In this document: positions 1 through 64,000 of the stretch, in pieces
Layout: each line of letters opens with the position of its first letter
Position numbering within the stretch: position 1 is the first letter of the stretch
NCBI RefSeq assembly: GCF_011074795.1
Contig: NZ_JAAMPF010000029.1
Location: 62,001 to 126,000, forward strand
Reading direction: 5' to 3'
DNA: 64,000 nt
From: Marinobacter salicampi
GTDB lineage: Bacteria; Pseudomonadota; Gammaproteobacteria; Pseudomonadales; Oleiphilaceae
Position numbers and translations under genes: made by a program
Notes under the pieces: generated by a model
What the model saw: only the letters and a program-made list of their open reading frames with translations
Database searches by the model: none
What the model was told of the DNA's origin: nothing

Positions 1-1059
1 GGAGCAGAGTTTGGAAAGATCTCTGAAATGATTGGTCGCGGGTTGGATACCGTACTTCTGTATTTTGTTGCCAGGTTCGCTCTTTGGGATCGAGATCAGG
101 TATTGGCGTTGATACCCTGGCTTGTGGTTACCGCGATAGTGATGGGAATAGTCGGTATCTATGAAACGCTCGGTTTTTCCTCCCCTTATCGATGGTTAAT
201 GAATTTTGGCGTTTATGAAGCTGCTCGACTCGGCTTGGTTCGGGCTATCGGAAGCACGTCTCATGCAATTCAGTTCGGTTTGTCCATGATGCTCATCATG
301 AGCCTGTTATGGTCTGTGCGTGGATATTCTCGGTTTAAATTTTTTCATACGATTAGCATATTGGCCGCCCTCTTGGCCGCGCTATCTTCTATGTCCAGTG
401 GGCCCTGGTTGGCAGTTCTGCTGGTCATCGCGCTACAAGTCTATTTTTATAAACCTCATTTGATCCGCCCATCACTCATACTTGGATTGATAGCAATTAT
501 TGCTTTGGAGATTGCATCCAATCGACATTTCTACGAACTGATTGACCGCTTGGCGCTTGATTCCCAAACCGCCTGGTACAGAACGCGCCTTCTTGAGGTT
601 GCTTTTCAGCAGTGGAGAGATTACTGGCTCATAGGCGTTGGTTCCAACATGCCACATCATTGGGCCGACATGATTGACTATCGAAATCATGTAGACGTCG
701 TCAACTATTTTATTCTTATGGCTTTGTACGGTGGAGTCCCGGCACTGGCTATGTTTATAGCTGCTCACGCGTTAGCCATTAAATGGACTGTAGCCGCATG
801 GAAGCAGTCCGGCGATGAAGCACAACGCAAGCTTCTATTCGGTTTGGCTTCCACCTTGGTTGCGCTGGATTTCGCAAGTATGTCTGTGAGTTTATTTGGC
901 CCCCCCTTGTTGCTAAGCAGCCTTCTCCTGGGGTCTCTGGTTGCGGTTACGGCATGGCCTATGGGTTCAACAATTGAGCTGCCACAAGCGTCGGAAAGAG
1001 AAAATATGGTGTCGCTTCAGGAAAATGGTCCTCTGCGCGGACATCGCTATGTTGAATAG
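1..1059 (+). CDS. O-antigen ligase/polymerase-like membrane protein, 5' end outside window
   Basis: The reading frame is already open at base 1, so the N-terminus lies outside the window; an ATG at 28 is in frame but has no convincing ribosome site. The visible 352 residues are mostly hydrophobic helices broken by a periplasmic-type loop (IGVGSNMPHHWADM, then NHVDVVNYFILMALYGG), the arrangement seen in O-antigen ligase / Wzy polymerase proteins. In that family the protein joins lipid-linked repeat units in the inner membrane. Its place among glycosyltransferase genes fits polymerisation of an exopolysaccharide. The family assignment rests on topology and the loop pattern, since these proteins share little sequence. 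The C-terminal 30 residues are polar and probably cytoplasmic. Confidence 0.7.
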   Translation, partial: GAEFGKISEMIGRGLDTVLLYFVARFALWDRDQVLALIPWLVVTAIVMGIVGIYETLGFSSPYRWLMNFGVYEAARLGLVRAIGSTSHAIQFGLSMMLIMSLLWSVRGYSRFKFFHTISILAALLAALSSMSSGPWLAVLLVIALQVYFYKPHLIRPSLILGLIAIIALEIASNRHFYELIDRLALDSQTAWYRTRLLEVAFQQWRDYWLIGVGSNMPHHWADMIDYRNHVDVVNYFILMALYGGVPALAMFIAAHALAIKWTVAAWKQSGDEAQRKLLFGLASTLVALDFASMSVSLFGPPLLLSSLLLGSLVAVTAWPMGSTIELPQASERENMVSLQENGPLRGHRYVE

Positions 1060-1166
1060 CCTCTCCCAGCGAGCCCAGCGCGATTCGACCCAGACTCTTG
1101 GGCAGGCGCTATAAATGCATCTGGCTTTCGTCTGTCTGGTTGTTGTAAATATGTCAGGAGCTAAGT

Positions 1167-2765
1167 ATGCCCACTAACTCAGCAATCAGCATGTCACTCA
1201 AGCCGCTAGCGAATAACTACTTGCTTGCAGTATTAGCCTCTCTAACTTTAGTACTCACGAGTTGCAAAGGTAACGGTGAAACAGTCAGTCGTGTTAATGA
1301 GCCCTCGCCTGAATTTGCAGAATCTACCGGACCCGCCGAACCTTTGGAATGCAACAGCGTTACCTACCAGTCTCCGTTGGCGAAAGAAAGCAAAATTACA
1401 TTCACTTTTGATGCAGCGTACTTATGCGGCCAGTTCGCTAATGGAGACTGGTGGGTGAGCGAAGGGCGCAGGGGCTATGTTCAAATAGATAGTATTTCTC
1501 CGGATGCAATAGCCAACGCCCACGGCTCCGAAGTAAATCCGAGTGAAAGCGACCGGCAGGGTTTTGATGACAGAATTTACGGCCATGACAAGACCCTTGC
1601 GGCAGCTTTTCCTCTGAAAGTCGAGGGCGTTTCTTCCGTTGTAAAAACCATCAGTACTGCCGGATATGAAGACAATCACCCGCCCTGCCGTCCTTGTCTC
1701 GATTATGCAGCAGTCCTTACGGTGACAAGTGAGCCGGTCAAGGATTCCAGAGAAGTGTTGAGGCCCAGCTATTTTGGACAAGAGAAAAGGTTTTACAGGT
1801 TAAATGAGTTTGAAAATCTTAAGGCGCGGCAACTCACTGCCGACTGCTGCGAAATGTCTGCATCAGTAAAGTTCGACGCGCTAGCGCAAAGGTACCAAGG
1901 AGTGCAGCTCGACCACCTGACAGGGTGGGGTGGGCGCAATATGCACCCACGACACAATATGCCCGATTACGGAGCATCTATTGCTCGTGATAATGCTATT
2001 GCAGTGCTGCGTATGCTTTTGGATGATTTCGACATTCATAATGCAAGCCACAAGGCCGCATTGGTTAACTATTTGCAGATGGGAGTGGACCTGGAAGGTA
2101 TGGCGTTAAACGGCGTAGGTTGGCCTGCCGCGGGCGGTCATGGCAACGGCAGAAAGTTGCCTATTCTTTTTACTGGCTGGGTACTGGGTAAAGAGAGTTT
2201 TGGACAGGCACTTGAAACGGCCGTCTTTTCTGAGGATGGGCAGGTTTATTGGAGCGAAAAGGCTCAACGAAGCCTCTTTGGCCAGAATTGTTCGGATGCA
2301 GGGTACTGGAGCCGAATGAGAACCGGTGCAGGCGCTAAGGACTGTCGCGATCCGTACGGATATATAGATGGCCATGGCTACCAATTCTGTTGTACGGCGA
2401 TGCCATGGAAATATACCGCACTTGCGGTTGTTATCATGGACTCGGAAACGCAGTGGAATAACGACCCGCTGTTGGACTATGCCCATCGCTGGGTAAACCA
2501 TGGCGTCTGGGCGGAGCCTGATCCCTGCGCGCCTTATAACGGCGACCCGGAGGATTATGGACGCTCATACGGGCCAGACGCTAGTGGAAACTGCATCCAG
2601 GGTACTGGGCGCCATATTTATTCAGAACAGGATGCTCGGCACGGCAGTAATCGGGATGAGGGGAATTACGGGGCGGAGTTTGGTGATGAGCTTTGGGCAT
2701 GGTTTTGGCAAGTAAATGGAAAAAACCGAAGTGTTGATAAAGACATCTCTTCATCATTTAAATAG
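1167..2765 (+). CDS. Large secreted lipoprotein of unknown function in the EPS locus
   Basis: The start has AGGAG six bases upstream. Residues 1-32 form a lipoprotein signal with the lipobox LTSC (Cys33), so the mature protein is probably anchored in a membrane facing the periplasm or surface. The 532-residue protein has many cysteines (a CxxC at HPPCRPC, a CC pair near ADCCEM, another near QFCCTAM) and aromatic/His-rich segments such as LTGWGGRNMHPRHNMP and AAGGHGNGRKLPILF. I do not recognise the family. Helix-rich stretches followed by conserved-looking His/Asn/Arg loops would suit an (alpha/alpha) toroid enzyme acting on polysaccharide, but this is only inference from context. It lies 107 bp after the polymerase-like gene and converges on a GT2 gene. 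Confidence 0.8.
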   Translation: MPTNSAISMSLKPLANNYLLAVLASLTLVLTSCKGNGETVSRVNEPSPEFAESTGPAEPLECNSVTYQSPLAKESKITFTFDAAYLCGQFANGDWWVSEGRRGYVQIDSISPDAIANAHGSEVNPSESDRQGFDDRIYGHDKTLAAAFPLKVEGVSSVVKTISTAGYEDNHPPCRPCLDYAAVLTVTSEPVKDSREVLRPSYFGQEKRFYRLNEFENLKARQLTADCCEMSASVKFDALAQRYQGVQLDHLTGWGGRNMHPRHNMPDYGASIARDNAIAVLRMLLDDFDIHNASHKAALVNYLQMGVDLEGMALNGVGWPAAGGHGNGRKLPILFTGWVLGKESFGQALETAVFSEDGQVYWSEKAQRSLFGQNCSDAGYWSRMRTGAGAKDCRDPYGYIDGHGYQFCCTAMPWKYTALAVVIMDSETQWNNDPLLDYAHRWVNHGVWAEPDPCAPYNGDPEDYGRSYGPDASGNCIQGTGRHIYSEQDARHGSNRDEGNYGAEFGDELWAWFWQVNGKNRSVDKDISSSFK

Positions 2766-2786
2766 GTAGAGGATGAGGATTGGCGC

Positions 2787-3620
2787 CTAATAAGAATGGC
2801 TTTCTAATAAACGCTCCTTTATCCCCCTCAACTTGCGCCGCCATCCGAAATAGTATTTCGGATCTATCGGTGCCGATTGGAGTTCTCGAGCCGAGCGAGC
2901 CAGTCGGTTTTGCCATTCGACTAGCGACTTGACACCGCTCTTCTGTGCTGAGAGCGGTAGAAATTTTTTCAGGTCTTCGTCAGTGCGTAACAGAGAGTGG
3001 TCCGATCGAGGATCGTCCATGTGCTCATGGGGTAAAAATGGATAATACCAGCCATGAATCCAACCTGACCGGGCTAACATTTTACCATATTGCGTAAAGC
3101 TCAAATTGCTATTAATTAGGCCTGCCTCCTCAATACACGCGCGTTTCATCAGGTATCCACTTCCTCCGATCCAGCAATTCTGCATAATTCTATGTCCGCC
3201 ACCAAAGGTGAAAATCTTTTTCATCGCGAACTCAGGGATAAAATCTTCCTCAAGATAAATCCAGCACCCCAGAATGCCGAATTTTGGCTCATCCTCGTGT
3301 GCCTGCCTCAGTGTATCAACCCATCCCTTTGACACTAGACAATCGTCATCGACCTTCCCTACATAAGCGCCAACAGAATTTTCCCAAAGCCAATTGGTCG
3401 GCTCGGTAAGTTTTACGTTCTCCTTGCTATGGTGGAATTTGTGAAGTCGGGGATGATTCTTGAATTTACCTATTACGTTTAGGGTCGCTTCATGGCCGCC
3501 GTTATGCCACAACCATACACGCACTTTTTCGTCGCTTGTTTCCAATAAGCGACGAAGCGAAAGCTCCGTATAGTCGGGGCGATTGTAAGTAATCATGAGA
3601 ATATCGACTCCGTCATCCAT
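2787..3620 (-). CDS. Family 2 glycosyltransferase
   Basis: 277 residues with the GT-A nucleotide-sugar fold: an N-terminal beta strand DILMITYNRPDY, and the metal-binding DxD as VDDD (Asp91-Asp93). Such enzymes move a sugar from a nucleotide donor to a lipid-linked or peptide acceptor on the cytoplasmic side. There are no membrane helices. GGAG lies nine bases upstream of the ATG. It is the only EPS gene here on the minus strand: it ends 21 bp from the convergent lipoprotein gene and is divergent from the next GT2 gene, so it has its own promoter in the 248-bp gap. Donor and acceptor cannot be told from sequence. Confidence 0.85.
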   Translation of the reverse strand: MDDGVDILMITYNRPDYTELSLRRLLETSDEKVRVWLWHNGGHEATLNVIGKFKNHPRLHKFHHSKENVKLTEPTNWLWENSVGAYVGKVDDDCLVSKGWVDTLRQAHEDEPKFGILGCWIYLEEDFIPEFAMKKIFTFGGGHRIMQNCWIGGSGYLMKRACIEEAGLINSNLSFTQYGKMLARSGWIHGWYYPFLPHEHMDDPRSDHSLLRTDEDLKKFLPLSAQKSGVKSLVEWQNRLARSARELQSAPIDPKYYFGWRRKLRGIKERLLESHSY

Positions 3621-3778
3621 GCTTTAAATCTCCAGTTGTCCAGGCGGCCGTTCCGGGCAGAAAAGTCAGCACGCGCTTGGCGATATTGGTGCAAAAAATG
3701 CGTTGTCACCATCTTAAACGGCGCCGCAACGTAGATTTTAATGAGTAACAGTATTTGTAAATTTTTACCCGGTAGCAC

Positions 3779-3793
3779 GGGCCCGAAAGGACT
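3779..3793 (+). repeat. GGCCC-type short hairpin motif, copy 1
   Basis: GGGCCCGAAAGGACT lies between the two divergent GT2 genes, about 75-90 bp upstream of the rightward one. It matches the copy at 7046 in 13 of 15 bases, including the GCCCGAAAGG core, though here one pair of the stem is broken. Related elements also occur at 8079 and 8213. See the finding on this motif. Confidence 0.4.
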
Positions 3794-3868
3794 ATAGGGA
3801 GTCAAAAAGATAAGTAATACAGTCATTGGTATGACGTTATCCGAGCAAATATCAGGTAAACAAAAAGG

Positions 3869-4837
3869 ATGCTTCAGCCTCTGGTTTCAATAATCGTGGT
3901 CAGTTATAACACCCGCGAAATGACGCTGGCGTGTTTACGGTCGGTCTTTGCCGAAACGCATTCCTTTGAATTCGAAGTGCTCGTTCTGGACAACGCATCA
4001 GAGGACGGGTCAGCAAGCGCGATCGAAGCCGATTTTGGGGATCGGGTCCGATTAATTGCCAAAAAAACGAATCTGGGGTTTGCAGCAGGCAACAACGTTG
4101 CGGCGAAACAAGCGGCCGGTGAGTACCTACTTCTTCTTAATCCGGACACCGTCGTACTTGATAATGCTGTCGACAAGCTCCTCTCCTTCGCTAGAAGTCG
4201 TCCTGATGCAGGTATTTGGGGAGGACGAACAGTATTTTCAGATGGCGCGCTTAATCCAGGTTCCTGCTGGTCCCGGCAGACGCTTTGGAGCCTGGCGTCA
4301 CAGATGAGCGGCCTATCTTCGGTTTTCAGGAAGAATTCGATGTGTAACCCGGAGGGGATGGGCTCCTGGAACAGGGAGGGGGTCCGATATGTTGACATTG
4401 TTTCGGGGTGTTTTCTGTTAATCAAGCGGGAGCTTTGGTTGCAGCTGGGCGGGTTTAGGGAAGAGTTTTTCATGTACGGGGAAGATGCCGATCTGTGTTT
4501 GAGAGCACACAAGCTTGGATCGCGACCGATCATTACTGGATCATCGACGATCGTCCACTATGGCGGAGCTTCAGAGACGGTTCACGCTGACAAACTCGTG
4601 CGCTTGCTGAAGGCCAAGATGCTTCTGATCCAAACCCATTTCCCAGGTTACAGCAGATGGCTAGGGCGAAGGCTGCTTGCGCTCTGGCCTCTAAGCCGTT
4701 TTTGGGCCTACTCCTTGTTATCTCAGGTGGGTCGATCATTTACTGTCCGGCGCTCAATGTGGGGCGACGTCTGGCGGCGAAGATCTGAGTGGTCTGACGG
4801 GAGAGTTGAGTTGCACGAGCTGAAGCATACCAACTGA
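3869..4837 (+). CDS. Family 2 glycosyltransferase, rhamnosyltransferase-like
   Basis: 322 residues. The N-terminus shows the GT2 pattern: VSIIVVSYNTREM, then DNASEDGS (residues 41-48), then NPDT (residues 91-94) as the DxD-equivalent. A later EDADLCLR segment is typical of WbbL/RfbN-like rhamnosyltransferases that elongate O-antigen or EPS repeat units on undecaprenyl diphosphate. The C-terminal part has amphipathic, basic helices (SRWLGRRLLALWPL) likely to touch the membrane. The next gene starts about 40 bp on in the same direction. Rhamnose as the sugar is a family-level guess. Confidence 0.88.
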   Translation: MLQPLVSIIVVSYNTREMTLACLRSVFAETHSFEFEVLVLDNASEDGSASAIEADFGDRVRLIAKKTNLGFAAGNNVAAKQAAGEYLLLLNPDTVVLDNAVDKLLSFARSRPDAGIWGGRTVFSDGALNPGSCWSRQTLWSLASQMSGLSSVFRKNSMCNPEGMGSWNREGVRYVDIVSGCFLLIKRELWLQLGGFREEFFMYGEDADLCLRAHKLGSRPIITGSSTIVHYGGASETVHADKLVRLLKAKMLLIQTHFPGYSRWLGRRLLALWPLSRFWAYSLLSQVGRSFTVRRSMWGDVWRRRSEWSDGRVELHELKHTN

Positions 4838-4878
4838 ACGCTATCGGTTAGCAATTGCAGAATCTACAAGGAAAGCTC

Positions 4879-5736
4879 ATGGCCTCCATTATTATGCCTG
4901 CCTACAACGAAGCCTCTGTCATCTGCAGATCGCTACACGCGGTCATTTCCCAAGCTGAACCCGATGACGAGATATTCGTTTGCGTTAACGGGTGTACCGA
5001 TAATACGGAGCAACTTGCGAAGACGTTCGGACCGAGAGTGACTGTACTCTCGACCCCTTGCGCGTCGAAAACCAGAGCTTTGAATATGGGAGACAAGGCG
5101 GCTACCAGCTTCCCACACATCTACATTGATGCAGATGTAGAGCTGAATAACGGTTGCCTGAAGCTTCTAAAAAAAGCGCTTACATCCGGCCGGTTTTTAG
5201 CCGGAGCACCTAAGCCCATGATGGATCTCAGCCGTTCTAGCTGGCCAGTACGAGCCTATTATGACATCTGGCTTGCTTTGCCCTATTGCAGGCAGGGCAT
5301 GATTGGAGCAGGCGTTTATGCAATATCGGAGGAGGGTAGGGCCCGGTTTGAGCAATTCCCAGACTTGATCGCAGATGATGGCTACATCAGGGCCTTATTT
5401 AAGGAGCATGAGCGCTGCCAGGTCGCCGGGGCCTATGTCATTGTTCGGGCACCCGCAACGCTCAAAAGTTTGGTCAAGATCAAAACCCGTAGTCGTATGG
5501 GTCAGATGCAGTTATCAAAAGTCTATCCGGAACTGAAGCCAAACGAGCGGAAAGCCTATGGCCGGGGAATTTTCTCAGTCACACGTAGTCCTCTCAGGTG
5601 GGCTGCAGGAGCTGTTTATCTGTGGGTCAGCTTGATTACAAGAGTAATCGGCCGTCATAAGCTTATCCATCTGTCAGCATACCAGTGGGAAAAGGACCAC
5701 TCATCGAGAGCTAATATTAACGAGAAGCATGTCTGA
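4879..5736 (+). CDS. Family 2 glycosyltransferase
   Basis: 285 residues from the ATG at 4879, preferred because AAGGAAAG lies about five bases upstream; a TTG at 4855 in the same frame has no such site. The GT-A core is clear: ASIIMPAYNE at the N-terminus and the metal site IYIDADVE near residue 90. Near the end there is a hydrophobic stretch (AAGAVYLWVSLITRVIG) that may be a membrane helix. It follows another GT2 gene by about 40 bp, so the two are probably co-transcribed and add successive sugars to the EPS repeat unit. Confidence 0.85.
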   Translation: MASIIMPAYNEASVICRSLHAVISQAEPDDEIFVCVNGCTDNTEQLAKTFGPRVTVLSTPCASKTRALNMGDKAATSFPHIYIDADVELNNGCLKLLKKALTSGRFLAGAPKPMMDLSRSSWPVRAYYDIWLALPYCRQGMIGAGVYAISEEGRARFEQFPDLIADDGYIRALFKEHERCQVAGAYVIVRAPATLKSLVKIKTRSRMGQMQLSKVYPELKPNERKAYGRGIFSVTRSPLRWAAGAVYLWVSLITRVIGRHKLIHLSAYQWEKDHSSRANINEKHV

Positions 5737-5786
5737 GTAAGTGGAAGGCGCTAGCGGTGACGTGAATAATAATTCGGAGAGTTCAA

Positions 5787-6488
5787 ATGTACAGTCTTAA
5801 AGCTGCCGCTGATGTAGAGAACCCACACTCACTTTCCAACAGAATGCGGAATAAGCGGTTTACGTTATTCGACGCATTTATTCGAGAGCTTCCGAAACCG
5901 TTGCGTCTAATAGATATTGGTGGAACTGAAATGTTTTGGGAGCGACGCGGGTGGGCAGGGCGGACCGACATTGACATTACCGCCATTAACCGCGAATCGT
6001 CGGTTCCCCGGTATTCAAATCTTAGGACGTTAAGCGGCGATGCGACTGATTTATCAGCTTATGGGAATAAAGAATTCGACGTTGCTTTTAGCAACTCCGT
6101 TATAGAGCATCTTTTTACCAAGGAAAATCAAGCTCGAATGGCGGCCGAAGTCGACAGAATAGCAAAAGCCTACTGGGTACAGACGCCTAATTTCTGGTTT
6201 CCGATAGAGCCCCATTTTCATGTGCCCGGGTGGCAGTGGCTGCCCCGAAATACGCGTGTCGCTTTGATCCAAAGAAGACGTTGCGGTTGGCGAGGGCCCT
6301 GTCCGGATCTTGAGTTGGCTCGCGCAGCAGTTGACGAGGTGCGCCTTATGACAGTCTCCGAGATGCGTAACCTGTTTAGTGGTGGGGAAATCTGGCAGGA
6401 GCGGTTTTGTGGTTTAAGCAAGTCAATAGTGGCGTACTCGGGGTTTGGTAGAACAATTGATGATGTTCGGCCAACGTCGAATGTATAA
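5787..6488 (+). CDS. Class I SAM-dependent methyltransferase
   Basis: 233 residues. Motif I of the SAM-binding fold is visible as RLIDIGGTEMFW, followed by a post-motif-II segment FDVAFSNSVIEHL, typical of methyltransferase type-11 proteins. GGAG precedes the ATG by eight bases. In EPS and O-antigen loci such enzymes put methyl groups on sugars of the repeat unit or at the chain end; that role is inferred from the neighbours. It sits 50 bp after the upstream GT2 gene and 46 bp before the PssD-like gene in the same direction. Confidence 0.82.
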   Translation: MYSLKAAADVENPHSLSNRMRNKRFTLFDAFIRELPKPLRLIDIGGTEMFWERRGWAGRTDIDITAINRESSVPRYSNLRTLSGDATDLSAYGNKEFDVAFSNSVIEHLFTKENQARMAAEVDRIAKAYWVQTPNFWFPIEPHFHVPGWQWLPRNTRVALIQRRRCGWRGPCPDLELARAAVDEVRLMTVSEMRNLFSGGEIWQERFCGLSKSIVAYSGFGRTIDDVRPTSNV

Positions 6489-6534
6489 GGCCAGGTTTGC
6501 AGGCTAAACAAACCTTTTGGGACAGCAGACCTCG

Positions 6535-6993
6535 ATGAAAATAACTAGCCCAATAATTTTAATGGTTGCTTCCCACGGAGGTCACTGGGTACAGATGCGT
6601 CGGCTGGCACCGGCTTTTGAAGGCCTGTCCGTCCACTATGTCTCAACAAACCCAGAGGTTGCAGGTGAGGTTGCTCCGGCGCCGTTGTCGACCGTGAAAG
6701 ATGCCAACCTGAACAGAAAGTTTGCACTGCTGCGTCTGGCTTGGGATGTATTTTGGGTGGTGGCGAGAACAAGGCCACAAGTGGTGATCTCAACCGGAGC
6801 GGCTCCAGGCTTTTTTGCCGTACTGTTCGGCAAGGTTTTTGGCGCCAGAACCATCTGGGTGGACAGTCTGGCGAACGCTGAATGCATGTCGGTTTCGGGC
6901 GCCAAGGCCAAACGGTTTACGGACCTTTGGCTGACACAATGGCCCCATTTGGCTCGTGAGGACGGGCCCTCGTATAAAGGTGCGGTGCTATAG
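6535..6993 (+). CDS. Alg14/PssD-like subunit of a two-part glycosyltransferase
   Basis: 152 residues from the ATG at 6535 (a TTG at 6517 is also in frame). The N-terminus ILMVASHGGHWVQM and the segment PQVVISTGAAPGF are the marks of Alg14 / PssD / Cps14F proteins, the membrane-recruiting half of a GT28-type transferase. The hydrophobic segment PGFFAVLFGKVFGART probably lies on the membrane. These proteins work with an Alg13/PssE/Cps14G partner that carries the nucleotide-sugar site; that partner is encoded separately at 10496-10987. The two are usually adjacent or fused, so the 3.5-kb separation is notable. Confidence 0.85.
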   Translation: MKITSPIILMVASHGGHWVQMRRLAPAFEGLSVHYVSTNPEVAGEVAPAPLSTVKDANLNRKFALLRLAWDVFWVVARTRPQVVISTGAAPGFFAVLFGKVFGARTIWVDSLANAECMSVSGAKAKRFTDLWLTQWPHLAREDGPSYKGAVL

Positions 6994-7045
6994 CTGAACT
7001 ATGATAGGACGCGCCAACAGAAGTATTTTTTAGGGTGGTTTGGAT

Positions 7046-7060
7046 AGGCCCGAAAGGGCT
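7046..7060 (+). repeat. GGCCC-type short hairpin motif, copy 2
   Basis: AGGCCCGAAAGGGCT can fold into a five-pair stem closed by a GAAA tetraloop. It lies about 190 bp before the start of the VPLPA-CTERM gene, almost the same distance as the copy at 8213 from the sugar transferase start. Confidence 0.45.
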
Positions 7061-7235
7061 AGTTCTCGCACCGGCCAACCGTGGTATTTTTCGACTAATG
7101 TTATTCAGCATTTCCGTATACTTCTAAAGGCTTGCTTGGAGTAGCGGTACGCTTTCAAGTAATAGTGCGCGTTTTTACTGCGCTGGGCTCCTTGGAGGAG
7201 CCTGTAATATCAGAATTGAGTTTAGGGAGGTGCAG

Positions 7236-7880
7236 ATGGAATATAAAAAAGTGGCTGGCGCGCTCATGCTTACATCTGCCGTATTTTTGTCAAGTACGGT
7301 CAATGCCGCGACCCAGGATTTTATTTTTGGAGATCTGTATAAGCCCAAGGAAAATTTAGGATATACGACGCCGACAAACTTTGCGTCGTTATCGGTGTCG
7401 ACCGGTGCACTTTGGACATTCAGGGCAGAAGTCTACGATCTGGACAAATATTTTGGCGATAGATCTTTTTTTGGCGGGCTTGTAACACAAAGCAGCGATC
7501 AAACCGTCAGGGTAAAAGAGGTTAAATCTGGTAGCGGCGTCCATGTAAAATATAAACCATCGGGTATGATCTATAATGGCATAGATTCAGGCGGGTTTTC
7601 GTTCGACTTTGGCAAAGGCCAGGACCGCTTGCGCGATGGTGAGTGGGTAGAATGGACGGCTACCGGTGTCTCTAGCATTCTGGGTTACGCAGCTCATATC
7701 CAGGGAATTAATATCGTTGGGTTCAATGAAGGTTCTGCCTGGTATGAGGCGAAGCCCGCCCCGGTTCCGCTTCCAGCCTCCTTCTGGTTGTTAGGATCCG
7801 TATTGCTCGGGCTTTCCGCTGTTAAAAAATATATTAAAATCAAGACGAAAAGGATCGACGCGTCCGCGGTTACTAAATAA
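7236..7880 (+). CDS. VPLPA-CTERM sorting-domain protein (exosortase substrate)
   Basis: 214 residues from the ATG at 7236, which has AGGGAGG five bases upstream. A Sec signal peptide (residues 1-24, ending TVNA) leads into a beta-rich body without recognisable domain. The C-terminus has the three-part sorting signal: VPLPA (residues 177-181), a hydrophobic helix (SFWLLGSVLLGLSAV) and a basic tail (KKYIKIKTK). The exosortase XrtD, encoded at 10997, is known to pair with exactly this VPLPA signal. The tail after the basic residues is longer than usual, about 16 residues. The mature protein is expected at the cell surface or in the matrix. Confidence 0.9.
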   Translation: MEYKKVAGALMLTSAVFLSSTVNAATQDFIFGDLYKPKENLGYTTPTNFASLSVSTGALWTFRAEVYDLDKYFGDRSFFGGLVTQSSDQTVRVKEVKSGSGVHVKYKPSGMIYNGIDSGGFSFDFGKGQDRLRDGEWVEWTATGVSSILGYAAHIQGINIVGFNEGSAWYEAKPAPVPLPASFWLLGSVLLGLSAVKKYIKIKTKRIDASAVTK

Positions 7881-7908
7881 TCAAATCAGCTTGGATTATA
7901 TTTGGACT

Positions 7909-7933
7909 ACTATAAACCCAACAGATTTATAGT
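7909..7933 (+). repeat. Inverted repeat ACTATAAA / TTTATAGT
   Basis: Two perfect 8-bp arms around a 9-base loop, 29 bp after the stop codon of the VPLPA-CTERM gene. No T-run follows, so a classical terminator is unlikely; it could be an mRNA 3'-end stabiliser or an operator. Confidence 0.45.
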
Positions 7934-8078
7934 GGTTCGATATTTATAGTGATAAAACTTTTATTTGAGTTGTTGCACATTACCCAAGACTTACAGATTC
8001 AAGCCCTCTTTAGTCGCCATTATTAGCTGCGCATACCTATCTTATACAGGTCGTTATCCAGAAATGTCGTAGTTTTAG

Positions 8079-8093
8079 AGGCCCAAATGGGCC
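8079..8093 (+). repeat. GGCCC-type short hairpin motif, copy 3
   Basis: AGGCCCAAATGGGCC forms a perfect five-pair stem with an AAAT loop. It lies 319 bp upstream of the sugar transferase gene. Confidence 0.4.
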
Positions 8094-8212
8094 AATGGCC
8101 CTGCAGTATTTTTATGATATTTTAACTTTAGGTCTATATGCCTCTATTCTTCGAGGAATGGGGAAAACAGAGGGATATGTACTGTAATGATAAACATTTT
8201 TGAGTTCTGTAT

Positions 8213-8226
8213 AGGCCCAGTGGGTT
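8213..8226 (+). repeat. GGCCC-type short hairpin motif, copy 4
   Basis: AGGCCCAGTGGGTT, preceded by TAT as copy 2 is preceded by GAT. It lies about 185 bp upstream of the start codon at 8398. Confidence 0.4.
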
Positions 8227-8397
8227 AAAAGATTAACTCCCGCCTATTTACGTAAAAATAAAGAAAAACCTGAGAGATATGAGCGAAATAGAACGTTGCT
8301 TTTGTCCTGCCGGGCCGTTGTTCTCCGCTGGTTCAAATCGAGCGGTCCCGTCGAAAGCGGCACATCATGCCTGATGAAAAGGGGAGACAGATAGCCC

Positions 8398-9885
8398 ATG
8401 GGCGTCGTCAAGCTAAAGGCTAAGCCACCGACTCAGGATCCAGTCGCCGATGCTGAAAAAATGATCCATCGTGTTCCCTGGACAGCGCGATTCGCGCCTC
8501 GTTCTTCGGACATTGAAAATGTTTCGCCCATTATTGGATTGACCAAATCACTGATTGATCCGGTTGTGGTCGCGGCTATTCTTTTCCTTCTGGCCCACGT
8601 GAGGGAAGGGGAGGTGACTGGCTTCGTTTTTTGTGTCGCCGTCATGGCGCTGTTGCTGTCGGGCTACCTCCTTGATGGTAGCAATGTATTTTTTCGAGGC
8701 CGGGCACCAGTCAAAGACCTGTTTTATTTCCTGCTTGGTTGGGCCTTGATCCTTTTTACCCTCGCCACTATTGGATACATCTCCGGCTATGCCGAGCTGA
8801 TGGACCCTGTGCTTTTCATCCAGTGGGCTCTTTTGACCCCCGTTGTCGTGCTGGCAATGCACGGACTCATCTATTGGGTTTTTCGCCGCGTGGCGAGCAA
8901 CAAGGCTGCAGGGCTGACGACAATAATTGTTGGGGCAAATGCCTCCGGACAAGCCCTGGCAAACCAGATAACCAGGCAACCATTGTCGAAACTGCAGCTT
9001 CTTGGCTTTTGCGATGACCGCTCTGCAGTGCGACTTAGTGTGCCGGACTCAAGCGTGCTCACCAATCTCGCCGACTTGCCGGAGTTTGTGCGCAAGCATA
9101 ACGTTGCACGCATTTACATAACCTTGTCCATGACATCCCAGCCTCGAACACTTGAACTGCTGGATGCACTAAAAGATACGACCGTCTCCATTTATTTTGT
9201 CCCCGACATGTTCGTGTTCGACTTTATCCAGGCGAGCTTCGATGAGGTTGGCGGTATCCCCGTGATTTCATTATGCGAATCGCCCTTCCAGGGAGTCAGC
9301 GGAATCACCAAGCGGGCTTCTGACATCGTGCTGTCAGTGGCTATCCTCGCCTTTATATGGCCCTTTCTCCTTATCATTGCGCTGGCAGTAAAAATGACGT
9401 CCCCTGGCCCCGTTATTTTCGTTCAGAGGCGCTACGGTCTGGATGGCCGCGAGATAAAGGTTTACAAGTTTCGTAGTATGGCGGTTCTGGAGGACGGCGG
9501 CAGCGTCACCCAGGCAATCCGGGGTGATAGCCGTCTGACCCCTATAGGCGGCTTCCTGCGACGTACCTCCCTTGACGAATTGCCACAGTTTTTCAACGTG
9601 TTGCAAGGCCGAATGAGCGTCGTTGGCCCACGTCCACATGCCAGCACCCATAACGAGTTGTATCGCAAACTTATTAAAGGATACATGGTCCGCCACAAGG
9701 TCAGGCCCGGGATTACCGGCTGGGCCCAGGTGAACGGAGCCAGGGGTGAGACCGATACGTTGGAGAAAATGGAACGCAGGATCGAATTTGACCTGCTCTA
9801 TCTGAGGAATTGGTCTATCTGGCTGGATCTAAAAGTGATATTTCGGACGGTCGTGATCATGCTTGGGGATCGCAGCGCCTATTGA
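8398..9885 (+). CDS. Undecaprenyl-phosphate sugar phosphotransferase (EPS initiating enzyme)
   Basis: 495 residues. The N-terminal half has several membrane helices (about residues 55-160) and a CoA-binding-like domain (TTIIVGANASGQAL). The C-terminal third is the bacterial sugar transferase domain: KRASDIVLSVAIL, SPGPVIFVQRRYG, KFRSM, LDELPQFFNVL and PGITGWAQVNGARG are all conserved blocks. It transfers a hexose-1-phosphate, often glucose or galactose, from UDP-sugar to undecaprenyl phosphate and so starts each EPS repeat unit. The length matches the WcaJ/EpsE group. The long upstream region suggests it heads the operon that includes the exosortase. Confidence 0.93.
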   Translation: MGVVKLKAKPPTQDPVADAEKMIHRVPWTARFAPRSSDIENVSPIIGLTKSLIDPVVVAAILFLLAHVREGEVTGFVFCVAVMALLLSGYLLDGSNVFFRGRAPVKDLFYFLLGWALILFTLATIGYISGYAELMDPVLFIQWALLTPVVVLAMHGLIYWVFRRVASNKAAGLTTIIVGANASGQALANQITRQPLSKLQLLGFCDDRSAVRLSVPDSSVLTNLADLPEFVRKHNVARIYITLSMTSQPRTLELLDALKDTTVSIYFVPDMFVFDFIQASFDEVGGIPVISLCESPFQGVSGITKRASDIVLSVAILAFIWPFLLIIALAVKMTSPGPVIFVQRRYGLDGREIKVYKFRSMAVLEDGGSVTQAIRGDSRLTPIGGFLRRTSLDELPQFFNVLQGRMSVVGPRPHASTHNELYRKLIKGYMVRHKVRPGITGWAQVNGARGETDTLEKMERRIEFDLLYLRNWSIWLDLKVIFRTVVIMLGDRSAY

Positions 9886-10052
9886 GAAATTGAGTGGGCG
9901 CTTACCTGTTTAGTAGCCTCTATTTTGGCAATCCCTATTTTAGTAGCTCCTATGGACCATTGCCGGGAAAGCCCGTTCTGACAAGATAACGTCTGGGCAA
10001 CACTCTTTGATTTGCAAGCGGCCATGCAGTCGGATCAGCGGGGGGAGCGAAC

Positions 10053-10445
10053 GTGAAGACTTTTATCTTTTGGGTGGGTATTCAGGGAATTCTGTGCAGT
10101 TTTGCATTGCACTCCGTTGCAGCGCCTATGGCTGTTTTTGAAGGCCAGGATCAACGCAGGGGAATCTACCCAGCGACCGCGCATGGCGTGAATGCACCTC
10201 TTTCTGAGCATCTTGTTGCTGGGCTATGGGCCCCATCCGGAGCTCCAGCCGGTTTTGGGGAGAGTCAGGACGGCAAGGCAAAGACGGACCTCGGTCCTGC
10301 CGGTTCTCTAACCATGGATGAAGTCCGTGTGAGCGCTCTCCCTATTACCGGTGCAACCTCTCTCTTCCTTACTGTCTTGCTGGTTACAGGCGTCGTGGCG
10401 CGCAATAAATTCAGAAGCCACAGGCGGGAGGCCGTTTCAGCCTGA
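10053..10445 (+). CDS. Small secreted protein with LPITG tripartite C-terminal signal
   Basis: 130 residues with a GTG start, chosen because GGGGGAG lies just upstream. An N-terminal signal peptide (about residues 1-24, ending SVAA) is followed by about 70 polar residues of no known domain. The C-terminus has LPITG (residues 96-100), a hydrophobic stretch (ATSLFLTVLLVTGVVA) and a basic tail (RNKFRSHRR). That is the layout of a sortase or exosortase substrate, and LPxTG is the classical sortase motif, unusual for a gammaproteobacterial EPS locus. No sortase is present in the window. It lies between the initiating transferase and XrtD, so XrtD could be the processing enzyme. The motif could also be chance before an ordinary membrane anchor. 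Confidence 0.75.
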   Translation: MKTFIFWVGIQGILCSFALHSVAAPMAVFEGQDQRRGIYPATAHGVNAPLSEHLVAGLWAPSGAPAGFGESQDGKAKTDLGPAGSLTMDEVRVSALPITGATSLFLTVLLVTGVVARNKFRSHRREAVSA

Positions 10446-10495
10446 GCGTCGATGGCTGGCGGTGTTCATGGGCTTCCCGGGCGTGGAGCGACTTG

Positions 10496-10987
10496 ATGAT
10501 ATTTGTGACAGTGGGCACACAACTGAGCTTTGACCGGCTGGTGCAAATGGCTGACGAGTGGGCTGGCCTGCACCCGCAAGAGCAGGTATTTGTTCAGTCA
10601 GGCATCAGCTGCTTTATGCCCAAGCACTGTGAGTCGACTCCGTTTACGAGTCCCGATGAATGGGAGCGATTATTCCAGTCAGCGAACCGCATAATTTCCC
10701 ACGCGGGAATGGGCACCATCATCAAGAGCCTGGAGTTTGCCAAGCCCCTGGTGGTCGTGCCTAGAAAGGCATCCCTGGGAGAGCATCGGAATGATCATCA
10801 GCGCGCCACTGCGGCCCGGTTCTCCGATTTTGAGAATGTAACCATAGTTGACGATGCGCCTGGACTGGCCCGGGCACTTTCAGCTTCCTCTGTGTCAGCG
10901 CAGGCCGGGGGTGACGACCCTCTGATCAGACCTAACCTCGAAATGCTCATATCAGAAATAAGACGCTTCGCCCATGACACCAGCTAG
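10496..10987 (+). CDS. Alg13/PssE-like catalytic subunit of a two-part glycosyltransferase
   Basis: 163 residues from the ATG at 10496 (GGAG upstream; a TTG three bases earlier is in frame). It corresponds to the C-terminal GT28 domain: IFVTVGTQLSFDRLV at the N-terminus, the HAGMGTIIK loop, KPLVVVPR and GEHRNDHQ, which bind the nucleotide-sugar. It should act as a soluble partner bound to the membrane by the Alg14/PssD-like protein encoded at 6535-6993. The stop codon is nine bases before the exosortase gene, so it is in the xrtD operon. Confidence 0.88.
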   Translation: MIFVTVGTQLSFDRLVQMADEWAGLHPQEQVFVQSGISCFMPKHCESTPFTSPDEWERLFQSANRIISHAGMGTIIKSLEFAKPLVVVPRKASLGEHRNDHQRATAARFSDFENVTIVDDAPGLARALSASSVSAQAGGDDPLIRPNLEMLISEIRRFAHDTS

Positions 10988-10996
10988 GACGCAACC

Positions 10997-12577
10997 ATGT
11001 TGACTCGCGACGCCTTAGCCGAAAAATCGTGGCCTAAGGGCGTTTTGACGGTTTTTCTCCTCGGCCTGGGCATGGTGGGTCTGATGTTTCAGTCAGGGCT
11101 ACTTGAGGTCTGGATAGAGAGTGAGGAGTACAGCCATGGCCCCCTGGTCCTGGGAGTCCTGGCTTACATTGTTTATTGCAAGCGCGACAGCCTGCCCTTT
11201 CATGAGCGACACCTAGACGGACGCTTGATTGCCCTGGCTTGTGTTCCTCTCCTGGCATTTGTCCTTGGTGCAGCTTCGGGCATCGGACAATTGCAAAAAC
11301 ATGCGGTATGGATGTTTGCAGCCTTGATTGCCTACGCCAGTGGCGGCGTACCCATGGTGAAATTCCTCGCAGTACCTCTATTGATTGCCTTGATGACGAT
11401 ACCTCTCCCGAAGGGGCTTGAGCTGGCCTTAACTGGCCACATGCAGTTGCTGTCTTCGCAGATTGGAGTCTGGTTCATTCGTCAGTTTGGGGGTGTGGTA
11501 CACCTTCAAGGCAACATAATCGATATGGGTAGCATTCAGCTTCTTGTGGATGAAGCCTGCGCCGGGCTGCGGTACCTATATCCTTTGTTGGGGCTTAGCG
11601 GGATAGCAGCCTACCTGTTCCGTGCAACGTTATGGGCAAAGTGGGCACTGTTTTTCGCAGCTATTCCTATCACAATCCTAATGAACAGTTTTCGCATCGG
11701 CGTGACCGGCATTCTCGTCGAGCACTACGGCCTTGCCCATACCACAGGCTTTCTGCATTTTTTTGAAGGCTGGGTCGTGTTTCTGGCTGCTATCGTGGTT
11801 TTGATCCTGTTTGCCCTAGGGCTACTGGCAGTGCAAAGGAAGCCCTTGGGTCTTATGGATGCGTTCTCCCTGGACCCGGTCGTTCGAAACGCCGCGCCAG
11901 CATTGGCGCCAGGCAGTTTCGGTGGCGCCAGGCAGTCTCGGCGGAGAGCAATGCCGATGGTGCTGTTAGTTATAGCCGGCGCACTTGTGTTCGCACCCGT
12001 CGTTTCTCTGCGGGCGGAGATTGAGCCTGAACGGTTCCCCCTGGCGGCTTTCCCCCTTGAGCTGGACGGCTGGATTGCTCAAGAACATCGACTGCCATTG
12101 ATAGTCGAGGAAGTGGCGGGGGCAACTGATTATTATTATGCCGATTTTTCGTCATCCACAGAGGGCAGGGTGAATCTTTACCTTTCCTATTACGCATCCC
12201 AGCGGAATGGGAAAATTCCTCACTCACCTCTCGTCTGCATGCCCGGCGACGGGTGGACAATCACAAGTCTTGACCCTGTCAGCCTCCCAAGCGCCGCCCG
12301 CCGGCCTTTTGAAGCAAGTCGCTTGGTCATCACCAAAGGCAACAGGACAATACTGGCTTATTACTGGCTGAAGCAGGGCGATAATAACTTCCGTCAGGAT
12401 TCCCTGGCACGCCTGGATCTGGTCCGGTCATCCATCTCTGAAAAGCGTACCGATGGGGGCCTGATCAGACTGCTAGCTGAGCTTGAGCCGGGCGAAACCC
12501 TGGCCGAGGTAGACCAGCGGCTTGTCAAGTTTGCGGGAGAGTTGACCCAGGTTCTGTCCGACTTTGTTCCGGACTGA
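10997..12577 (+). CDS. xrtD: Exosortase XrtD fused to an EpsI domain
   Basis: 526 residues. The N-terminal ~280 residues are a multi-helix exosortase with the expected catalytic residues: Cys188 in DEACAGLRYLYP, Arg233 in NSFRIG and His254 in LHFFEGW. The C-terminal part (about 315-526) begins with another hydrophobic segment and resembles the periplasmic EpsI domain (DUF3485; LYLSYYASQRNGKIPHSP, CMPGDGW). Exosortases are transpeptidase-like enzymes that cut and transfer proteins with PEP-CTERM-type signals. The VPLPA-CTERM substrate at 7236 and the fused architecture point to the XrtD type. A 19-bp tandem duplication lies in the linker between the domains (11904-11941). AGGAC precedes the ATG. 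Confidence 0.92.
   Translation: MLTRDALAEKSWPKGVLTVFLLGLGMVGLMFQSGLLEVWIESEEYSHGPLVLGVLAYIVYCKRDSLPFHERHLDGRLIALACVPLLAFVLGAASGIGQLQKHAVWMFAALIAYASGGVPMVKFLAVPLLIALMTIPLPKGLELALTGHMQLLSSQIGVWFIRQFGGVVHLQGNIIDMGSIQLLVDEACAGLRYLYPLLGLSGIAAYLFRATLWAKWALFFAAIPITILMNSFRIGVTGILVEHYGLAHTTGFLHFFEGWVVFLAAIVVLILFALGLLAVQRKPLGLMDAFSLDPVVRNAAPALAPGSFGGARQSRRRAMPMVLLVIAGALVFAPVVSLRAEIEPERFPLAAFPLELDGWIAQEHRLPLIVEEVAGATDYYYADFSSSTEGRVNLYLSYYASQRNGKIPHSPLVCMPGDGWTITSLDPVSLPSAARRPFEASRLVITKGNRTILAYYWLKQGDNNFRQDSLARLDLVRSSISEKRTDGGLIRLLAELEPGETLAEVDQRLVKFAGELTQVLSDFVPD
11904..11941 (+). repeat. 19-bp tandem duplication at the exosortase/EpsI junction
   Basis: Two adjacent 19-bp copies (11904-11922 and 11923-11941) differ by one base. 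Because 19 is not a multiple of three, the copies are read in different frames, and the reading frame after the pair depends on both being present. See the finding for the consequence. Confidence 0.9.
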
Positions 12578-12622
12578 GGCTTTTGCAGGCCCGGCCGCGA
12601 CTTTATCTAATAAGGAAATGGC

Positions 12623-15067
12623 ATGATGAGCGGACATACCGGTGACTCAAGACGCTTTGTGTTACGCATGCTGCTTGTGGTCTGGCCGCTTCTGCTGGTG
12701 CTTGTGGCCTCAGCTTGTACCTCGCCATCGGAACAGGCCGAAACCTACTACCGCAACGGTATGGCTTTGCTACAGGAGAAGAATCCGGCCAAGGCATCAC
12801 TTGAGTTCCAGAATGCACTTCAGATTGCCGGTGACATGCCCTCGGCTACCTACGGACTGGCCCTTGTTGCGGAACAGCAAGAGGACTGGCGTAAGATGTT
12901 CAGTCTGCTTGAACAGGTTATCGAGACTGAACCTGCGCACTGGCATGCGCAATTGAAGCGGGGGCAGCTATTACTGGCGTCGAGTGAGTTTGAGTCTGCC
13001 CTCAAGGCAAGTAAGGCGGTGCTTGAGCTTGCCCCGGAAGAATCTGCGGCTTTTGCCTTTCATGCCGCTGTGCTTTTCAAACTTGATAGGCAAGAAGAGG
13101 CCGAAAAGGCCGCAGCAGCTGCTCTTGCGCTGGAGCCGGGTCATGTCGAGACAGTGGTTATTCTGGCCAACGAACGTTTCGCAGCGGGCCGGTTTGCTGA
13201 GGCCATGACTTATCTTGACCAGGGATTGAGCCACAGTCCGGAAAATATCGGTTTGTCCCTGCTCAAGATTCAGTCGCTTGAAAACAGCGGCGCGGTTGAT
13301 CAGGCAAGCAGGCTCTATGGCCAATTGATCGCAGCAAATCCCGCCTCGGACGAGTTGCGCCGTTCGCTGGCGGATTTTTATAGCCGAAATGGACGGTACG
13401 ATCAGGCAGAGGACGTGCTCAGGCAACTTGTGGCCGAGAAGCCCGACAGTGTGGCGGTAAAGCTTGATGTGGTTCGGTTTGCCGGCGCCCGCCTCGGCCC
13501 CGCTGGCGCCAAAGCAGAGCTGGAGGCATTTATTCGCCAATCGCCGGATAAGACTGATCTGCGGTTTGCCCTCGTCGAGTTGCAGCTTGAAACCAATCAA
13601 GTAGCCGATGCTGAAGCAGTGCTAAGGCGGATGATTGCCGATCCTAATGAATCTGCTGCAAGGCTCAGCGCAAAAGAAAAATTAGCGGGCTTACTCTTTG
13701 CACAGGGCGATCGGCAAGGGACCATTACTCTCGTCGACGAAATCCTCGCAACCGAACCGCGCAGCTCTCAGGCCCTCTTTTTACGCGCGGCGATGGCGGT
13801 CGAAAAACGACAACTGGATACGGCCATTTCAGATCTTCGCCTGTTGCTTTTGGATTCGCCCAAATCGGCGCGGGGGCTTTTATTGCTTGGTGTCGCCTAT
13901 AAGCTCTCGGGTTCCCCGGAACTGGCGGAAAGCCATTTTTTGAAAGCCTTCAGGGTGAGCGGGGAGTCACCGAAGTACGGCATTACCTTTGCCGACTACC
14001 TTGTTGAAGAGGGCCGCCTCGAGCAAGCCGAGCAAGTTCTGACGCTAGCCCTGCGCGTGAACCCCGGCAGTCAGGTTGTTACGGAACGGCTTGCTCAGGT
14101 AAGGCTAGACCAGCGGGACTGGGTTGGTGCGGAAGAGGTGGCGTCAATGCTTGCGGTTACCCAAGCTGGTCAGCCGATGGCAGATCGCGTCCGCGGCGTG
14201 ATCCATGCCCGGAAGGGGGAGCACGACCAGAGCATTGCAGCACTTGCAAAAGCGTATGGTGCTTCACCCCGGAATGAAACCCTTGCGCTCCTGATTGAAG
14301 TCCACATAGCCGCAGGCAAAACAGACCAGGGCATGAGGTTTCTGGAATCGGTAATTCGGTCAGCTCCCGGCAACAGCGCTGCGCTGGTGTTGATGGGTCG
14401 GCTTCAGGAACTGCAGGGCGACGACCGTCCCGCAGCCGAAAGTTTCAAGAACGCGATTGCTGCGAATCCCGGTCGCCCGGCTGGCTACCTGAGTCTTACC
14501 GGACTTTACTTAAAAGAAGGACGTTTTACCGATGCAGACAAAACGTTGCTGCAGGCGCTCGACCGGAGACCCGGCGACCCCGATATTATGCTGGCACAGG
14601 CTTCGGTATTTGAAAGGACTGATCGGATAAACGACGCAATTGAAGTGTATGAAGCCCTGCTCGTTGTTCATCCAAACTCAGACGTCGCCGCTAATAACCT
14701 GGCGAGCCTGCTTTCAGATCACAGGACGGACGACGAGAGCCTCAACCGGGCTTATCAGCTTGCCCAGCGATTTCAGCGGAGCAAGGTGCCTCATTTCCGC
14801 GATACCCTCGGCTGGGCCAGCTATCGCACTGGGCGCTATGCGGACGCCGTCGCTTTGCTTGCGAAAACGGTGGCGGACAATGCAGGGGTGCCGCTGTTCC
14901 ACTACCACCTGGGTATGAGTTTCGCCGCTACCGAAGAACCCGCAATGGCCCGTCGCGAGCTGAGGACGGCACTGGCCATGGCAGCACAAACCGAATTTCC
15001 TCAAGCCGCAGAGGCCAGGGCAGCACTGGCCCAGATTGAGGCACTACCGGGAAAAAACCGGCAATAA
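12623..15067 (+). CDS. prsT: PEP-CTERM-system TPR-repeat lipoprotein (PrsT type)
   Basis: 814 residues, AAGGA nine bases before the ATG. The signal ends in a lipobox ASAC (Cys32), so it is a lipoprotein. The rest is a long run of tetratricopeptide repeats (for example ETYYRNGMALLQEKNPAKA and NNLASLLSDHR), around twenty by eye, giving a superhelical scaffold. Proteins of this length and design are typical of exosortase-linked EPS loci, where they are thought to help assemble or export the polysaccharide or its proteins; the exact role is not established. It follows xrtD by 45 bp and the ATPase gene starts two bases after its stop. Confidence 0.9.
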   Translation: MMSGHTGDSRRFVLRMLLVVWPLLLVLVASACTSPSEQAETYYRNGMALLQEKNPAKASLEFQNALQIAGDMPSATYGLALVAEQQEDWRKMFSLLEQVIETEPAHWHAQLKRGQLLLASSEFESALKASKAVLELAPEESAAFAFHAAVLFKLDRQEEAEKAAAAALALEPGHVETVVILANERFAAGRFAEAMTYLDQGLSHSPENIGLSLLKIQSLENSGAVDQASRLYGQLIAANPASDELRRSLADFYSRNGRYDQAEDVLRQLVAEKPDSVAVKLDVVRFAGARLGPAGAKAELEAFIRQSPDKTDLRFALVELQLETNQVADAEAVLRRMIADPNESAARLSAKEKLAGLLFAQGDRQGTITLVDEILATEPRSSQALFLRAAMAVEKRQLDTAISDLRLLLLDSPKSARGLLLLGVAYKLSGSPELAESHFLKAFRVSGESPKYGITFADYLVEEGRLEQAEQVLTLALRVNPGSQVVTERLAQVRLDQRDWVGAEEVASMLAVTQAGQPMADRVRGVIHARKGEHDQSIAALAKAYGASPRNETLALLIEVHIAAGKTDQGMRFLESVIRSAPGNSAALVLMGRLQELQGDDRPAAESFKNAIAANPGRPAGYLSLTGLYLKEGRFTDADKTLLQALDRRPGDPDIMLAQASVFERTDRINDAIEVYEALLVVHPNSDVAANNLASLLSDHRTDDESLNRAYQLAQRFQRSKVPHFRDTLGWASYRTGRYADAVALLAKTVADNAGVPLFHYHLGMSFAATEEPAMARRELRTALAMAAQTEFPQAAEARAALAQIEALPGKNRQ

Positions 15068-15069
15068 AT

Positions 15070-15879
15070 ATGTATGAGCACTTTTATAACTTAAGCGCGA
15101 GCCCATTCTCCATCCAACCGGATCCGGAGTTTCTGTACCTGGGACGACGACATTCGATTGCCTACGCAATGCTAGAATACGGAGTTGCGAACCGCGCGGC
15201 ATTTTCTGTGATCTGTGGGGAAATCGGATGCGGAAAGACGACGTTGATCCGCCACCTGCTGAATAACCTGGACCCGGCGGTGACTGTAGGGCTGGTGTCA
15301 AATACCCATAAGGACATCCTGAATCTGCTGGACTGGATCATGCTGTCGTTCGGGCAACCTTATGATGGGCTATCGCCGGTTGCGTTGTATGATGCCTTCC
15401 AGAAGTTTCTCATCAGCGAATATAAAGGCGGCAGGCGAACCCTTCTGATCGTTGACGAGGCGCAGAATCTCAGCAACAGCGCGCTGGAATCGTTGCGTAT
15501 GCTGTCAAACCTGAATGTCGACAAAGACCAGTTGCTGCAGATCATTCTGGTAGGTCAACCCCAACTTCGGGAGATCCTGAGGCAGCCTGACATGCGCCAG
15601 TTGACCCAGCGTGTTTCTTCCCATTTCTTTATTTCGCCGTTGCAAGCAACTGAGGTTAAACCTTACATAAAGCACCGTCTGGAGGTGGTAGGCTGCAAAG
15701 AACCCTTGTTTACTCCAGAGGCATACCAATGCCTGGCAGAGGCAAGCGAGGGTATTCCCAGGGCGATCAATATCCTCTGTGATACCGCGTTGGTTTATGG
15801 TTTTTCACTCAACTCTCCCATCATTACCGCAAGGATGGTTGAAGAGATGCTGCAGGATAAGTACGCCTACGGCATATAG
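15070..15879 (+). CDS. XrtA-type-locus ATPase (ExeA-like AAA ATPase)
   Basis: 269 residues. Walker A is GEIGCGKTT (residues 50-58) and Walker B is LLIVDEAQ (125-132); the N-terminus MYEHFYNLSASPF is the usual opening of ExeA / MSHA-biogenesis-like AAA ATPases, and the form found in exosortase loci. It lacks the C-terminal peptidoglycan-binding extension of ExeA. It probably supplies energy or control for export or assembly of the EPS machinery at the inner membrane. It starts two bases after the TPR gene, so translation is likely coupled. Confidence 0.88.
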   Translation: MYEHFYNLSASPFSIQPDPEFLYLGRRHSIAYAMLEYGVANRAAFSVICGEIGCGKTTLIRHLLNNLDPAVTVGLVSNTHKDILNLLDWIMLSFGQPYDGLSPVALYDAFQKFLISEYKGGRRTLLIVDEAQNLSNSALESLRMLSNLNVDKDQLLQIILVGQPQLREILRQPDMRQLTQRVSSHFFISPLQATEVKPYIKHRLEVVGCKEPLFTPEAYQCLAEASEGIPRAINILCDTALVYGFSLNSPIITARMVEEMLQDKYAYGI

Positions 15880-15903
15880 CCCCGGTACGTTAATGACCAG
15901 CAA

Positions 15904-16797
15904 CTAGAGCTTGCTCACAGCCTGCGCTCTGTTGGTGACTTCCAGTTTCTGAAAAATACGTTTTAGGTGATTTTTAACCGTAAACGGACTGATGTTGAGA
16001 ATCACACCGATAATTTCGTTGGTCTTACCGGCAGCTACCCATTGCATGATCTCGGCTTCTCTCTGGGTTAGTCCGAACGCTGTGCAGTCAGGTTTGTCAG
16101 GTTTTTCGGGTTTGAGCTCGGATGCATAACAGGACGGAATCGGCGCCACCTGGCGCAGGGCAAAATCGATGTAGGGAGTGAGCATCCGCATGTATTTGGC
16201 GGCAGAGGGAGGCGGAGCTGCGCTCTGACTGAACGCGATATAAAGACTCTGGTAGTGCTCCCGCTGATCCTGTATGCCGGTGGCCAGCGCAGACCGCATG
16301 CTGCCAAACCCAGTATCGATGAAAGCGAGGTTATCAGCGTCGGGCTCGAGGGAGAAACCCGTTGGTCTGGTCATGCAAAACGGATAGCGCCCTATGTCAT
16401 CCCAATGCAGCAGCAAACTCTTGACCAACGGGACAATGCCACTTCCAGACATCTGGGACGTGCGCATTTGCGGCATGGCCGATATGAGATCCACCTGAAA
16501 TTGTTCGCGGTGCTTGTCGCACCCTACCGCCACAAAGATTTCGTGGGGCAGGAACGACTGGACTTCCCCCTGCATCCAGAGAAAGATATCGAGGTGGCTT
16601 TGTGCTCTTAAGGCTGGTTGCAAAACGTCAATAAAGTGGTCGTTCTCTATTTTCTGGATGACAGGAATTTCCGGTGCGTCGTCCATGGCTAGCCCCGCGT
16701 TGGCATGTTGGTCAAAGCTCAAACTGCGGTTCTGGAAAGGTCTTCCTGACCGGATATGACCGGATGGGGCCTTAAGAGCACCATTAAGCACCGCCAT
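15904..16797 (-). CDS. epsA: LuxR-family transcriptional regulator, EpsA type
   Basis: Up to 297 residues. The C-terminal ~60 residues are a LuxR/GerE helix-turn-helix (LTQREAEIMQWVAAGKTN, then ISPFTVKNHLKRIFQKL). The N-terminal part resembles that of EpsA regulators found beside exosortase EPS operons, with no receiver domain or obvious ligand-binding signature. It converges on the ATPase gene, with 24 bp between stops. The start is uncertain: the ATG at 16797 has a poor ribosome site, while an internal ATG at 16686 has GGGG six bases upstream and would give 260 residues. An AT-rich palindrome lies 63 bp upstream. Control of the EPS operon is inferred. Confidence 0.82.
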   Translation of the reverse strand: MAVLNGALKAPSGHIRSGRPFQNRSLSFDQHANAGLAMDDAPEIPVIQKIENDHFIDVLQPALRAQSHLDIFLWMQGEVQSFLPHEIFVAVGCDKHREQFQVDLISAMPQMRTSQMSGSGIVPLVKSLLLHWDDIGRYPFCMTRPTGFSLEPDADNLAFIDTGFGSMRSALATGIQDQREHYQSLYIAFSQSAAPPPSAAKYMRMLTPYIDFALRQVAPIPSCYASELKPEKPDKPDCTAFGLTQREAEIMQWVAAGKTNEIIGVILNISPFTVKNHLKRIFQKLEVTNRAQAVSKL

Positions 16798-17155
16798 CCA
16801 TACTACGAAAATTATACCAGCTTGGGCTTAGAGCCATAAATTCATGAACTTGTGTTAGTTAAAAATTAATAATTTTTATGAATTGGAAAGTATCTTGACA
16901 GTTCCGGTGAGTATTTATTCTTTTTGCTATAGCCGATGCACCAATTGCGCAATATACGCATAACTAAAGGCCTTTCCGGCATTAAGCAGTCGACCATTAA
17001 AGTTAGAACGCATAATGAGATCAATTAACATAAGTTAAGCTCTAGATCAGCTGTAAAAATTGTCGACGTTTGGTCGGTTGGCGGCGCGAGCCCCCTGAGT
17101 TTCCTGCTATCAGCAAGGAACAAGGGCATCCAGCGCAGCCTTTTATGCTTCGCAG
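16798..17155. other. 358-bp AT-rich gap between the EpsA-type regulator and the amidase gene
   Basis: No gene seen. It contains the 19-bp AT palindrome at 16860-16878, close enough to the regulator start to act as an operator. A TTGACA at 16895 has no good -10 at the right distance and no rightward gene follows. The right end is GC-richer and lies downstream of the amidase stop. Confidence 0.5.
16860..16878. promoter_or_regulatory. AT-rich perfect 19-bp palindrome upstream of the regulator gene
   Basis: TAAAAATTAATAATTTTTA is a perfect palindrome around one central base. It sits 63 bp upstream of the longest start of the LuxR-type gene, where an operator or an UP-like element could act. AT-rich palindromes arise by chance, so the role is uncertain. 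Confidence 0.35.
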
Positions 17156-18634
17156 CTATGGGAACTCCTGCGGGGGACTGAAGCCGGCAAGGCCCTTATT
17201 TTCCAGCAATTCTGCGAACCTGATAGTGGTCAGGTCCATGCCGGGGGCTCCGATGACCTGAACGCTGAAGGGCAGGCCGGCTTGCGTTCTTCCGATGGGT
17301 ACGGAGGTCGCTGGCAGGCCTAGGAGGGTGGCCAATGCGATCCAGCAGAACTGGTCCATGTAGGCTCTTGGCTTGCCGTTCACCAGGATACGGCGCTTGA
17401 ATACCGGGTCTGAATGGTCATGCCGTATGGCGGTGGTTGGTGTGATTGGGGTCAGCATCACATCGAAATCCTTGAACAGAGCGTCGATCTGTACCCGCAT
17501 CTTTTCTCGTATCTCGTTCCGGGATGCCCACTGGTGAACCGGCTGGTTGACGCCCCGGCCGTACTCGCCAATAAACGCCGTCATCGGGCCCAACATTTTC
17601 AGCCACTTTTCCAGCCGCGCGACCCAGAGCATCTGCCGGCGCTGGCGGGGTTTCAGGGACGCGCCGACCATACTCCCCAGCAGGTTGAAGTAGACTGGCA
17701 AAATCCGGGACAGGTCGAGTAACTCATGCCGGGCAGTACTGACCAGAGCACCGCCCGACTCCAGTTTTGCAGCAAGTGCCTGGTAACCATCCGCAAGTTC
17801 TGTCTCTATGGGGCAAAGAGGGTCGTCCAGCCATAAGCCGACCCTGGCCTGGCCAAGGTCCGAAATGGAAGCAGGCGCCAGGTCCAGTTTCCAGGAGCGG
17901 TCGTCAAGCGATCGGGGTCCGGCGATGACCTTCAGTATCAGCTCCAGATCCTTTGCGTTCCGTGCAATAGGCCCGCCTTCTGCCAGGTCCGGTTGGCCAA
18001 GTGTGCCGGGCGGGCCGGGTATGTGACCACGAAATGACACCAGCGAACGACTGGGTTTATGGCCGAATACGCCACAGAAATGCGCCGGAGTTCTGATCGA
18101 TCCGGCAAGGTCACTGCCCACCTCAACGGCTGTCATGCCGGTGGCCGTGGCGGCGGCAGCACCCCCTGACGATCCGCCAGAGGTATGGTTGGTATTGTGG
18201 GGATTAAGGGTAACCCCGAACAGTTTGTTATAGCTCTGCAGGTCCGTGGCGAACACGGGCACGTTGGTTTTGCCCATGATGATGGCGCCGGCAGCAATCA
18301 GGCGCTCTACCACGTCAGCGTGGCGCTTTGGTCGGTAGTCGTGCAGGGACGAGGCCCCTGCTGTGCAGGTGAGGCCTGCTACTTCCCAGGTATCTTTCAG
18401 GGTCAGTGGCAACCCATGCAATGGGCCGGGGGTTTGGCCTTCTTTCAGGCGGTCATCCGCCTTTTTTGCCTGAGCCAGCGCGTCGTCCCCGGCTTGGGCT
18501 ACAACAGCATTGACCTCGCCATTGATTGCTTTTATGCGGTCAAGAAATACCTGGGTTACTTCAACGCTCGATAGAGTGCCTGAGCGCAGATCAGCCACAA
18601 GTTCGTGGGCTGGTCGGTAATACAAAGGAGTCAT
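17156..18634 (-). CDS. Amidase (amidase signature family)
   Basis: 492 residues, a normal length for the family. The Ser-cisSer-Lys triad is complete: Lys80 (TLKDTW), Ser155 in the GGSSGG loop and Ser179 in GSDLAGSIR; the spacings of 75 and 24 match fatty-acid amide hydrolase. It hydrolyses carboxylic amides, but the substrate cannot be read from sequence. It is not a GatA, since no gatC or gatB is next to it. There is no signal peptide, so it is cytoplasmic. It lies 45 bp after the membrane-protein gene in the same direction, so the two may be one unit. Confidence 0.92.
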   Translation of the reverse strand: MTPLYYRPAHELVADLRSGTLSSVEVTQVFLDRIKAINGEVNAVVAQAGDDALAQAKKADDRLKEGQTPGPLHGLPLTLKDTWEVAGLTCTAGASSLHDYRPKRHADVVERLIAAGAIIMGKTNVPVFATDLQSYNKLFGVTLNPHNTNHTSGGSSGGAAAATATGMTAVEVGSDLAGSIRTPAHFCGVFGHKPSRSLVSFRGHIPGPPGTLGQPDLAEGGPIARNAKDLELILKVIAGPRSLDDRSWKLDLAPASISDLGQARVGLWLDDPLCPIETELADGYQALAAKLESGGALVSTARHELLDLSRILPVYFNLLGSMVGASLKPRQRRQMLWVARLEKWLKMLGPMTAFIGEYGRGVNQPVHQWASRNEIREKMRVQIDALFKDFDVMLTPITPTTAIRHDHSDPVFKRRILVNGKPRAYMDQFCWIALATLLGLPATSVPIGRTQAGLPFSVQVIGAPGMDLTTIRFAELLENKGLAGFSPPQEFP

Positions 18635-18679
18635 AGCTGTCTCTTCTTGTTATTTAACAACATGGGCTGGTTTGTGGGC

Positions 18680-19684
18680 TTAAAGTTCTTGCCGCCAGTG
18701 CTTGACCCGCACCTGGCGTTTAACCGCTTCGATGATTTCATCCAGCAGGTTTTTCAGAGCTTCGTTCTGAACCTGCTCACCGTCCTGGGTGGTCTCGTCG
18801 GGGAGGAAGGCATTGACTATGTCTTCAATAAATCCGTGGTTACGGGTCGCGGCAAGGTCATCCAGGAGCTGATGGATAACACTGGCAACGATATCCCCCA
18901 CGGCTTCCTCCAGCGCCTCCTGAATGGTCGCGCCCAGGACTGGCAAAGCTCGTAACCGGGAAAGTTCGACATTTTGCTGAAGGGCAACATCGACACGTCC
19001 CTCAAGGTAGGTCCGCAGGGCCCCGCGGTTGGGTTCGTAGCTCTCGATGGTAGCGTCGGCCACCCGGGCCGAAATCCAGTCGGCGATCATGGCGCGGCGG
19101 GGGAACAGAATGTCATGCTTTATCCGGTCAAAAAACGGTGCTCCCCGGCTGATCTCACCCTGGACCCCCGAGAGCACCTTGATGACGATCCGGTCCGACA
19201 GCTCTTCCATGAAGGCGTCGTAATAGAACGCGAAGAACTGGAAGGTCCGCGTCTGGGTAACGTCGATGACGTTGTATTTGTGCAGCCGGTAGACAATCGA
19301 GAAGACCCGGAGGATCCTGAGAAAGCGAAAACTACCCGCGGGAATGCATCCGATGAGATCGTACCAGTGGACCACCGGATAGAAGTACCAGCGCTGGTAA
19401 ACCTGGGCTTTGATGGCGTAGAGCCAGCGGATGACGAATTCGGTCAGGAAAATGGCAACGAAAATAAGGTCATAGAACAGGAAGTTCTCGTGAATGGGCT
19501 GGTAGAATTCCTGTACAGGGGGCGCATTTTCTGCCAACAGGTTCTGCACACCTGCAAAATTATAAATCGAATCGAAAATGATGAAGGCCAGGTTGATGAT
19601 CAGCAGGCCCAGCATCAGGAAGTCCACCGTGAACCAGATCAACTGATGGCTTTTGCGCAGGTTTTCCCGATTGAGCGTAAACAT
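18680..19684 (-). CDS. Voltage-sensor-like membrane protein of unknown function
   Basis: 334 residues. The first ~150 residues hold about four membrane helices; the fourth-helix region reads FRFLRILRVFSIVYRLHK, with Arg spaced every three to four residues as in S4 voltage sensors of ion-transport proteins. No pore loop with a selectivity filter follows. Instead there is a ~180-residue soluble C-terminal domain, acidic and helical, with TIQEALEEAVGDIVASVIHQ. So it is a sensor-like domain joined to a cytoplasmic helical domain, function unknown. The neighbouring amidase gene follows it closely. Confidence 0.75.
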   Translation of the reverse strand: MFTLNRENLRKSHQLIWFTVDFLMLGLLIINLAFIIFDSIYNFAGVQNLLAENAPPVQEFYQPIHENFLFYDLIFVAIFLTEFVIRWLYAIKAQVYQRWYFYPVVHWYDLIGCIPAGSFRFLRILRVFSIVYRLHKYNVIDVTQTRTFQFFAFYYDAFMEELSDRIVIKVLSGVQGEISRGAPFFDRIKHDILFPRRAMIADWISARVADATIESYEPNRGALRTYLEGRVDVALQQNVELSRLRALPVLGATIQEALEEAVGDIVASVIHQLLDDLAATRNHGFIEDIVNAFLPDETTQDGEQVQNEALKNLLDEIIEAVKRQVRVKHWRQEL

Positions 19685-20172
19685 CCAGTAGGTCCGACCT
19701 TTTTCTGTTAAAGAGGTAATAACTCGTTAAGAGTAGCGTATTTCAGTAGCGCTAACGACTGTGCAGGTTGCAGGCAACAGACGGGGGAAGTAGGGCGCCT
19801 TGATTGAAATTCGGGCCGGGGTTGATGCATCGAACCTCGAATGTTTTGCGTATACTGCTGTAATGTAATCGCAGGCAGAGCTTGAGATCGTTGGAGCAGG
19901 GTGTGGTGCCACCTTGTGGAGCCGGTTGTTCAAGCTTGAGTAGCATTAGGGAAACTCGTCTGGTGCCGGCCGCCTGAAGGCTGGCGACGAGTGTTTATTA
20001 GGGAGAAGCATGTGTTGACGTCCATTCCCGGGAATCACCCCGCCATTGTCGGGACCGGTTTTCCGGCTGCAGGAAAACTCCGCAAAGCCATGGTCAGTTC
20101 GGGCCTATTGATTGACACACCCGGTCACCGGGCAATGTTCCTTCGTTGTTCTGTAAGCAGGCCAGTGTGCTG
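19685..20172. other. 488-bp divergent region between the channel-like gene and tamA
   Basis: No protein gene is convincing. The region must carry promoters for both directions. Its most visible element is the strong GC-rich inverted repeat at 19955-19991, about 180 bp before tamA. Confidence 0.5.
19955..19991 (+). repeat. Strong GC-rich inverted repeat upstream of tamA
   Basis: CTCGTC (19955-19960) pairs with GACGAG (19986-19991), and GCCGGCC (19965-19971) pairs with GGCTGGC (19979-19985), leaving a TGGT bulge on one side and a 7-base loop: 13 pairs in all. It is followed by TGTTTATT, too weak for a clear terminator. It may be a structured leader or a terminator of an unseen short transcript. 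Confidence 0.55.
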
Positions 20173-21906
20173 ATGCGAAAGCGGGCTCGCTGGTATTATC
20201 TGCACGCTCTCCTGAGCTTGTGTCTGTTTCCCGCAGGTGCCTGGGGGAACCAGCTGGAAGTGAAGATCAAGGGTGACTATCCCGAGCTGCAGAAAAATGC
20301 GGAAGTCTTTCTAGGTGAGATTGAAGATCGCTCGCCGGATAATTTGCGACGATATGCCAGTCATGCCGAAGACCAGGTGAGAGAAGCGCTTCGGGCACTG
20401 GGCTATTACTCCCCTGATATCTCCCATCAGGTGACAGATCAGGACCCGCCGAAGCTTGTGCTGGAAGTCGAGCCTGGGGCGCCCGTCCGGATCGAGTCGC
20501 GCAGGGTAGAAGTCACAGGACCTGCCGCCAGTGATCCGGAGTTTAAGCCCGTTAAGGCAGAGCAGATTGCTCCAGGCAAGGTGCTGGATCATTCGGCTTA
20601 CGCCAGTGTCAAAAGCACCATCCAGAACCGGGCGCGCAGGCTCGGGTACTTTGACGGGACTTTTTCCCAAAGCCGGCTGGAAGTGGATCCCGAGACGGAA
20701 GCCGCAAACATCCAGCTGGTGTTTCAAAGCGGCGAGCGCTACCGGTTGGGAGAGGTATCATTCGAGCCGGGACATGGCTTCGAGGAAGAGCTCCTGCGCC
20801 GGTTTGTGACCTTCGATCCGGACACCCTTTACCACGCTGATAAGGTCGCCCAGTTGAACAGTGACCTTTCCAACAGTGGCTATTTTTCTCAAGTGAATGT
20901 GAATGCTTCGCCCCAGGACGCCCGGAATGGAACCATTCCGGTCACAATCAGCCTGACCCGCAGGGACCCACGTTCTGTGGCTGCCGGTATAGGTTTCTCC
21001 ACCAATGTTGGTCCCAGGCTTCGGGGTAGCTGGACTGAGCACTGGATTAATCCCGAGGGCCATCGCCGCGGGGTCGAGACGGAACTGTCTGCCCCCAGTC
21101 AGAGCCTGAGTACCTGGTATGAACTTCCCCTGGACCCGCCCATGACCGATTCCATAAGGATGACCGCGGGTTACCTCAGGGAAGATATCGAGGATGTCGA
21201 ATCAGAGCTGCTCACCCTGGGGCCACAGTGGCAGCACCAGTTCGATAATGACTGGCAGCAGATAGTCTCCCTGCGCTGGCAGGGCGAGCGTTTCAGGATT
21301 GGCGATGAGCCGTCGGAAACCAGCCGCTTGCTGCTTCCGGGGGTGGGCTATTCCAAGCTTTCCGCTGACTCTCCCCTGGACCCTTCTGAGGGCTACCGCC
21401 TGCAGTTGGACGTTACCGGGGCCCACCGCAGCTTTTTCTCGGACGCTGACATACTGCAGGTCGTTGCTCTGGCCCGCGGCCTGACAACCGTTGGCAACGG
21501 ACACCGATTTCTGGCCCGCCTCCAAGTGGGTGGTATAGCCACCAATCAGTTTTCCGATGTGCCGCCCTCCCTGAGATTTTTCGCCGGCGGCGACCAGAGC
21601 GTGCGTGGCTACGGTTACGAAACACTCTCCCCTGAAGACGAGAACGGAACCGACGCCGGTGGGCGCTTCCTGGTGGTGGGCAGCCTTGAGTACCAATTCC
21701 CCTTGACCGATACCTGGCGTCTGGCCGCCTTTGTGGACGAGGGCAACTCCATGGACTCACTATCGGACTCTCTTGCCACCGGGGTCGGGGCCGGGGTCCG
21801 GTGGGTCAGCCCAGTGGGACCTTTACGGCTGGACATTGCCAAGGGACTGGACGAGGAATTCGGCGGTGAGTGGAGAATCCACTTTTCCATGGGGCCCGAG
21901 TTATGA
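20173..21906 (+). CDS. tamA: Translocation and assembly module outer-membrane protein TamA
   Basis: 577 residues from the ATG at 20173, the same length as E. coli TamA; a GTG at 20167 in frame is equally well placed for AAGCAGG. A signal peptide (about residues 1-26) is followed by POTRA domains (to about residue 260) and a C-terminal Omp85 beta-barrel with the usual FFAGGDQSVRGYGYETLSP block. TamA sits in the outer membrane and with TamB helps insert outer-membrane proteins and move phospholipids. Its stop overlaps the start of tamB (ATGA), so the two are translated together. Confidence 0.95.
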   Translation: MRKRARWYYLHALLSLCLFPAGAWGNQLEVKIKGDYPELQKNAEVFLGEIEDRSPDNLRRYASHAEDQVREALRALGYYSPDISHQVTDQDPPKLVLEVEPGAPVRIESRRVEVTGPAASDPEFKPVKAEQIAPGKVLDHSAYASVKSTIQNRARRLGYFDGTFSQSRLEVDPETEAANIQLVFQSGERYRLGEVSFEPGHGFEEELLRRFVTFDPDTLYHADKVAQLNSDLSNSGYFSQVNVNASPQDARNGTIPVTISLTRRDPRSVAAGIGFSTNVGPRLRGSWTEHWINPEGHRRGVETELSAPSQSLSTWYELPLDPPMTDSIRMTAGYLREDIEDVESELLTLGPQWQHQFDNDWQQIVSLRWQGERFRIGDEPSETSRLLLPGVGYSKLSADSPLDPSEGYRLQLDVTGAHRSFFSDADILQVVALARGLTTVGNGHRFLARLQVGGIATNQFSDVPPSLRFFAGGDQSVRGYGYETLSPEDENGTDAGGRFLVVGSLEYQFPLTDTWRLAAFVDEGNSMDSLSDSLATGVGAGVRWVSPVGPLRLDIAKGLDEEFGGEWRIHFSMGPEL

Positions 21907-24900
21907 CGAGCAAACCGGACGAGGCCAAAGCCAAGACCACCAAAAAGATGACGGGCAAGCGAAAGCTGGTCTGGGCCCTCATCGCCCTGGTGTTTGTTGT
22001 GGTGGTGTTGCCGTTGCTGCTGCTCGCGGGGGCCTATATGGCCCTTCGCACGGATGCGGGCACGGCTTGGGTACTGGAACAGGTGGACGGGCTCGAGGTG
22101 CGCGCAGGCGAGGGCTCACTTGTTGGCGACTGGCGGGCTGACTACCTGTTGTGGCAAGGCTACGGCGTTCGGCTTGAGCTCGACTCACCCCGCCTTGCCT
22201 GGTCGCCAACCTGCCTGTTTCGTAAAACGCTCTGTATCGACACTCTGAAAGCGCAGACCATCAATCTCGACCTGCAACCCGGCGACGATGAGGAGGTCGG
22301 GGAAAGCGCCGAAACGGGCCCATTCCAGCTGCCGGAAGTGGACCTCCCCATAGCACTGGCCATTGGCGATGTCGAGCTGGGAGAGTTTGCCGTCAATGGC
22401 GGTCTGATTTGGGACACCCTGAGGCTGGAGGCGCAGGGATCGGGCTCCTCGGTTGAGCTGCAGCATGTCTATTTCAAGCGCGACACCATTACGGTCGAGG
22501 CAGCTGGCCGTGTCACCATGCGTGGCGACTGGCCCCTCAATCTGGACGTAGACACTGTTCTGCCACCCATTGACGGCAAAGACTGGAATCTCAGTCTCGC
22601 GCTGGCGGGCAGTGCCAGGGATCTGCGGATTGAAGGCAGCAGTTCCGGCTACCTGGATGGGGACCTGAGCGGTCGCACCGCCCCTCTTGATCCCGACCTG
22701 CCGGCAAGGCTGACCCTGGAGTCGGCCGAGTTTCTGCCACTGGCCGCCTTGCCGCCAACCCTGACACTGCAAGACTGGAACCTTGCCTTGGAGGGCAGTC
22801 TGGCCAAGGGCTTCGAACTGGACACTAATGCCCATTTGCCGGGCGCTCGCGGCGCCATTGAACTTGGGCTGACCGGTCTGGTCGCTACGACCCAGGCTGA
22901 GGATCTGGTGCTGACCCTATCAGCCCCGTACCACCGGCAGGAAAAAGCCTCCGACCTGAAGGTCGTGGCGGGTGTCGACTGGAGCGATCCGCTGAGCGCT
23001 GAGGCCAGCTTTGAGCTGCAACACTTTCCCTGGTACGACCTGCTCCCTGACATGGAGCCGTTACCGGTCACGGTCAATACTCTCTCTGGCGTGGCGAACT
23101 ATCAGGACGGCCAATACGATGCTGAGCTCAGCGCAGGGATTGATGGCCCCACTGGCGAAACGACTCTGGAGACTGAGCTTGCCGGCGATATGACCGAGGT
23201 TAGTATCAAAAGGCTTATGGTGCAGACCGGGCCGGGCCGGCTTGAGGGCGATGCCCGGATCAGCTTTGCGGAGCAATTGGCCTGGCAGGCAAATCTGGCC
23301 CTTGAACGGTTCAATCCGGGCTTCTGGCTGCCAGAGCTGGAGGCTGACCTTAGTGGCAGGGTACAGACGGAAGGTTCCCTGGACGAGGAAGGTCAGCCCG
23401 ACCTGACCGCCGGCTGGGAGCTGGCAGGCACCTGGCAGGACAACGAGACCCGTACCCACGGCAGCATTGCTGCCGAGCAAAACAGGTGGACGCTGGAAGA
23501 TCTTGAGCTGGTGGTGGGGGATAACCGCATCACGGGTAACGGTCGGTGGCATGACGAGCTGAGTGCGGCGCTTTCACTGGATCTGCCCGACCTCGCGGTA
23601 TTCCTGCCGGGCCTTGAGGGTCGTTTGCAGGGCGACATTCAGGCAGGTGGACGGCCCGAGCAACCGACAGGACAGGTTTCGATCACCGGCTCAAACATTG
23701 GCTGGCAGGACCAGGTGGCCATAGCCAGTCTGGATGTGGCCGCAAGCATAACCGAGGACCAGTCGGTGCAGGCGAAGGTAATGGCACAGCGCATCGTTGC
23801 CGCCGGCCAGGAGATCCGGGAAGCCGGCCTGGACCTTTCAGGTACACTGGAGGAACACAGTCTGCTGGTTCAGGTCGACCACGAGCAACTTGCCACAAGA
23901 CTCAGATTCAATGGTGGCTGGAGTGAAGGCTGGCAGGGCGCTCTGGCTGAAGGCCGGATAGAACTGGTCGAGCAGGAACAAGTCTGGTTTCTGGCAGACC
24001 CTGCGAGCCTGATTTACACCGCGGCCGGCCAGGTGACCCTGGGTCAGCATTGCTGGCAGTGGCAGGCCAGCTCCGTCTGCGCTGATGACCAGTCACTGGC
24101 TCCGGTTCTGGCCCTGAATTACCGTCTTGACAATTTTCCGGCCCAGGCCCTGGCACCAGTGCTGCCAGAGAACCTGCGGTGGCAAACCATGATCAACGGC
24201 CAGCTTGTGCTCGACATGACCGATGCCGGACCCGATGGCACTATCAGGCTGGACGCAGCGCCAGGGGAGGTGTCGGTGCTTGTTGAAGAGGACTGGGAGG
24301 TCTTCCGGTACGACACCTTAAATACCGAGGTGGTGCTCAACCCGGAAGCAGCGGATATCAGTCTGGAACTGGCAGGACCGGAGATGGGTCGCTTCACCAT
24401 GGCAATGACGGTAGACCCGGTGGCTGAAGGTCGGCCCGTCGATGGCCAGTTTCGTCTCCAGGGGCTGGATCTTGCCCTGGCCAGTGCCTTTGTGCCGTTT
24501 GAGGACTTTGGCGGCGAGTTCAATGGCGAGGGGACATTCAATGGACCGCTCATGGACCCGCGATTGCAGGGGCAGCTGGCCTTGACGAATGGCCGCCTGG
24601 TAGACCCGTCATTGCCTTTGGCCTTCAAAGACTTGGAGGTCATGCTTGAATTTGCCGGCAGGGAGGCAGAGATTGAGGGCCGCTGGCAAAGTGGAGAGCA
24701 GGGCAAAGGCGCGATTGATGGCCGTCTTAACTGGGAAAATGAGCCTCTGGTGAGGATCGATATTACCGGCGAACGTCTGCCTCTGAGCTACGAACCCTAC
24801 GCAAGGCTTGATATCGCGCCCGATATAACGGTGGCGCTCGAGCAGGGTGATCTGAGCATTACCGGCAAAGTTGATGTGCCTCGCGGGGAAATTGAGGTTC

Positions 24901-25676
24901 GCCGACTTCCGGAGCAGGCGGTGTCAGTGTCGGGCGATGAAGTTGTCGTTGGCGAGCAGGACGGGGAACCGGAGGAAGGAGGCCTGCAGTCACTGAATAT
25001 GGACGTCACGGTGAACGTCGGCGAGGAAGAGGTGAGCTTTTCGGGTTTCGGGGTCAGCGGCAACCTCAAGGGCTCCCTGCGGATTGGCAATGATATGGAC
25101 ACCCGGGGCGCCCTGCGTCTGGTTGATGGCGAGTACAAGGCCTACGGGCAGGAACTCGAGCTGAGACGGGCACGTCTGGTGTTTGTCGGGCCGGTATCCG
25201 AACCTTACCTCGACATTGAAGCGATCCGCACAGTGGGCTCGGTCACTGCCGGCTTACGGCTGAGTGGGCCTGTGTCAGAGCCTCGTACAGAGGTGTTTTC
25301 AGAGCCTTCAATGCCTGAGAGTGAGGCTCTGTCGTACCTTGTGCTCGGCCGGCCCCTGCGAAGCAGCGGCGATGATGGCCAGCTTGGTCAGGCAGCGCTC
25401 GCTCTGGGGTTGGCCCAGACCGGTGGATTGACCCGTGGAGTCGGCGAAGAACTGGGTATACGGGATCTGACTCTTGAGGCGGAAGGGTCCGGAGACAGCG
25501 CTTCGGTGGTAGCAAGCGGCTATATTTCCGATAAGTTAAGCATCCGCTATGGTGTCGGCGTGTTCGAGCCGGTAACAAAAGTCGCTCTGCGCTATGATCT
25601 TGGCCAGTACTTCTATGTTGAAGCCGCCAGTGGTCTTGCAGCGTCACTGGACGTTTTCTATAGCCGGGATTTCTAG
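21903..25676 (+). CDS. tamB: Translocation and assembly module inner-membrane protein TamB
   Basis: 1257 residues from the ATG at 21903, close to the 1259 of E. coli TamB. An N-terminal cytoplasmic lysine-rich stretch and one membrane helix (ALIALVFVVVVLPLLLLAGAY) are followed by over 1100 residues of alternating beta strands (AsmA/YhdP-like groove) and the conserved C-terminal TamB (DUF490) domain, with SYLVLGRPL and SIRYGVGVFEPV. It spans the periplasm and contacts TamA. The ATGA overlap with tamA and the terminator after the stop mark the pair as an operon. Confidence 0.95.
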   Translation: MTSKPDEAKAKTTKKMTGKRKLVWALIALVFVVVVLPLLLLAGAYMALRTDAGTAWVLEQVDGLEVRAGEGSLVGDWRADYLLWQGYGVRLELDSPRLAWSPTCLFRKTLCIDTLKAQTINLDLQPGDDEEVGESAETGPFQLPEVDLPIALAIGDVELGEFAVNGGLIWDTLRLEAQGSGSSVELQHVYFKRDTITVEAAGRVTMRGDWPLNLDVDTVLPPIDGKDWNLSLALAGSARDLRIEGSSSGYLDGDLSGRTAPLDPDLPARLTLESAEFLPLAALPPTLTLQDWNLALEGSLAKGFELDTNAHLPGARGAIELGLTGLVATTQAEDLVLTLSAPYHRQEKASDLKVVAGVDWSDPLSAEASFELQHFPWYDLLPDMEPLPVTVNTLSGVANYQDGQYDAELSAGIDGPTGETTLETELAGDMTEVSIKRLMVQTGPGRLEGDARISFAEQLAWQANLALERFNPGFWLPELEADLSGRVQTEGSLDEEGQPDLTAGWELAGTWQDNETRTHGSIAAEQNRWTLEDLELVVGDNRITGNGRWHDELSAALSLDLPDLAVFLPGLEGRLQGDIQAGGRPEQPTGQVSITGSNIGWQDQVAIASLDVAASITEDQSVQAKVMAQRIVAAGQEIREAGLDLSGTLEEHSLLVQVDHEQLATRLRFNGGWSEGWQGALAEGRIELVEQEQVWFLADPASLIYTAAGQVTLGQHCWQWQASSVCADDQSLAPVLALNYRLDNFPAQALAPVLPENLRWQTMINGQLVLDMTDAGPDGTIRLDAAPGEVSVLVEEDWEVFRYDTLNTEVVLNPEAADISLELAGPEMGRFTMAMTVDPVAEGRPVDGQFRLQGLDLALASAFVPFEDFGGEFNGEGTFNGPLMDPRLQGQLALTNGRLVDPSLPLAFKDLEVMLEFAGREAEIEGRWQSGEQGKGAIDGRLNWENEPLVRIDITGERLPLSYEPYARLDIAPDITVALEQGDLSITGKVDVPRGEIEVRRLPEQAVSVSGDEVVVGEQDGEPEEGGLQSLNMDVTVNVGEEEVSFSGFGVSGNLKGSLRIGNDMDTRGALRLVDGEYKAYGQELELRRARLVFVGPVSEPYLDIEAIRTVGSVTAGLRLSGPVSEPRTEVFSEPSMPESEALSYLVLGRPLRSSGDDGQLGQAALALGLAQTGGLTRGVGEELGIRDLTLEAEGSGDSASVVASGYISDKLSIRYGVGVFEPVTKVALRYDLGQYFYVEAASGLAASLDVFYSRDF

Positions 25677-25725
25677 GTGTCGCAAAACGTGTCGAGCGAG
25701 AAAGCGCCGAGAAAGTGCAGAGGAA

Positions 25726-25752
25726 GTGTCGCCAAAGTGCCGACACCTTTTT
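25726..25752 (+). terminator. Rho-independent terminator of tamAB
   Basis: GTGTCG (25726-25731) pairs with CGACAC (25741-25746) and is followed by CTTTTT. It lies 50 bp after the tamB stop and just before the convergent SIMPL gene. Confidence 0.6.
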
Positions 25753-25763
25753 ACTCGTGTCGT

Positions 25764-26453
25764 CTATTCGAGCTCGAACGTAGCACTGACGCTCACCTGA
25801 AGTTCCCGGGGTCCAATGCTGGAAACCGGTGAGCTTCCCCGGGCTTCCGCCATCATCATCGGTACCGGCCGTCCGCCACCGTTAACGTTGATCGACTTGA
25901 CCCTGCCGCAGCTCATGTTCAGCTCTTGGGCAACGAACTTGCATTGGGCGCGGGCATCGGCAATGGCCCGGGCTGTTGCCTTGCGTTGGAAGCCCTGTTC
26001 GTCTGAGTGATAGAACTGCTCGGGCCCAAGGTGATACTCCATTCCAAGTGACTGTGCGACCGATACCAGAGGGTTCAAAAGGTCGAGGTCATTTACGCTG
26101 AAAGTCACGGCCTGGGAGGCAACACTCCATCGTTGAAGCTCCGCACTGCCGCCCTTCTCAGGGCGACTGCGAGTGTAGAGATTGAGGTTGGCGTCAGTGT
26201 AATCGTTCAGTTGGCCGCGATACTGATCTATGGCTTCATTCCAGTCACTAATCATGGCGTTCACTTTGCGCGTAGCCTGGTCAGCATCCTGCTCTTCGAC
26301 GGCTGCCGTAAACCGAAGCCGGGCACTGTCGGGAATGTACTCGACCGACCCTTCACCGGTGAGGCTCACTTCGCTGGCCGTTGAGAGCGCTGGCGATGCC
26401 AGGGCGAGACCGATGATCAGGGTGGTGGCATAACGGACTGAACTCGAGGGCAT
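25764..26453 (-). CDS. SIMPL-domain (DUF541) periplasmic protein
   Basis: 229 residues from the ATG at 26453, which has GGAG six bases upstream; an ATG at 26465 in frame has none. A signal peptide (ending near STA) leads to a SIMPL domain: EVSLTGEGSVEYIPDSA at the start, then the helix AIADARAQCKFVAQELNM. Family members such as YggE/BP26 form ring or channel-like oligomers in the periplasm or outer membrane and affect oxidative stress or signalling; the molecular role is not settled. It converges on tamB and follows the amidotransferase gene after a 170-bp structured gap. Confidence 0.85.
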   Translation of the reverse strand: MPSSSVRYATTLIIGLALASPALSTASEVSLTGEGSVEYIPDSARLRFTAAVEEQDADQATRKVNAMISDWNEAIDQYRGQLNDYTDANLNLYTRSRPEKGGSAELQRWSVASQAVTFSVNDLDLLNPLVSVAQSLGMEYHLGPEQFYHSDEQGFQRKATARAIADARAQCKFVAQELNMSCGRVKSINVNGGGRPVPMMMAEARGSSPVSSIGPRELQVSVSATFELE

Positions 26454-26553
26454 AAGCGTCTCCATACTTTAAAACAAGCATCGGGTTTAATTGAGCGGAC
26501 TGGAATCGGCTGATGCCCTTTCTCCGGTAGTAGCTGGTAACTATGAGACAAGC

Positions 26554-26603
26554 GGGCTGAAAACTGAAGCCCCGACATAGGTGGCGCCTATGGAAAGTCC
26601 GGG
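26554..26603 (-). repeat. Paired inverted repeats in the leader of the SIMPL gene
   Basis: Two adjacent hairpins: GGGCT/AGCCC (26554-26572) and CATAGG/CCTATG (26576-26592), the second extended by CCCGAC against GTCCGGG with one bulged base. They lie 100-150 bp upstream of the SIMPL start on its strand and after the amidotransferase stop. No T-run follows on the minus strand, so they may be an mRNA structure and not a terminator. Confidence 0.35.
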
Positions 26604-26627
26604 AGAGGGGTGCCGAATTGGCCAACG

Positions 26628-27407
26628 TTACAGGGTAGAGTTATTTTCCTGTTCCGCAGAGGCATTGCTGATGCCAGGATCGTGTTTCGCCTTGCCCTCG
26701 ATTCTGGCCAGCTTGAGCTCCCGCGCTGCGTCGACGAGACACCGGAAAAGCCTGCGGTGAAGGGGGTGGTAGAGCAGGTATTCCGGATGCCACTGAACCC
26801 CCATCAGCCATTGGCCCTCGGTATTTTCGATAGCCTGAACAAAAAGGTCGTTGTCGACCGCGACCACGCGAAGGTGGCGTCCCAGGCGCTTTATGGCCTG
26901 GCTGTGGATGCGGTTGGCACCAATGCTCGGGCTCAGCACGGCTTCCCGCAACCGGCTTCCCTTCACCACACGTACGGTCTGAAGAGGTAGCAGCAGTGGG
27001 CGGTGGCGCGTCTTAACCCGTAACGGGGTGACGTTCTGGGCCAGCGAGCCGCCCCGGTGGATATTGATTAATTGTGAGCCGCGGCAGATGCCGAGTACGG
27101 GCAGACACAGTTTTTCTGCCTGGGCCAGCAGGTATCGGTCGGTTTCATCCCGAAGATGATCATAACGCGCCTCGACTTCGGGCTCCTGGCCGTAAAGGCT
27201 GGGGTGGACATGGGTGCCCCCCGAAAACACAAGGCCATCCAGAAGACTGACATCTACCCGGGACCCCGGCCTTATATAGAGCGTCCTGGCCCCGGCGATT
27301 CTGAGACCCAGGCTGATCAGGCGGTGGGTAAACAGTATACGCCGCGGGCAACTGATACCAATAGTCAGCCCTGGTATCTGGCGCTCTGGCGCAACCTGCT
27401 CAGACAT
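26628..27407 (-). CDS. Class I glutamine amidotransferase / gamma-glutamyl hydrolase (peptidase C26)
   Basis: 259 residues. The triad is in place: nucleophile Cys108 in LGICRGSQ, and His207 and Glu209 in VQWHPEY. The N-terminal FSGGTHVHPSLYG matches PuuD-like gamma-glutamyl-GABA hydrolases. Such enzymes cut gamma-glutamyl amides or release ammonia from glutamine. The start overlaps the end of the amidoligase gene by eight bases, so they are translationally coupled; the pair probably makes and trims, or feeds ammonia to, an amide product. No puu genes are nearby, which argues against putrescine breakdown. Confidence 0.88.
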   Translation of the reverse strand: MSEQVAPERQIPGLTIGISCPRRILFTHRLISLGLRIAGARTLYIRPGSRVDVSLLDGLVFSGGTHVHPSLYGQEPEVEARYDHLRDETDRYLLAQAEKLCLPVLGICRGSQLINIHRGGSLAQNVTPLRVKTRHRPLLLPLQTVRVVKGSRLREAVLSPSIGANRIHSQAIKRLGRHLRVVAVDNDLFVQAIENTEGQWLMGVQWHPEYLLYHPLHRRLFRCLVDAARELKLARIEGKAKHDPGISNASAEQENNSTL

Positions 27408-28398
27408 AGCCTTTGCTTTCCAGCCACCGGGCGGTCTGGTCTTTCCAGCTGGTGGTCAGGTTGGTAAAGCTGAGTTTCCGGCTGTTCCGGAACAGCATTA
27501 CCAACTCGTTGAGATCGGTTTCGTTGGCAACGATTTCTTCAAGCACGACCCAGTCATTCCATACGGTTGAGAAATGCCAGGCCGGGTTGTCGATATCGCA
27601 GTCCGGAAGCCGATAGTGCAGCGTCGGACGCGATTTGATCCGGGCATCCTTTACGTGGCGGCGCAACAGTCCGTCGTCGATATAGGAAAACAGGGGCAGC
27701 AGGTCCATCGCCCGGTTACGGGTGGGATTCTCCTGCAGGTAGTCTTCCATAAACGCCGTAATATCGGGGGCGTAATCTTCAGCGATGAGCTTGTCCACGT
27801 ACTTGCTTGTCCAGGGCTCAATATAGCTGGTGAACTTGCGACTGATGTCCAGCTGATGCCTGGCCTTGATCCACTCGTACAGAGCCGCAAAGGCTCTCAG
27901 GTATTTGACAAGGGTAGCCGGTTCCAGGTCAGGCAGTTCCGGGTTGAGCTGGAGGCCGAAGGCATAAAGGATGGCCTCACGGCTGCCCAGCGCCCCTGCG
28001 TCATGGAGCCGGTCACAGAGGGTTTCGACGCGGGGAAGCTCGCTGAACGGCAAGGGAGGGCAGATGATCTCGAGAGGAACAATGCGCTCTGCCGCCGCAT
28101 CGATGATGTCCATGGCGTGTCCCCCAAGCTCCCGGATGGACTCAGGCAGGCGAGGGTCCTGCAAGTCGAGGTCCTTGACGGGCTCCGAATCGAGCTCAAT
28201 GACAAAGTCGCCCAGGTCCGTTGTAACCGTGCTGACATAGCGTGACGTTTCGCGGGCCTCTCCACCCAGAAGCTCCGCGGTCAGGCTAACCATCTTCTGG
28301 TAACTCAGGCCCGATAGTTCGATTTCCACGCCCACCCGACGTTCCTTGTCCTCGGACGTACGCATACGCCCGGGCATTCTACAGGTCCTGCTGCTCAT
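27400..28398 (-). CDS. Amidoligase-family enzyme
   Basis: 332 residues. The N-terminal block RRVGVEIELSGL, followed by FVIELDSEPVKD and later PLEIICPPLPF, is the signature of the amidoligase family, relatives of glutamine synthetase / gamma-glutamylcysteine ligase that bind ATP and Mg through the conserved acidic residues. These enzymes form amide bonds between a carboxylate and an amine. GGAG precedes the ATG. It is divergent from lexA and overlaps the amidotransferase gene by eight bases. This amidoligase/amidotransferase pairing was noted in comparative genomics by Aravind and colleagues; the product is unknown. Confidence 0.8.
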   Translation of the reverse strand: MSSRTCRMPGRMRTSEDKERRVGVEIELSGLSYQKMVSLTAELLGGEARETSRYVSTVTTDLGDFVIELDSEPVKDLDLQDPRLPESIRELGGHAMDIIDAAAERIVPLEIICPPLPFSELPRVETLCDRLHDAGALGSREAILYAFGLQLNPELPDLEPATLVKYLRAFAALYEWIKARHQLDISRKFTSYIEPWTSKYVDKLIAEDYAPDITAFMEDYLQENPTRNRAMDLLPLFSYIDDGLLRRHVKDARIKSRPTLHYRLPDCDIDNPAWHFSTVWNDWVVLEEIVANETDLNELVMLFRNSRKLSFTNLTTSWKDQTARWLESKGYV

Positions 28399-28546
28399 AC
28401 TGATCTCCGTGAAAAATCGCTTTCTACACTAACATATTGACCGGGATTAAGGTCACCCGGGTAGTTCTCATGCCCAAGGCGGCTGCTTTTACAGCCCTAC
28501 ACATACACTGGCCGCAAGGGCCACCCGCTAGCCGGGCAATGGATCC

Positions 28547-28575
28547 TTTACACCGGATAAAACACTGTATATATT
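28547..28575 (+). promoter_or_regulatory. lexA promoter
   Basis: TTTACA (28547-28552) and TATATT (28570-28575) are 17 bases apart. The -10 box overlaps the first LexA-like site and the second lies just downstream, as expected for an autoregulated lexA gene. Confidence 0.7.
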
Positions 28576-28580
28576 TACTC
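28565..28580 (+). promoter_or_regulatory. Degenerate SOS box (upstream half-matched)
   Basis: CTGTATATATTTACTC keeps the CTGT half and the AT-rich centre, but the right half is ACTC instead of ACAG. Spacing to the good box is 18 bases start to start, a common layout for tandem lexA operators. Confidence 0.45.
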
Positions 28581-28582
28581 TA

Positions 28583-28598
28583 CTGTATAAAAAAACAG
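28583..28598 (+). promoter_or_regulatory. SOS box (LexA operator) of lexA-sulA
   Basis: CTGTATAAAAAAACAG fits CTGT-N8-ACAG exactly. It lies ten bases before the lexA start codon and shows that lexA-sulA is under LexA control. Confidence 0.88.
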
Positions 28599-28607
28599 GG
28601 TCTGAAC

Positions 28608-29216
28608 ATGAAGCTGACAGCAAGGCAATCACAGGTGCTCGATATCATCCGGCGCAACCTCGACGAAACGGGCTATCCGCCTACGCGAGCGGAGATTGCC
28701 GCGGAGCTCGGGTTCAAGTCCGCCAATGCCGCAGAGGAGCACCTTCGGGCACTCGCCCGCAAAGGGGCCATTGAAATGGTGCCCGGCGCCAGTCGGGGTA
28801 TCCGTCTGCCTGAGGTTGAAGCGGATCTTGGTCTGCCAGTCATCGGCCAGGTTGCGGCAGGTAGCCCTATTCTGGCCCAGGAACATATTGAAGACCACTG
28901 CACCTTGCAGTCGAATTTCTTTTCCCCATCTGCTGATTATCTGCTTCGTGTAAGGGGTATGAGTATGAAGAATATCGGCATTCTGGATGGAGACCTGCTG
29001 GCAGTCCACCGCACTCAGGACGTCCACAACGGCCAGGTTGTTGTGGCCAGGGTTGGAGATGAAGTCACGGTAAAGCGCTTTCGTCGGGATGGAGCCAAGG
29101 TGCTGTTACTTGCCGAAAACGAAGAGTTCGCTCCGATCGAAATAGATTTGAGTGAACAGGAACTGGTTATCGAAGGCCTGGGCGTGGGTGTTATTCGACG
29201 GTCAGATCTCCACTAG
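28608..29216 (+). CDS. lexA: SOS repressor LexA
   Basis: 202 residues from the ATG at 28608; the open frame extends further upstream but through the promoter and operators. An N-terminal winged helix (residues 1-65, [15 protein letters not shown] as the recognition region) is followed by the S24 self-cleavage domain. Cleavage site Ala84-Gly85, Ser119 and Lys156 are at the same positions as in E. coli LexA. It represses SOS genes until RecA filaments trigger self-cleavage. sulA follows after 67 bp without a terminator. Confidence 0.98.
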
Positions 29217-29283
29217 TTGGTCATAACCATTCGATTGTCTGATATGAGCAGCCTGAAAGGCTGACAGTAAGGTGAGGATCATC

Positions 29284-29715
29284 ATGGAACAGCTGAGTTT
29301 CAATCAGAGTATGGCGGGCGCACCCGTTAATAGACCCGCGCCCAGGAAGGCTCCCAGGGCTGCTGGCAACGTCACCGAGATCATCCTGCCGGCGGGGCAG
29401 GTTGAAAACTTCCAGCTGTTACTGCCCATGCTGACCCAGTTGAATCAGGAGCGTCGATGGCTGGCATGGATTGATCCGCCCCAGGCGTTGGTCAACAAGT
29501 GGCAGAAAACCCGAAATATCATTACAGGCGAGATACTCGTTCTCAGGTCATCCGCCGAATATTCAGCTCTGGATCTGGCGCAAAGGGCCCTTGGCGCCGG
29601 AACCTGCCATGCCGTGGTAATGTGGACCGGAAAGCTAGGCCGAAGTGCCTTTGAGGCTCTCCAGCAAGCGTCAGCCAACGGCAACAGTCATGGGGTCGTG
29701 CTGAGGCAGAGGTAG
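29284..29715 (+). CDS. sulA: SOS cell division inhibitor SulA
   Basis: 143 residues from the ATG at 29284 (GAGG about seven bases upstream; a GTG at 29272 is in frame). The RecA-like core without Walker motifs is recognisable: ITEIILPAGQVEN-type start, LTQLNQERRWLAWIDPPQ and CHAVVMWTGKL. SulA binds FtsZ and blocks ring assembly during SOS. It shares the SOS-controlled promoter of lexA, the arrangement found in Pseudomonas and relatives. Confidence 0.9.
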   Translation: MEQLSFNQSMAGAPVNRPAPRKAPRAAGNVTEIILPAGQVENFQLLLPMLTQLNQERRWLAWIDPPQALVNKWQKTRNIITGEILVLRSSAEYSALDLAQRALGAGTCHAVVMWTGKLGRSAFEALQQASANGNSHGVVLRQR

Positions 29716-29874
29716 CGTCAGCTAGCGGCCTGCGTAAACAGAAGGCAAAGACTCCACCTGTCGCGTAGGCGCCAATGGAGGGGTTAGGATATTCAAAAGC
29801 CAGGGGGACACTACTCCGTTTGGCTCTCTGGGCACCGGCATAACCGTACCAGTCAGAGCAGATCGGGCCGATAA

Positions 29875-30138
29875 TCAGTGAAGAGTATGGGATCGGCTGG
29901 ACTCGCTGCGCTCAGCATCATCCTCGTCCCAGTCAATATCGTGGGCAACATTTCCTACTGCTTCGATACCTGCCGCGATCATTGCCTTGGCAACCATCAG
30001 CTGCTTGTCGTCTATCATGTCTTTCGCTTCTGTAGAAAAGGAAATGCGGACCAGCGGGGCACTTTCATCATCGTCAATGCGCCGCAGGGCATAATCCCCG
30101 TCTTTTAACTGCACGATTTCAAAAAAAGATGCTGACAT
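29875..30138 (-). CDS. Small conserved acidic protein of unknown function
   Basis: 87 residues, no signal peptide or membrane helix, acidic at the C-terminus (DIDWDEDDAERSE). It begins with a beta-type segment (FFEIVQLKDGDYALRRIDDD) and resembles small conserved proteins found next to sulA in pseudomonads and marine relatives. I do not know its function. The upstream gene on the same strand is 64 bp away, so they may be co-transcribed. Confidence 0.7.
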   Translation of the reverse strand: MSASFFEIVQLKDGDYALRRIDDDESAPLVRISFSTEAKDMIDDKQLMVAKAMIAAGIEAVGNVAHDIDWDEDDAERSESSRSHTLH

Positions 30139-30202
30139 TGGTAAAAACCTTTCGTCTATCGGGCGACCAGGCCCTGATATGAATGAATGCTTGATGCAGA
30201 AC

Positions 30203-30676
30203 TTACCATTCCTCGTGTCGTTCAGTGAGCTCTATCAAGAAATGTTTCATGCTGCTCAATGTAGCTGACAGGGCTGCCGGGGAACGGTCCGGGCCAGACT
30301 CAACGCCCACCGCGATAATGTTCTCATCGGATACCGTTTTCTTTTTCAGAGGCGGATGGGACTGTCCACGCTGCAACTGTGTCAAATGGTTGAGCCAGCT
30401 TCCCTTTTCGCCGTCGAGGTCGTTCAGTAGCCTGGCGTCGGGGGAGTCCGGACCAATCAGTTCTATTAACTCTGACAGCGATTCAGGCTGTTCGTTCTTG
30501 TGTTGATAATACCTGGCGACCAGCGTCAGCAACGCGTTTCGCGCCCTTAGCGCGAGTTCAACAGCCCCCTGCATATGAGCTTCCACCAGGGGGCCGGCTC
30601 CCTCTGGCCGATACTTCAGCAGAGTTTCAGCCAAAAACAATTTCTGGGATGCCAGGGTGTACCACTCTGAAGCCAT
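30203..30676 (-). CDS. DUF6586 family protein
   Basis: 157 residues, helical, cytoplasmic. The opening WYTLASQKLFLAETLL and a following HMQGAVELALRARNALL match the small conserved family (DUF6586) often encoded between sulA and topA in Pseudomonas; here topA is not seen. Function unknown. It probably heads a two-gene unit with the 87-residue protein and is divergent from the DUF1329 gene. Confidence 0.75.
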   Translation of the reverse strand: MASEWYTLASQKLFLAETLLKYRPEGAGPLVEAHMQGAVELALRARNALLTLVARYYQHKNEQPESLSELIELIGPDSPDARLLNDLDGEKGSWLNHLTQLQRGQSHPPLKKKTVSDENIIAVGVESGPDRSPAALSATLSSMKHFLIELTERHEEW

Positions 30677-30998
30677 CCTGTGTCTCCGGTCGGAACAGGC
30701 AGTTAATTAAACAGATATGAGCAAATTATATCAGTTTCCCGAAGCGTTTTCCCCTGCCAAAACCCAGCCTGTCGTCAGCGACATCGTCCGGGCGCGGCGC
30801 CCAAACCCAGTCCTTTCGAGCTCACGTAAAATATCTATAAAACAAGGGTCTAACAAGAAAATACAAAAATTTTATTGTTAGTATTTGTCTTATCAGGCAA
30901 TAAGCATCGGACTTTTATCCATTTCAGCCCCAGACCCGGCCAGATCCACGCCACGTATCCAGTGGGTGTAACTGCCGGGTGTTAGCAGGAGAAGTTCC
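30677..30998. other. 322-bp divergent intergenic region with an AT-rich hairpin
   Basis: No gene seen. It separates the DUF6586 and DUF1329 genes and must hold both promoters. The clear element is the inverted repeat at 30850-30881. AGGAGA before 30999 is the ribosome site of the DUF1329 gene. Confidence 0.5.
30850..30881. repeat. AT-rich inverted repeat, operator-like
   Basis: CTAACAA (30850-30856) pairs with TTGTTAG (30875-30881); after one mismatch AAAAT pairs with ATTTT, leaving a six-base loop: 12 of 13 positions pair. No T-run follows. Its place in a divergent promoter region suits a dimeric repressor site. Confidence 0.5.
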
Positions 30999-32357
30999 AT
31001 GCGCATGCGGTTTTTTGCGGCGTTTGCCGTACTGCCACTGGCGATCAGTCTTACCGTGCAGGCCAAGGTTTCTGAAACCGAAGCTGCCCGGCTTGATGCC
31101 GATCTTACGCCTGTTGGCGCAATCAGGTCCGGCAATGAGGCCGGCACCATTCCGGCTTGGACCGGTGGGCTGGCGATACCTCCGCCAGGGTGGAAGCCCG
31201 GGCAGATCGAAACTGATCCGTTTGAGGACGAAAAGCCGCTGTTTGTGATTACGGCGGATAATATGTCGCTATATGAAGACCGCCTGACCGAGGGTCATAA
31301 GGCCCTGCTGCGCGAGTACGGCCCAGGCTATGTCATGCCTGTTTACAAAACTCACCGGACTGCTGCTTTTCCAGAACATGTCTACGATAAGTCGAGGGAG
31401 AACGCCCGCACCGCGACGCTGCTCGATAATGGTAATGGCGTTACCAACACCATAATGACGAGCCCTTTCCCAATTCCTGAAAATGGCCTTGAAGCGGTCT
31501 GGAATCATATTCTTCGCTATCGCGGAGAGCAGGTTTCATTCCGTTCCGCATTTGCTACGCCAACGGTTGAGGGCCGTTTTAATCCGGTGCTGACCGAGTA
31601 CGACTATTACTTCAGCTACAGTGAGCCTGGAGCAAAGCTGTCGGAAATCGAAAATAAGATTTTCTATCTCAAGACGCGCATCATGGCGCCCTCGAGTCTC
31701 GCCGGTACACTAAACCTTGTGCACGAAACCCTTGACCAGGTGCGGTCACCGCGTCTGGCCTGGCGCTACGAGTCCAGCTCCCGTCGCCTGCGCCGGTCGC
31801 CGAACCTGGCCTATGAAACCGACCTGCCCAATAGCTCATCGTTGCGGTCGGTAGACCAGAAAGATATGTACAACGGAGCCCCCAACCAGTACGACTGGCA
31901 GTTGCTGGGCAAGAAGGAAATGTTCGTTCCCTACAATGCCTACAAGCTTCATCAACCCGAGGCTACGGCTGGCCAGATTATCCAGGCCAGGAATATTAAT
32001 CCGGAGCTTACCCGCTACGAACTGCATCGGGTATGGGTTGTGGAGGCCACCGTACGGGTCGGGATGCAGCATATCTACGCAAAGCGCAAGTTTTACATTG
32101 ACGAAGATAGCTGGCAGATTCTGGCGACCGCTGAGTATGACAACAGCGGCAATCTCTGGCGTGTGTCCGAGGCCCACAACATTTCCTATTACAGTGAGCC
32201 GGTCTTCTGGACCACACTGGAGACCACCTACGACCTGAAGTCTGAGCGCTATTTTGTGGACGGTCTTGATGACGGACAGAGCGCCTATGATTTTAACCCC
32301 GGCTTCCGTGCCGGAGAATTCACCGCCTCTTCCGTGCGCCGTTCTGCCGGCCGGTAG
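30999..32357 (+). CDS. DUF1329 secreted protein (LolA/LolB-like fold)
   Basis: 452 residues with a signal peptide (MRMRFFAAFAVLPLAISL, cleavage after VQA). The body matches DUF1329: GSEAGTIPAW-type block (here SGNEAGTIPAWTGG), the long middle with RLAWRYESSSRRLRRSP, and HRVWVVEATVR. Members occur widely in Pseudomonas-like bacteria, often near RND or hydrophobic-compound pathways, and are thought to be periplasmic carriers of hydrophobic ligands. AGGAGA lies seven bases before the ATG. There is no obvious partner gene here. Confidence 0.9.
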   Translation: MRMRFFAAFAVLPLAISLTVQAKVSETEAARLDADLTPVGAIRSGNEAGTIPAWTGGLAIPPPGWKPGQIETDPFEDEKPLFVITADNMSLYEDRLTEGHKALLREYGPGYVMPVYKTHRTAAFPEHVYDKSRENARTATLLDNGNGVTNTIMTSPFPIPENGLEAVWNHILRYRGEQVSFRSAFATPTVEGRFNPVLTEYDYYFSYSEPGAKLSEIENKIFYLKTRIMAPSSLAGTLNLVHETLDQVRSPRLAWRYESSSRRLRRSPNLAYETDLPNSSSLRSVDQKDMYNGAPNQYDWQLLGKKEMFVPYNAYKLHQPEATAGQIIQARNINPELTRYELHRVWVVEATVRVGMQHIYAKRKFYIDEDSWQILATAEYDNSGNLWRVSEAHNISYYSEPVFWTTLETTYDLKSERYFVDGLDDGQSAYDFNPGFRAGEFTASSVRRSAGR

Positions 32358-32536
32358 GGTACCTTCCTGAAAGACCGCGGCATTGCTTGGGCGGGTTTCG
32401 GCGTCAGGTGTGCCGGGGCGGGTCGTCTGTTCCTGGCAGGCAGGGCGCGACAATGACTGTTATGATCTCATCAGTGTCCTGGTGAGATCATCGCCCCAGG
32501 CCGCTGTCCAATCCAAGCACTCAAAGGGACTTAGCT

Positions 32537-32857
32537 ATGGCACAGGCTCTGGAACTACTCGACACCCTCATTGACGATCTCCGGCACGCCATCTCGAAGG
32601 ACGACTGGGAAGAGGTAAACGTGCTGACCAGCCGCGTTATAGACCGTGTCGAGCCGGTTATGACAGAGCTTGCGGAGGGGGATATCAGCCCGGCAGTGGT
32701 TGAGGAAAAGCTAGGGACCCTGCAGCAACTATGTGAAGAGGCAAAGCAGGGCGTAAAAGGTCACAAGGCCGAGTTACTGGATACCCTGAAGGGACTCGAC
32801 CGCACACGTACGGCAGCGCGGACCTACGCAGACGTCTCCGTCAGGCGTCCGGGCTAG
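32537..32857 (+). CDS. FliT-like flagellar chaperone candidate
   Basis: 106 residues, all helical, no signal. The N-terminus ALELLDTLIDDLRHAISKDDW and the second helix pair resemble the small four-helix proteins (FliT/FlgN type) encoded between fliS and fleQ in Pseudomonas-type clusters. Those proteins bind flagellar cap or hook-junction subunits before export. It lies 190 bp before fleQ in the same direction. The sequence family is weakly conserved, so the call leans on size and position. Confidence 0.6.
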   Translation: MAQALELLDTLIDDLRHAISKDDWEEVNVLTSRVIDRVEPVMTELAEGDISPAVVEEKLGTLQQLCEEAKQGVKGHKAELLDTLKGLDRTRTAARTYADVSVRRPG

Positions 32858-33046
32858 GTTACGCCTCCAGTCAATTCCGGCTAACGCCTGGGTCGGTTGC
32901 GTCATAAAATTGACTCTGCCGAGTGAACCGTCTTAAATACCCGGCAGAGAATGACCAAACCGAGTTACATCTTCGCGTACCTCTGGCAGACAGGCTTCGG
33001 TTGCAATAGCCGCCTGAGCGTATCGTCCGGACAAGAGATTCACTGA

Positions 33047-34498
33047 ATGCCGCAAAACAATAATGTGCTCGTGTCTAGCGAGGATGAAGGTCGCCGTAGA
33101 GACCTCGAAACCATATTGGAATTCATTGGTGAAGAAGGAATTATCGCCGGCCCTTCCGCCACCGAACTGTTAACACAACTTGATGCCGATGGCCGCGCTT
33201 CGATAGCGGCCGCTATTGTGAATGGCTCAGATACGCAGGTGGAGTCCCAGATAAAAGCGCTTTGTGCTGCCGATGAGGGTCTGCCGGTGTTGCTTCTGGG
33301 CGACCCGGAGCTGAAGGGGCTTAACGAAGAGCAGGTCAACAGGATCATTGCCCGTCTGGACTGGCCCCTGAACTACACCAAATTTGTCGATTCGCTCTAC
33401 CGTGCCCAGGTATTTCGCAGCCAGTATGCGCGGGGCCATGGCAGGGGCCAGCAGAGAGGCATCCAGCTTTTCCGCAGCCTGGTAGGCACCAGTCGCAGTG
33501 TGTTTCATGTGCGTCAGTTGATGGAGCAAGTTGCGGACAAAGAGGTCAGCGTCCTGATCACCGGAGAGTCGGGGACAGGCAAGGAAGTGGTAGCCAGGAA
33601 CCTGCATTACCATTCCAGCCGCCGGGAAAAGCCCTTCGTGCCGGTGAATTGCGGTGCCATACCGGGTGAGCTCCTGGAAAGTGAACTGTTCGGGCATGAG
33701 AAGGGCGCCTTCACCGGAGCAATTACCGCAAGGGTCGGCCGTTTTGAACTGGCCGAAGGTGGCACCCTGTTCCTTGACGAAATCGGAGATATGCCACTGA
33801 GCATGCAGGTCAAGATTCTGCGCGTGCTTCAGGAAAAGACCTACGAGCGGGTGGGCAGTAACCGGACCCAGACTGCTGATGTCCGAATCATCGCGGCCAC
33901 ACACAAGCACCTGGAGGATATGATTGCCGCCGGAGAATTCCGGGAAGACCTCTATTATCGCCTCAATGTGTTCCCCATCGAGATGCCCGCACTTCGGGAA
34001 CGGGTGGAAGACCTGCCGTTGTTGATCAATGAGCTGACCGCACGCATGGAAAAGGAAAAGCGCGGCTCCATCAGGCTTAATTCCGCGGCCATCATGAGTC
34101 TGTGCAGGCACGACTGGCCCGGCAATGTGCGCGAGCTTGCCAACCTGATCGAGCGCCTCGCCATCATGCATCCCTACGGTGTGATCGGTGTCCAGGAGTT
34201 GCCCAAGAAATTCCGCTACGTGGATGATCTGGACGAAAACCGGCCCATTGACGATATCGGCATGCCATCCGGAATACCGGGTCTGGTGGGCTTGGACTCG
34301 CCAGCTCTGTTGCCGGTAAATGGTATTGATCTCAAGGATTACCTGGGCAATCTCGAAAAACAGCTGATCCAGCAGGCATTGGACGAGGCTGGCGGCGTGG
34401 TTGCCCGTGCTGCCGAGAAGCTGCGTATCAGGCGCACCACTTTGGTGGAGAAGGTGCGCAAGTATGGCTTGCGCGAAGACGAAGCCAGCGAAGAATAA
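33047..34498 (+). CDS. fleQ: Master flagellar regulator FleQ
   Basis: 483 residues. The N-terminal receiver-like domain lacks a usable phospho-Asp, as in FleQ of Pseudomonas. The AAA+ domain has Walker A GESGTGKE, the sigma-54 contact loop GAFTGA and Walker B-type [12 protein letters not shown] Fis-type helix-turn-helix ends the protein ([17 protein letters not shown]). FleQ drives early flagellar genes with sigma-54, responds to c-di-GMP, is held back by FleN, and in pseudomonads also controls EPS genes. No receiver phosphorylation is expected. Confidence 0.95.
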
Positions 34499-34530
34499 TA
34501 TTTATCGTCTGTAGGGCTGTCAAACTCCTG

Positions 34531-34565
34531 CTGTCGCGGGATGAGGCAGCCCCTTCAGGCGACAG
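34531..34565 (+). repeat. Inverted repeat after fleQ
   Basis: CTGTCGC and GCGACAG (7-bp arms) are 21 bases apart, followed by AAAA and not a T-run. It lies between the fleQ stop and the fleS promoter. It may be an mRNA 3'-end structure. Confidence 0.35.
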
Positions 34566-34629
34566 AAAACCGTCATTCTCTGCCCCTCCCGAATTTGTTA
34601 CCTGCTGATTTAAAAGCGCTATCCAGTTC

Positions 34630-34645
34630 TGGCACACCTTTAGCT
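34630..34645 (+). promoter_or_regulatory. Sigma-54 promoter of fleSR
   Basis: TGGCACACCTTTAGCT keeps GG and GC ten bases apart, with a full TGGCAC -24 element. It is 63 bp before the fleS start. FleQ activates fleSR in Pseudomonas. Confidence 0.78.
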
Positions 34646-34707
34646 TATACAGCCTCAGACCAATCTGATCGCGACGGAACAATTCGTTGCCGTGTCCGGG
34701 GACCTGT

Positions 34708-35973
34708 ATGAGCCAGTTACAGTACGTTGTGGAAAAATCCCGTCGGTATACCGCGCCTGATGTGGATGCTGCTGATGCCAATCACAAGGTGACCGCCTTG
34801 TTTCCGCCCCAGCAGGAGGGCGAAGCAGTTGATACCGCGCTTGACCTGTTCAACCAGATGTCCCGGCAGATTACCGATTCCTACCGCACCCTCGAATCCC
34901 GTGTTAACCAACTCTCCGGAGAACTGTCAGCGGAGAGCCGGCAGCGCCAGCATGAGCTGGAAGAAAAAGAGCGTTTGGCCGACAGGCTTTCAACCCTCCT
35001 GGATGTCATGCCTGCCGGTGTGGTCGTGCTCGACAGTCAGGGCGCGGTCAGCCAGTGCAACCCGGCGGCAGTGAACCTGTTGGGTCAGCCCCTCGAAGGT
35101 GAGCGCTGGGTGGACGTCATCCGTCGCTGTTTTGCGCCCCGTCGGGACGACGGGCATGAAGTCTCCCTAAAAGACGGACGCCGGGTCAGCATCGAGATCC
35201 GCTCGATGGAGAACGAACCGGGCCAACTGATACTTCTGACCGACCTGACCGAGACCCGTCAGTTGCAGGCACAGCTTTCCCATGCCCAGAGGCTTTCAGC
35301 CATGGGCAAGATGGTGGCCTCCCTGGCCCATCAGATCCGTACGCCGCTGTCAGCCGCTATTCTCTATGGTGGCCATCTGTGCCAGACCGACCTGGACACG
35401 GAAATGCGCCAACGCTGTGCCACCCGCCTTATGTCCCGTCTGACCCATCTTGAACATCAGGTCAGGGACATGCTTATTTTCGCCCGTGGCGAAACCCGGC
35501 TTGCTGAAGAGCTTTCGTCCGGGTCCATGGCAAGTGCGCTGGAGTCTGCCCTTGAGGGTTTGTCATTAGGTAGTCATCAGAGGGTCACTCTTTCCAGGCT
35601 GTCGGGCGACGTGAACGTGATGTGCAACCGGGAAGCCCTGGTTGGCGCCTGCCTGAACCTGGTAACCAATGGACTTGAGGCCGGGGCCACCCAGGTGTCT
35701 GTGAACCTGGCAAGCAGCCAGTCACAACTGCGAATTGAGGTGATTGATAATGGCCCCGGATTTGATCCGGCCCAGGCCGAGCAGTTAATGGAAGCTTTTT
35801 ATACCACCAAATCCCACGGTACAGGCCTTGGCCTGGCAGTGGTTCAGGCAGTGGTCAAAGCCCATAACGGTGAATTTGTCATTGAGGCGCCTGCGACGGG
35901 CGGAACCCGGGCGTTGATCGCCTTGCCGCTGGCCAGCAAGTACGCCAGCAACTCAAGCAGCAAAAATAAGTAA
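34708..35973 (+). CDS. fleS: Flagellar two-component sensor kinase FleS
   Basis: 421 residues from the ATG at 34708, with GGGGA five bases upstream. There are no membrane helices, so it senses a cytoplasmic cue. A PAS domain (about residues 90-190; LLDVMPAGVVVLDSQGAV) precedes the H-box SLAHQIRTPLSAA and the ATPase domain with N, G1 (DNGPGF) and G2 (GTGLGL) boxes. It phosphorylates FleR to switch on class III hook and basal body genes. fleR follows after 12 bp. Confidence 0.95.
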   Translation: MSQLQYVVEKSRRYTAPDVDAADANHKVTALFPPQQEGEAVDTALDLFNQMSRQITDSYRTLESRVNQLSGELSAESRQRQHELEEKERLADRLSTLLDVMPAGVVVLDSQGAVSQCNPAAVNLLGQPLEGERWVDVIRRCFAPRRDDGHEVSLKDGRRVSIEIRSMENEPGQLILLTDLTETRQLQAQLSHAQRLSAMGKMVASLAHQIRTPLSAAILYGGHLCQTDLDTEMRQRCATRLMSRLTHLEHQVRDMLIFARGETRLAEELSSGSMASALESALEGLSLGSHQRVTLSRLSGDVNVMCNREALVGACLNLVTNGLEAGATQVSVNLASSQSQLRIEVIDNGPGFDPAQAEQLMEAFYTTKSHGTGLGLAVVQAVVKAHNGEFVIEAPATGGTRALIALPLASKYASNSSSKNK

Positions 35974-35985
35974 GTGGAGATTTCT

Positions 35986-37446
35986 ATGGCCAGGGCTCAG
36001 ATTCTTATCGTTGAAGACGACCGCGACCTGCGGGATGCATTGGTGACGACCCTGGAGCTGGCCAAGTTCCGTGTTTGCGAAGCCGACTGCGCCGAGCAGG
36101 CCCTGGTTCGCCTTGCAGAAACACCGGTGGATATGGTGGTCAGCGACGTCAACATGCCTGGAATGTCTGGCCATGAACTTCTGGCAGAGGTACAGAAGCA
36201 TTATCCGGGTCTGCCGATGATGCTGATTACCGCCTACGGCCAGATCAACCAGGCTGTTTCGGCCATGCAGGCCGGGGCGACCGACTACCTGGTCAAGCCT
36301 TTTGAGCCCGAAGTGCTGGTGGAGGCGGTCAGCCGCGTCACCGGCAGTGACCGCCAAAGCAAAGCCGATGTCCCGGTTGCCGAGGATCCCATCAGTCAGC
36401 GCATGTTCCAGCTCGCCCGTAAGGTCGCTGGAAGTGACTCCACCGTGATGATTTCAGGGGAAAGCGGAACCGGCAAGGAGGTGCTTGCCCGCTATATCCA
36501 CCAGCATTCACCTAGGGCGGAGCAGCCTTTTATCGCTATCAACTGTGCCGCTATTCCGGAGAACATGCTGGAAGCGATTCTGTTCGGCCATGAGAAGGGT
36601 GCATTCACAGGCGCCCATGCGTCTTCGCCCGGTAAATTCGAGCAGGCAAACGGAGGTACTATCCTGCTGGATGAAATCTCGGAAATGGACCTCAGTCTGC
36701 AGTCCAAGCTTCTGCGGGTTCTGCAGGAACGTGAAGTGGAGAGAGTCGGCGGCCGCAAGACCATCAAGCTGGACGTGCGGGTTCTGGCAACCACCAACCG
36801 CGACCTTGCCGAGTACGTACAGGAGGGCAAGTTCCGGGAAGACCTTTACTATCGCCTGAGCGTCTTTCCCATGCAGTGGCGTCCTTTACGCGAGCGCCCC
36901 TTGGACATACTGCCCCTGGCTAACGCACTGCTTAGACAGCATTGTCGCAAGATGAAGCTCACCGGCGTCGCCCTGGGTGTCGATGCCAAGGCCGCCATGA
37001 AGGCCCATGCCTGGCCCGGCAATGTACGGGAGCTGGACAATGCCATCCAGCGCGCCCTGGTACTGCACCAGGGCCAGACAATTCAGGCTGAAGATCTTTG
37101 TCTGGAAGTGGGGATCTCAGGGCTCACCGTAAAGCGGGAGTCCCAGCTTCAGCCAGGTCTTGCTCAGATCCCGCAGACACCCCAGGTTCAGGAAACCGCG
37201 GATTTAATGGACGCCAGTTCTATGGCAGCGGTGGCTGAAGAGCCGGGCAGGGAAGACTCGTCTTCCCTTGGCGATGACCTGCGTCAACAGGAGTTCCGGA
37301 TCATTATCGATACGCTGCGCAATGAGCGTGGGCGTCGCAACCGGGCGGCAGAAAAGCTCGGCATAAGCCCACGCACCCTCAGATACAAGCTGGCCCAGAT
37401 GCGTGACTTCGGCATCGACCCCGACCGGGAACTGGCCATGGCCTGA
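35986..37446 (+). CDS. fleR: Sigma-54 response regulator FleR
   Basis: 486 residues from the ATG at 35986 (GTGGAG six bases upstream). The receiver domain has the acidic pair at residues 11-12 and phospho-acceptor Asp54 (VVSDVNMPG). The AAA+ domain shows Walker A GESGTGKE and GAFTGA, and the C-terminus has a Fis helix-turn-helix (RAAEKLGISPRTLRYKL). With sigma-54 it turns on class III genes such as fliE, fliK and fliL operons. A strong terminator follows. Confidence 0.95.
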   Translation: MARAQILIVEDDRDLRDALVTTLELAKFRVCEADCAEQALVRLAETPVDMVVSDVNMPGMSGHELLAEVQKHYPGLPMMLITAYGQINQAVSAMQAGATDYLVKPFEPEVLVEAVSRVTGSDRQSKADVPVAEDPISQRMFQLARKVAGSDSTVMISGESGTGKEVLARYIHQHSPRAEQPFIAINCAAIPENMLEAILFGHEKGAFTGAHASSPGKFEQANGGTILLDEISEMDLSLQSKLLRVLQEREVERVGGRKTIKLDVRVLATTNRDLAEYVQEGKFREDLYYRLSVFPMQWRPLRERPLDILPLANALLRQHCRKMKLTGVALGVDAKAAMKAHAWPGNVRELDNAIQRALVLHQGQTIQAEDLCLEVGISGLTVKRESQLQPGLAQIPQTPQVQETADLMDASSMAAVAEEPGREDSSSLGDDLRQQEFRIIIDTLRNERGRRNRAAEKLGISPRTLRYKLAQMRDFGIDPDRELAMA

Positions 37447-37483
37447 AGGCCCCGCTCCGGCAGACCCTGCGTTACTCCTTTCT

Positions 37484-37507
37484 GCGGCACCGTGTGCCGC
37501 TTTTTTT
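37484..37507 (+). terminator. Rho-independent terminator of fleSR
   Basis: GCGGCAC (37484-37490) and GTGCCGC (37494-37500) form a perfect 7-bp GC-rich stem with a CGT loop, followed by seven T. It ends the fleSR operon before the fliE promoter. Confidence 0.92.
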
Positions 37508-37600
37508 GGCCTGCGCTGTGGCGTCAAGACTTCGCCGCGGGCCGATTCCCTGATCTCTTTTATATACATAACTAACTGTATTGTAATAATAAAAACAATA

Positions 37601-37616
37601 TGGCCGCGATATTGCT
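37601..37616 (+). promoter_or_regulatory. Sigma-54 promoter of the fliE operon
   Basis: TGGCCGCGATATTGCT fits TGGC-N8-TTGC with GG and GC ten bases apart. It lies 70 bp before the fliE ATG. Confidence 0.85.
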
Positions 37617-37685
37617 TTAACCTTGTCAAGAGTCACTGAATTGAACCGGGCCCAGATTGCCCCTGGCCTGACGGGGAGAAGAAAC

Positions 37686-38054
37686 ATGGTCGAACGTGCC
37701 GATATAAACAGCGTACTTTCCGATATCCGCTCATTGCGTTCGCAGATGATGCAGAACCAGCGTGTTGAGCAGGAAAACAAGATTCCTGGCCAGCTCGACA
37801 AGCTTGCCCGCACCGACCAGGTACAGAAGACTCCGGGCTTCAGCGATATGTTGAGCCAGGCGGTTGGTAAGGTGAATGATCTTCAGCAGACTGCCGGCGA
37901 TATGCGTACCGCCTACGAAACTGGTGATCCGACCATGGATCTTGCCCGCGTGATGATTGCATCACAAAAAGCCTCAGTGTCTTTCGAAGCTCTTACCCAG
38001 GTCCGTAACCGGGTTGTAAGAGCCTATGAAGACGTTATGAACATGCCGGTTTAA
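37686..38054 (+). CDS. fliE: Flagellar basal-body protein FliE
   Basis: 122 residues from the ATG at 37686, with GGGGAGAAG just upstream; the frame is open further up but through the promoter. The C-terminal half is conserved: [21 protein letters not shown]-type helix and [12 protein letters not shown] end. FliE joins the MS ring to the rod in the periplasm and is exported by the flagellar system. It heads fliEFGHIJ. Confidence 0.95.
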
Positions 38055-38069
38055 CCGCGGAGCTGAACC

Positions 38070-39773
38070 ATGGCCAGTGTACCTGCCCAGACCATACCCA
38101 ACCGGCCCGATGACAGCGATCCCGGTGGCCTTGAAGGCCGTAGCGAGCTGCTGTTCGGCTTTAACCGGCTGACCCTGTTGCGCCAGATCGGTCTGATGGT
38201 GGGCCTTGCAGCGAGTGTGGCCCTGGGCGTGGCCGTTGTGCTGTGGGCCCAGGAGCCCAACTACCAGCCGGTGGTCGGGGACCTGTCCAGCTATAACCCC
38301 CAGGACGTCACCGCGATTCTGGATCAGAGCGGTATCGAGTACCGTATTGAACCCCGTACCGGGGCCTTGCTGGTGCCCTCGGAGTCGGTCTATGACGCCC
38401 GTCTGAAGCTCGCGGCCCAGGGTGTCACTGACCAGAAAACCATGGGCTATGAGATTATGGACCAGGAGCGGGGTCTGGGTACCTCCCAGTTTATGGAGAA
38501 CATAACCTACCGCCGAGGCCTCGAAGGTGAATTGGCCCGCACCATCAGTAGCATGAGCAACGTTAAGGGCGCTCGTATCCACCTTGCGATTCCCAAGCAG
38601 ACGGTTTTCGTCCGCGACACCCGTACGCCTACAGCCTCGGTATTCCTTGAGGTTTTTGCCGGCCGCCGTCTGGCCGAAGAACAAATTGCAGCCATTACCA
38701 ACCTGGTTGCGGGCAGCATCCCTGGCTTGCGCAAGGAGCAGGTCACCATTGTGGACCAGAGTGGTCATCTACTGAGCTCTCGCGATGGTGAGGGCTCCGA
38801 GCGTTGGCGCATGCAGGACCAGTACGACTACAATTCCCGGGTCGAAGAGCGCCTGACGCGGCGGATTTCACAGCTTATCGACCCTATCATCGGTGGCGGC
38901 CGCTTTCGGGCCGAGGTCACTGCCGATCTCAACTTCTCATCCGTCGAGCAGGCGGAAGAGTTGTTCAACCCCGGCCAGCAGGCGGTACGCAGCGAACGGG
39001 AAATGAGTGAGCAACGCATTTCCGGCGGTTTGGGCGGTATCCCGGGTGCCCTCTCCAATCAGCCTCCGGCGGCGGCAGTTGCGCCGGAGCAGGCAGTGCC
39101 AGGGGCTGAGGCGGACGAAGAAGCACCGCCACCACCAGTGGACGTCCGACGCGAATCAACCCGTAATTACGAAATGGACCGTACTGTCAGCTACGTGCGC
39201 CAGGAGCAGGGCAAGATTGAGCGACTGACCGTGGCTGTAGCAGTGGACGATATGCGTGTGGTGGATCCCCAGACCGGCGAAGTCAGCTTCGAGCCTTGGC
39301 CCGAAGCTGAGTTGCAGCGCCTGACCATGCTTGTGCAGGATGCGGTAGGCTATTCGGCCGCCCGTGGCGACAGTGTCACCCTCATGAACACCGCCTTTGC
39401 CAGTGAAGAAACCTTGGCCTATGAAGCGCCTGCGTTCTGGGAGCAGCCGTGGTTCTGGGAGCTGATGAAACAGGTCCTGGCGGGACTGGTAATCCTGGTG
39501 CTGGTGCTGGGGCTGCTGCGGCCGACATTAAAAAACCTGGCAGGAAATGCCCGTCGTGAGCGGGATGATGCTGACGGCGACGCCTATGACAGCCTTGAAG
39601 GTCTTGATGGCGATGAGGCGCTCAAGAACGCTATCGGCGGCACCAATGAACTGCTTTTGCCAGGGGCCACGGACAGCTATGATAGACACCTGAATGCTTT
39701 GAAAGGCCTGATTGCCGAGGACCCGGCCCGGGTTGCCCAGGTAATGCGCCAGTGGGTAAATGTCGATGACTGA
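38070..39773 (+). CDS. fliF: Flagellar MS-ring protein FliF
   Basis: 567 residues. Two membrane helices (about residues 36-54 and 465-485) flank the large periplasmic ring-building domains (YscJ-like, VKGARIHLAIPKQTVF; LVAGSIPGLRKEQVTIVD). The acidic C-terminal tail after the second helix binds FliG. FliF builds the MS ring in the inner membrane around the export gate. The insert at about residues 315-370 rich in Pro/Ala/Glu is typical for this variable region. Its end overlaps the fliG start. Confidence 0.95.
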   Translation: MASVPAQTIPNRPDDSDPGGLEGRSELLFGFNRLTLLRQIGLMVGLAASVALGVAVVLWAQEPNYQPVVGDLSSYNPQDVTAILDQSGIEYRIEPRTGALLVPSESVYDARLKLAAQGVTDQKTMGYEIMDQERGLGTSQFMENITYRRGLEGELARTISSMSNVKGARIHLAIPKQTVFVRDTRTPTASVFLEVFAGRRLAEEQIAAITNLVAGSIPGLRKEQVTIVDQSGHLLSSRDGEGSERWRMQDQYDYNSRVEERLTRRISQLIDPIIGGGRFRAEVTADLNFSSVEQAEELFNPGQQAVRSEREMSEQRISGGLGGIPGALSNQPPAAAVAPEQAVPGAEADEEAPPPPVDVRRESTRNYEMDRTVSYVRQEQGKIERLTVAVAVDDMRVVDPQTGEVSFEPWPEAELQRLTMLVQDAVGYSAARGDSVTLMNTAFASEETLAYEAPAFWEQPWFWELMKQVLAGLVILVLVLGLLRPTLKNLAGNARRERDDADGDAYDSLEGLDGDEALKNAIGGTNELLLPGATDSYDRHLNALKGLIAEDPARVAQVMRQWVNVDD

Positions 39774-40812
39774 CGAATTAATGCCTCAGCAACAGGCTGA
39801 AGCCCCGAAGAAGATGCGGCGCAAGATTCCGCGGGTGGAACAGGCGGCCATCCTCCTGATGTCCCTCGGCGAATCCGATGCGGCCCAGATCCTCAAACAC
39901 ATGGGCCCCAAGGAAGTGCAGCGCGTGGGCGTCGCCATGGCCCAGATGAAGGACGTTAGCAAAGACGACGTGACCTATGTCATGGACCAGTTCGTGGAGG
40001 CCGTTGGGGGCCAGACCGGTCTGGGCGTCGGCAATGACGAATACATCCGTGCCATGCTGACCCAGGCCCTGGGCGACGACAAGGCAGCCAGTCTCATAGA
40101 CCGAATCCTCATCGGCGGCAATACCACCGGCCTGGACACCCTCAAATGGATGGAGCCTCGGGCCGTAGGCGATATTATCCGTTACGAGCACCCGCAGATT
40201 CAGGCCATTGTCATTTCCTATCTCGACCCTGATCAGGCGGCTGAGATTCTCGGCACGCTGGATGAAAAGGTCCGGCTAGACGTCATGATGCGGGTAGCCT
40301 CGCTGGAAAGTATCCAGCCCCAGGCCCTGCAAGAACTGAATGATATTCTTGAAAAACAGTTCTCCGGTGGCTCTGCCGCGCAGACCAGTCGTATCGGTGG
40401 CATCAAGCGGGCAGCGGACATCATGAACTTCATGGACCGCAGCATCGAAGGCAGTCTGCTGGATTCCATCAAGGACATGGACCCGGATCTGGCGACCACC
40501 ATCGAGGACCTGATGTTTGTGTTCGATAACCTCAAGGACATCGATGACCGTGGCATTCAGGCCCTGTTGCGGGAAGTGTCGTCCGACGTGCTGGTCGTCG
40601 CCCTCAAGGGGTCTGATGAAGGCGTCAAGGAGAAGATCTTCCGCAATATGTCCAAACGTGCGGGCGAATTGCTGCAGGACGATCTGGAAGCCAAGGGGCC
40701 GGTTCGTGTCAGCGAAGTGGAATCTGCCCAGAAAGACATTATCACCATTGCCCGACGCATGGCCGAGGCGGGTGAGATCACCCTCGGCGGCGCCGGCGAA
40801 GAAATGATGTAA
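39760..40812 (+). CDS. fliG: Flagellar rotor protein FliG
   Basis: 350 residues; ATGs at 39760 and 39766 are both possible and both overlap the end of fliF. N-terminal (MS-ring contact), middle (FliM contact, with the EHPQ motif at YEHPQIQAIV) and C-terminal (torque) domains are all present; the torque helix reads VLVVALKGSDEGVKEKIFRNMSKR with the charged residues that face the stator. It couples stator motion to rotor turning and sets the rotation direction. Confidence 0.96.
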   Translation: MSMTDELMPQQQAEAPKKMRRKIPRVEQAAILLMSLGESDAAQILKHMGPKEVQRVGVAMAQMKDVSKDDVTYVMDQFVEAVGGQTGLGVGNDEYIRAMLTQALGDDKAASLIDRILIGGNTTGLDTLKWMEPRAVGDIIRYEHPQIQAIVISYLDPDQAAEILGTLDEKVRLDVMMRVASLESIQPQALQELNDILEKQFSGGSAAQTSRIGGIKRAADIMNFMDRSIEGSLLDSIKDMDPDLATTIEDLMFVFDNLKDIDDRGIQALLREVSSDVLVVALKGSDEGVKEKIFRNMSKRAGELLQDDLEAKGPVRVSEVESAQKDIITIARRMAEAGEITLGGAGEEMM

Positions 40813-41858
40813 TGAAAGACCGCCGCACGCTCGATCGTATCCCCTCTGAGAACCTGACCGCCTACGAGCGCTGGGAGTTGCCCCTGCTGGACCAGCAGGG
40901 CAACGAAGTGGCCCGGGAAGAGGAGCGGGACGTCAAGCCGTTGACTGCCGCAGACATTGAGGAGATTCGTCAGGCCGCCTATGAAGATGGCCGCATGGAA
41001 GGGCATGCGGTCGGCTTGAAGGCGGGCACCGAAGAAGGCCGTGAAGCCGGCCACCGGGAAGGTTTCGAAGCCGGCAGGACCGAAGGCCTGGACGTGGGCC
41101 GCACGGAAGCGATGGAGGCCACGCAGGCCGATGTAGACGCCGGCCTTGAGCGTCTTCAAAGCGTTATGGCAGCGCTGCTGGATCCCATTGCCCGCCATGA
41201 GGATGAGATTGAAACGGCCCTGTTCAACCTGACAACCGTGCTGTCCCGTGCCGTGGTCTACCGGGAGCTGCAAATGGATTCTTCCCATATCCGTGCCGTG
41301 GTCAGGCAGGCGATGGCCAGCCTGCCGTCCACCCAGGAGAATGTAAAGGTGCGGGTTCACCCGGCAGATGCAGAGTGGGTGAGGGAGGTAGCCGCCCGGT
41401 TTGAGGTCGAGACCGCTGTTGTGGAAGACGAAGCCATTCTCAAAGGGGGCTGCAAGGTGGAGACCCGCCATAGTCTGGTGGACTTTACCGTTGAAAAACG
41501 CTTTCAGAAGGCTGTTCAGGGCATCCTTGACCAGCAACTGTCCAGCGATTCACCGGGGGATCGGGCAGAGCTCGGCGCCCTGATGGATGATTTGACCGAC
41601 TACCACGGCGATGTGCTGGAGACGTCCTTGCCGGAGCAAACCGCAAGCCCTGAAGATTTATCGGCCCAGGCCACCGGTACCGAGAATGAATCCGATTCAC
41701 CGCAGAAGGCCTCCGCCAGCGAGCACGACAGTGCGTCCATGGCTGGTCAGCAGGATAGCGACGTGGATGCGGCGGACCATGGCAGTTACGGTGACGCCAT
41801 GAACAGCCACGAAACGAATGGCCAGGAGGATGCGCCCGATGACAAGTCCTCTGGCTGA
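40812..41858 (+). CDS. fliH: Flagellar export regulator FliH with long acidic C-terminal tail
   Basis: 348 residues, longer than usual (Pseudomonas FliH is about 270). It has an N-terminal Trp-containing FliN/FlhA-binding region, ten glycines exactly four residues apart (60 to 96), and the conserved C-terminal FliI-binding domain to about residue 243. About 100 more residues follow, rich in Ser, Asp, Glu, Gln and Thr and probably disordered. FliH holds FliI in check and links it to FliN at the C ring. It starts with a TAATG overlap after fliG and its end overlaps fliI. Confidence 0.92.
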
Positions 41859-43197
41859 CCGCCTGAACCGATTCCAGGATTACCTTCCACCTCAATTGGA
41901 GCCTGAACTGTCAGGACGCCTGACCCGCATGGTGGGCCTGACTCTTGAGTGCGTTGGTTGCCCCATGGTGGTCGGCGACCGCTGTCTGATCCAGGGGCAG
42001 GGCGTTGGCACGGTTGAGGCGGAGGTGGTCGGCTTTGAGGACGAGCGGGTCTACCTCATGCCGTTGACTGCAATTGAGGGTCTGCGGCCCGGCGCACGAG
42101 TGGTACCCCTCGCTGCAGCCAGCCGCGTACCCGTAGGCCCGGAACTTCTTGGCCGGGTCGTTAATGGTACCGGGGAGCCGCTGGACAACCTCGGCCCCCT
42201 GCGCACCGCCACCCAGGTTCCCCTGGCTGGCACCATCATCAACCCTCTCCACAGGGCCCCTGTTCGCCAGTCCATGGATGTGGGTATCAGGGCCATTAAC
42301 TCGCTGCTTACGGTTGGCCAGGGCCAGCGTCTCGGGCTGTTCGCCGGCAGCGGCGTCGGCAAGAGCATGTTGCTGGGCATGATGACCCGGTTCACCGATG
42401 CGGATATTACCGTAGTCGGGCTTATTGGTGAGCGGGGCCGTGAGGTCAAGGAATTCATCGAGGATATCCTCGGCGATGAAGGCCTGGCGCGATCCGTGGT
42501 GGTTGCCTCACCGGCGGACGATTCGCCACTCATGAGATTGCGGGCAGCCATGCTAACCACCCGCATTGCCGAACACTTTCGGGATCAGGGCAAGCGGGTG
42601 CTGCTACTCATGGATTCCCTGACCCGCTATGCCCAGGCCCAGCGGGAAATTGCTCTGGCGGTGGGTGAGCCACCGGCCACCAAGGGTTATCCCCCGTCGG
42701 TATTCGCCAAGTTACCGCAACTGGTTGAGCGGACTGGCAATGCCAAACCCGGCGGCGGTTCGATAACAGCCTTCTATACGGTTCTGACCGAGGGGGACGA
42801 TCAGCAGGACCCCATTGCCGACGCTGCCCGTGCCATCCTCGATGGTCATATCGTGTTATCCCGCCGCCTGGCCGAAGAGGGCCATTACCCTGCCATCGAC
42901 GTGGAAGCATCCGTAAGCCGGGTGATGCCCCAGGTTACCGACCCGGCGCATTTCGCCCAGGCCCAGCGATTCAAACAGGTTTATGCTCGCTACCAGCAGG
43001 CCCGGGACCTGATCAGTGTCGGCGCCTACGTCAAAGGCTCGGACCCGGAGACGGACTTTGCCATAGAACACATCAACAATATGCGGGCGTTCCTGCGTCA
43101 GGACCTGGGCAAGAGTTCGCCATTTTCAGAAAGCATCGAGCAGCTTTTCACTGCGGTACCTGAGCGCCGGCAGGCCCGCCGGGGAGCGTCTGAGTAA
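41839..43197 (+). CDS. fliI: Flagellum-specific ATPase FliI
   Basis: 452 residues from the ATG at 41839, chosen because AGGAGG is nine bases upstream; two earlier in-frame ATGs are too close to or before that site. It has the F1-beta-like core: Walker A GSGVGKS, Walker [13 protein letters not shown] and [11 protein letters not shown]. It hydrolyses ATP to free export substrates from chaperones at the gate. It overlaps fliH by 20 bases and fliJ by one. Confidence 0.96.
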
Positions 43198-43640
43198 TGC
43201 TGCGCTCAGCGCGTCTTGAAGTGGTTCTTGCCCTTGAGAAACGCCGGGAGCAGGCGGCTCTTGAGGTCATGACCCAGGCGCGTGAAAAGTGGGCACAACA
43301 GCAGCAGCGGCTGCAGGAACTGCGGGAATACCATGCCGATTACCGGGTACAGATGCGCAACAGTCAGCAGGGCGTGGTGTCGGTAAACAAGCTGCAGGGA
43401 TGGCAGGCATTCATCGCACAGCTCGATCAGGTCATTGCCCAGCAGGAAAAGCAGACAACCAAAGCCCAGGAGCACTTCGATACCGCCCGACTGGCCTGGC
43501 AGGAGGCCTACGAAAGGCGACGGGGCATGGCTCGCCACATCGACGCCTGCCGTGCCGAGGAGCGGCGCAACCAGGACATCCGGGAACAGAAACAGCAGGA
43601 CGAGGCCTCGGGCAGGGCATTTGCCCGTCGCAGAAGCTGA
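43197..43640 (+). CDS. fliJ: Flagellar export chaperone FliJ
   Basis: 147 residues, nearly all one antiparallel coiled coil rich in Gln, Glu and Arg, as in FliJ. It starts with a TAATG overlap after fliI. FliJ sits in the FliI ring like the gamma stalk of F1-ATPase and contacts FlhA to open the gate. It closes the fliEFGHIJ run. Confidence 0.93.
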   Translation: MLRSARLEVVLALEKRREQAALEVMTQAREKWAQQQQRLQELREYHADYRVQMRNSQQGVVSVNKLQGWQAFIAQLDQVIAQQEKQTTKAQEHFDTARLAWQEAYERRRGMARHIDACRAEERRNQDIREQKQQDEASGRAFARRRS

Positions 43641-43778
43641 TGGGCTGCCCGGCCGAGGCCAAAAGTATACCCCGGCGATGAAAAAGCGGATGCAAATTGC
43701 CCCTGCTCAGCTATCCTCTACGGGAGAAAGTTAACCCGCCTTGCAGTAGTCTGCTCAAAGATCCATGGAGGACGCCGT

Positions 43779-44084
43779 ATGGCAATCCAGACGCGACGAA
43801 GCGATGACGGTCGCACCCTGACTATCAAGATCGACGGTCGATTCGATTTCAGCACCCACCAATCGTTTCGTGACGCCTACGAGCACGGGGACCAGAAGGT
43901 CAGCGATTATGTGATCGACATGTCGGACACCACCTACCTCGACAGCTCCGCCCTCGGCATGCTGTTGCTGCTACGGGACTATGCCGGTGGCGACGCCGCT
44001 AATATCCGCATTGAAAACTGTAACAGTGATGTTCGTCGCATCCTGACCATATCCAATTTTGAGCAGCTGTTTTCCATCCGCTAG
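43779..44084 (+). CDS. STAS-domain anti-sigma-factor antagonist, HsbA-like
   Basis: 101 residues, a single STAS domain. The phospho-site loop reads YLDSSALGML, with Ser56 at the position of the phosphorylated serine in SpoIIAA-type proteins and in HsbA of Pseudomonas. GGAGG is seven bases before the ATG. In Pseudomonas HsbA binds FlgM or a diguanylate cyclase depending on phosphorylation and so links flagella and biofilm. The next gene encodes a phosphatase/kinase of the matching type, so the pair is a partner-switch module. Confidence 0.9.
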   Translation: MAIQTRRSDDGRTLTIKIDGRFDFSTHQSFRDAYEHGDQKVSDYVIDMSDTTYLDSSALGMLLLLRDYAGGDAANIRIENCNSDVRRILTISNFEQLFSIR

Positions 44085-44123
44085 GGCAAGGAAAACAGTT
44101 GCGTTGAGCCTGGAGGACATGCC

Positions 44124-45884
44124 TTGGAAGAAGCGCTCGTCGAGCATGGGGCGCTGTGCGTCCTCATTGCAGATGACAGTGACAGCGACCGGATGATCCT
44201 CAAGACCCTGGTCACGAGACAGGGCCATGACGTCATTGTGGCGACTGACGGCTTCGAAGCGGTAGAACAGTTTCGGGCCCACAGACCCCAGATCGTTCTG
44301 TTGGATGTAATGATGCCCCGTATGGACGGTATGGAAGCTGCCAGACAGATCAAGGCTCTGGCCGGCGAGACCCTGGTGCCGATCATATTTCTGACTTCCC
44401 TGTCAGATGCCGACGCACTGGCCCGATGTCTTGAGTCCGGCGGCGATGACTTTCTTTCCAAACCCTATAACCGGGTCATTATTGAAGCCAAGATCAACGC
44501 CTTCAACCGGATGCGATTGATGCACAGGACGCTGACTCAGCAGAGGGATCTCATCCACGCCCGCAATCGGCAGTTGCTCAACGAACAGGAAGTTGCCAAG
44601 CGGGTTTTTGACAACGTGGCCCATACCGGTTGCCTGGACGCCAGCAATATCCGCTACCACGCCTCGCCCCAGTCCATCTTCAACGGCGATATTCTGTTCG
44701 CCTGCCCCAGACCATCAGGCGGAATGCACATCCTGATTGGTGATTTCACTGGCCATGGTTTGCCGGCAGCCATCGGGGCAATGCCCGTTGCTGAAATCTT
44801 CTATGGCATGACCAGCAAGGGCTTCAGTTGTGAGGATGTGCTCAGAGAGATTAACCAGAAGCTCAAGCGGATTCTTTCGGTCGGCATGTTCTGTTGCGCG
44901 GTCTTTATCGACGCCGATTTCCATCTCAATCATGTGCGGGTCTGGAACGGGGGCTTGCCGGATGGCTACCTGATTCGACGGGATGGCCGCCGGATAGCCT
45001 TGCCCTCGGCCCACCTGCCCCTCGGTGTAGTGAGCCCTGAACGCTTTGCAGCGGAGGTGGTTCATCTGCGCACCGAGCCAGGGGATACTCTCCTGATTGC
45101 AACTGACGGTGTCCTGGAAGCCGAGAATGAGTACGGGGAAATGTTCGGTGAAGGTCGCCTGCGCCAGGTTCTGGATAATGTCGACAATGGGCTGGAAGCA
45201 TTCGATGCACTCATGGCGGGCGTTGGAACCTTTACCGGGACACAGCGTGTACAAGATGACCTCACCCTCCTTTCGTTGGTGATGGTGGCGTCGGAACAGC
45301 TGACTGATCTGACCAATGGGCTACCTCAGTCTGCCTTGCACGGCCCGGTCAGTTGGCAGTGCAGCTATGAGGTCAGTGATAAGACTCTGGGTCATTTCAA
45401 TCCGCTTCCGTTGTTACTGCACATCTGTATGGAGGTACCGGGTCTCAGGCGTCGTAGCGGAGAGGTTTACACCCTCCTGTCTGAGTTGTACACGAATGCA
45501 CTGGAGCACGGTATTCTGAAACTTTCGTCGGCCTGGAAGAATTCGCCGGAAGGTTTCGGTCAGTACTACGCTGAAAGGGAGCGACGGCTGGCAGAGGTTG
45601 ACGGTCACTGTATCCGCTTCAGCCTCCGCCACACGGCTACCCCGACCGGGGGCGAGCTCAGGCTAAGTTGCGCGGATACCGGTGATGGCTTCGACCACCA
45701 GATCTGGCATCCGGTAGGAGAAAGATCCGGTGCAGGGCCTGACAGCCCTGATGGGGTGCGTTATGCGGGCCGGGGGCTGGCATTGTTAAGGCGCCTGTGT
45801 GAGTCACTGGAATTCGTAGGGCAGGGAAACGAAGTGGAAGTGGTTTATCGCTGGGATTTTAGTGAGCCCCGGGCTCAGGGTTGA
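44124..45884 (+). CDS. Response regulator with PP2C phosphatase and HATPase domain, HsbR-like
   Basis: 586 residues with a TTG start, chosen because GGAGG lies eight bases upstream and no in-frame ATG is close. Receiver domain (acidic pair Asp17-Asp18, phospho-acceptor Asp61 in VLLDVMMP), then a SpoIIE-type PP2C phosphatase (about residues 190-390; GDFTGHGLPAAIGAMPVAEIF), then a GHKL ATPase domain (ELYTNALEHGIL) that would act as serine kinase. It should set the phosphorylation of the STAS protein encoded just upstream in response to a histidine kinase, perhaps through the Hpt protein encoded downstream. Confidence 0.9.
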   Translation: MEEALVEHGALCVLIADDSDSDRMILKTLVTRQGHDVIVATDGFEAVEQFRAHRPQIVLLDVMMPRMDGMEAARQIKALAGETLVPIIFLTSLSDADALARCLESGGDDFLSKPYNRVIIEAKINAFNRMRLMHRTLTQQRDLIHARNRQLLNEQEVAKRVFDNVAHTGCLDASNIRYHASPQSIFNGDILFACPRPSGGMHILIGDFTGHGLPAAIGAMPVAEIFYGMTSKGFSCEDVLREINQKLKRILSVGMFCCAVFIDADFHLNHVRVWNGGLPDGYLIRRDGRRIALPSAHLPLGVVSPERFAAEVVHLRTEPGDTLLIATDGVLEAENEYGEMFGEGRLRQVLDNVDNGLEAFDALMAGVGTFTGTQRVQDDLTLLSLVMVASEQLTDLTNGLPQSALHGPVSWQCSYEVSDKTLGHFNPLPLLLHICMEVPGLRRRSGEVYTLLSELYTNALEHGILKLSSAWKNSPEGFGQYYAERERRLAEVDGHCIRFSLRHTATPTGGELRLSCADTGDGFDHQIWHPVGERSGAGPDSPDGVRYAGRGLALLRRLCESLEFVGQGNEVEVVYRWDFSEPRAQG

Positions 45885-45932
45885 GCGCGGGAAAGCAGTA
45901 CCATCAGTAGCATGTACAAAGTGGGGTTGGTT

Positions 45933-46280
45933 ATGAACGAGAAGCCACACCTTGATGAAAAGGCTCTGGCTGAACTTCAGGATGTCATGGAAGATGAGTT
46001 CGATATTCTGATCAGTACCTATCTGAGCGATTCGCGGGACCGGATCGAGGCGTTAAGATCTGCCCTGAGATCCGCCGATGCCGATTCATTCACCAGGTCT
46101 GCACATAGTTTCAAGGGAAGCTCGGTCAACATTGGCGCGCCGCGCCTGGGCGCGATCTGTATGGAGGCGGAAGTGGCCGGACGGGAAGGGCGCCTTGGTC
46201 AGGCCGACAACATCCTCGAAGTCATGGAACGTGAGTTCAACACCATCAGCAATATGCTGGAGCGAACATTGCGAGCCTGA
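45933..46280 (+). CDS. Hpt-domain phosphotransfer protein
   Basis: 115 residues from the ATG at 45933 (GGGG seven bases upstream; an earlier in-frame ATG at 45912 has no such site). It is a four-helix Hpt domain with phospho-accepting His58 in SAHSFKGSS. It would carry phosphate from a hybrid kinase to a receiver, most simply the one in the adjacent HsbR-like protein. It ends before the fliK promoter. Confidence 0.88.
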   Translation: MNEKPHLDEKALAELQDVMEDEFDILISTYLSDSRDRIEALRSALRSADADSFTRSAHSFKGSSVNIGAPRLGAICMEAEVAGREGRLGQADNILEVMEREFNTISNMLERTLRA

Positions 46281-46287
46281 GCAGGTT

Positions 46288-46303
46288 TGGCACTGGTTTT
46301 GCT
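46288..46303 (+). promoter_or_regulatory. Sigma-54 promoter of fliK
   Basis: TGGCACTGGTTTTGCT is an essentially perfect TGGCAC-N5-TTGC element. It starts eight bases after the stop codon of the Hpt gene and is 60 bp before the fliK ATG. Confidence 0.93.
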
Positions 46304-46362
46304 GTAATCAGATTAATAGCCTTGTATTGATTAATCTGAGCCTTAAACGGCAAGAGGTTGCC

Positions 46363-47544
46363 ATGTCAGGATCGGCACTACCGATAGTACCCCTACCCGA
46401 AAAACCGGGCCCCGCATCATCCAAAGCGACAGCCCAGCCTCGGGATAAAACCGCGGCGAGCGCCTACGATGACGTTTCCGTGCAGGAAAGACGGCGTCTT
46501 GAGCGTCGCGACGTAGCGGCAGAATCCCGTCAAGTCTCGGCAAAACCACCGCAGTCTGCAGCCCATGACGACGCCCGTCCTGAGATTCCGGCAGACCAGG
46601 CCATTGCCGGACCCCGCAAAACCAGTGAGTCCGACAACGAAAAAGCCAGAGCGGAAACGTCCGATGGCGAGACAGACACGCCCACGACCGGGCTTGCCGG
46701 CGTCGCATCCGACGTGTTCCTGGAGCCCGAAGCCGTATTTACCTTTGCCAACCTTCAGGCGCTGGTCGGCGGCGAGGAAGAGCCCTTCAAGCTTGCGCTT
46801 ACCGGCTCTGGTGCGACTGCGCAGGGCAGCTCAGGCGGCCTTCTGCCGGAGGGGCTTTCGGCCATGCTGGTCGATAAGCCCGGGCTGAAGCAGCAGCTGC
46901 CAGGTCTTGAGTCGGAGAAGGTGGCCAAAGCCGGGGCCAGGCTGATTGAGAACGTCATGGGGCAGGTTTCTGCCGATAGTGGCAAAATTGTCGATCTCAC
47001 CACTGCCACGGCTACCGGAAGGTTTCAGGGAGCGCTTGAGCTGGCGAGCCAGCAATTGGCTCCGAATGCTGTTCGGCTACCCGAGGCGCCGGTTCCCCTG
47101 CGCGGCTATGCCACCAGCATAGAGCTGCCCGTAGGCCATGCCCAATGGGGGGACAAACTGGTCGGCAAGCTGACCTGGCTAACCAGTCAGAAGATGTCGG
47201 TCGCGGAAATTCACCTGACGCCCCCTGACATGGGCCCCATGGAAGTCAGGGTTCAGGTCCAGAATGATCAGGCCAACGTCACCGTTCACGCCGCTAACCC
47301 GGCGGTCAGAGACCAGCTCGAACTGCACAGCCATCGACTGAGGGACATGCTGCAGGGCCAGGGCCTGGATCTCCAGAGCTTTGATGTGACCGATTCCTCG
47401 GACCAGGCGTCCGGAGGCGAGCGCGATGGCGACCAGTCTGCCAATGGGCAAGGACTTTCGCAACTGATCGACGAGGGTGACCTGGCTGAAAACTCAGGCG
47501 CGCTGGATCTTGCCTGGCGCGGTGAGGTAGATCTGTACGCCTGA
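46363..47544 (+). CDS. fliK: Flagellar hook-length control protein FliK
   Basis: 393 residues from the ATG at 46363 (AGAGG upstream); the same frame is open further upstream but through the sigma-54 promoter and the Hpt gene. The N-terminal half is low-complexity (Pro, Ala, Asp), the secreted ruler part. The C-terminal Flg_hook domain is clear: KLTWLTSQKMSVAEIHLTP, PPDMGPMEVRV and VRDQLELHSHRLRDML. FliK measures the hook and switches export specificity by touching FlhB. Confidence 0.93.
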   Translation: MSGSALPIVPLPEKPGPASSKATAQPRDKTAASAYDDVSVQERRRLERRDVAAESRQVSAKPPQSAAHDDARPEIPADQAIAGPRKTSESDNEKARAETSDGETDTPTTGLAGVASDVFLEPEAVFTFANLQALVGGEEEPFKLALTGSGATAQGSSGGLLPEGLSAMLVDKPGLKQQLPGLESEKVAKAGARLIENVMGQVSADSGKIVDLTTATATGRFQGALELASQQLAPNAVRLPEAPVPLRGYATSIELPVGHAQWGDKLVGKLTWLTSQKMSVAEIHLTPPDMGPMEVRVQVQNDQANVTVHAANPAVRDQLELHSHRLRDMLQGQGLDLQSFDVTDSSDQASGGERDGDQSANGQGLSQLIDEGDLAENSGALDLAWRGEVDLYA

Positions 47545-47679
47545 GCCGGTAATTCCCCTCGCACCCGCAATTGAAGACAAGCTGGCCTGTTCAGGTCAGC
47601 TTTCCCGCTACGGATTCCGCTTTGCTCAAGCCCTGTGCTGAGGCTAAACTGCCGCAGTGTCTGGCAGGCTGGAGCAAAT

Positions 47680-47695
47680 TGGCCCGGCCTTTGCA
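47680..47695 (+). promoter_or_regulatory. Sigma-54 promoter of the fliL operon
   Basis: TGGCCCGGCCTTTGCA has GG and GC ten bases apart and TTGC at -12. It lies 52 bp before the fliL ATG and probably drives fliLMNOPQR-flhB. Confidence 0.88.
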
Positions 47696-47746
47696 TTATC
47701 CTATTTGTCTACCCTCCGGTTGACGGATTTCTGGCAGAAGCGACCT

Positions 47747-48241
47747 ATGGCTGAAAATACGCAAGCGGCTCCGGCCCCCAAGAAAAGCAAGTTAAAGCTG
47801 ATCATCCTGGTGGTGGTGGTGGTCGCCTTGGCGATCGGTCTTTCCGTCGCCGGTACCCTGTGGTTCCTCCAGGGAGCGGAAGAAGGAGGTTCAACGGCAG
47901 ACCAGCCTGAAACGGAGGTCTTCCAGGCCAGCCAGTACTATGTCATGGCCAAGCCGCTGGTGGCTGCATTACAGACCGACGGTCGTCAGCGATATGCCCA
48001 GGTGCATCTTGCGTTCAGTGCTAGAGATACTGAATCTTTGACTGCCCTTGAGAAGCACCTGCCCCTGGTACGGAGTCAGTTGCTGGCGGTTCTCGGCGCC
48101 CAGAAATTTGAAGAGCTCCAGACGCCCGAAGGTAGGGATCGGTTGATCTCGGAATTGCTCACTGCGGTCAACCAAGTACTGGAAGCCGAAGCCGAGCAGC
48201 CCATTGAACAGATTCTGTTCCGGAACTTTGTTCTACAGTAA
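47747..48241 (+). CDS. fliL: Flagellar basal-body-associated protein FliL
   Basis: 164 residues from the ATG at 47747. A short basic N-terminus and one membrane helix (LIILVVVVVALAIGLSVAGTL) are followed by a periplasmic stomatin-like domain ending PIEQILFRNFVLQ. FliL rings the stator units and supports torque. It heads the fliL-flhB operon; fliM starts 89 bp later. Confidence 0.92.
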   Translation: MAENTQAAPAPKKSKLKLIILVVVVVALAIGLSVAGTLWFLQGAEEGGSTADQPETEVFQASQYYVMAKPLVAALQTDGRQRYAQVHLAFSARDTESLTALEKHLPLVRSQLLAVLGAQKFEELQTPEGRDRLISELLTAVNQVLEAEAEQPIEQILFRNFVLQ

Positions 48242-48330
48242 TTGACACGCAGTGTCCCGGACGGCAGAGGTGAGCCCTGTGCCCCGGCCGGGATCCCGAT
48301 TTCGGGCCGACTCCAAAGGCAGGACAACGT

Positions 48331-49329
48331 ATGCAGGACCTACTGTCACAGGATGAAATCGACGCGCTTCTGCACGGCGTTGATGATGGTGACATCGATA
48401 CTTTCGACGACTCGGATGAGGGCGGCGTAAGAGACTACGACCTGGCCAGTCAGGACCGTATCGTTCGCGGTCGCATGCCGACCCTGGAAATGATCAACGA
48501 ACGGTTTGCCCGCTATACCCGGATCAGCCTTTTCAATCTTCTGCGCCGTAATGCCGACGTTTCCACCGGCGGTGTTCAGATTATGAAATTCGGTGAGTAC
48601 ATCCATACGCTCTACGTACCCACCAGCCTCAATCTGGTGAAAGTGAGGCCGCTGCGGGGGACAGGCCTGTTCATTCTGGACGCCAAGCTGGTGTTCAAGC
48701 TGGTAGATAACTTTTTCGGTGGCGAAGGCCGCCATGCCAAGATCGAAGGCCGGGAATTCACGCCGACCGAAACCCGGATCGTACAGATGGTCCTGGACCA
48801 GGTCTTCCACGACATGAAGGAGGCCTGGCATGCGGTACTGAAGGTGGACTTCGAGTACCTGAGCTCTGAAGTCAACCCGGCCATGGCAAACATCGTAAGT
48901 CCCAGTGAAGTGGTGGTTATCAGTACCTTTCACATTGAACTCGACGGCGGTGGCGGGGAGCTTCACATGGCCCTGCCTTACTCCATGATCGAGCCTATCC
49001 GCGACGTGCTCGATGCCGGCGTCCAGAGTGATATCGACGATGTGGATGAGCGCTGGGTTAACGCCCTGCAGGAAGACATCAAGGAAGTCTTTGTCCCGAT
49101 CAATACCACTGTGGCCCGACGCCGGGTTTCACTTCGGGAAGTCGCCCGCTTCAAGGCAGGCGACATTATCCCGGTCGAATTACCTGAGTTTCTGACGGTA
49201 ACCGCGAACGGCATACCGGTTTACAACGCCTCCATGGGAACCCGTGACGGCAAACTTGCACTGAAAATTCAGAGCCGGGCCAACAAGCCGGCTGTGAAGA
49301 AGCAACTGAAGGTAGGACGCAATGGCTGA
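48331..49329 (+). CDS. fliM: Flagellar motor switch protein FliM
   Basis: 332 residues. The N-terminal CheY-P docking peptide LLSQDEIDALLHG (residues 4-16) is intact. The middle CheC-like domain contacts FliG (GGxG-type NFFGGEGRH), and the C-terminal SpoA domain joins the FliN ring. It relays CheY-P binding to a change in rotation. The last eight bases overlap fliN. Confidence 0.96.
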   Translation: MQDLLSQDEIDALLHGVDDGDIDTFDDSDEGGVRDYDLASQDRIVRGRMPTLEMINERFARYTRISLFNLLRRNADVSTGGVQIMKFGEYIHTLYVPTSLNLVKVRPLRGTGLFILDAKLVFKLVDNFFGGEGRHAKIEGREFTPTETRIVQMVLDQVFHDMKEAWHAVLKVDFEYLSSEVNPAMANIVSPSEVVVISTFHIELDGGGGELHMALPYSMIEPIRDVLDAGVQSDIDDVDERWVNALQEDIKEVFVPINTTVARRRVSLREVARFKAGDIIPVELPEFLTVTANGIPVYNASMGTRDGKLALKIQSRANKPAVKKQLKVGRNG

Positions 49330-49819
49330 CGACAAGAAAGACCCCAAGGAAATGAGCGAGGACGAGAAACTCGCGGCCGAGTGGGAAGCAGCTATGGAAG
49401 AGTCGGGTGATGGTGACGATGACGTCGGCGACCAGGAGGATGAATGGGCCGCGGCCCTGCAGGAGTCGGGCGATGCCAAGGGTAGTGGGGCGAAGGTCAA
49501 GACCCCGGCCATGGAAGAGTTTGACAATGTTCCGGCAGGTGGCGGTTCAGGGTCAGCTCCGGACCTGGATGTCATACTGGACATTCCGGTCACCATCTCC
49601 ATGGAAGTGGGTAATACCCAGATTCCGATACGGAACCTGCTCCAGCTGAACCAGGGCTCGGTGATCGAGCTGGACAGGCTCGCGGGAGAGCCTCTGGATG
49701 TTCTGGTCAACGGTACGCTGATCGCCCATGGTGAGGTGGTCATGGTGAACGAGAAATTCGGTATTCGCCTGACCGATGTGATCAGTCCCGGCGAGCGCAT
49801 AAAGCGCCTGGCCAAATAG
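49322..49819 (+). CDS. fliN: Flagellar motor switch protein FliN with a duplicated N-terminal motif
   Basis: 165 residues, longer than E. coli FliN (137). The C-terminal SpoA domain is typical (IPVTISMEVGNTQIPIRNLL, GEVVMVNEKFGIRLTDV). The extra length is an acidic N-terminal tail of about 70 residues that carries two copies of EWxAAxxESGD (residues 20-30 and 41-51); other FliN proteins have a single motif of this type. FliN forms the base of the C ring and holds FliH-FliI. It overlaps fliM by eight bases. Confidence 0.95.
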   Translation: MADDKKDPKEMSEDEKLAAEWEAAMEESGDGDDDVGDQEDEWAAALQESGDAKGSGAKVKTPAMEEFDNVPAGGGSGSAPDLDVILDIPVTISMEVGNTQIPIRNLLQLNQGSVIELDRLAGEPLDVLVNGTLIAHGEVVMVNEKFGIRLTDVISPGERIKRLAK

Positions 49820-49821
49820 CC

Positions 49822-50367
49822 GTGATCCAGCGTCCACTGTGCCGTATCAGGCAAAGCATGACCACGGCTGTATTCGCGGCGACGTTCGCATTTCCCCTCT
49901 ACGCCGAGGCAACTGAAAAAGCAGCCAGCTCAGGCAACGCCTCCTCCCAGCTGGTCTCCATGGTCACGCTTGGGCTGGGCCTGCTGGCCGTGCTGGCGGT
50001 CATTCTCGGGTGTGCCTGGGTGGTACGCCGGATGAACGGCCTTACCGGCATGAATAACCAGGCCATCAAGGTGGTTTCGGTGATGGCGCTGGGAGCCCGC
50101 GAACGTATTGCCCTGATTGAGGTCGGAGACACCCAGATTCTCATCGGCGTAACCGCATCCGCCATCCGCACCCTCCACGTCTTTGATGAGCCAGTGGTAA
50201 CCCCGGGTCAAGGTGCAAACAGCGACTTTGCCCGCCGTTTGCAGGGATTGATGGCGAAATCATGGACATCCGGTCGCTCCCCTGGTGAGCCGCACCAGCA
50301 TAACCCTGACAGCTCTTCGGATACCGCCTCAACCAAGCGTGACAGGTCTGACGGAATTTCTTCATGA
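49822..50367 (+). CDS. fliO: Flagellar biosynthesis protein FliO
   Basis: 181 residues with a GTG start right after fliN; an internal ATG at 49858 is an alternative. A signal-like N-terminal segment ends FPLYAEA, followed by a membrane helix ([19 protein letters not shown]) and a cytoplasmic domain with [19 protein letters not shown]. FliO assists assembly of the FliP ring. The last four bases overlap fliP (ATGA). Confidence 0.92.
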
Positions 50368-51125
50368 ACGCATTGCTGAAAAACCTTTGGCCTGGCATCG
50401 CTGGCGCGATGCTGATGTTGGTGGTGCCTGGCGCCCTGGCGGATTTACCGGGCATACCGGCCTTCACAGTAACGCCCGGGGAGGGGGAGAACGTCGAGGA
50501 GTACTCGGTAACCCTCCAGATCCTGGCGCTGATGACAGCGCTGACGTTCCTGCCGGCGATGCTGATGATGATGACCTCGTTTACCCGGATCATCGTGGTC
50601 TTCGCTATCCTGCGACAGGCACTTGGCCTGCAGTCAACACCATCGAACCAGATACTGCTGGGCCTGACCCTGTTCCTGACTATTTTCATCATGAAACCGG
50701 TATTGGAAGAAGCCAATCGGGTCGGACTGCAACCCTATCTCCAGGAAGAAGTGACGTCGCTAGAGGCAGTTGAACTGGCCTCCCAACCGTTCCGGGATTT
50801 CATGCTGGCGCAGACCCGGGAAGACGATCTGGGGCTGTTCGTCAGAATGGCCGATGAGCAATATGACCGGCCGGAAGATGTGTCTTTCTGGGTACTGTTG
50901 CCGGCGTTTGTCACCAGCGAGCTGAAAACGGCGTTCCAGATCGGGTTTATTCTCTTTATTCCTTTCCTGATCATCGACATGGTGGTTGCCAGCGTGCTGA
51001 TGGCCATGGGTATGATGATGCTGTCACCCATTATTATCTCGCTGCCCTTCAAGATCATGCTGTTTGTTCTGGTAGACGGCTGGGCGTTGATCATGGGTAC
51101 CCTGGCGGCCAGCTATGGGATTTAG
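50364..51125 (+). CDS. fliP: Flagellar export gate protein FliP
   Basis: 253 residues. A cleavable signal peptide (to about ALA, residue 26) and four membrane helices are present; the conserved blocks [23 protein letters not shown]-type [13 protein letters not shown] and [18 protein letters not shown] are all seen. Five FliP subunits form the core of the export gate with FliQ and FliR. It overlaps fliO by four bases. Confidence 0.96.
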
Positions 51126-51155
51126 CGAAAGCACCAACACGGGGGAGTGCGAGCT

Positions 51156-51425
51156 ATGACACCGGAAACCGTGATCGATATCATGCGCGACGCCTTGTGG
51201 ATGATCGTGCTGCTGTCCGGGGCGATTATTACCCCGGGGCTGGTTGTGGGCCTGGTGGTCAGTACCTTCCAGGCCGCCACCCAGATTAACGAGCAGACCC
51301 TGAGCTTTTTGCCCAGGCTGATCATCACGCTGCTGGTGATTATCTTTGCCGGGCCCTGGATGCTTGGTCAGCTTCTTGATCATGCCAATGGTCTGATCGC
51401 CAACATCCCCTACCTGATCGGCTGA
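51156..51425 (+). CDS. fliQ: Flagellar export gate protein FliQ
   Basis: 89 residues from the ATG at 51156, with GGGGGAG nine bases upstream. Two membrane helices surround the conserved loop FQAATQINEQTLSFLPR. Four FliQ subunits wrap the FliP/FliR core. fliR starts three bases after its stop. Confidence 0.96.
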   Translation: MTPETVIDIMRDALWMIVLLSGAIITPGLVVGLVVSTFQAATQINEQTLSFLPRLIITLLVIIFAGPWMLGQLLDHANGLIANIPYLIG

Positions 51426-51428
51426 CCC

Positions 51429-52214
51429 ATGCTGCCATCGGATTTCGGCGCGGACATGATCGGCCAGTGGGTGGGGCAACATCTCTGGCCCTTGTTCCGA
51501 ATTGCCAGTTTTATGATGGTGATTCCCTTTATCGGTACCCAGCTGGTTCCCGCCCGCATCCGGCTGGGCCTGGCACTGCTCATTACCATCCTGGTTGTTC
51601 CGACCCTGGATGAGGTGCCCCAGGTCGAGGCGCTGAGCGCCGATGCGGTGGTCATCACCCTGCAGCAGATCCTGATCGGAGTCGGGATGGGGTTTGCACT
51701 GACAGCCCTGTTCCAGCTTTTTGTTATTACCGGCCAGATGATCGCCATGCAGATGGGCCTGGGTTTCGCATCCATGGTGGATCCTTCCAATGGCATCAGT
51801 GTCCCGGTCCTGTCACAGCTTTATTCCATCTCGGTGATGCTGCTGTACCTGGCCATGAATGGTCATCTTGTCGCTTTTGATGTCTTTGTCGAAAGCTTCC
51901 GGACCCTGCCGATCGGACTTGAAGGCCTGAGTCAGGAAGGCGTCTGGGCGCTGGCGCACCGGATCAGCTGGATGTTCGTATCTGCCATGCTGCTGGCGCT
52001 GCCGGCGGTAACCGCCGTTCTGATTGTTAACATTTCCTTTGGTGTCATGACCCGGGCGGCGCCCCAGATGAATATCTTCGCCCTGGGCTTCCCCATCGGT
52101 CTGCTTTTCGGCCTGTTTGCCATCTGGGTACTCCAGGCCAATTTCCTGCCGCATTTCCAGCTGTATTCTGAACAGACCTTCCAGTTCATGCGCGAACTGC
52201 AAGGGCAGCCCTGA
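51429..52214 (+). CDS. fliR: Flagellar export gate protein FliR
   Basis: 261 residues with about six membrane helices and the conserved GEIIAMQMGLGFASMVDP-type block (here TGQMIAMQMGLGFASMVDP). One FliR completes the FliP5-FliQ4-FliR1 gate and contacts FlhB. It lies three bases after fliQ and eight bases before flhB. Confidence 0.96.
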   Translation: MLPSDFGADMIGQWVGQHLWPLFRIASFMMVIPFIGTQLVPARIRLGLALLITILVVPTLDEVPQVEALSADAVVITLQQILIGVGMGFALTALFQLFVITGQMIAMQMGLGFASMVDPSNGISVPVLSQLYSISVMLLYLAMNGHLVAFDVFVESFRTLPIGLEGLSQEGVWALAHRISWMFVSAMLLALPAVTAVLIVNISFGVMTRAAPQMNIFALGFPIGLLFGLFAIWVLQANFLPHFQLYSEQTFQFMRELQGQP

Positions 52215-52222
52215 GGTGAACC

Positions 52223-53359
52223 ATGGCTGAAGACAACGACAACAGTCAGGAGAAAACCGAAGAGGCCACCCCCAGGCGCATGGAAAAGGCCAAGGAGGAT
52301 GGCCAGACCGCTCGTTCCAAAGAACTTGCAACCATGGCCGTAACCCTGGCGGGTGCGGCTGGTCTGCTGATGTTCGGGGGCATGCTGGCCCGGGCGCTGG
52401 AAAACATCATGCGCCAGAACTTCAGCATTGAGCGCGAGGTCATTTTCGACACCCATCAGATGGCTTTGTTCCTGATGGACTCGGCATGGGAGGCAACGGT
52501 AGCGCTGGGTCCGTTCATGGTTCTGCTTTTTATTGCTGCAGTGGCGGGCTCCATCGGTATTGGCGGCCTGCTGTTCAGCGGTAAGGCGATTGCGCCCAAA
52601 CTCAACCGGATGGACCCGATCAAGGGCCTCAAGCGCATGTTTTCCGCACGCTCCCTGATTGAGCTGGTCAAGGCGGTGGCGAAAGTATCACTGGTTATGC
52701 TGATTGCCATACTGATCCTGGATCTGCGGACGTCAGATCTACTCGCAATTGCCGATGAGCCGGCCATTCCGGCCATGACCCACGTGCTCTGGACGCTGGG
52801 CTGGAGTTTCTTTCTGCTCGCCTGCGCCACCATCGTGATTGCAATTATTGATGTGCCCTTCCAGATCTATGACCACCACAAGAAGCTTCGCATGACCAAG
52901 CAGGAGGTCAAGGATGAGTACAAGGACACCGAGGGTAAGCCAGAGGTAAAAGGCCGTATACGTCAGCTGCAGCGTGAGATGGCCCAGCGGCGAATGATGG
53001 CGGATGTGCCCGGTGCGGATGTGGTGATCACCAACCCGACCCACTATGCGGTTGCCCTGAAGTATGACCAGAAAACCATGGCAGCGCCCGTCGTGGTGGC
53101 CAAGGGCGGTGACGAGATCGCCTTCAAGATCATGGAAATAGCAAGAGAGAACAAGGTAGATATATTGCGAACACCACCGCTGACCCGGGCGGTTTACCAC
53201 AATACGGAAATCGGCGGCGAGATACCGGATGGCCTTTATATGGCCATCGCCCAGGTGCTTGCCTACCTGTTTCAGCTCAGGCAGTACCGGCGCGGCCAGG
53301 GGCCCAAGCCTGGTATGCCGAGTTTGCCCATCCCCAGCGATCTGCGGCGGGATATCTAG
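52223..53359 (+). CDS. flhB: Flagellar export switch protein FlhB
   Basis: 378 residues. The N-terminal DNSQEKTEEATPRRMEKA block, four membrane helices and the cytoplasmic domain with the self-cleavage site NPTH (residues 271-274) are intact. Self-cleavage after Asn271 lets FliK switch export from hook to filament proteins. It is the last gene of the fliL operon; the next gene is convergent, with stops six bases apart. Confidence 0.96.
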   Translation: MAEDNDNSQEKTEEATPRRMEKAKEDGQTARSKELATMAVTLAGAAGLLMFGGMLARALENIMRQNFSIEREVIFDTHQMALFLMDSAWEATVALGPFMVLLFIAAVAGSIGIGGLLFSGKAIAPKLNRMDPIKGLKRMFSARSLIELVKAVAKVSLVMLIAILILDLRTSDLLAIADEPAIPAMTHVLWTLGWSFFLLACATIVIAIIDVPFQIYDHHKKLRMTKQEVKDEYKDTEGKPEVKGRIRQLQREMAQRRMMADVPGADVVITNPTHYAVALKYDQKTMAAPVVVAKGGDEIAFKIMEIARENKVDILRTPPLTRAVYHNTEIGGEIPDGLYMAIAQVLAYLFQLRQYRRGQGPKPGMPSLPIPSDLRRDI

Positions 53360-53365
53360 CCGGCG

Positions 53366-54217
53366 CTAGCTCCGGGCTTCTACGATTCTGACAAATGGCG
53401 TGCCACGGCTATGGGGTATGGGCAGTTGATCGTAGAAATCTTCGGGGTTGTGGACGTGGACCTCGGGAAAGCCCTGGGCTTCAATATGCCTTTTTGTCTC
53501 GTCGCTATCGCTGAAATGGAAGCTGACCTGGCTTCGCGTCATCGCCCCGAGCACCTGGGCACACGCGTCCAGACCACCACGAATCAGAGGTTGCCGGGGT
53601 TTCAGGTAGCTTTCTGACAGATAAACCGAACCCGGATGCTTCGCCATGACCCCGGCCAGCCTCCGCCAGAAGCCGCTGATAACGTCCAGGGAGAAATAAC
53701 TGGTCAGGCCCTCTGTGACCACAATGAATGGCTTTGCCGGGTCCAGTACGCGCTCGACAACGGTCTCAAGAGTATATTCACCCCGGGTCGCCAGGATGTC
53801 GATCGGTGTGACCTGGTGGTATTGGGATAGCCGGTCTGTCGCAAGCAGCCGCAGAGCTTTGCGGGCCGCCATATCAGGCAGGTCGGCTTCAACCACGTGG
53901 AGCAGCGGATAGCGTTGCCTGAGCCTCAGTCCCCGTGGGGTCATGCCACAGGCAATCTCGATTATCTGGGTAATGCCCTGGTCCGCAATAGCCTTGTGGA
54001 TAAGATGATCAATGATCAGGTGGCGCTGCAGCAGAAAGGTGCGCAGGTTACCGCCCGCTACCAGCCGGCTCGCTGCCTCAAACGGGCTCATGAGATGGTA
54101 GAGCAGGCGCCCCTGGGTGGTGGCCAGACTGTCGTCGGACAGGCCATTCTGGTGCCAGACTGCGCCGGTATAAAGTGCCGTAAAGCTGATGCCGAAACTG
54201 TCAGAAGGATTCTTCAA
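53366..54217 (-). CDS. SAM-dependent methyltransferase, leucine-carboxyl-methyltransferase-like
   Basis: 283 residues from a TTG at 54217, preferred because GAAGAGG is six bases upstream; a longer frame to 54286 would overlap uraA by 86 bases and has no good site. The fold shows QIIEIACGMTPRGLRLRQRYP (SAM motif I, with GMTPRG) and VVTEGLTSYF, typical of the LCM/PPM1-type family. Substrate unknown; methyl esters, small molecules or lipid intermediates are all possible. It overlaps the uraA end by 17 bases and so is probably translated with it. Confidence 0.75.
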   Translation of the reverse strand: MKNPSDSFGISFTALYTGAVWHQNGLSDDSLATTQGRLLYHLMSPFEAASRLVAGGNLRTFLLQRHLIIDHLIHKAIADQGITQIIEIACGMTPRGLRLRQRYPLLHVVEADLPDMAARKALRLLATDRLSQYHQVTPIDILATRGEYTLETVVERVLDPAKPFIVVTEGLTSYFSLDVISGFWRRLAGVMAKHPGSVYLSESYLKPRQPLIRGGLDACAQVLGAMTRSQVSFHFSDSDETKRHIEAQGFPEVHVHNPEDFYDQLPIPHSRGTPFVRIVEARS

Positions 54218-55487
54218 GCGGTGCCTCTTCCCAGCCAGCTTTATTTCCTGGCAGTACCAGATTAAGCGCAATCGCCACCAGGGCACAGAGGGCGATACCC
54301 TCGATCTGGCCGATGGCCATCCCGCCGATGCCGAACACCAGGGTGATGCCGGTGATGATCAGGTTCCTGCGCTCGGAAAGATCCACCTGATGGCGGATCA
54401 GTGTGTTCAGGCCCACCACCGCAATTGACCCGAACAGCAGGCACAGTATACCGCCCATGACCGGCACCGGAATGGACTGTAGAGCCGCACCGAATTTACC
54501 CACGAAGGCCAGCACGATGGCAATGCCTGCGGCCCAGAGCATGACCCGCGGGTTAAAGTTGCGGGTCAGCATGACAGCACCGGTCACTTCTGAATAGGTG
54601 GTATTGGGCGGACCCCCGAAAAGTGCGGCAGTACTGGTTGCAAGGCCGTCACCAAGAAGGGTGCGATGCAGACCCGGCTTCTTGATGTAGTTCTTGCGGG
54701 TGACGCTGCCAATGGCCAGCACATCGCCGATGTGTTCAATGGCCGGGGCAATGGCCACCGGTAGCATGAACAGAATGGCCGACCAGCTGAATGCCGGCGC
54801 TATAAAATTGGGCAAGGCAAGCCAGGCGGCCTCGGCCACAACGGTTGTGTCGACGATGCCCATGAAGTACGAAAGCAGGTAGCCGGCCCCAACTCCAAAC
54901 ATGATCGGTACCAGCCGGAACAGCCCGCGGGCCCACACGGCAGCCACGATGGTCACCGCCAGGGAGATCATCGCAATAATGATCGCCACATCGTATGGCA
55001 CAAGCTGGGCGCTGCCGTCACCGGCCCGTCCCGACGCCATATTGACCGCAACCGGCGCCAGGCTGAGACCGATCACCATGATCACCGGCCCAATGACCAC
55101 CGGCGGTAACAGCCGGTTGATAAAACCGGTACCCCTGAGTTTGACCGCACCGCTCAGGACGATGTAGAGCAGTCCCGCGGCCAACAGTCCGCCCAGGGTT
55201 TCCTCGAGCCCGAACCGGGCTTTGGCAGCAATGATCGGTGCGATAAAGGCAAAGGAAGAGGCCAGGAAGATGGGAATCTGGCCGCCGGTGACAATATGGA
55301 AGATCAGGGTGCCGACACCGGCGGTGAAGAGCGCTACGTTCGGATCGAGCCCTGTGATCAGGGGCATCAGCACCAGTGCGCCGAAGGCCACCAGCAGCAT
55401 CTGCGAGCCGGCAAGGGCCTGGCGCCACACGGGTTCCTGTGGCGGCTCCTGTCCTGGAGGGTGCATGGCGTGGGACATATCAGACAT
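54201..55487 (-). CDS. uraA: Uracil permease
   Basis: 428 residues of the nucleobase-ascorbate transporter family, with about twelve to fourteen membrane helices. The conserved pocket block [19 protein letters not shown]-type (here [17 protein letters not shown]) and helix-10 signature are present. It imports uracil with protons across the inner membrane. Its first eight bases overlap the end of upp, which converts uracil to UMP, so this is a uracil salvage operon. Confidence 0.92.
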
Positions 55488-56118
55488 CCTTTTGTTTGGT
55501 GCCGAAAATCATGTCACCGGCGTCGCCGAGGCCGGGGAGAATGTAGCCTTTGTCGTTGAGACGTTCATCAATGGATGCGGTGTAAATGGAAACCTCCGGG
55601 TGGGTCTGCCTGACCTTTTCGATGCCTTCCGGGGCGGCGACCAGCACCAGCGCGCGTATTTCGGTACTGCCCGCTTTTTTCAGCAGGTCAATGGTGGAAA
55701 TCATGGAGCCGCCGGTTGCCAGCATGGGGTCGATTATGATCGCCATGCGCTGGTCCAGCTCGCCCACCAGCTTTTCAAGGTAGGTGCTTGCCTCCAGGGT
55801 TTCTTCGTTGCGAACCTGGCCAACAACACTGACACGGGCGCCGGGGATAAGGCTCAGCACACCATCAAGCATACCCAGGCCTGCGCGCAGTATTGGAACG
55901 ATGGTGACTTTCTTGCCGGTTATCCGTTCCACCTTCACAGGGCCCGCCCAGCCCTGAATAGTCTCAGTCTGCAACAGAAAGTCCTGCGTGGCCTCATAGG
56001 TCAGCAGAGCCGTGACCTCCTGAGCCAGCTCACGAAAATTCTTGGTGCTGATGTCAGCGCGGCGCATCAGGCCGAGTTTGTGACGGATCAGGGGGTGTCT
56101 AACCTCATGGATGGGCAT
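55480..56118 (-). CDS. upp: Uracil phosphoribosyltransferase
   Basis: 212 residues, the usual length. The PRPP site is [20 protein letters not shown] and the uracil-binding C-terminal stretch ends [14 protein letters not shown]. It makes UMP from uracil and PRPP in the cytoplasm. It is first in upp-uraA-methyltransferase and divergent from flhA, with which it shares a 222-bp promoter region. Confidence 0.96.
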
Positions 56119-56241
56119 GGCTCACCTTCTTTTCTGACTGGAGTGGGCAGTTGTCCGGCCCGTGACGGATCGTGAATGTGCGACAGGATACCGTATCTCC
56201 CGGTGTGCGTCAGGGGCCGGCCATGGAAATTTCCACGGTGC

Positions 56242-56257
56242 TGGTACGGATCTTGCC
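56242..56257 (+). promoter_or_regulatory. Sigma-54 promoter of flhA
   Basis: TGGTACGGATCTTGCC has GG and GC ten bases apart and TTGC at -12. It lies 84 bp before the flhA ATG, in the divergent region with upp. Confidence 0.83.
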
Positions 56258-56340
56258 ATTAATCCTCTAGCCGAGGCATTTCTGTCAAAAACACGACCGA
56301 CAGACCAGCCAGAACCGTGATATCCGGAGAGTTTCCAGCA

Positions 56341-58506
56341 ATGGACAGAGCGCTAGCCCTGCAAAATGTCAAATCCCTGACGCGTGGAAGTCTGGGTATT
56401 CCCATCCTGCTGATGGCACTTCTGGGTATGATGATCCTGCCTATGCCGGCGTTCCTGCTGGATGTGCTTTTCACCTTCAATATCACGTTATCCATTGTCA
56501 TCCTGCTGGTCTGCGTTTATGCCATGCGGCCGATGGAATTTGCTGCCTTTCCCACCGTGCTTCTGGTCGCCACGCTCCTGCGCCTGGCCCTGAACGTGGC
56601 ATCGACCCGGATCGTACTTCTCCAGGGTCACGAAGGCGGGGATGCCGCGGGTAAGGTAATCGAGTCCTTTGGCGCCGTTCTTATCGGTGGCAACTACGCC
56701 GTTGGTCTGGTGGTGTTCGCCATTCTCATGATCATCAACTTCCTGGTCGTTACCAAAGGTGCCGGTCGGGTATCCGAGGTCAGCGCGCGCTTCACCCTGG
56801 ATGCCATGCCCGGCAAACAGATGGCTATTGACGCCGATCTCAACGCCGGCCTGATCAATCAGGATGAAGCCAAGTTCAGACGCTCTGAAATAGCCCAGGA
56901 AGCGGACTTCTATGGTTCCATGGATGGCGCCAGCAAGTTTGTGAAAGGCGATGCGGTGGCCAGTCTGCTGATCCTGGCCATCAATATCATTGGTGGTGTT
57001 GCGATCGGTATGCTGCAGCATGACCTTACCTTCGGGGACGCCACCCGGGCCTATGCCCTGCTGACCATCGGTGACGGTCTGGTGGCCCAGATTCCTTCCC
57101 TGTTGCTGTCTACTTCCGCCGCGATCATGGTAACCCGGGTGACCTCGAGCCAGGACATGGGCGGCCAGATTCTCCAGCAGATGTTTACCGCCCCCAAGGC
57201 GCTGGGAATAGCGGCCACCATTCTGATTATTCTTGGCCTGATCCCGGGCATGCCTCACGTCGCCTTCCTGGGTCTGGGCTTCCTTTCTGCCGGCGCGGCC
57301 TACCTGATCTGGAAGCGCCAGCAGCAGACCGAAGAGGACGATGCGGTCTTCCCGGCCCGCGGCGGTGCGGCACGCTCGTCAACTCCGACCGGGGTATCCC
57401 AGTCCCCGGGCGACGGCCAGCAGGCTCTGCCTGCACCAGGGGAGACCCGTGAGCTGGGTTGGGATGATGTCGCCACGGTAGACATCGTGGGCCTGGAAGT
57501 GGGCTACCGACTGATTCCGTTGGTGGACAAGTCCCAGGGCGGACAATTGCTGACCCGTATCAAAGGGGTGCGCAAGAAGCTGTCCCAGGATCTTGGGTTC
57601 CTGATGCCTTCGGTCCATATCAGGGACAACCTGGACCTGATGCCCAACGTCTACCGTATTACCCTGATGGGCGTCACCATCGCCGAGGCGGAAATTCATC
57701 CGGACCGGGAACTGGCCATCGATCCCGGCCAGGTGTTCGGAAAAATTGAAGGTATCGAGGGCAAGGATCCGGCCTTTGGTCTGGATGCCAGCTGGATAGA
57801 ACCCGACCGGAAAGACCAGGCCCAGACTCTTGGTTACACCGTTGTCGATGCCAGCACGGTGGTTGCGACACACCTGAACCAGGTCCTGCAGAAGCATGCC
57901 CATGAGCTGCTTGGCCACGAAGAAGTCCAGAAGTGGCTGGATCAGTTGGAGAAGGTGTCACCCAAACTGGCAGAGGAGCTGGTGCCGGCTACCATTTCAA
58001 TCAGTATCCTGCTCCGGGTTCTGCAGAGCCTGCTGCGGGAAGAAGTGCCGATTCGTGACATGCGTTCGATTGCCGAAGCGATCGTGAATGTGCATCCCAA
58101 GAGCCAGGACCCCAAGGTGCTGACCACTGCGACCCGTCAGGCCCTGCGCCGGATGATTATCCAGAGCATTTGCGGCAACGAGCCGGAAATTCCGGTTATC
58201 ACCCTGGATCCGGAGTTGGAACAGTTATTGCTGAAGAGTATGCAACAGAGTCAACAATCTGGCGGTCAGGACGACATTGGCTTGGTTCTCGAGCCGGGCA
58301 TGGTGGAAAAACTGCAGAAGTCGCTGCAGGAAACCGCCCAACGCCAGGAGATGTTAGGCAAGCCAGCGATTCTGCTGGTGTCGGCGCCCTTGCGGGCCGT
58401 AATGGCTAAGTTTGCCAGCTACGGAGTCGAACGCCTACATGTCCTGTCGTATCAGGAGATGCCGGATAATAAGCAAATAACGATTGTAGCGTCGGTAGGG
58501 CAGTAA
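56341..58506 (+). CDS. flhA: Flagellar export protein FlhA
   Basis: 721 residues from the ATG at 56341 (GGAGAG upstream; a GTG at 56317 is in frame). Eight N-terminal membrane helices with the conserved FHIPEP-type cytoplasmic loop (RFTLDAMPGKQMAIDADLNAG and so on) are followed by the large cytoplasmic domain (about 350-721) that forms the nine-subunit docking ring. It uses the proton gradient and docks chaperone-substrate complexes. It is followed by flhF. Confidence 0.96.
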   Translation: MDRALALQNVKSLTRGSLGIPILLMALLGMMILPMPAFLLDVLFTFNITLSIVILLVCVYAMRPMEFAAFPTVLLVATLLRLALNVASTRIVLLQGHEGGDAAGKVIESFGAVLIGGNYAVGLVVFAILMIINFLVVTKGAGRVSEVSARFTLDAMPGKQMAIDADLNAGLINQDEAKFRRSEIAQEADFYGSMDGASKFVKGDAVASLLILAINIIGGVAIGMLQHDLTFGDATRAYALLTIGDGLVAQIPSLLLSTSAAIMVTRVTSSQDMGGQILQQMFTAPKALGIAATILIILGLIPGMPHVAFLGLGFLSAGAAYLIWKRQQQTEEDDAVFPARGGAARSSTPTGVSQSPGDGQQALPAPGETRELGWDDVATVDIVGLEVGYRLIPLVDKSQGGQLLTRIKGVRKKLSQDLGFLMPSVHIRDNLDLMPNVYRITLMGVTIAEAEIHPDRELAIDPGQVFGKIEGIEGKDPAFGLDASWIEPDRKDQAQTLGYTVVDASTVVATHLNQVLQKHAHELLGHEEVQKWLDQLEKVSPKLAEELVPATISISILLRVLQSLLREEVPIRDMRSIAEAIVNVHPKSQDPKVLTTATRQALRRMIIQSICGNEPEIPVITLDPELEQLLLKSMQQSQQSGGQDDIGLVLEPGMVEKLQKSLQETAQRQEMLGKPAILLVSAPLRAVMAKFASYGVERLHVLSYQEMPDNKQITIVASVGQ

Positions 58507-58566
58507 CCCGAACGCGCTATCCAGGTGAGTCGTCACACGGCGGCTACCGGCGGAGGATGTCCAGTT

Positions 58567-59862
58567 ATGAAAGTTAAACGTTTTTTTGCGCCCTCCATGG
58601 CGGAAGCACTGAAGCAGGTCCGGGTCCAGATGGGGCCGGATGCGGTGATTCTTTCCAATCGCCGCGTCGACGGTGGCGTCGAAATTGTGACAGCCCTGGA
58701 TTACGACGAAAACCTGGCACGCCAGCGTTTGGGGGAGGGCGCAGCTGAAGCCACTAACGGCTCCCGTCTCGCCGAGATGCAGGCGGAACAGCATCGCCAC
58801 CTGGAAGATGAATTGGGCCGCTCCCGCGATCGTATCCGTGACGTGCGGCAAAAACGTGCCGACAAGGGCAGCCAGGCTGCCTCTATTCCGGCTGCTGACC
58901 TGTCCTCTGAGGTTGCTCCGGCAAACCGTTCGCTCGCGTCAGATAAAGCACTGGCAGACATGCGTGCGGAGATCAATTCCCTGCGCGACCTCTTCAATAA
59001 CCGGCAGCCAGGGGTAGTGGCTGCAGCACCGGTCACACCGGTCGCTGTGCCCCAGGCTCCGGATGCTATCCAGCAACGGCTGACCGAGCGCCTGGAAGAG
59101 TTTGGCCTGGCCCATAACCTGGCCGCGGTCCTGGGCCGCAACCATGGTAAAGGCAGGCTTGATGATGGCTGGAAGCAGTCGCTGAAGACACTGGCGGCAG
59201 GGGTCAAGACCCGCAAAACCGAGTGGCTCGAACAGGGCGGTGTGTTTGCTCTGGTAGGCCCCACGGGCTCAGGCAAGACCACGACCATTGGCAAGATGGC
59301 TGCGCGCTACGTACTGCGTCACGGTGCCGATTCGCTGGCACTGGTAACCACGGACCGGTTCCGGGTGGCGGCCCATGAGCAGTTGTTTGTGTTCGGCCGT
59401 ATTCTGAATGTGCCGGTGCGGGTGGTCGATGAGAGCCATTCTCTGGACAGTATCCTGGATGAGCTATCGGACCGGCACCTGGTCCTTATTGATACCGCAG
59501 GTCTGACGTCGTCCGACAAGGGCTATCAGGAACAGCTGGCGGAACTGGCGCGTAGCAGGCATGGCATCCAGTCGCACCTGGTGGTGCCGGCAACCAGCCA
59601 GCCCCGCATTATGAAATCCATGTGGCATTGCTATAAGATGGCAAAGCTTTCGGGCTGCGTGATGACAAAGCTTGACGAAGCGCTCACCCTTGGTGAAATT
59701 CTGGGCTTCGCTATGGAGACCGGATTGCCCGTGGCGTACTACACTGACGGTCAGAGGATTCCCACCGATCTGCATCACGCCCAGGCGGTGCCGCTGGTCC
59801 GGCTTGCTGTCGAGCGAATGAAAGTGTTGCAGCGCGAGCAGGCAATGGCTGAAGGTGCCTGA
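58567..59862 (+). CDS. flhF: Flagellar placement GTPase FlhF
   Basis: 431 residues from the ATG at 58567 (GGAGG upstream). The N-terminal B domain (MKVKRFFAPSMAEALK) is followed by a linker and the SRP-type NG domain: P-loop LVGPTGSGKTTTIGK, VTTDRFRVAAHEQL and TKLDEALTLG. FlhF brings the first basal body parts to the pole. fleN follows 59 bp later, as in other polar flagellates. Confidence 0.96.
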   Translation: MKVKRFFAPSMAEALKQVRVQMGPDAVILSNRRVDGGVEIVTALDYDENLARQRLGEGAAEATNGSRLAEMQAEQHRHLEDELGRSRDRIRDVRQKRADKGSQAASIPAADLSSEVAPANRSLASDKALADMRAEINSLRDLFNNRQPGVVAAAPVTPVAVPQAPDAIQQRLTERLEEFGLAHNLAAVLGRNHGKGRLDDGWKQSLKTLAAGVKTRKTEWLEQGGVFALVGPTGSGKTTTIGKMAARYVLRHGADSLALVTTDRFRVAAHEQLFVFGRILNVPVRVVDESHSLDSILDELSDRHLVLIDTAGLTSSDKGYQEQLAELARSRHGIQSHLVVPATSQPRIMKSMWHCYKMAKLSGCVMTKLDEALTLGEILGFAMETGLPVAYYTDGQRIPTDLHHAQAVPLVRLAVERMKVLQREQAMAEGA

Positions 59863-59921
59863 AGAGGGTGTTGCCGCCTCGACCGGCCCGGCAATAACCG
59901 ATCAAAGAGACAAGAACCCGT

Positions 59922-60734
59922 ATGAGTAAAGTTCATCCAGTACAGGTCATAGCAGTTACCGGCGGCAAAGGTGGCGTTGGCAAGAGCAACGTGTCCGTTA
60001 ACCTGGCCATTGCGCTGTCTCAGATGGGGCGTCGGGTAGTGGTGCTGGATGCGGACCTTGGTCTCGCCAATATCGATGTATTGCTGGGTATCACCTCCAA
60101 CCGAAATCTTGCTGATGTGCTGGCGGGCGAGTGTGAGTTGCGTGACGTGCTTGTGGACGGCCCCGGTGGCATTAAGATTGTGCCGGCCTCATCCGGAACC
60201 CAACGCATGACCCAGCTCACCGCCATGGAACATGCCGGTCTGATTAATGCCTTCAGTGATCTTGGTGATCAGATCGATGTTCTGATCGTCGACACGGCCG
60301 CTGGTATTTCCGAGTCTGTCGTGAGTTTCCTGCGGGCCTCCCAGGAACTGCTGCTGGTGGTTTGCGACGAGCCTACGTCGATCACCGATGCCTATGCGCT
60401 GATCAAGCTGATGAACCGGGATTACGGGGTCAGCCGTTTCCGTATACTGGCCAATCAGGTCCGCAACGAGCAGGAAGGTCGCCATCTGTTTGGCAAACTG
60501 ACCCGGGTAAGCGAGCGCTTTCTCGACGTTGGCCTGCAGTATGTTGGGATCGTGCCCTACGACGAAGCGGTGAAGAAGGCGGTTCAGCGGCAAAGAGCGG
60601 TGCTTGATGCCTACCCCCGAGCCAAGGCCTCTCTCGCCATCAAGGCTCTGGCCGAGAAAGTGGATAGCTGGCCGCTGCCCTCGTCGCCGAGGGGACATCT
60701 GGAATTTTTTGTCGAGCGTCTGATAGAGGTCTGA
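59922..60734 (+). CDS. fleN: Flagellar number regulator FleN
   Basis: 270 residues of the MinD/ParA family: deviant Walker A GGKGGVGKSNVSVN, then DADLGLANIDVLLG and the Walker B-type VLIVDTAAG. FleN binds FleQ, lowers its activity and so keeps one flagellum per pole; it also counters FlhF. Its place between flhF and fliA is the conserved one. Confidence 0.95.
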   Translation: MSKVHPVQVIAVTGGKGGVGKSNVSVNLAIALSQMGRRVVVLDADLGLANIDVLLGITSNRNLADVLAGECELRDVLVDGPGGIKIVPASSGTQRMTQLTAMEHAGLINAFSDLGDQIDVLIVDTAAGISESVVSFLRASQELLLVVCDEPTSITDAYALIKLMNRDYGVSRFRILANQVRNEQEGRHLFGKLTRVSERFLDVGLQYVGIVPYDEAVKKAVQRQRAVLDAYPRAKASLAIKALAEKVDSWPLPSSPRGHLEFFVERLIEV

Positions 60735-60839
60735 AAGCCTTCTCGGGCTGGCCGATGTCACGGTAGTGCATGCTCATCAGTCCGCTGAAGATCAGTTAAC
60801 CCCTCTGGTCAGATATCCTGGTCATTAGAAACTGGAAAC

Positions 60840-61565
60840 ATGACATTGGCGAAAGGCCTAGGAATATACCATCAGACCGGTGCCGAAGGGACGCATGCCC
60901 TTGTTGAGCGTCATGCGCCACTGGTCAAGAAAATTGCCCTCCACATGCTCGCCAGGCTCCCTGCCTCGGTACAATTGGACGACCTGATGCAGGCCGGGAT
61001 GATCGGGCTGCTTGAGGCTGCAACCAAGTTCCAGTCCAACAAGGGCGCTTCGTTTGAAACCTACGCCGGCATCCGTATCCGCGGTTCCATTGTGGATGAG
61101 ATGCGCAAAGGCGATTGGGTGCCCCGTTCCGTGCATCGCAATGCCCGGCGCATAGCCAAGGCCATCAAGACGGTGGAAGACCGCAGCGGGAGTGAAGCCC
61201 ACGATGCCGAGGTCGCCGAAGAACTCGGAATGACCCTCAATGAATACCATGCCTGCCTCAGCGACGCCAACAGCGGACGACTTTTTAGCCTTGATGAGCT
61301 CAATGAATCCGGCGAGCTGCCGATACAGGAACTAGAGACCTCGGACAATCCTCTTGAGGGCATAACCTCCGACGCATTCCGGCAGAGTCTTGCCGAGGCT
61401 ATTGGTGAGCTGCCGGAGCGGGAAAAGCTGGTGTTGAGTCTGTACTACCAGGACGAACTGAACCTGAAGGAAATCGGCGCCGTTCTTGGCGTCAGTGAGA
61501 GCCGGGTCAGCCAGATCCACAGTCAGGCTGCCATGCGATTACGGGGCCGCCTGACTGACTGGTGA
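60840..61565 (+). CDS. fliA: Flagellar sigma factor FliA (sigma-28)
   Basis: 241 residues. Regions 2 (LDDLMQAGMIGLLEAATKF), 3 (SVHRNARRIAKAI) and 4 (LYYQDELNLKEIGAVLGVSESRVSQIH) are all clear. FliA transcribes late flagellar, motor and chemotaxis genes and is held by FlgM until the hook is done. It follows fleN by 105 bp. I see no sigma-28 promoter in the gap before cheY. Confidence 0.96.
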   Translation: MTLAKGLGIYHQTGAEGTHALVERHAPLVKKIALHMLARLPASVQLDDLMQAGMIGLLEAATKFQSNKGASFETYAGIRIRGSIVDEMRKGDWVPRSVHRNARRIAKAIKTVEDRSGSEAHDAEVAEELGMTLNEYHACLSDANSGRLFSLDELNESGELPIQELETSDNPLEGITSDAFRQSLAEAIGELPEREKLVLSLYYQDELNLKEIGAVLGVSESRVSQIHSQAAMRLRGRLTDW

Positions 61566-61753
61566 TTGCAGTGTCGGGTAGATCTGTAGTGTTTGGTAAC
61601 CGGAGCTTTACAACGGCGCCCCATACAAGACAATAAGCGATCTATACGGTCAGATTGCCGGCATGCGATTAGCGCGTGGCGTGCTCGCGGGTCCTGAGTG
61701 TCGGGGCCACGAATTTAACGGTAAATCCGGGCGTTTATTAACTGGAGGTCCCT

Positions 61754-62137
61754 TTGGACAAAAACATGAAAATCCTGATTGTGGATGACTTCTCCACAAT
61801 GCGCAGGATCATTAAGAACCTGCTGCGCGACCTTGGTTTCACGAATACCGATGAGGCTGACGACGGTAATTCAGCCCTGCCCATGCTCAAAAGCGGCAAG
61901 TACGATTTCCTGGTCACCGACTGGAACATGCCTGGCATGTCCGGCATTGATCTGCTCAAGGCCGTTCGTGCCGATGACAATCTGAAGACCTTACCGGTAC
62001 TGATGGTTACGGCCGAGGCCAAACGTGACCAGATCGTTGCCGCGGCTCAAGCCGGCGTCAATGGCTATGTGGTCAAACCGTTCACTGCCGCGGTGCTGAA
62101 GGAAAAGATCGAGAAGATCTTTGAACGCATCCAGTAG
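61754..62137 (+). CDS. cheY: Chemotaxis response regulator CheY
   Basis: 127 residues with a TTG start at 61754: GGAGG is six bases upstream of the TTG, whereas the next ATG (61766) is 18 bases away. One receiver domain: Asp11-Asp12, phospho-acceptor Asp56 (LVTDWNMPG), the switch VTAEAK and Lys in VVKPF. CheY-P binds FliM to change rotation. cheZ starts 31 bases after its stop if the ATG there is used. Confidence 0.95.
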
Positions 62138-62168
62138 TCACTCAGCCAGAGGCTCCGGAACCGATCTC

Positions 62169-62954
62169 ATGGTCAACCAAGCGAACAATCAGAATCTCGA
62201 TCCGGAAGTGACCGAGAAGCTTAAAGCCCAGGCCACCGAACTTATGGCTCAGGTGAACGCAGGCGACTATGGCAAGGCCATGAGTCTGATCAACGACCTC
62301 AATGAGGTGCGTGATCAGAGTCTTTATCGGGAAGTGGGTCGCCTGACCCGCAGTCTTCACGAAGCCATCCGTAATTTTCAGATCGACCCCCAGAACCCGG
62401 AGCAGCAGGAAGCGCTCTCCAAGATGTCGGACGCCTCGGACCGGCTTGAGTACGTTGTGCAGATGACGAGCAAGGCGGCCAATCGCACCATGGACCTGGT
62501 GGAAGATGCCATGCCCCGGGCCAGGCTCATGCGCGAGCAGTCAAAGCTCCTGCGGGACGACTGGCAGCGCCTGCGCCGCCGCGAGATGGCGCCGGCCGAA
62601 TTTCGTGAACTGTATGGCCGCATCGACAATTTTTTTCTCACCTCGGCGGATGACGCTGAGTCTGTCTATAACAGTCTTTCGGAAATCCTGTTGGCGCAGG
62701 ATTTCCAGGATCTGACCGGTCAGGTCATTCAGAAAGTCACCACCCTGGTGAAAGAGGTGGAAGAACACCTTCTCAGCCTGGTGGTCATGGCAAGCCACGT
62801 GGACAAGATCACCGGCACCGTTCACGAGATCGACGCGCCCGAAGCCGTTTCGGCCGAGCAGGGTGTGGGGCCGCAGATTCATGCGGCGGAACGAACCGAC
62901 GTTGTGTCTGGCCAGGACGATGTTGACGACCTGTTGTCCAGTCTCGGTTTTTAA
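62169..62954 (+). CDS. cheZ: CheY-P phosphatase CheZ
   Basis: 261 residues from the ATG at 62169, like Pseudomonas CheZ (262); a TTG at 62121 would overlap cheY. The long helical hairpin holds the catalytic segment LAQDFQDLTGQVIQKV with the essential Asp/Gln, and the protein ends DDVDDLLSSLGF, the peptide that docks on CheY. It shortens the CheY-P signal. cheA starts 13 bases after its stop. Confidence 0.95.
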   Translation: MVNQANNQNLDPEVTEKLKAQATELMAQVNAGDYGKAMSLINDLNEVRDQSLYREVGRLTRSLHEAIRNFQIDPQNPEQQEALSKMSDASDRLEYVVQMTSKAANRTMDLVEDAMPRARLMREQSKLLRDDWQRLRRREMAPAEFRELYGRIDNFFLTSADDAESVYNSLSEILLAQDFQDLTGQVIQKVTTLVKEVEEHLLSLVVMASHVDKITGTVHEIDAPEAVSAEQGVGPQIHAAERTDVVSGQDDVDDLLSSLGF

Positions 62955-62967
62955 TTGAGGATATTGC

Positions 62968-64000
62968 ATGGCATTCGACGCTGATGACGAGATTCTCCAG
63001 GACTTCCTTGTGGAAGCCGGCGAAATTCTTGAAAAGCTTTCCGAGCAGTTGGTGGATCTGGAACAGAATCCTGACGACAGCAATCTTCTGAATGCTATTT
63101 TCCGTGGCTTTCACACCGTAAAAGGGGGTGCGGGGTTTCTCCAGCTCAACGCCCTGGTGAACTGCTGTCACTCCGCCGAAAATGTATTCGACACGCTGCG
63201 CAACCACAAGCGTCGGGTCGATCCGGAACTGATGGACGTTGTCCTGGAAACCCTGGACTACGTCAACGCCATGTTCGAGCAGGTGCGCAACCATGAGGAG
63301 CTTATCCCGGCGCCGGCAGAGCTCATTGCCTCCCTGGATACCTTTGCGGCACCGGCGACGGCGAGCGCGCCGGTACCAGAGGCAGTGACAGCTCAGGACG
63401 GCAATGCGGCAGCGGACGATGGCGACATTACCGATGACGAGTTCGAGCAGCTACTCGACGCCCTCAATGAGGAGCCCGGCCCATCGTCTGATGCCGCGAC
63501 CGCCCCCGGTGACGATACTGCAAACAGTGCGGGTGCTGGCGGTGATGAAATTACCGATGACGAATTCGAAGCCCTGCTGGACGATCTGCACGGCAAGGGC
63601 AGGTTTACCGGGCCGATAGCAGGTGACGAGCCCGACCCGACACCCGCAGCCGACGGTGATGACCTGATCAGCGATGATGAATTTGAGAGCCTGCTGGACC
63701 AGCTGCATGGCAAGGGCGGCAGCCCCACTGCGGCCCAGGATGGCGAGTCTGACGAAGTGGTGGCTGCTCCGCCTAAAGCTGCTCCGCCTAAAAAGGCGGC
63801 CAAGGCAGCAGCCAGGACACCGGAGCCGGCACCAGCCGAGACCGAGCCAGCAGCCTCCGGGGCACCGGCAGTTCCGGCCCGTGAAGCGTCGGCGCCGGCG
63901 GCGGAAACCACGGTAAGGGTCGACACCAAGCGTCTGGACGACATCATGAATATGGTGGGCGAGCTGGTGCTGGTCCGTAACCGTCTGCAGCGCCTGGGTT
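62968..64000 (+). CDS. cheA: Chemotaxis histidine kinase CheA, 3' end outside window
   Basis: The first 344 residues are visible. The N-terminal P1 Hpt domain has phospho-accepting His49 in FHTVKGGAG. Where a P2 CheY-binding domain could follow, there is an acidic, Ala/Pro-rich linker with three copies of [IL][ST]DDEFExLLDxL(H/N) at residues about 154-167, 195-208 and 234-247, each close to 40 residues apart. The dimerisation domain P3 starts near the end (VRVDTKRLDDIMNMVGELV). The kinase and CheW-binding parts lie beyond the window. It phosphorylates CheY and CheB in chemoreceptor arrays. Confidence 0.93.
   Translation, partial: MAFDADDEILQDFLVEAGEILEKLSEQLVDLEQNPDDSNLLNAIFRGFHTVKGGAGFLQLNALVNCCHSAENVFDTLRNHKRRVDPELMDVVLETLDYVNAMFEQVRNHEELIPAPAELIASLDTFAAPATASAPVPEAVTAQDGNAAADDGDITDDEFEQLLDALNEEPGPSSDAATAPGDDTANSAGAGGDEITDDEFEALLDDLHGKGRFTGPIAGDEPDPTPAADGDDLISDDEFESLLDQLHGKGGSPTAAQDGESDEVVAAPPKAAPPKKAAKAAARTPEPAPAETEPAASGAPAVPAREASAPAAETTVRVDTKRLDDIMNMVGELVLVRNRLQRLG

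Follow-up and report, generated by a model that had tools for sequence, protein, structure and literature searches.

The linker between the P1 and P3 domains of the chemotaxis kinase CheA encoded in the window, by which we mean the whole 64,000-nucleotide stretch of Marinobacter salicampi DNA analysed here, contains three copies of a short motif that resembles the CheY-binding peptide at the N-terminus of FliM. On balance we consider it somewhat probable that such repeated FliM-like motifs dock CheY in place of a P2 domain. This reading is favoured because of the missing P2, the conservation of the motif, its likeness to the peptides of FliM and CheZ, and a difference in the CheY face that goes with P2-bearing CheA. 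The original prediction had placed three motif peptides in the CheA linker and had quoted a FliM peptide and a CheZ tail from the same DNA, and all of these are present. No prior description of the motif was found in the open-access literature searched, a scope outside which most subscription papers lie. The features on which the argument depends are the following.

62968..64000, plus strand: cheA open reading frame, 697 amino acids with the stop beyond the window end; Pfam Hpt, H-kinase_dim, HATPase_c and CheW.
62989..63291, plus strand: CheA P1 (Hpt), residues 8-108; Pfam PF01627, AlphaFold2 helices within 7-127, Foldseek matches to CheA P1 structures.
63358..63891, plus strand: disordered P1-P3 linker with the motifs and no P2, residues 131-308; from AlphaFold2, Foldseek and composition.
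63427..63465, plus strand: motif copy 1, ITDDEFEQLLDAL, residues 154-166, without an H-G tail; helix 156-167.
63550..63600, plus strand: motif copy 2, ITDDEFEALLDDLHGKG, residues 195-211; helix 197-208.
63667..63717, plus strand: motif copy 3, ISDDEFESLLDQLHGKG, residues 234-250; helix 236-247.
63907..64000, plus strand: start of the P3 dimerisation domain, residue 314 on; Pfam PF02895.
61754..62137, plus strand: cheY, the proposed partner; Pfam Response_reg, with R92, Q94, V103 and K117 in E. coli numbering.
62910..62951, plus strand: CheZ C-terminal peptide, GQDDVDDLLSSLGF, a related peptide located in the window.
48343..48378, plus strand: FliM N-terminal peptide, LSQDEIDALLHG, a related peptide located in the window.
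59922..60734, plus strand: MinD/ParA-type ATPase frame read as flhG, a rival partner for the motif; open reading frame and domain match.

On the upstream side, cheA is preceded by cheZ, cheY, a frame resembling a sigma factor and probably fliA, and, 2.2 kb away, the MinD/ParA-type frame, which from gene order we take to be flhG. The next gene 3' of cheA is cheB, which includes a receiver domain, and also downstream are two frames probably encoding MotC and MotD, a parC-like frame for a ParA-type ATPase, a parP-like frame with a CheW domain, and a putative cheW; the parC-like frame starts 1.7 kb past the end of cheB and the parP-like frame about 2.5 kb past it. This gene order is probably that of class F6. 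Long open frames (201 and 182 amino acids, open at the window end) lie opposite the cheA linker on the minus strand at 63393-63998, as expected from its biased composition. Elsewhere in the genus, cheY, cheZ and cheA of one Marinobacter locus (L158:7792-9960) share one reading frame, with nothing but stop codons and a few further codons between them, and in three genomes (G004, G035 and G036) the cheA matches are split across frames or contain in-frame stops, perhaps through sequencing error or decay.

The window CheA has a conventional P1, in which the HTVKGG motif begins at residue 49, and no P2 that any of three approaches could detect. A Pfam scan gave no match to the P2/CheY-binding families PF09078 and PF07194, and between Hpt and H-kinase_dim it returned only a sub-cut-off SHOCT match and a weak EF-hand match. 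When P1-plus-linker stretches from the window and 37 relatives were scanned, no P2 appeared among the matches listed, which covered 25 of 32 Pfam families for these 38 stretches, and the same stretches from four Pseudomonas and one Serpens CheA likewise gave no P2/CheY-binding domain in Pfam. AlphaFold2, applied to residues 1-308 of the window CheA alone, modelled P1 with a pLDDT of about 97 and placed helices in the linker only at 156-167, 197-208 and 236-247, exactly on the three motifs, with pLDDT of 69-76 in the motif helices and 44-61 in the spacers. Only 6% of the linker residues outside the motifs are Ile, Leu, Val, Phe, Met, Trp, Tyr or Cys. Foldseek against the PDB (E up to 0.001) matched this model to P1 domains and to unrelated helix-bundle and repeat proteins, with no P2; the top match, 2lp4, is a P1-CheY/P2 entry, and its alignment of 233 columns at an rmsd of 16.5 showed no P2. 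The claim that no folded P2 precedes P3, which a P2 fold predicted in this segment was to overturn, is borne out by Pfam, AlphaFold2 and Foldseek, and AlphaFold2 predicted no such fold. Passages of PMC10782961 report that P2 is often missed by Pfam and is absent from over half of all CheA proteins, and in part of PMC11978298 the CheA of P. putida is shown with a CheY-binding domain, 'based on the Pfam database'; the Pseudomonas CheA set that we put to Pfam consisted of species other than P. putida.

The motif has the consensus I-[TS]-D-D-E-F-E-x-L-L-D-x-L-(H-G-x-G) and usually occurs in two to four copies per linker. To survey it we took 220 loci, left out eight that were CheW matches (L001-L008) to give 212 CheA frames, dropped six partial ones to give 206 full-length proteins, and reduced these to 194 distinct sequences, comprising a near-genus set of 51 and 143 others. 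A first, strict regular expression left nine of the 194 linkers without a copy; those nine held variants such as DAEFEALLDELHG, and a looser pattern was adopted, under which one copy was found in 2 linkers, two in 40, three in 104 and four in 48. Strict copies numbered 521 in these linkers, compared with 0.0 expected from shuffling, and were present in 193 of the 194, the exception (L128) having two one-letter variants. Across 200,000 shuffled versions of the window linker (178 residues), the core EF[ED].LL arose 0.00022 times per shuffle and three copies never arose together. Conservation by column was high from the start of the motif (I 93%, T/S 93%, D/E 97%, D/E 78%, E 100%, F 99%) to the end of the core (E/D 98%, any residue, L 94%, L 97%, D 93%, any residue, L/I 93%) and lower in the tail (H 70%, G 76%, any residue, G 67%). 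The spacers vary in length and are rich in Ala (25%), Pro (15%), Ser (10%) and Glu (9%), with few hydrophobics. Any two of the three window copies share only 25-30 of 39 bases, and the copies are therefore not fresh duplications.

Spacings of 41 and 39 residues in the window CheA match the description of the copies as evenly spaced and about 40 residues apart, but across the 194 linkers this regularity is loose (median 43, range 18-83). The end given earlier for the third copy, 63708, cuts it short by 9 bases. The comparison of linkers from relatives for motif number and spacing, put forward as a check on the original prediction, thus found the motif in every one of them. The copies fall into two kinds according to whether they have the H-G tail: counting H, Y, Q or N before the G, it is present on 69 of 194 first copies, 190 of 195 middle copies and 178 of 190 last copies. 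In two loci of one family (L112 in G228 and L118 in G317) the motif lies inside a longer repeat of the type LPEG-x-DPDGDITDDEFEALLNQRD, without D-x-L-H-G, and position 117 of the CheY encoded there is N or A.

The motif is a class-wide trait, which goes beyond the view taken when it was first noticed. The 194 distinct full-length CheA proteins that carry it, without exception, come from across the Gammaproteobacteria, and when a 21-position motif profile was run against 299 genomes of the phylum, 55 matched at E up to 0.01. Of these, 54 are members of that class and the other, with a borderline E of 0.007, is not. Among the profile matches listed, the open frames were mostly of CheA length, with a few shorter. 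In 12 relatives, matches below E 1e-4 fell only in CheA or CheA-fragment frames, three of the 12 having no such match. As a control we scanned other CheAs, starting from the 18 best frames and removing three without an Hpt histidine motif (L290, L291 and L293), and the motif was absent from all 15 that were left. Ten of these were put to Pfam: two had the Pfam CheY-binding domain and no motif, and eight had neither PF09078 nor the motif, so that a missing Pfam-detectable P2 is not always paired with the motif. Within the class, only 2 of 276 genomes had a match to the Pfam CheY-binding family itself.

It is established that the C-terminal peptide of CheZ binds CheY, and that FliM, the CheZ tail and P2 all bind the alpha4-beta5-alpha5 face of CheY. 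The CheA motif has the core common to the FliM and CheZ peptides, namely an acidic residue, a hydrophobic residue, any residue and two leucines in a short predicted helix. We measured the likeness by running the CheA motif profile, under two scorings, over 56,284 thirteen-residue windows taken in six frames from open reading frames of at least 60 residues in the window. The three CheA copies ranked first. With the BLOSUM profile the FliM N-terminal peptide was 5th and the CheZ tail 25th, with one unrelated peptide scoring above FliM and some 20 above CheZ; with log-odds scoring the two were 9th and 41st, with five unrelated peptides above FliM and some 36 above CheZ. The likeness to both peptides that had been claimed therefore stands above background. 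In the relevant parts of PMC6946799 and PMC9126983, the EIDALL segment of FliM is given as the CheY site. Both peptides are themselves strongly conserved, the form L-S-Q-D-E-I-D-A-L-L matching 26 of 28 FliM loci (FliM being found in 28 of 30 genomes) and the CheZ tails being near invariant among the 203 loci that have one.

The CheY proteins encoded beside motif-bearing CheAs (165 distinct sequences) have R92 in 91%, Q94 in 98%, V103 in 99% and K117 in 92%. In the two genomes in which CheA has the Pfam CheY-binding domain, both CheY proteins instead have K92, N94, A103 and E117, while the CheZ tails end in QVDDLLDSLGF and the FliM peptides are LSQEEIDALL and LSQDEIDSLM, so that the form of these peptides is kept. 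As described in portions of PMC7184735, the same substitutions occurred when CheY was recruited from an F6 to an F7 CheA; three of these residues face P2, and K117 is on the FliM-binding helix. The best evidence for CheY as the partner is that its face appears to differ with the docking element of the kinase while FliM and CheZ keep their peptides, as judged from two contrasts only. This change may be due to the gain of P2 and not to the loss of the motif. CheY lacks K or R at position 117 in nine loci, seven of which have ordinary motifs. A link between CheY position 117 and the D of the motif was also considered: a D-less motif accompanied 2 of 9 CheY proteins without K/R and 0 of 179 with K/R, but both cases belong to one family, and the link was not counted as evidence.

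These observations suggest a mechanism in which CheY would be held near P1 by two to four FliM-like linker peptides, the folded P2 being absent. Each copy would form an acid-capped amphipathic helix, E-F-E-x-L-L with acidic flanks, lying against the alpha4-beta5-alpha5 face of CheY, with its acidic residues perhaps meeting K91, R92, K117, K119 and K122. A flexible tether with several weak sites would be expected to raise the local concentration of CheY around P1, could thereby affect phosphotransfer, and perhaps hold CheB too. In part of PMC12410967, CheY-EYFP overlaps CheA-CFP at the poles of P. aeruginosa, which implies that CheY sits at the arrays in that organism. AlphaFold2 was also run on a single chain joining CheY, CheZ and the CheA N-terminus of Marinobacter locus L158, and the pLDDT readout did not point to a steadying of the motifs by CheY: in blocks of ten residues covering the motif helices it was 51-71, against 69-76 for the window CheA alone, a comparison that spans a different ortholog and a different alignment. 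The proposal that CheA may hold CheY by several linear motifs thus gains from the missing P2, the conserved repeats and the peptide likeness, but not from this structure prediction with CheY, in which, read by pLDDT from one chain, confidence in the motifs was not raised.

More tentatively, and as a broader possibility that we regard as rather doubtful, this class of CheA may have exchanged P2 for FliM mimics arranged in series, such that kinase and motor compete for CheY by the same peptide code, the array serves as a multivalent reservoir of CheY next to the polar flagellum, and the two kinds of copy serve CheY and a pole or array factor such as ParP. The proximal copies are mostly without H-G and the distal copies nearly all have it.

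The alternative that survives best, although we judge it unlikely, is that the motifs are a ParP-docking element, the linker being the CheA LID that binds the CheW-like AIF of ParP and so holds the arrays at the pole via ParC. The relevant sections of PMC7534058 and PMC5706961 place LID just before P3, have it bind ParP-AIF, and describe it as occurring only with ParC and ParP; on this description LID would overlap the motif region. The source genome has parC-like and parP-like frames beyond cheB, and both genes were in the cheA locus at 119 of 141 long loci (>11 kb). The other 22 failed a test for parC together with two frames matching the ParP profile; leaving out L170, L186 and L199, we searched the remaining 19 genomes in full. 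Five had a ParP match of at least 57.9 bits, the weakest score accepted, two were ambiguous (G067 at 43 bits and G299 at 38.4 bits), and 12 had no ParP-like match above 36.7 bits anywhere in the genome, a score at the level of ordinary CheW, the gap between ParP and CheW in the locus scan lying at 38-46 bits. The motif was kept in all 12 of the corresponding CheAs, with the full H-G-x-G tail in seven, although these genomes could have a ParP too diverged to be recognised. As such, the motif is not restricted to the setting of ParC and a recognisable ParP in which LID is reported to occur, does not depend on such a ParP, and is less readily explained by ParP as its sole function; nor does ParP docking account for the likeness to FliM and CheZ or for the difference in the CheY face. 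The ParP/ParC alternative offered by the original prediction is in this way weakened as a sole function by 12 genomes, and may still apply where ParP exists. The motif may have a second role with ParP in such organisms, for which the tail-bearing distal copies would be the natural place. We note that Pseudomonas che loci (L176:14879-15937, L179 and L182), in a set without P. aeruginosa, have a ParP-like frame scoring above 100 bits; P. aeruginosa itself is stated in part of PMC12410967 to be without related genes. The N-termini of ParP frames have a conserved peptide, A-L-x-x-Y-L-D-x-L-L, before a Pro-rich stretch; this is another acidic LL peptide and may be the ParC-binding helix.

Docking of CheY can also be set against binding of another receiver or of the kinase itself, by which the motifs would engage CheB, CheV, or the P4 or P1 domain of CheA as a built-in brake, and which we consider improbable. 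The P2 domain of E. coli CheA also serves CheB. The same is said of P2 in general terms in part of PMC11978298, and the receiver-bearing cheB is the gene next to cheA; the evidence from the CheY face is, however, specific to CheY. About as improbable in our view is docking of FlhG, or of the related ParA-type ATPase ParC, by motifs that copy the FliM N-terminus and so couple the placement of arrays to that of flagella. An interaction of FlhG with FliM via the FliM N-terminus in monotrichous flagellates is reported in the text seen of PMC12826062, and in addition to the upstream frame in the window an flhG match was found in 17 of 17 genomes. Such universal presence does not discriminate, the motifs persist where the best flhG match is divergent (29% identity in G045, 36% in G194) or in two pieces (G109), and the difference in the CheY face is left unexplained. 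The two-piece match (G109:C6:363772-364567) has a TAG inside one piece and points to a broken gene or an assembly error.

Least probable of all is that the motif does not dock CheY and is a SHOCT-type helix that brings about association of CheA or of other proteins, or a degenerate EF-hand. We retain SHOCT (PF09851) as a low-ranking rival because scanning P1-plus-linker stretches strengthened the likeness over the whole-protein score: its second half matched 35 of the 38 stretches with E-values no higher than 0.1 and as low as 1.9e-9, the window stretch scored 28.8 bits against a cut-off of 27 and 24.9 for the full CheA, and two of the five Pseudomonas and Serpens stretches passed the cut-off. 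The matches listed, however, span only positions 11-27 of the 28 in the profile (11-26 in the window), so that the first half is missing, and the whole-sequence score may sum several copies. Automatic annotation may label these CheAs as SHOCT proteins. The EF-hand_7 match is weak (14.5 bits against a cut-off of 30); a full 12-residue EF-hand loop (D1, D/N3, D/N5, G6, E12) occurred in 0 of 584 copies, with D/N1 in 8%, D/N3 in 9% and G6 in 20%, and on this count the EF-hand was rejected. Both ideas leave the difference in the CheY face unexplained.

A repeated FliM-like motif found across a class makes the holding of CheY by a P2-less CheA open to a direct and cheap test. Were CheY docking correct, response-regulator docking in chemotaxis would be possible by disordered, multivalent peptides, the change in the CheY surface on moving to a P2-bearing kinase in the line to E. 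coli could be explained, and the Vibrio LID region would be recast.

Several known systems share features with the motif. SHOCT has the I-T-x-E-E-F-type helix in the second half of its profile, but occurs once and at the C-terminus, in contrast to the several mid-protein copies here, in which the first half is missing. The Vibrio CheA-LID, as presented in parts of PMC7534058 and PMC5706961, also lies just before P3 in organisms with ParC and ParP, but it is one region that follows a P2 and is tied to ParC/ParP, unlike a motif that is repeated and present also without recognisable ParP. The CheZ C-terminal peptide, QDDVDDLLSSLGF, has an acidic residue and V-D-D-L-L followed by x-x-L-G, comparable to L-L-D-x-L-H-G in CheA; it differs in being C-terminal and single, ending in F, having V for the F of CheA, and matching the profile less well. 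Closer is the FliM N-terminal peptide, in which acidic residues precede E-[IV or F]-[DE]-x-L-L and L/I-S/T lies ahead of the core. The CheA motif is predicted to be a short helix, and the FliM peptide is published, in portions of PMC6946799 and PMC9126983, as binding CheY. FliM, however, has a single copy near the protein N-terminus, I or V where the CheA motif has F, and H-G-V after the core in place of D-x-L-H-G-x-G, a tail without a close FliM counterpart. Unlike P2 (PF09078/PF07194), which is folded and mostly present in one copy, the linker described here offers two to four short helices without a fold; like P2, these sit between P1 and P3, and they would share its task of tethering CheY.
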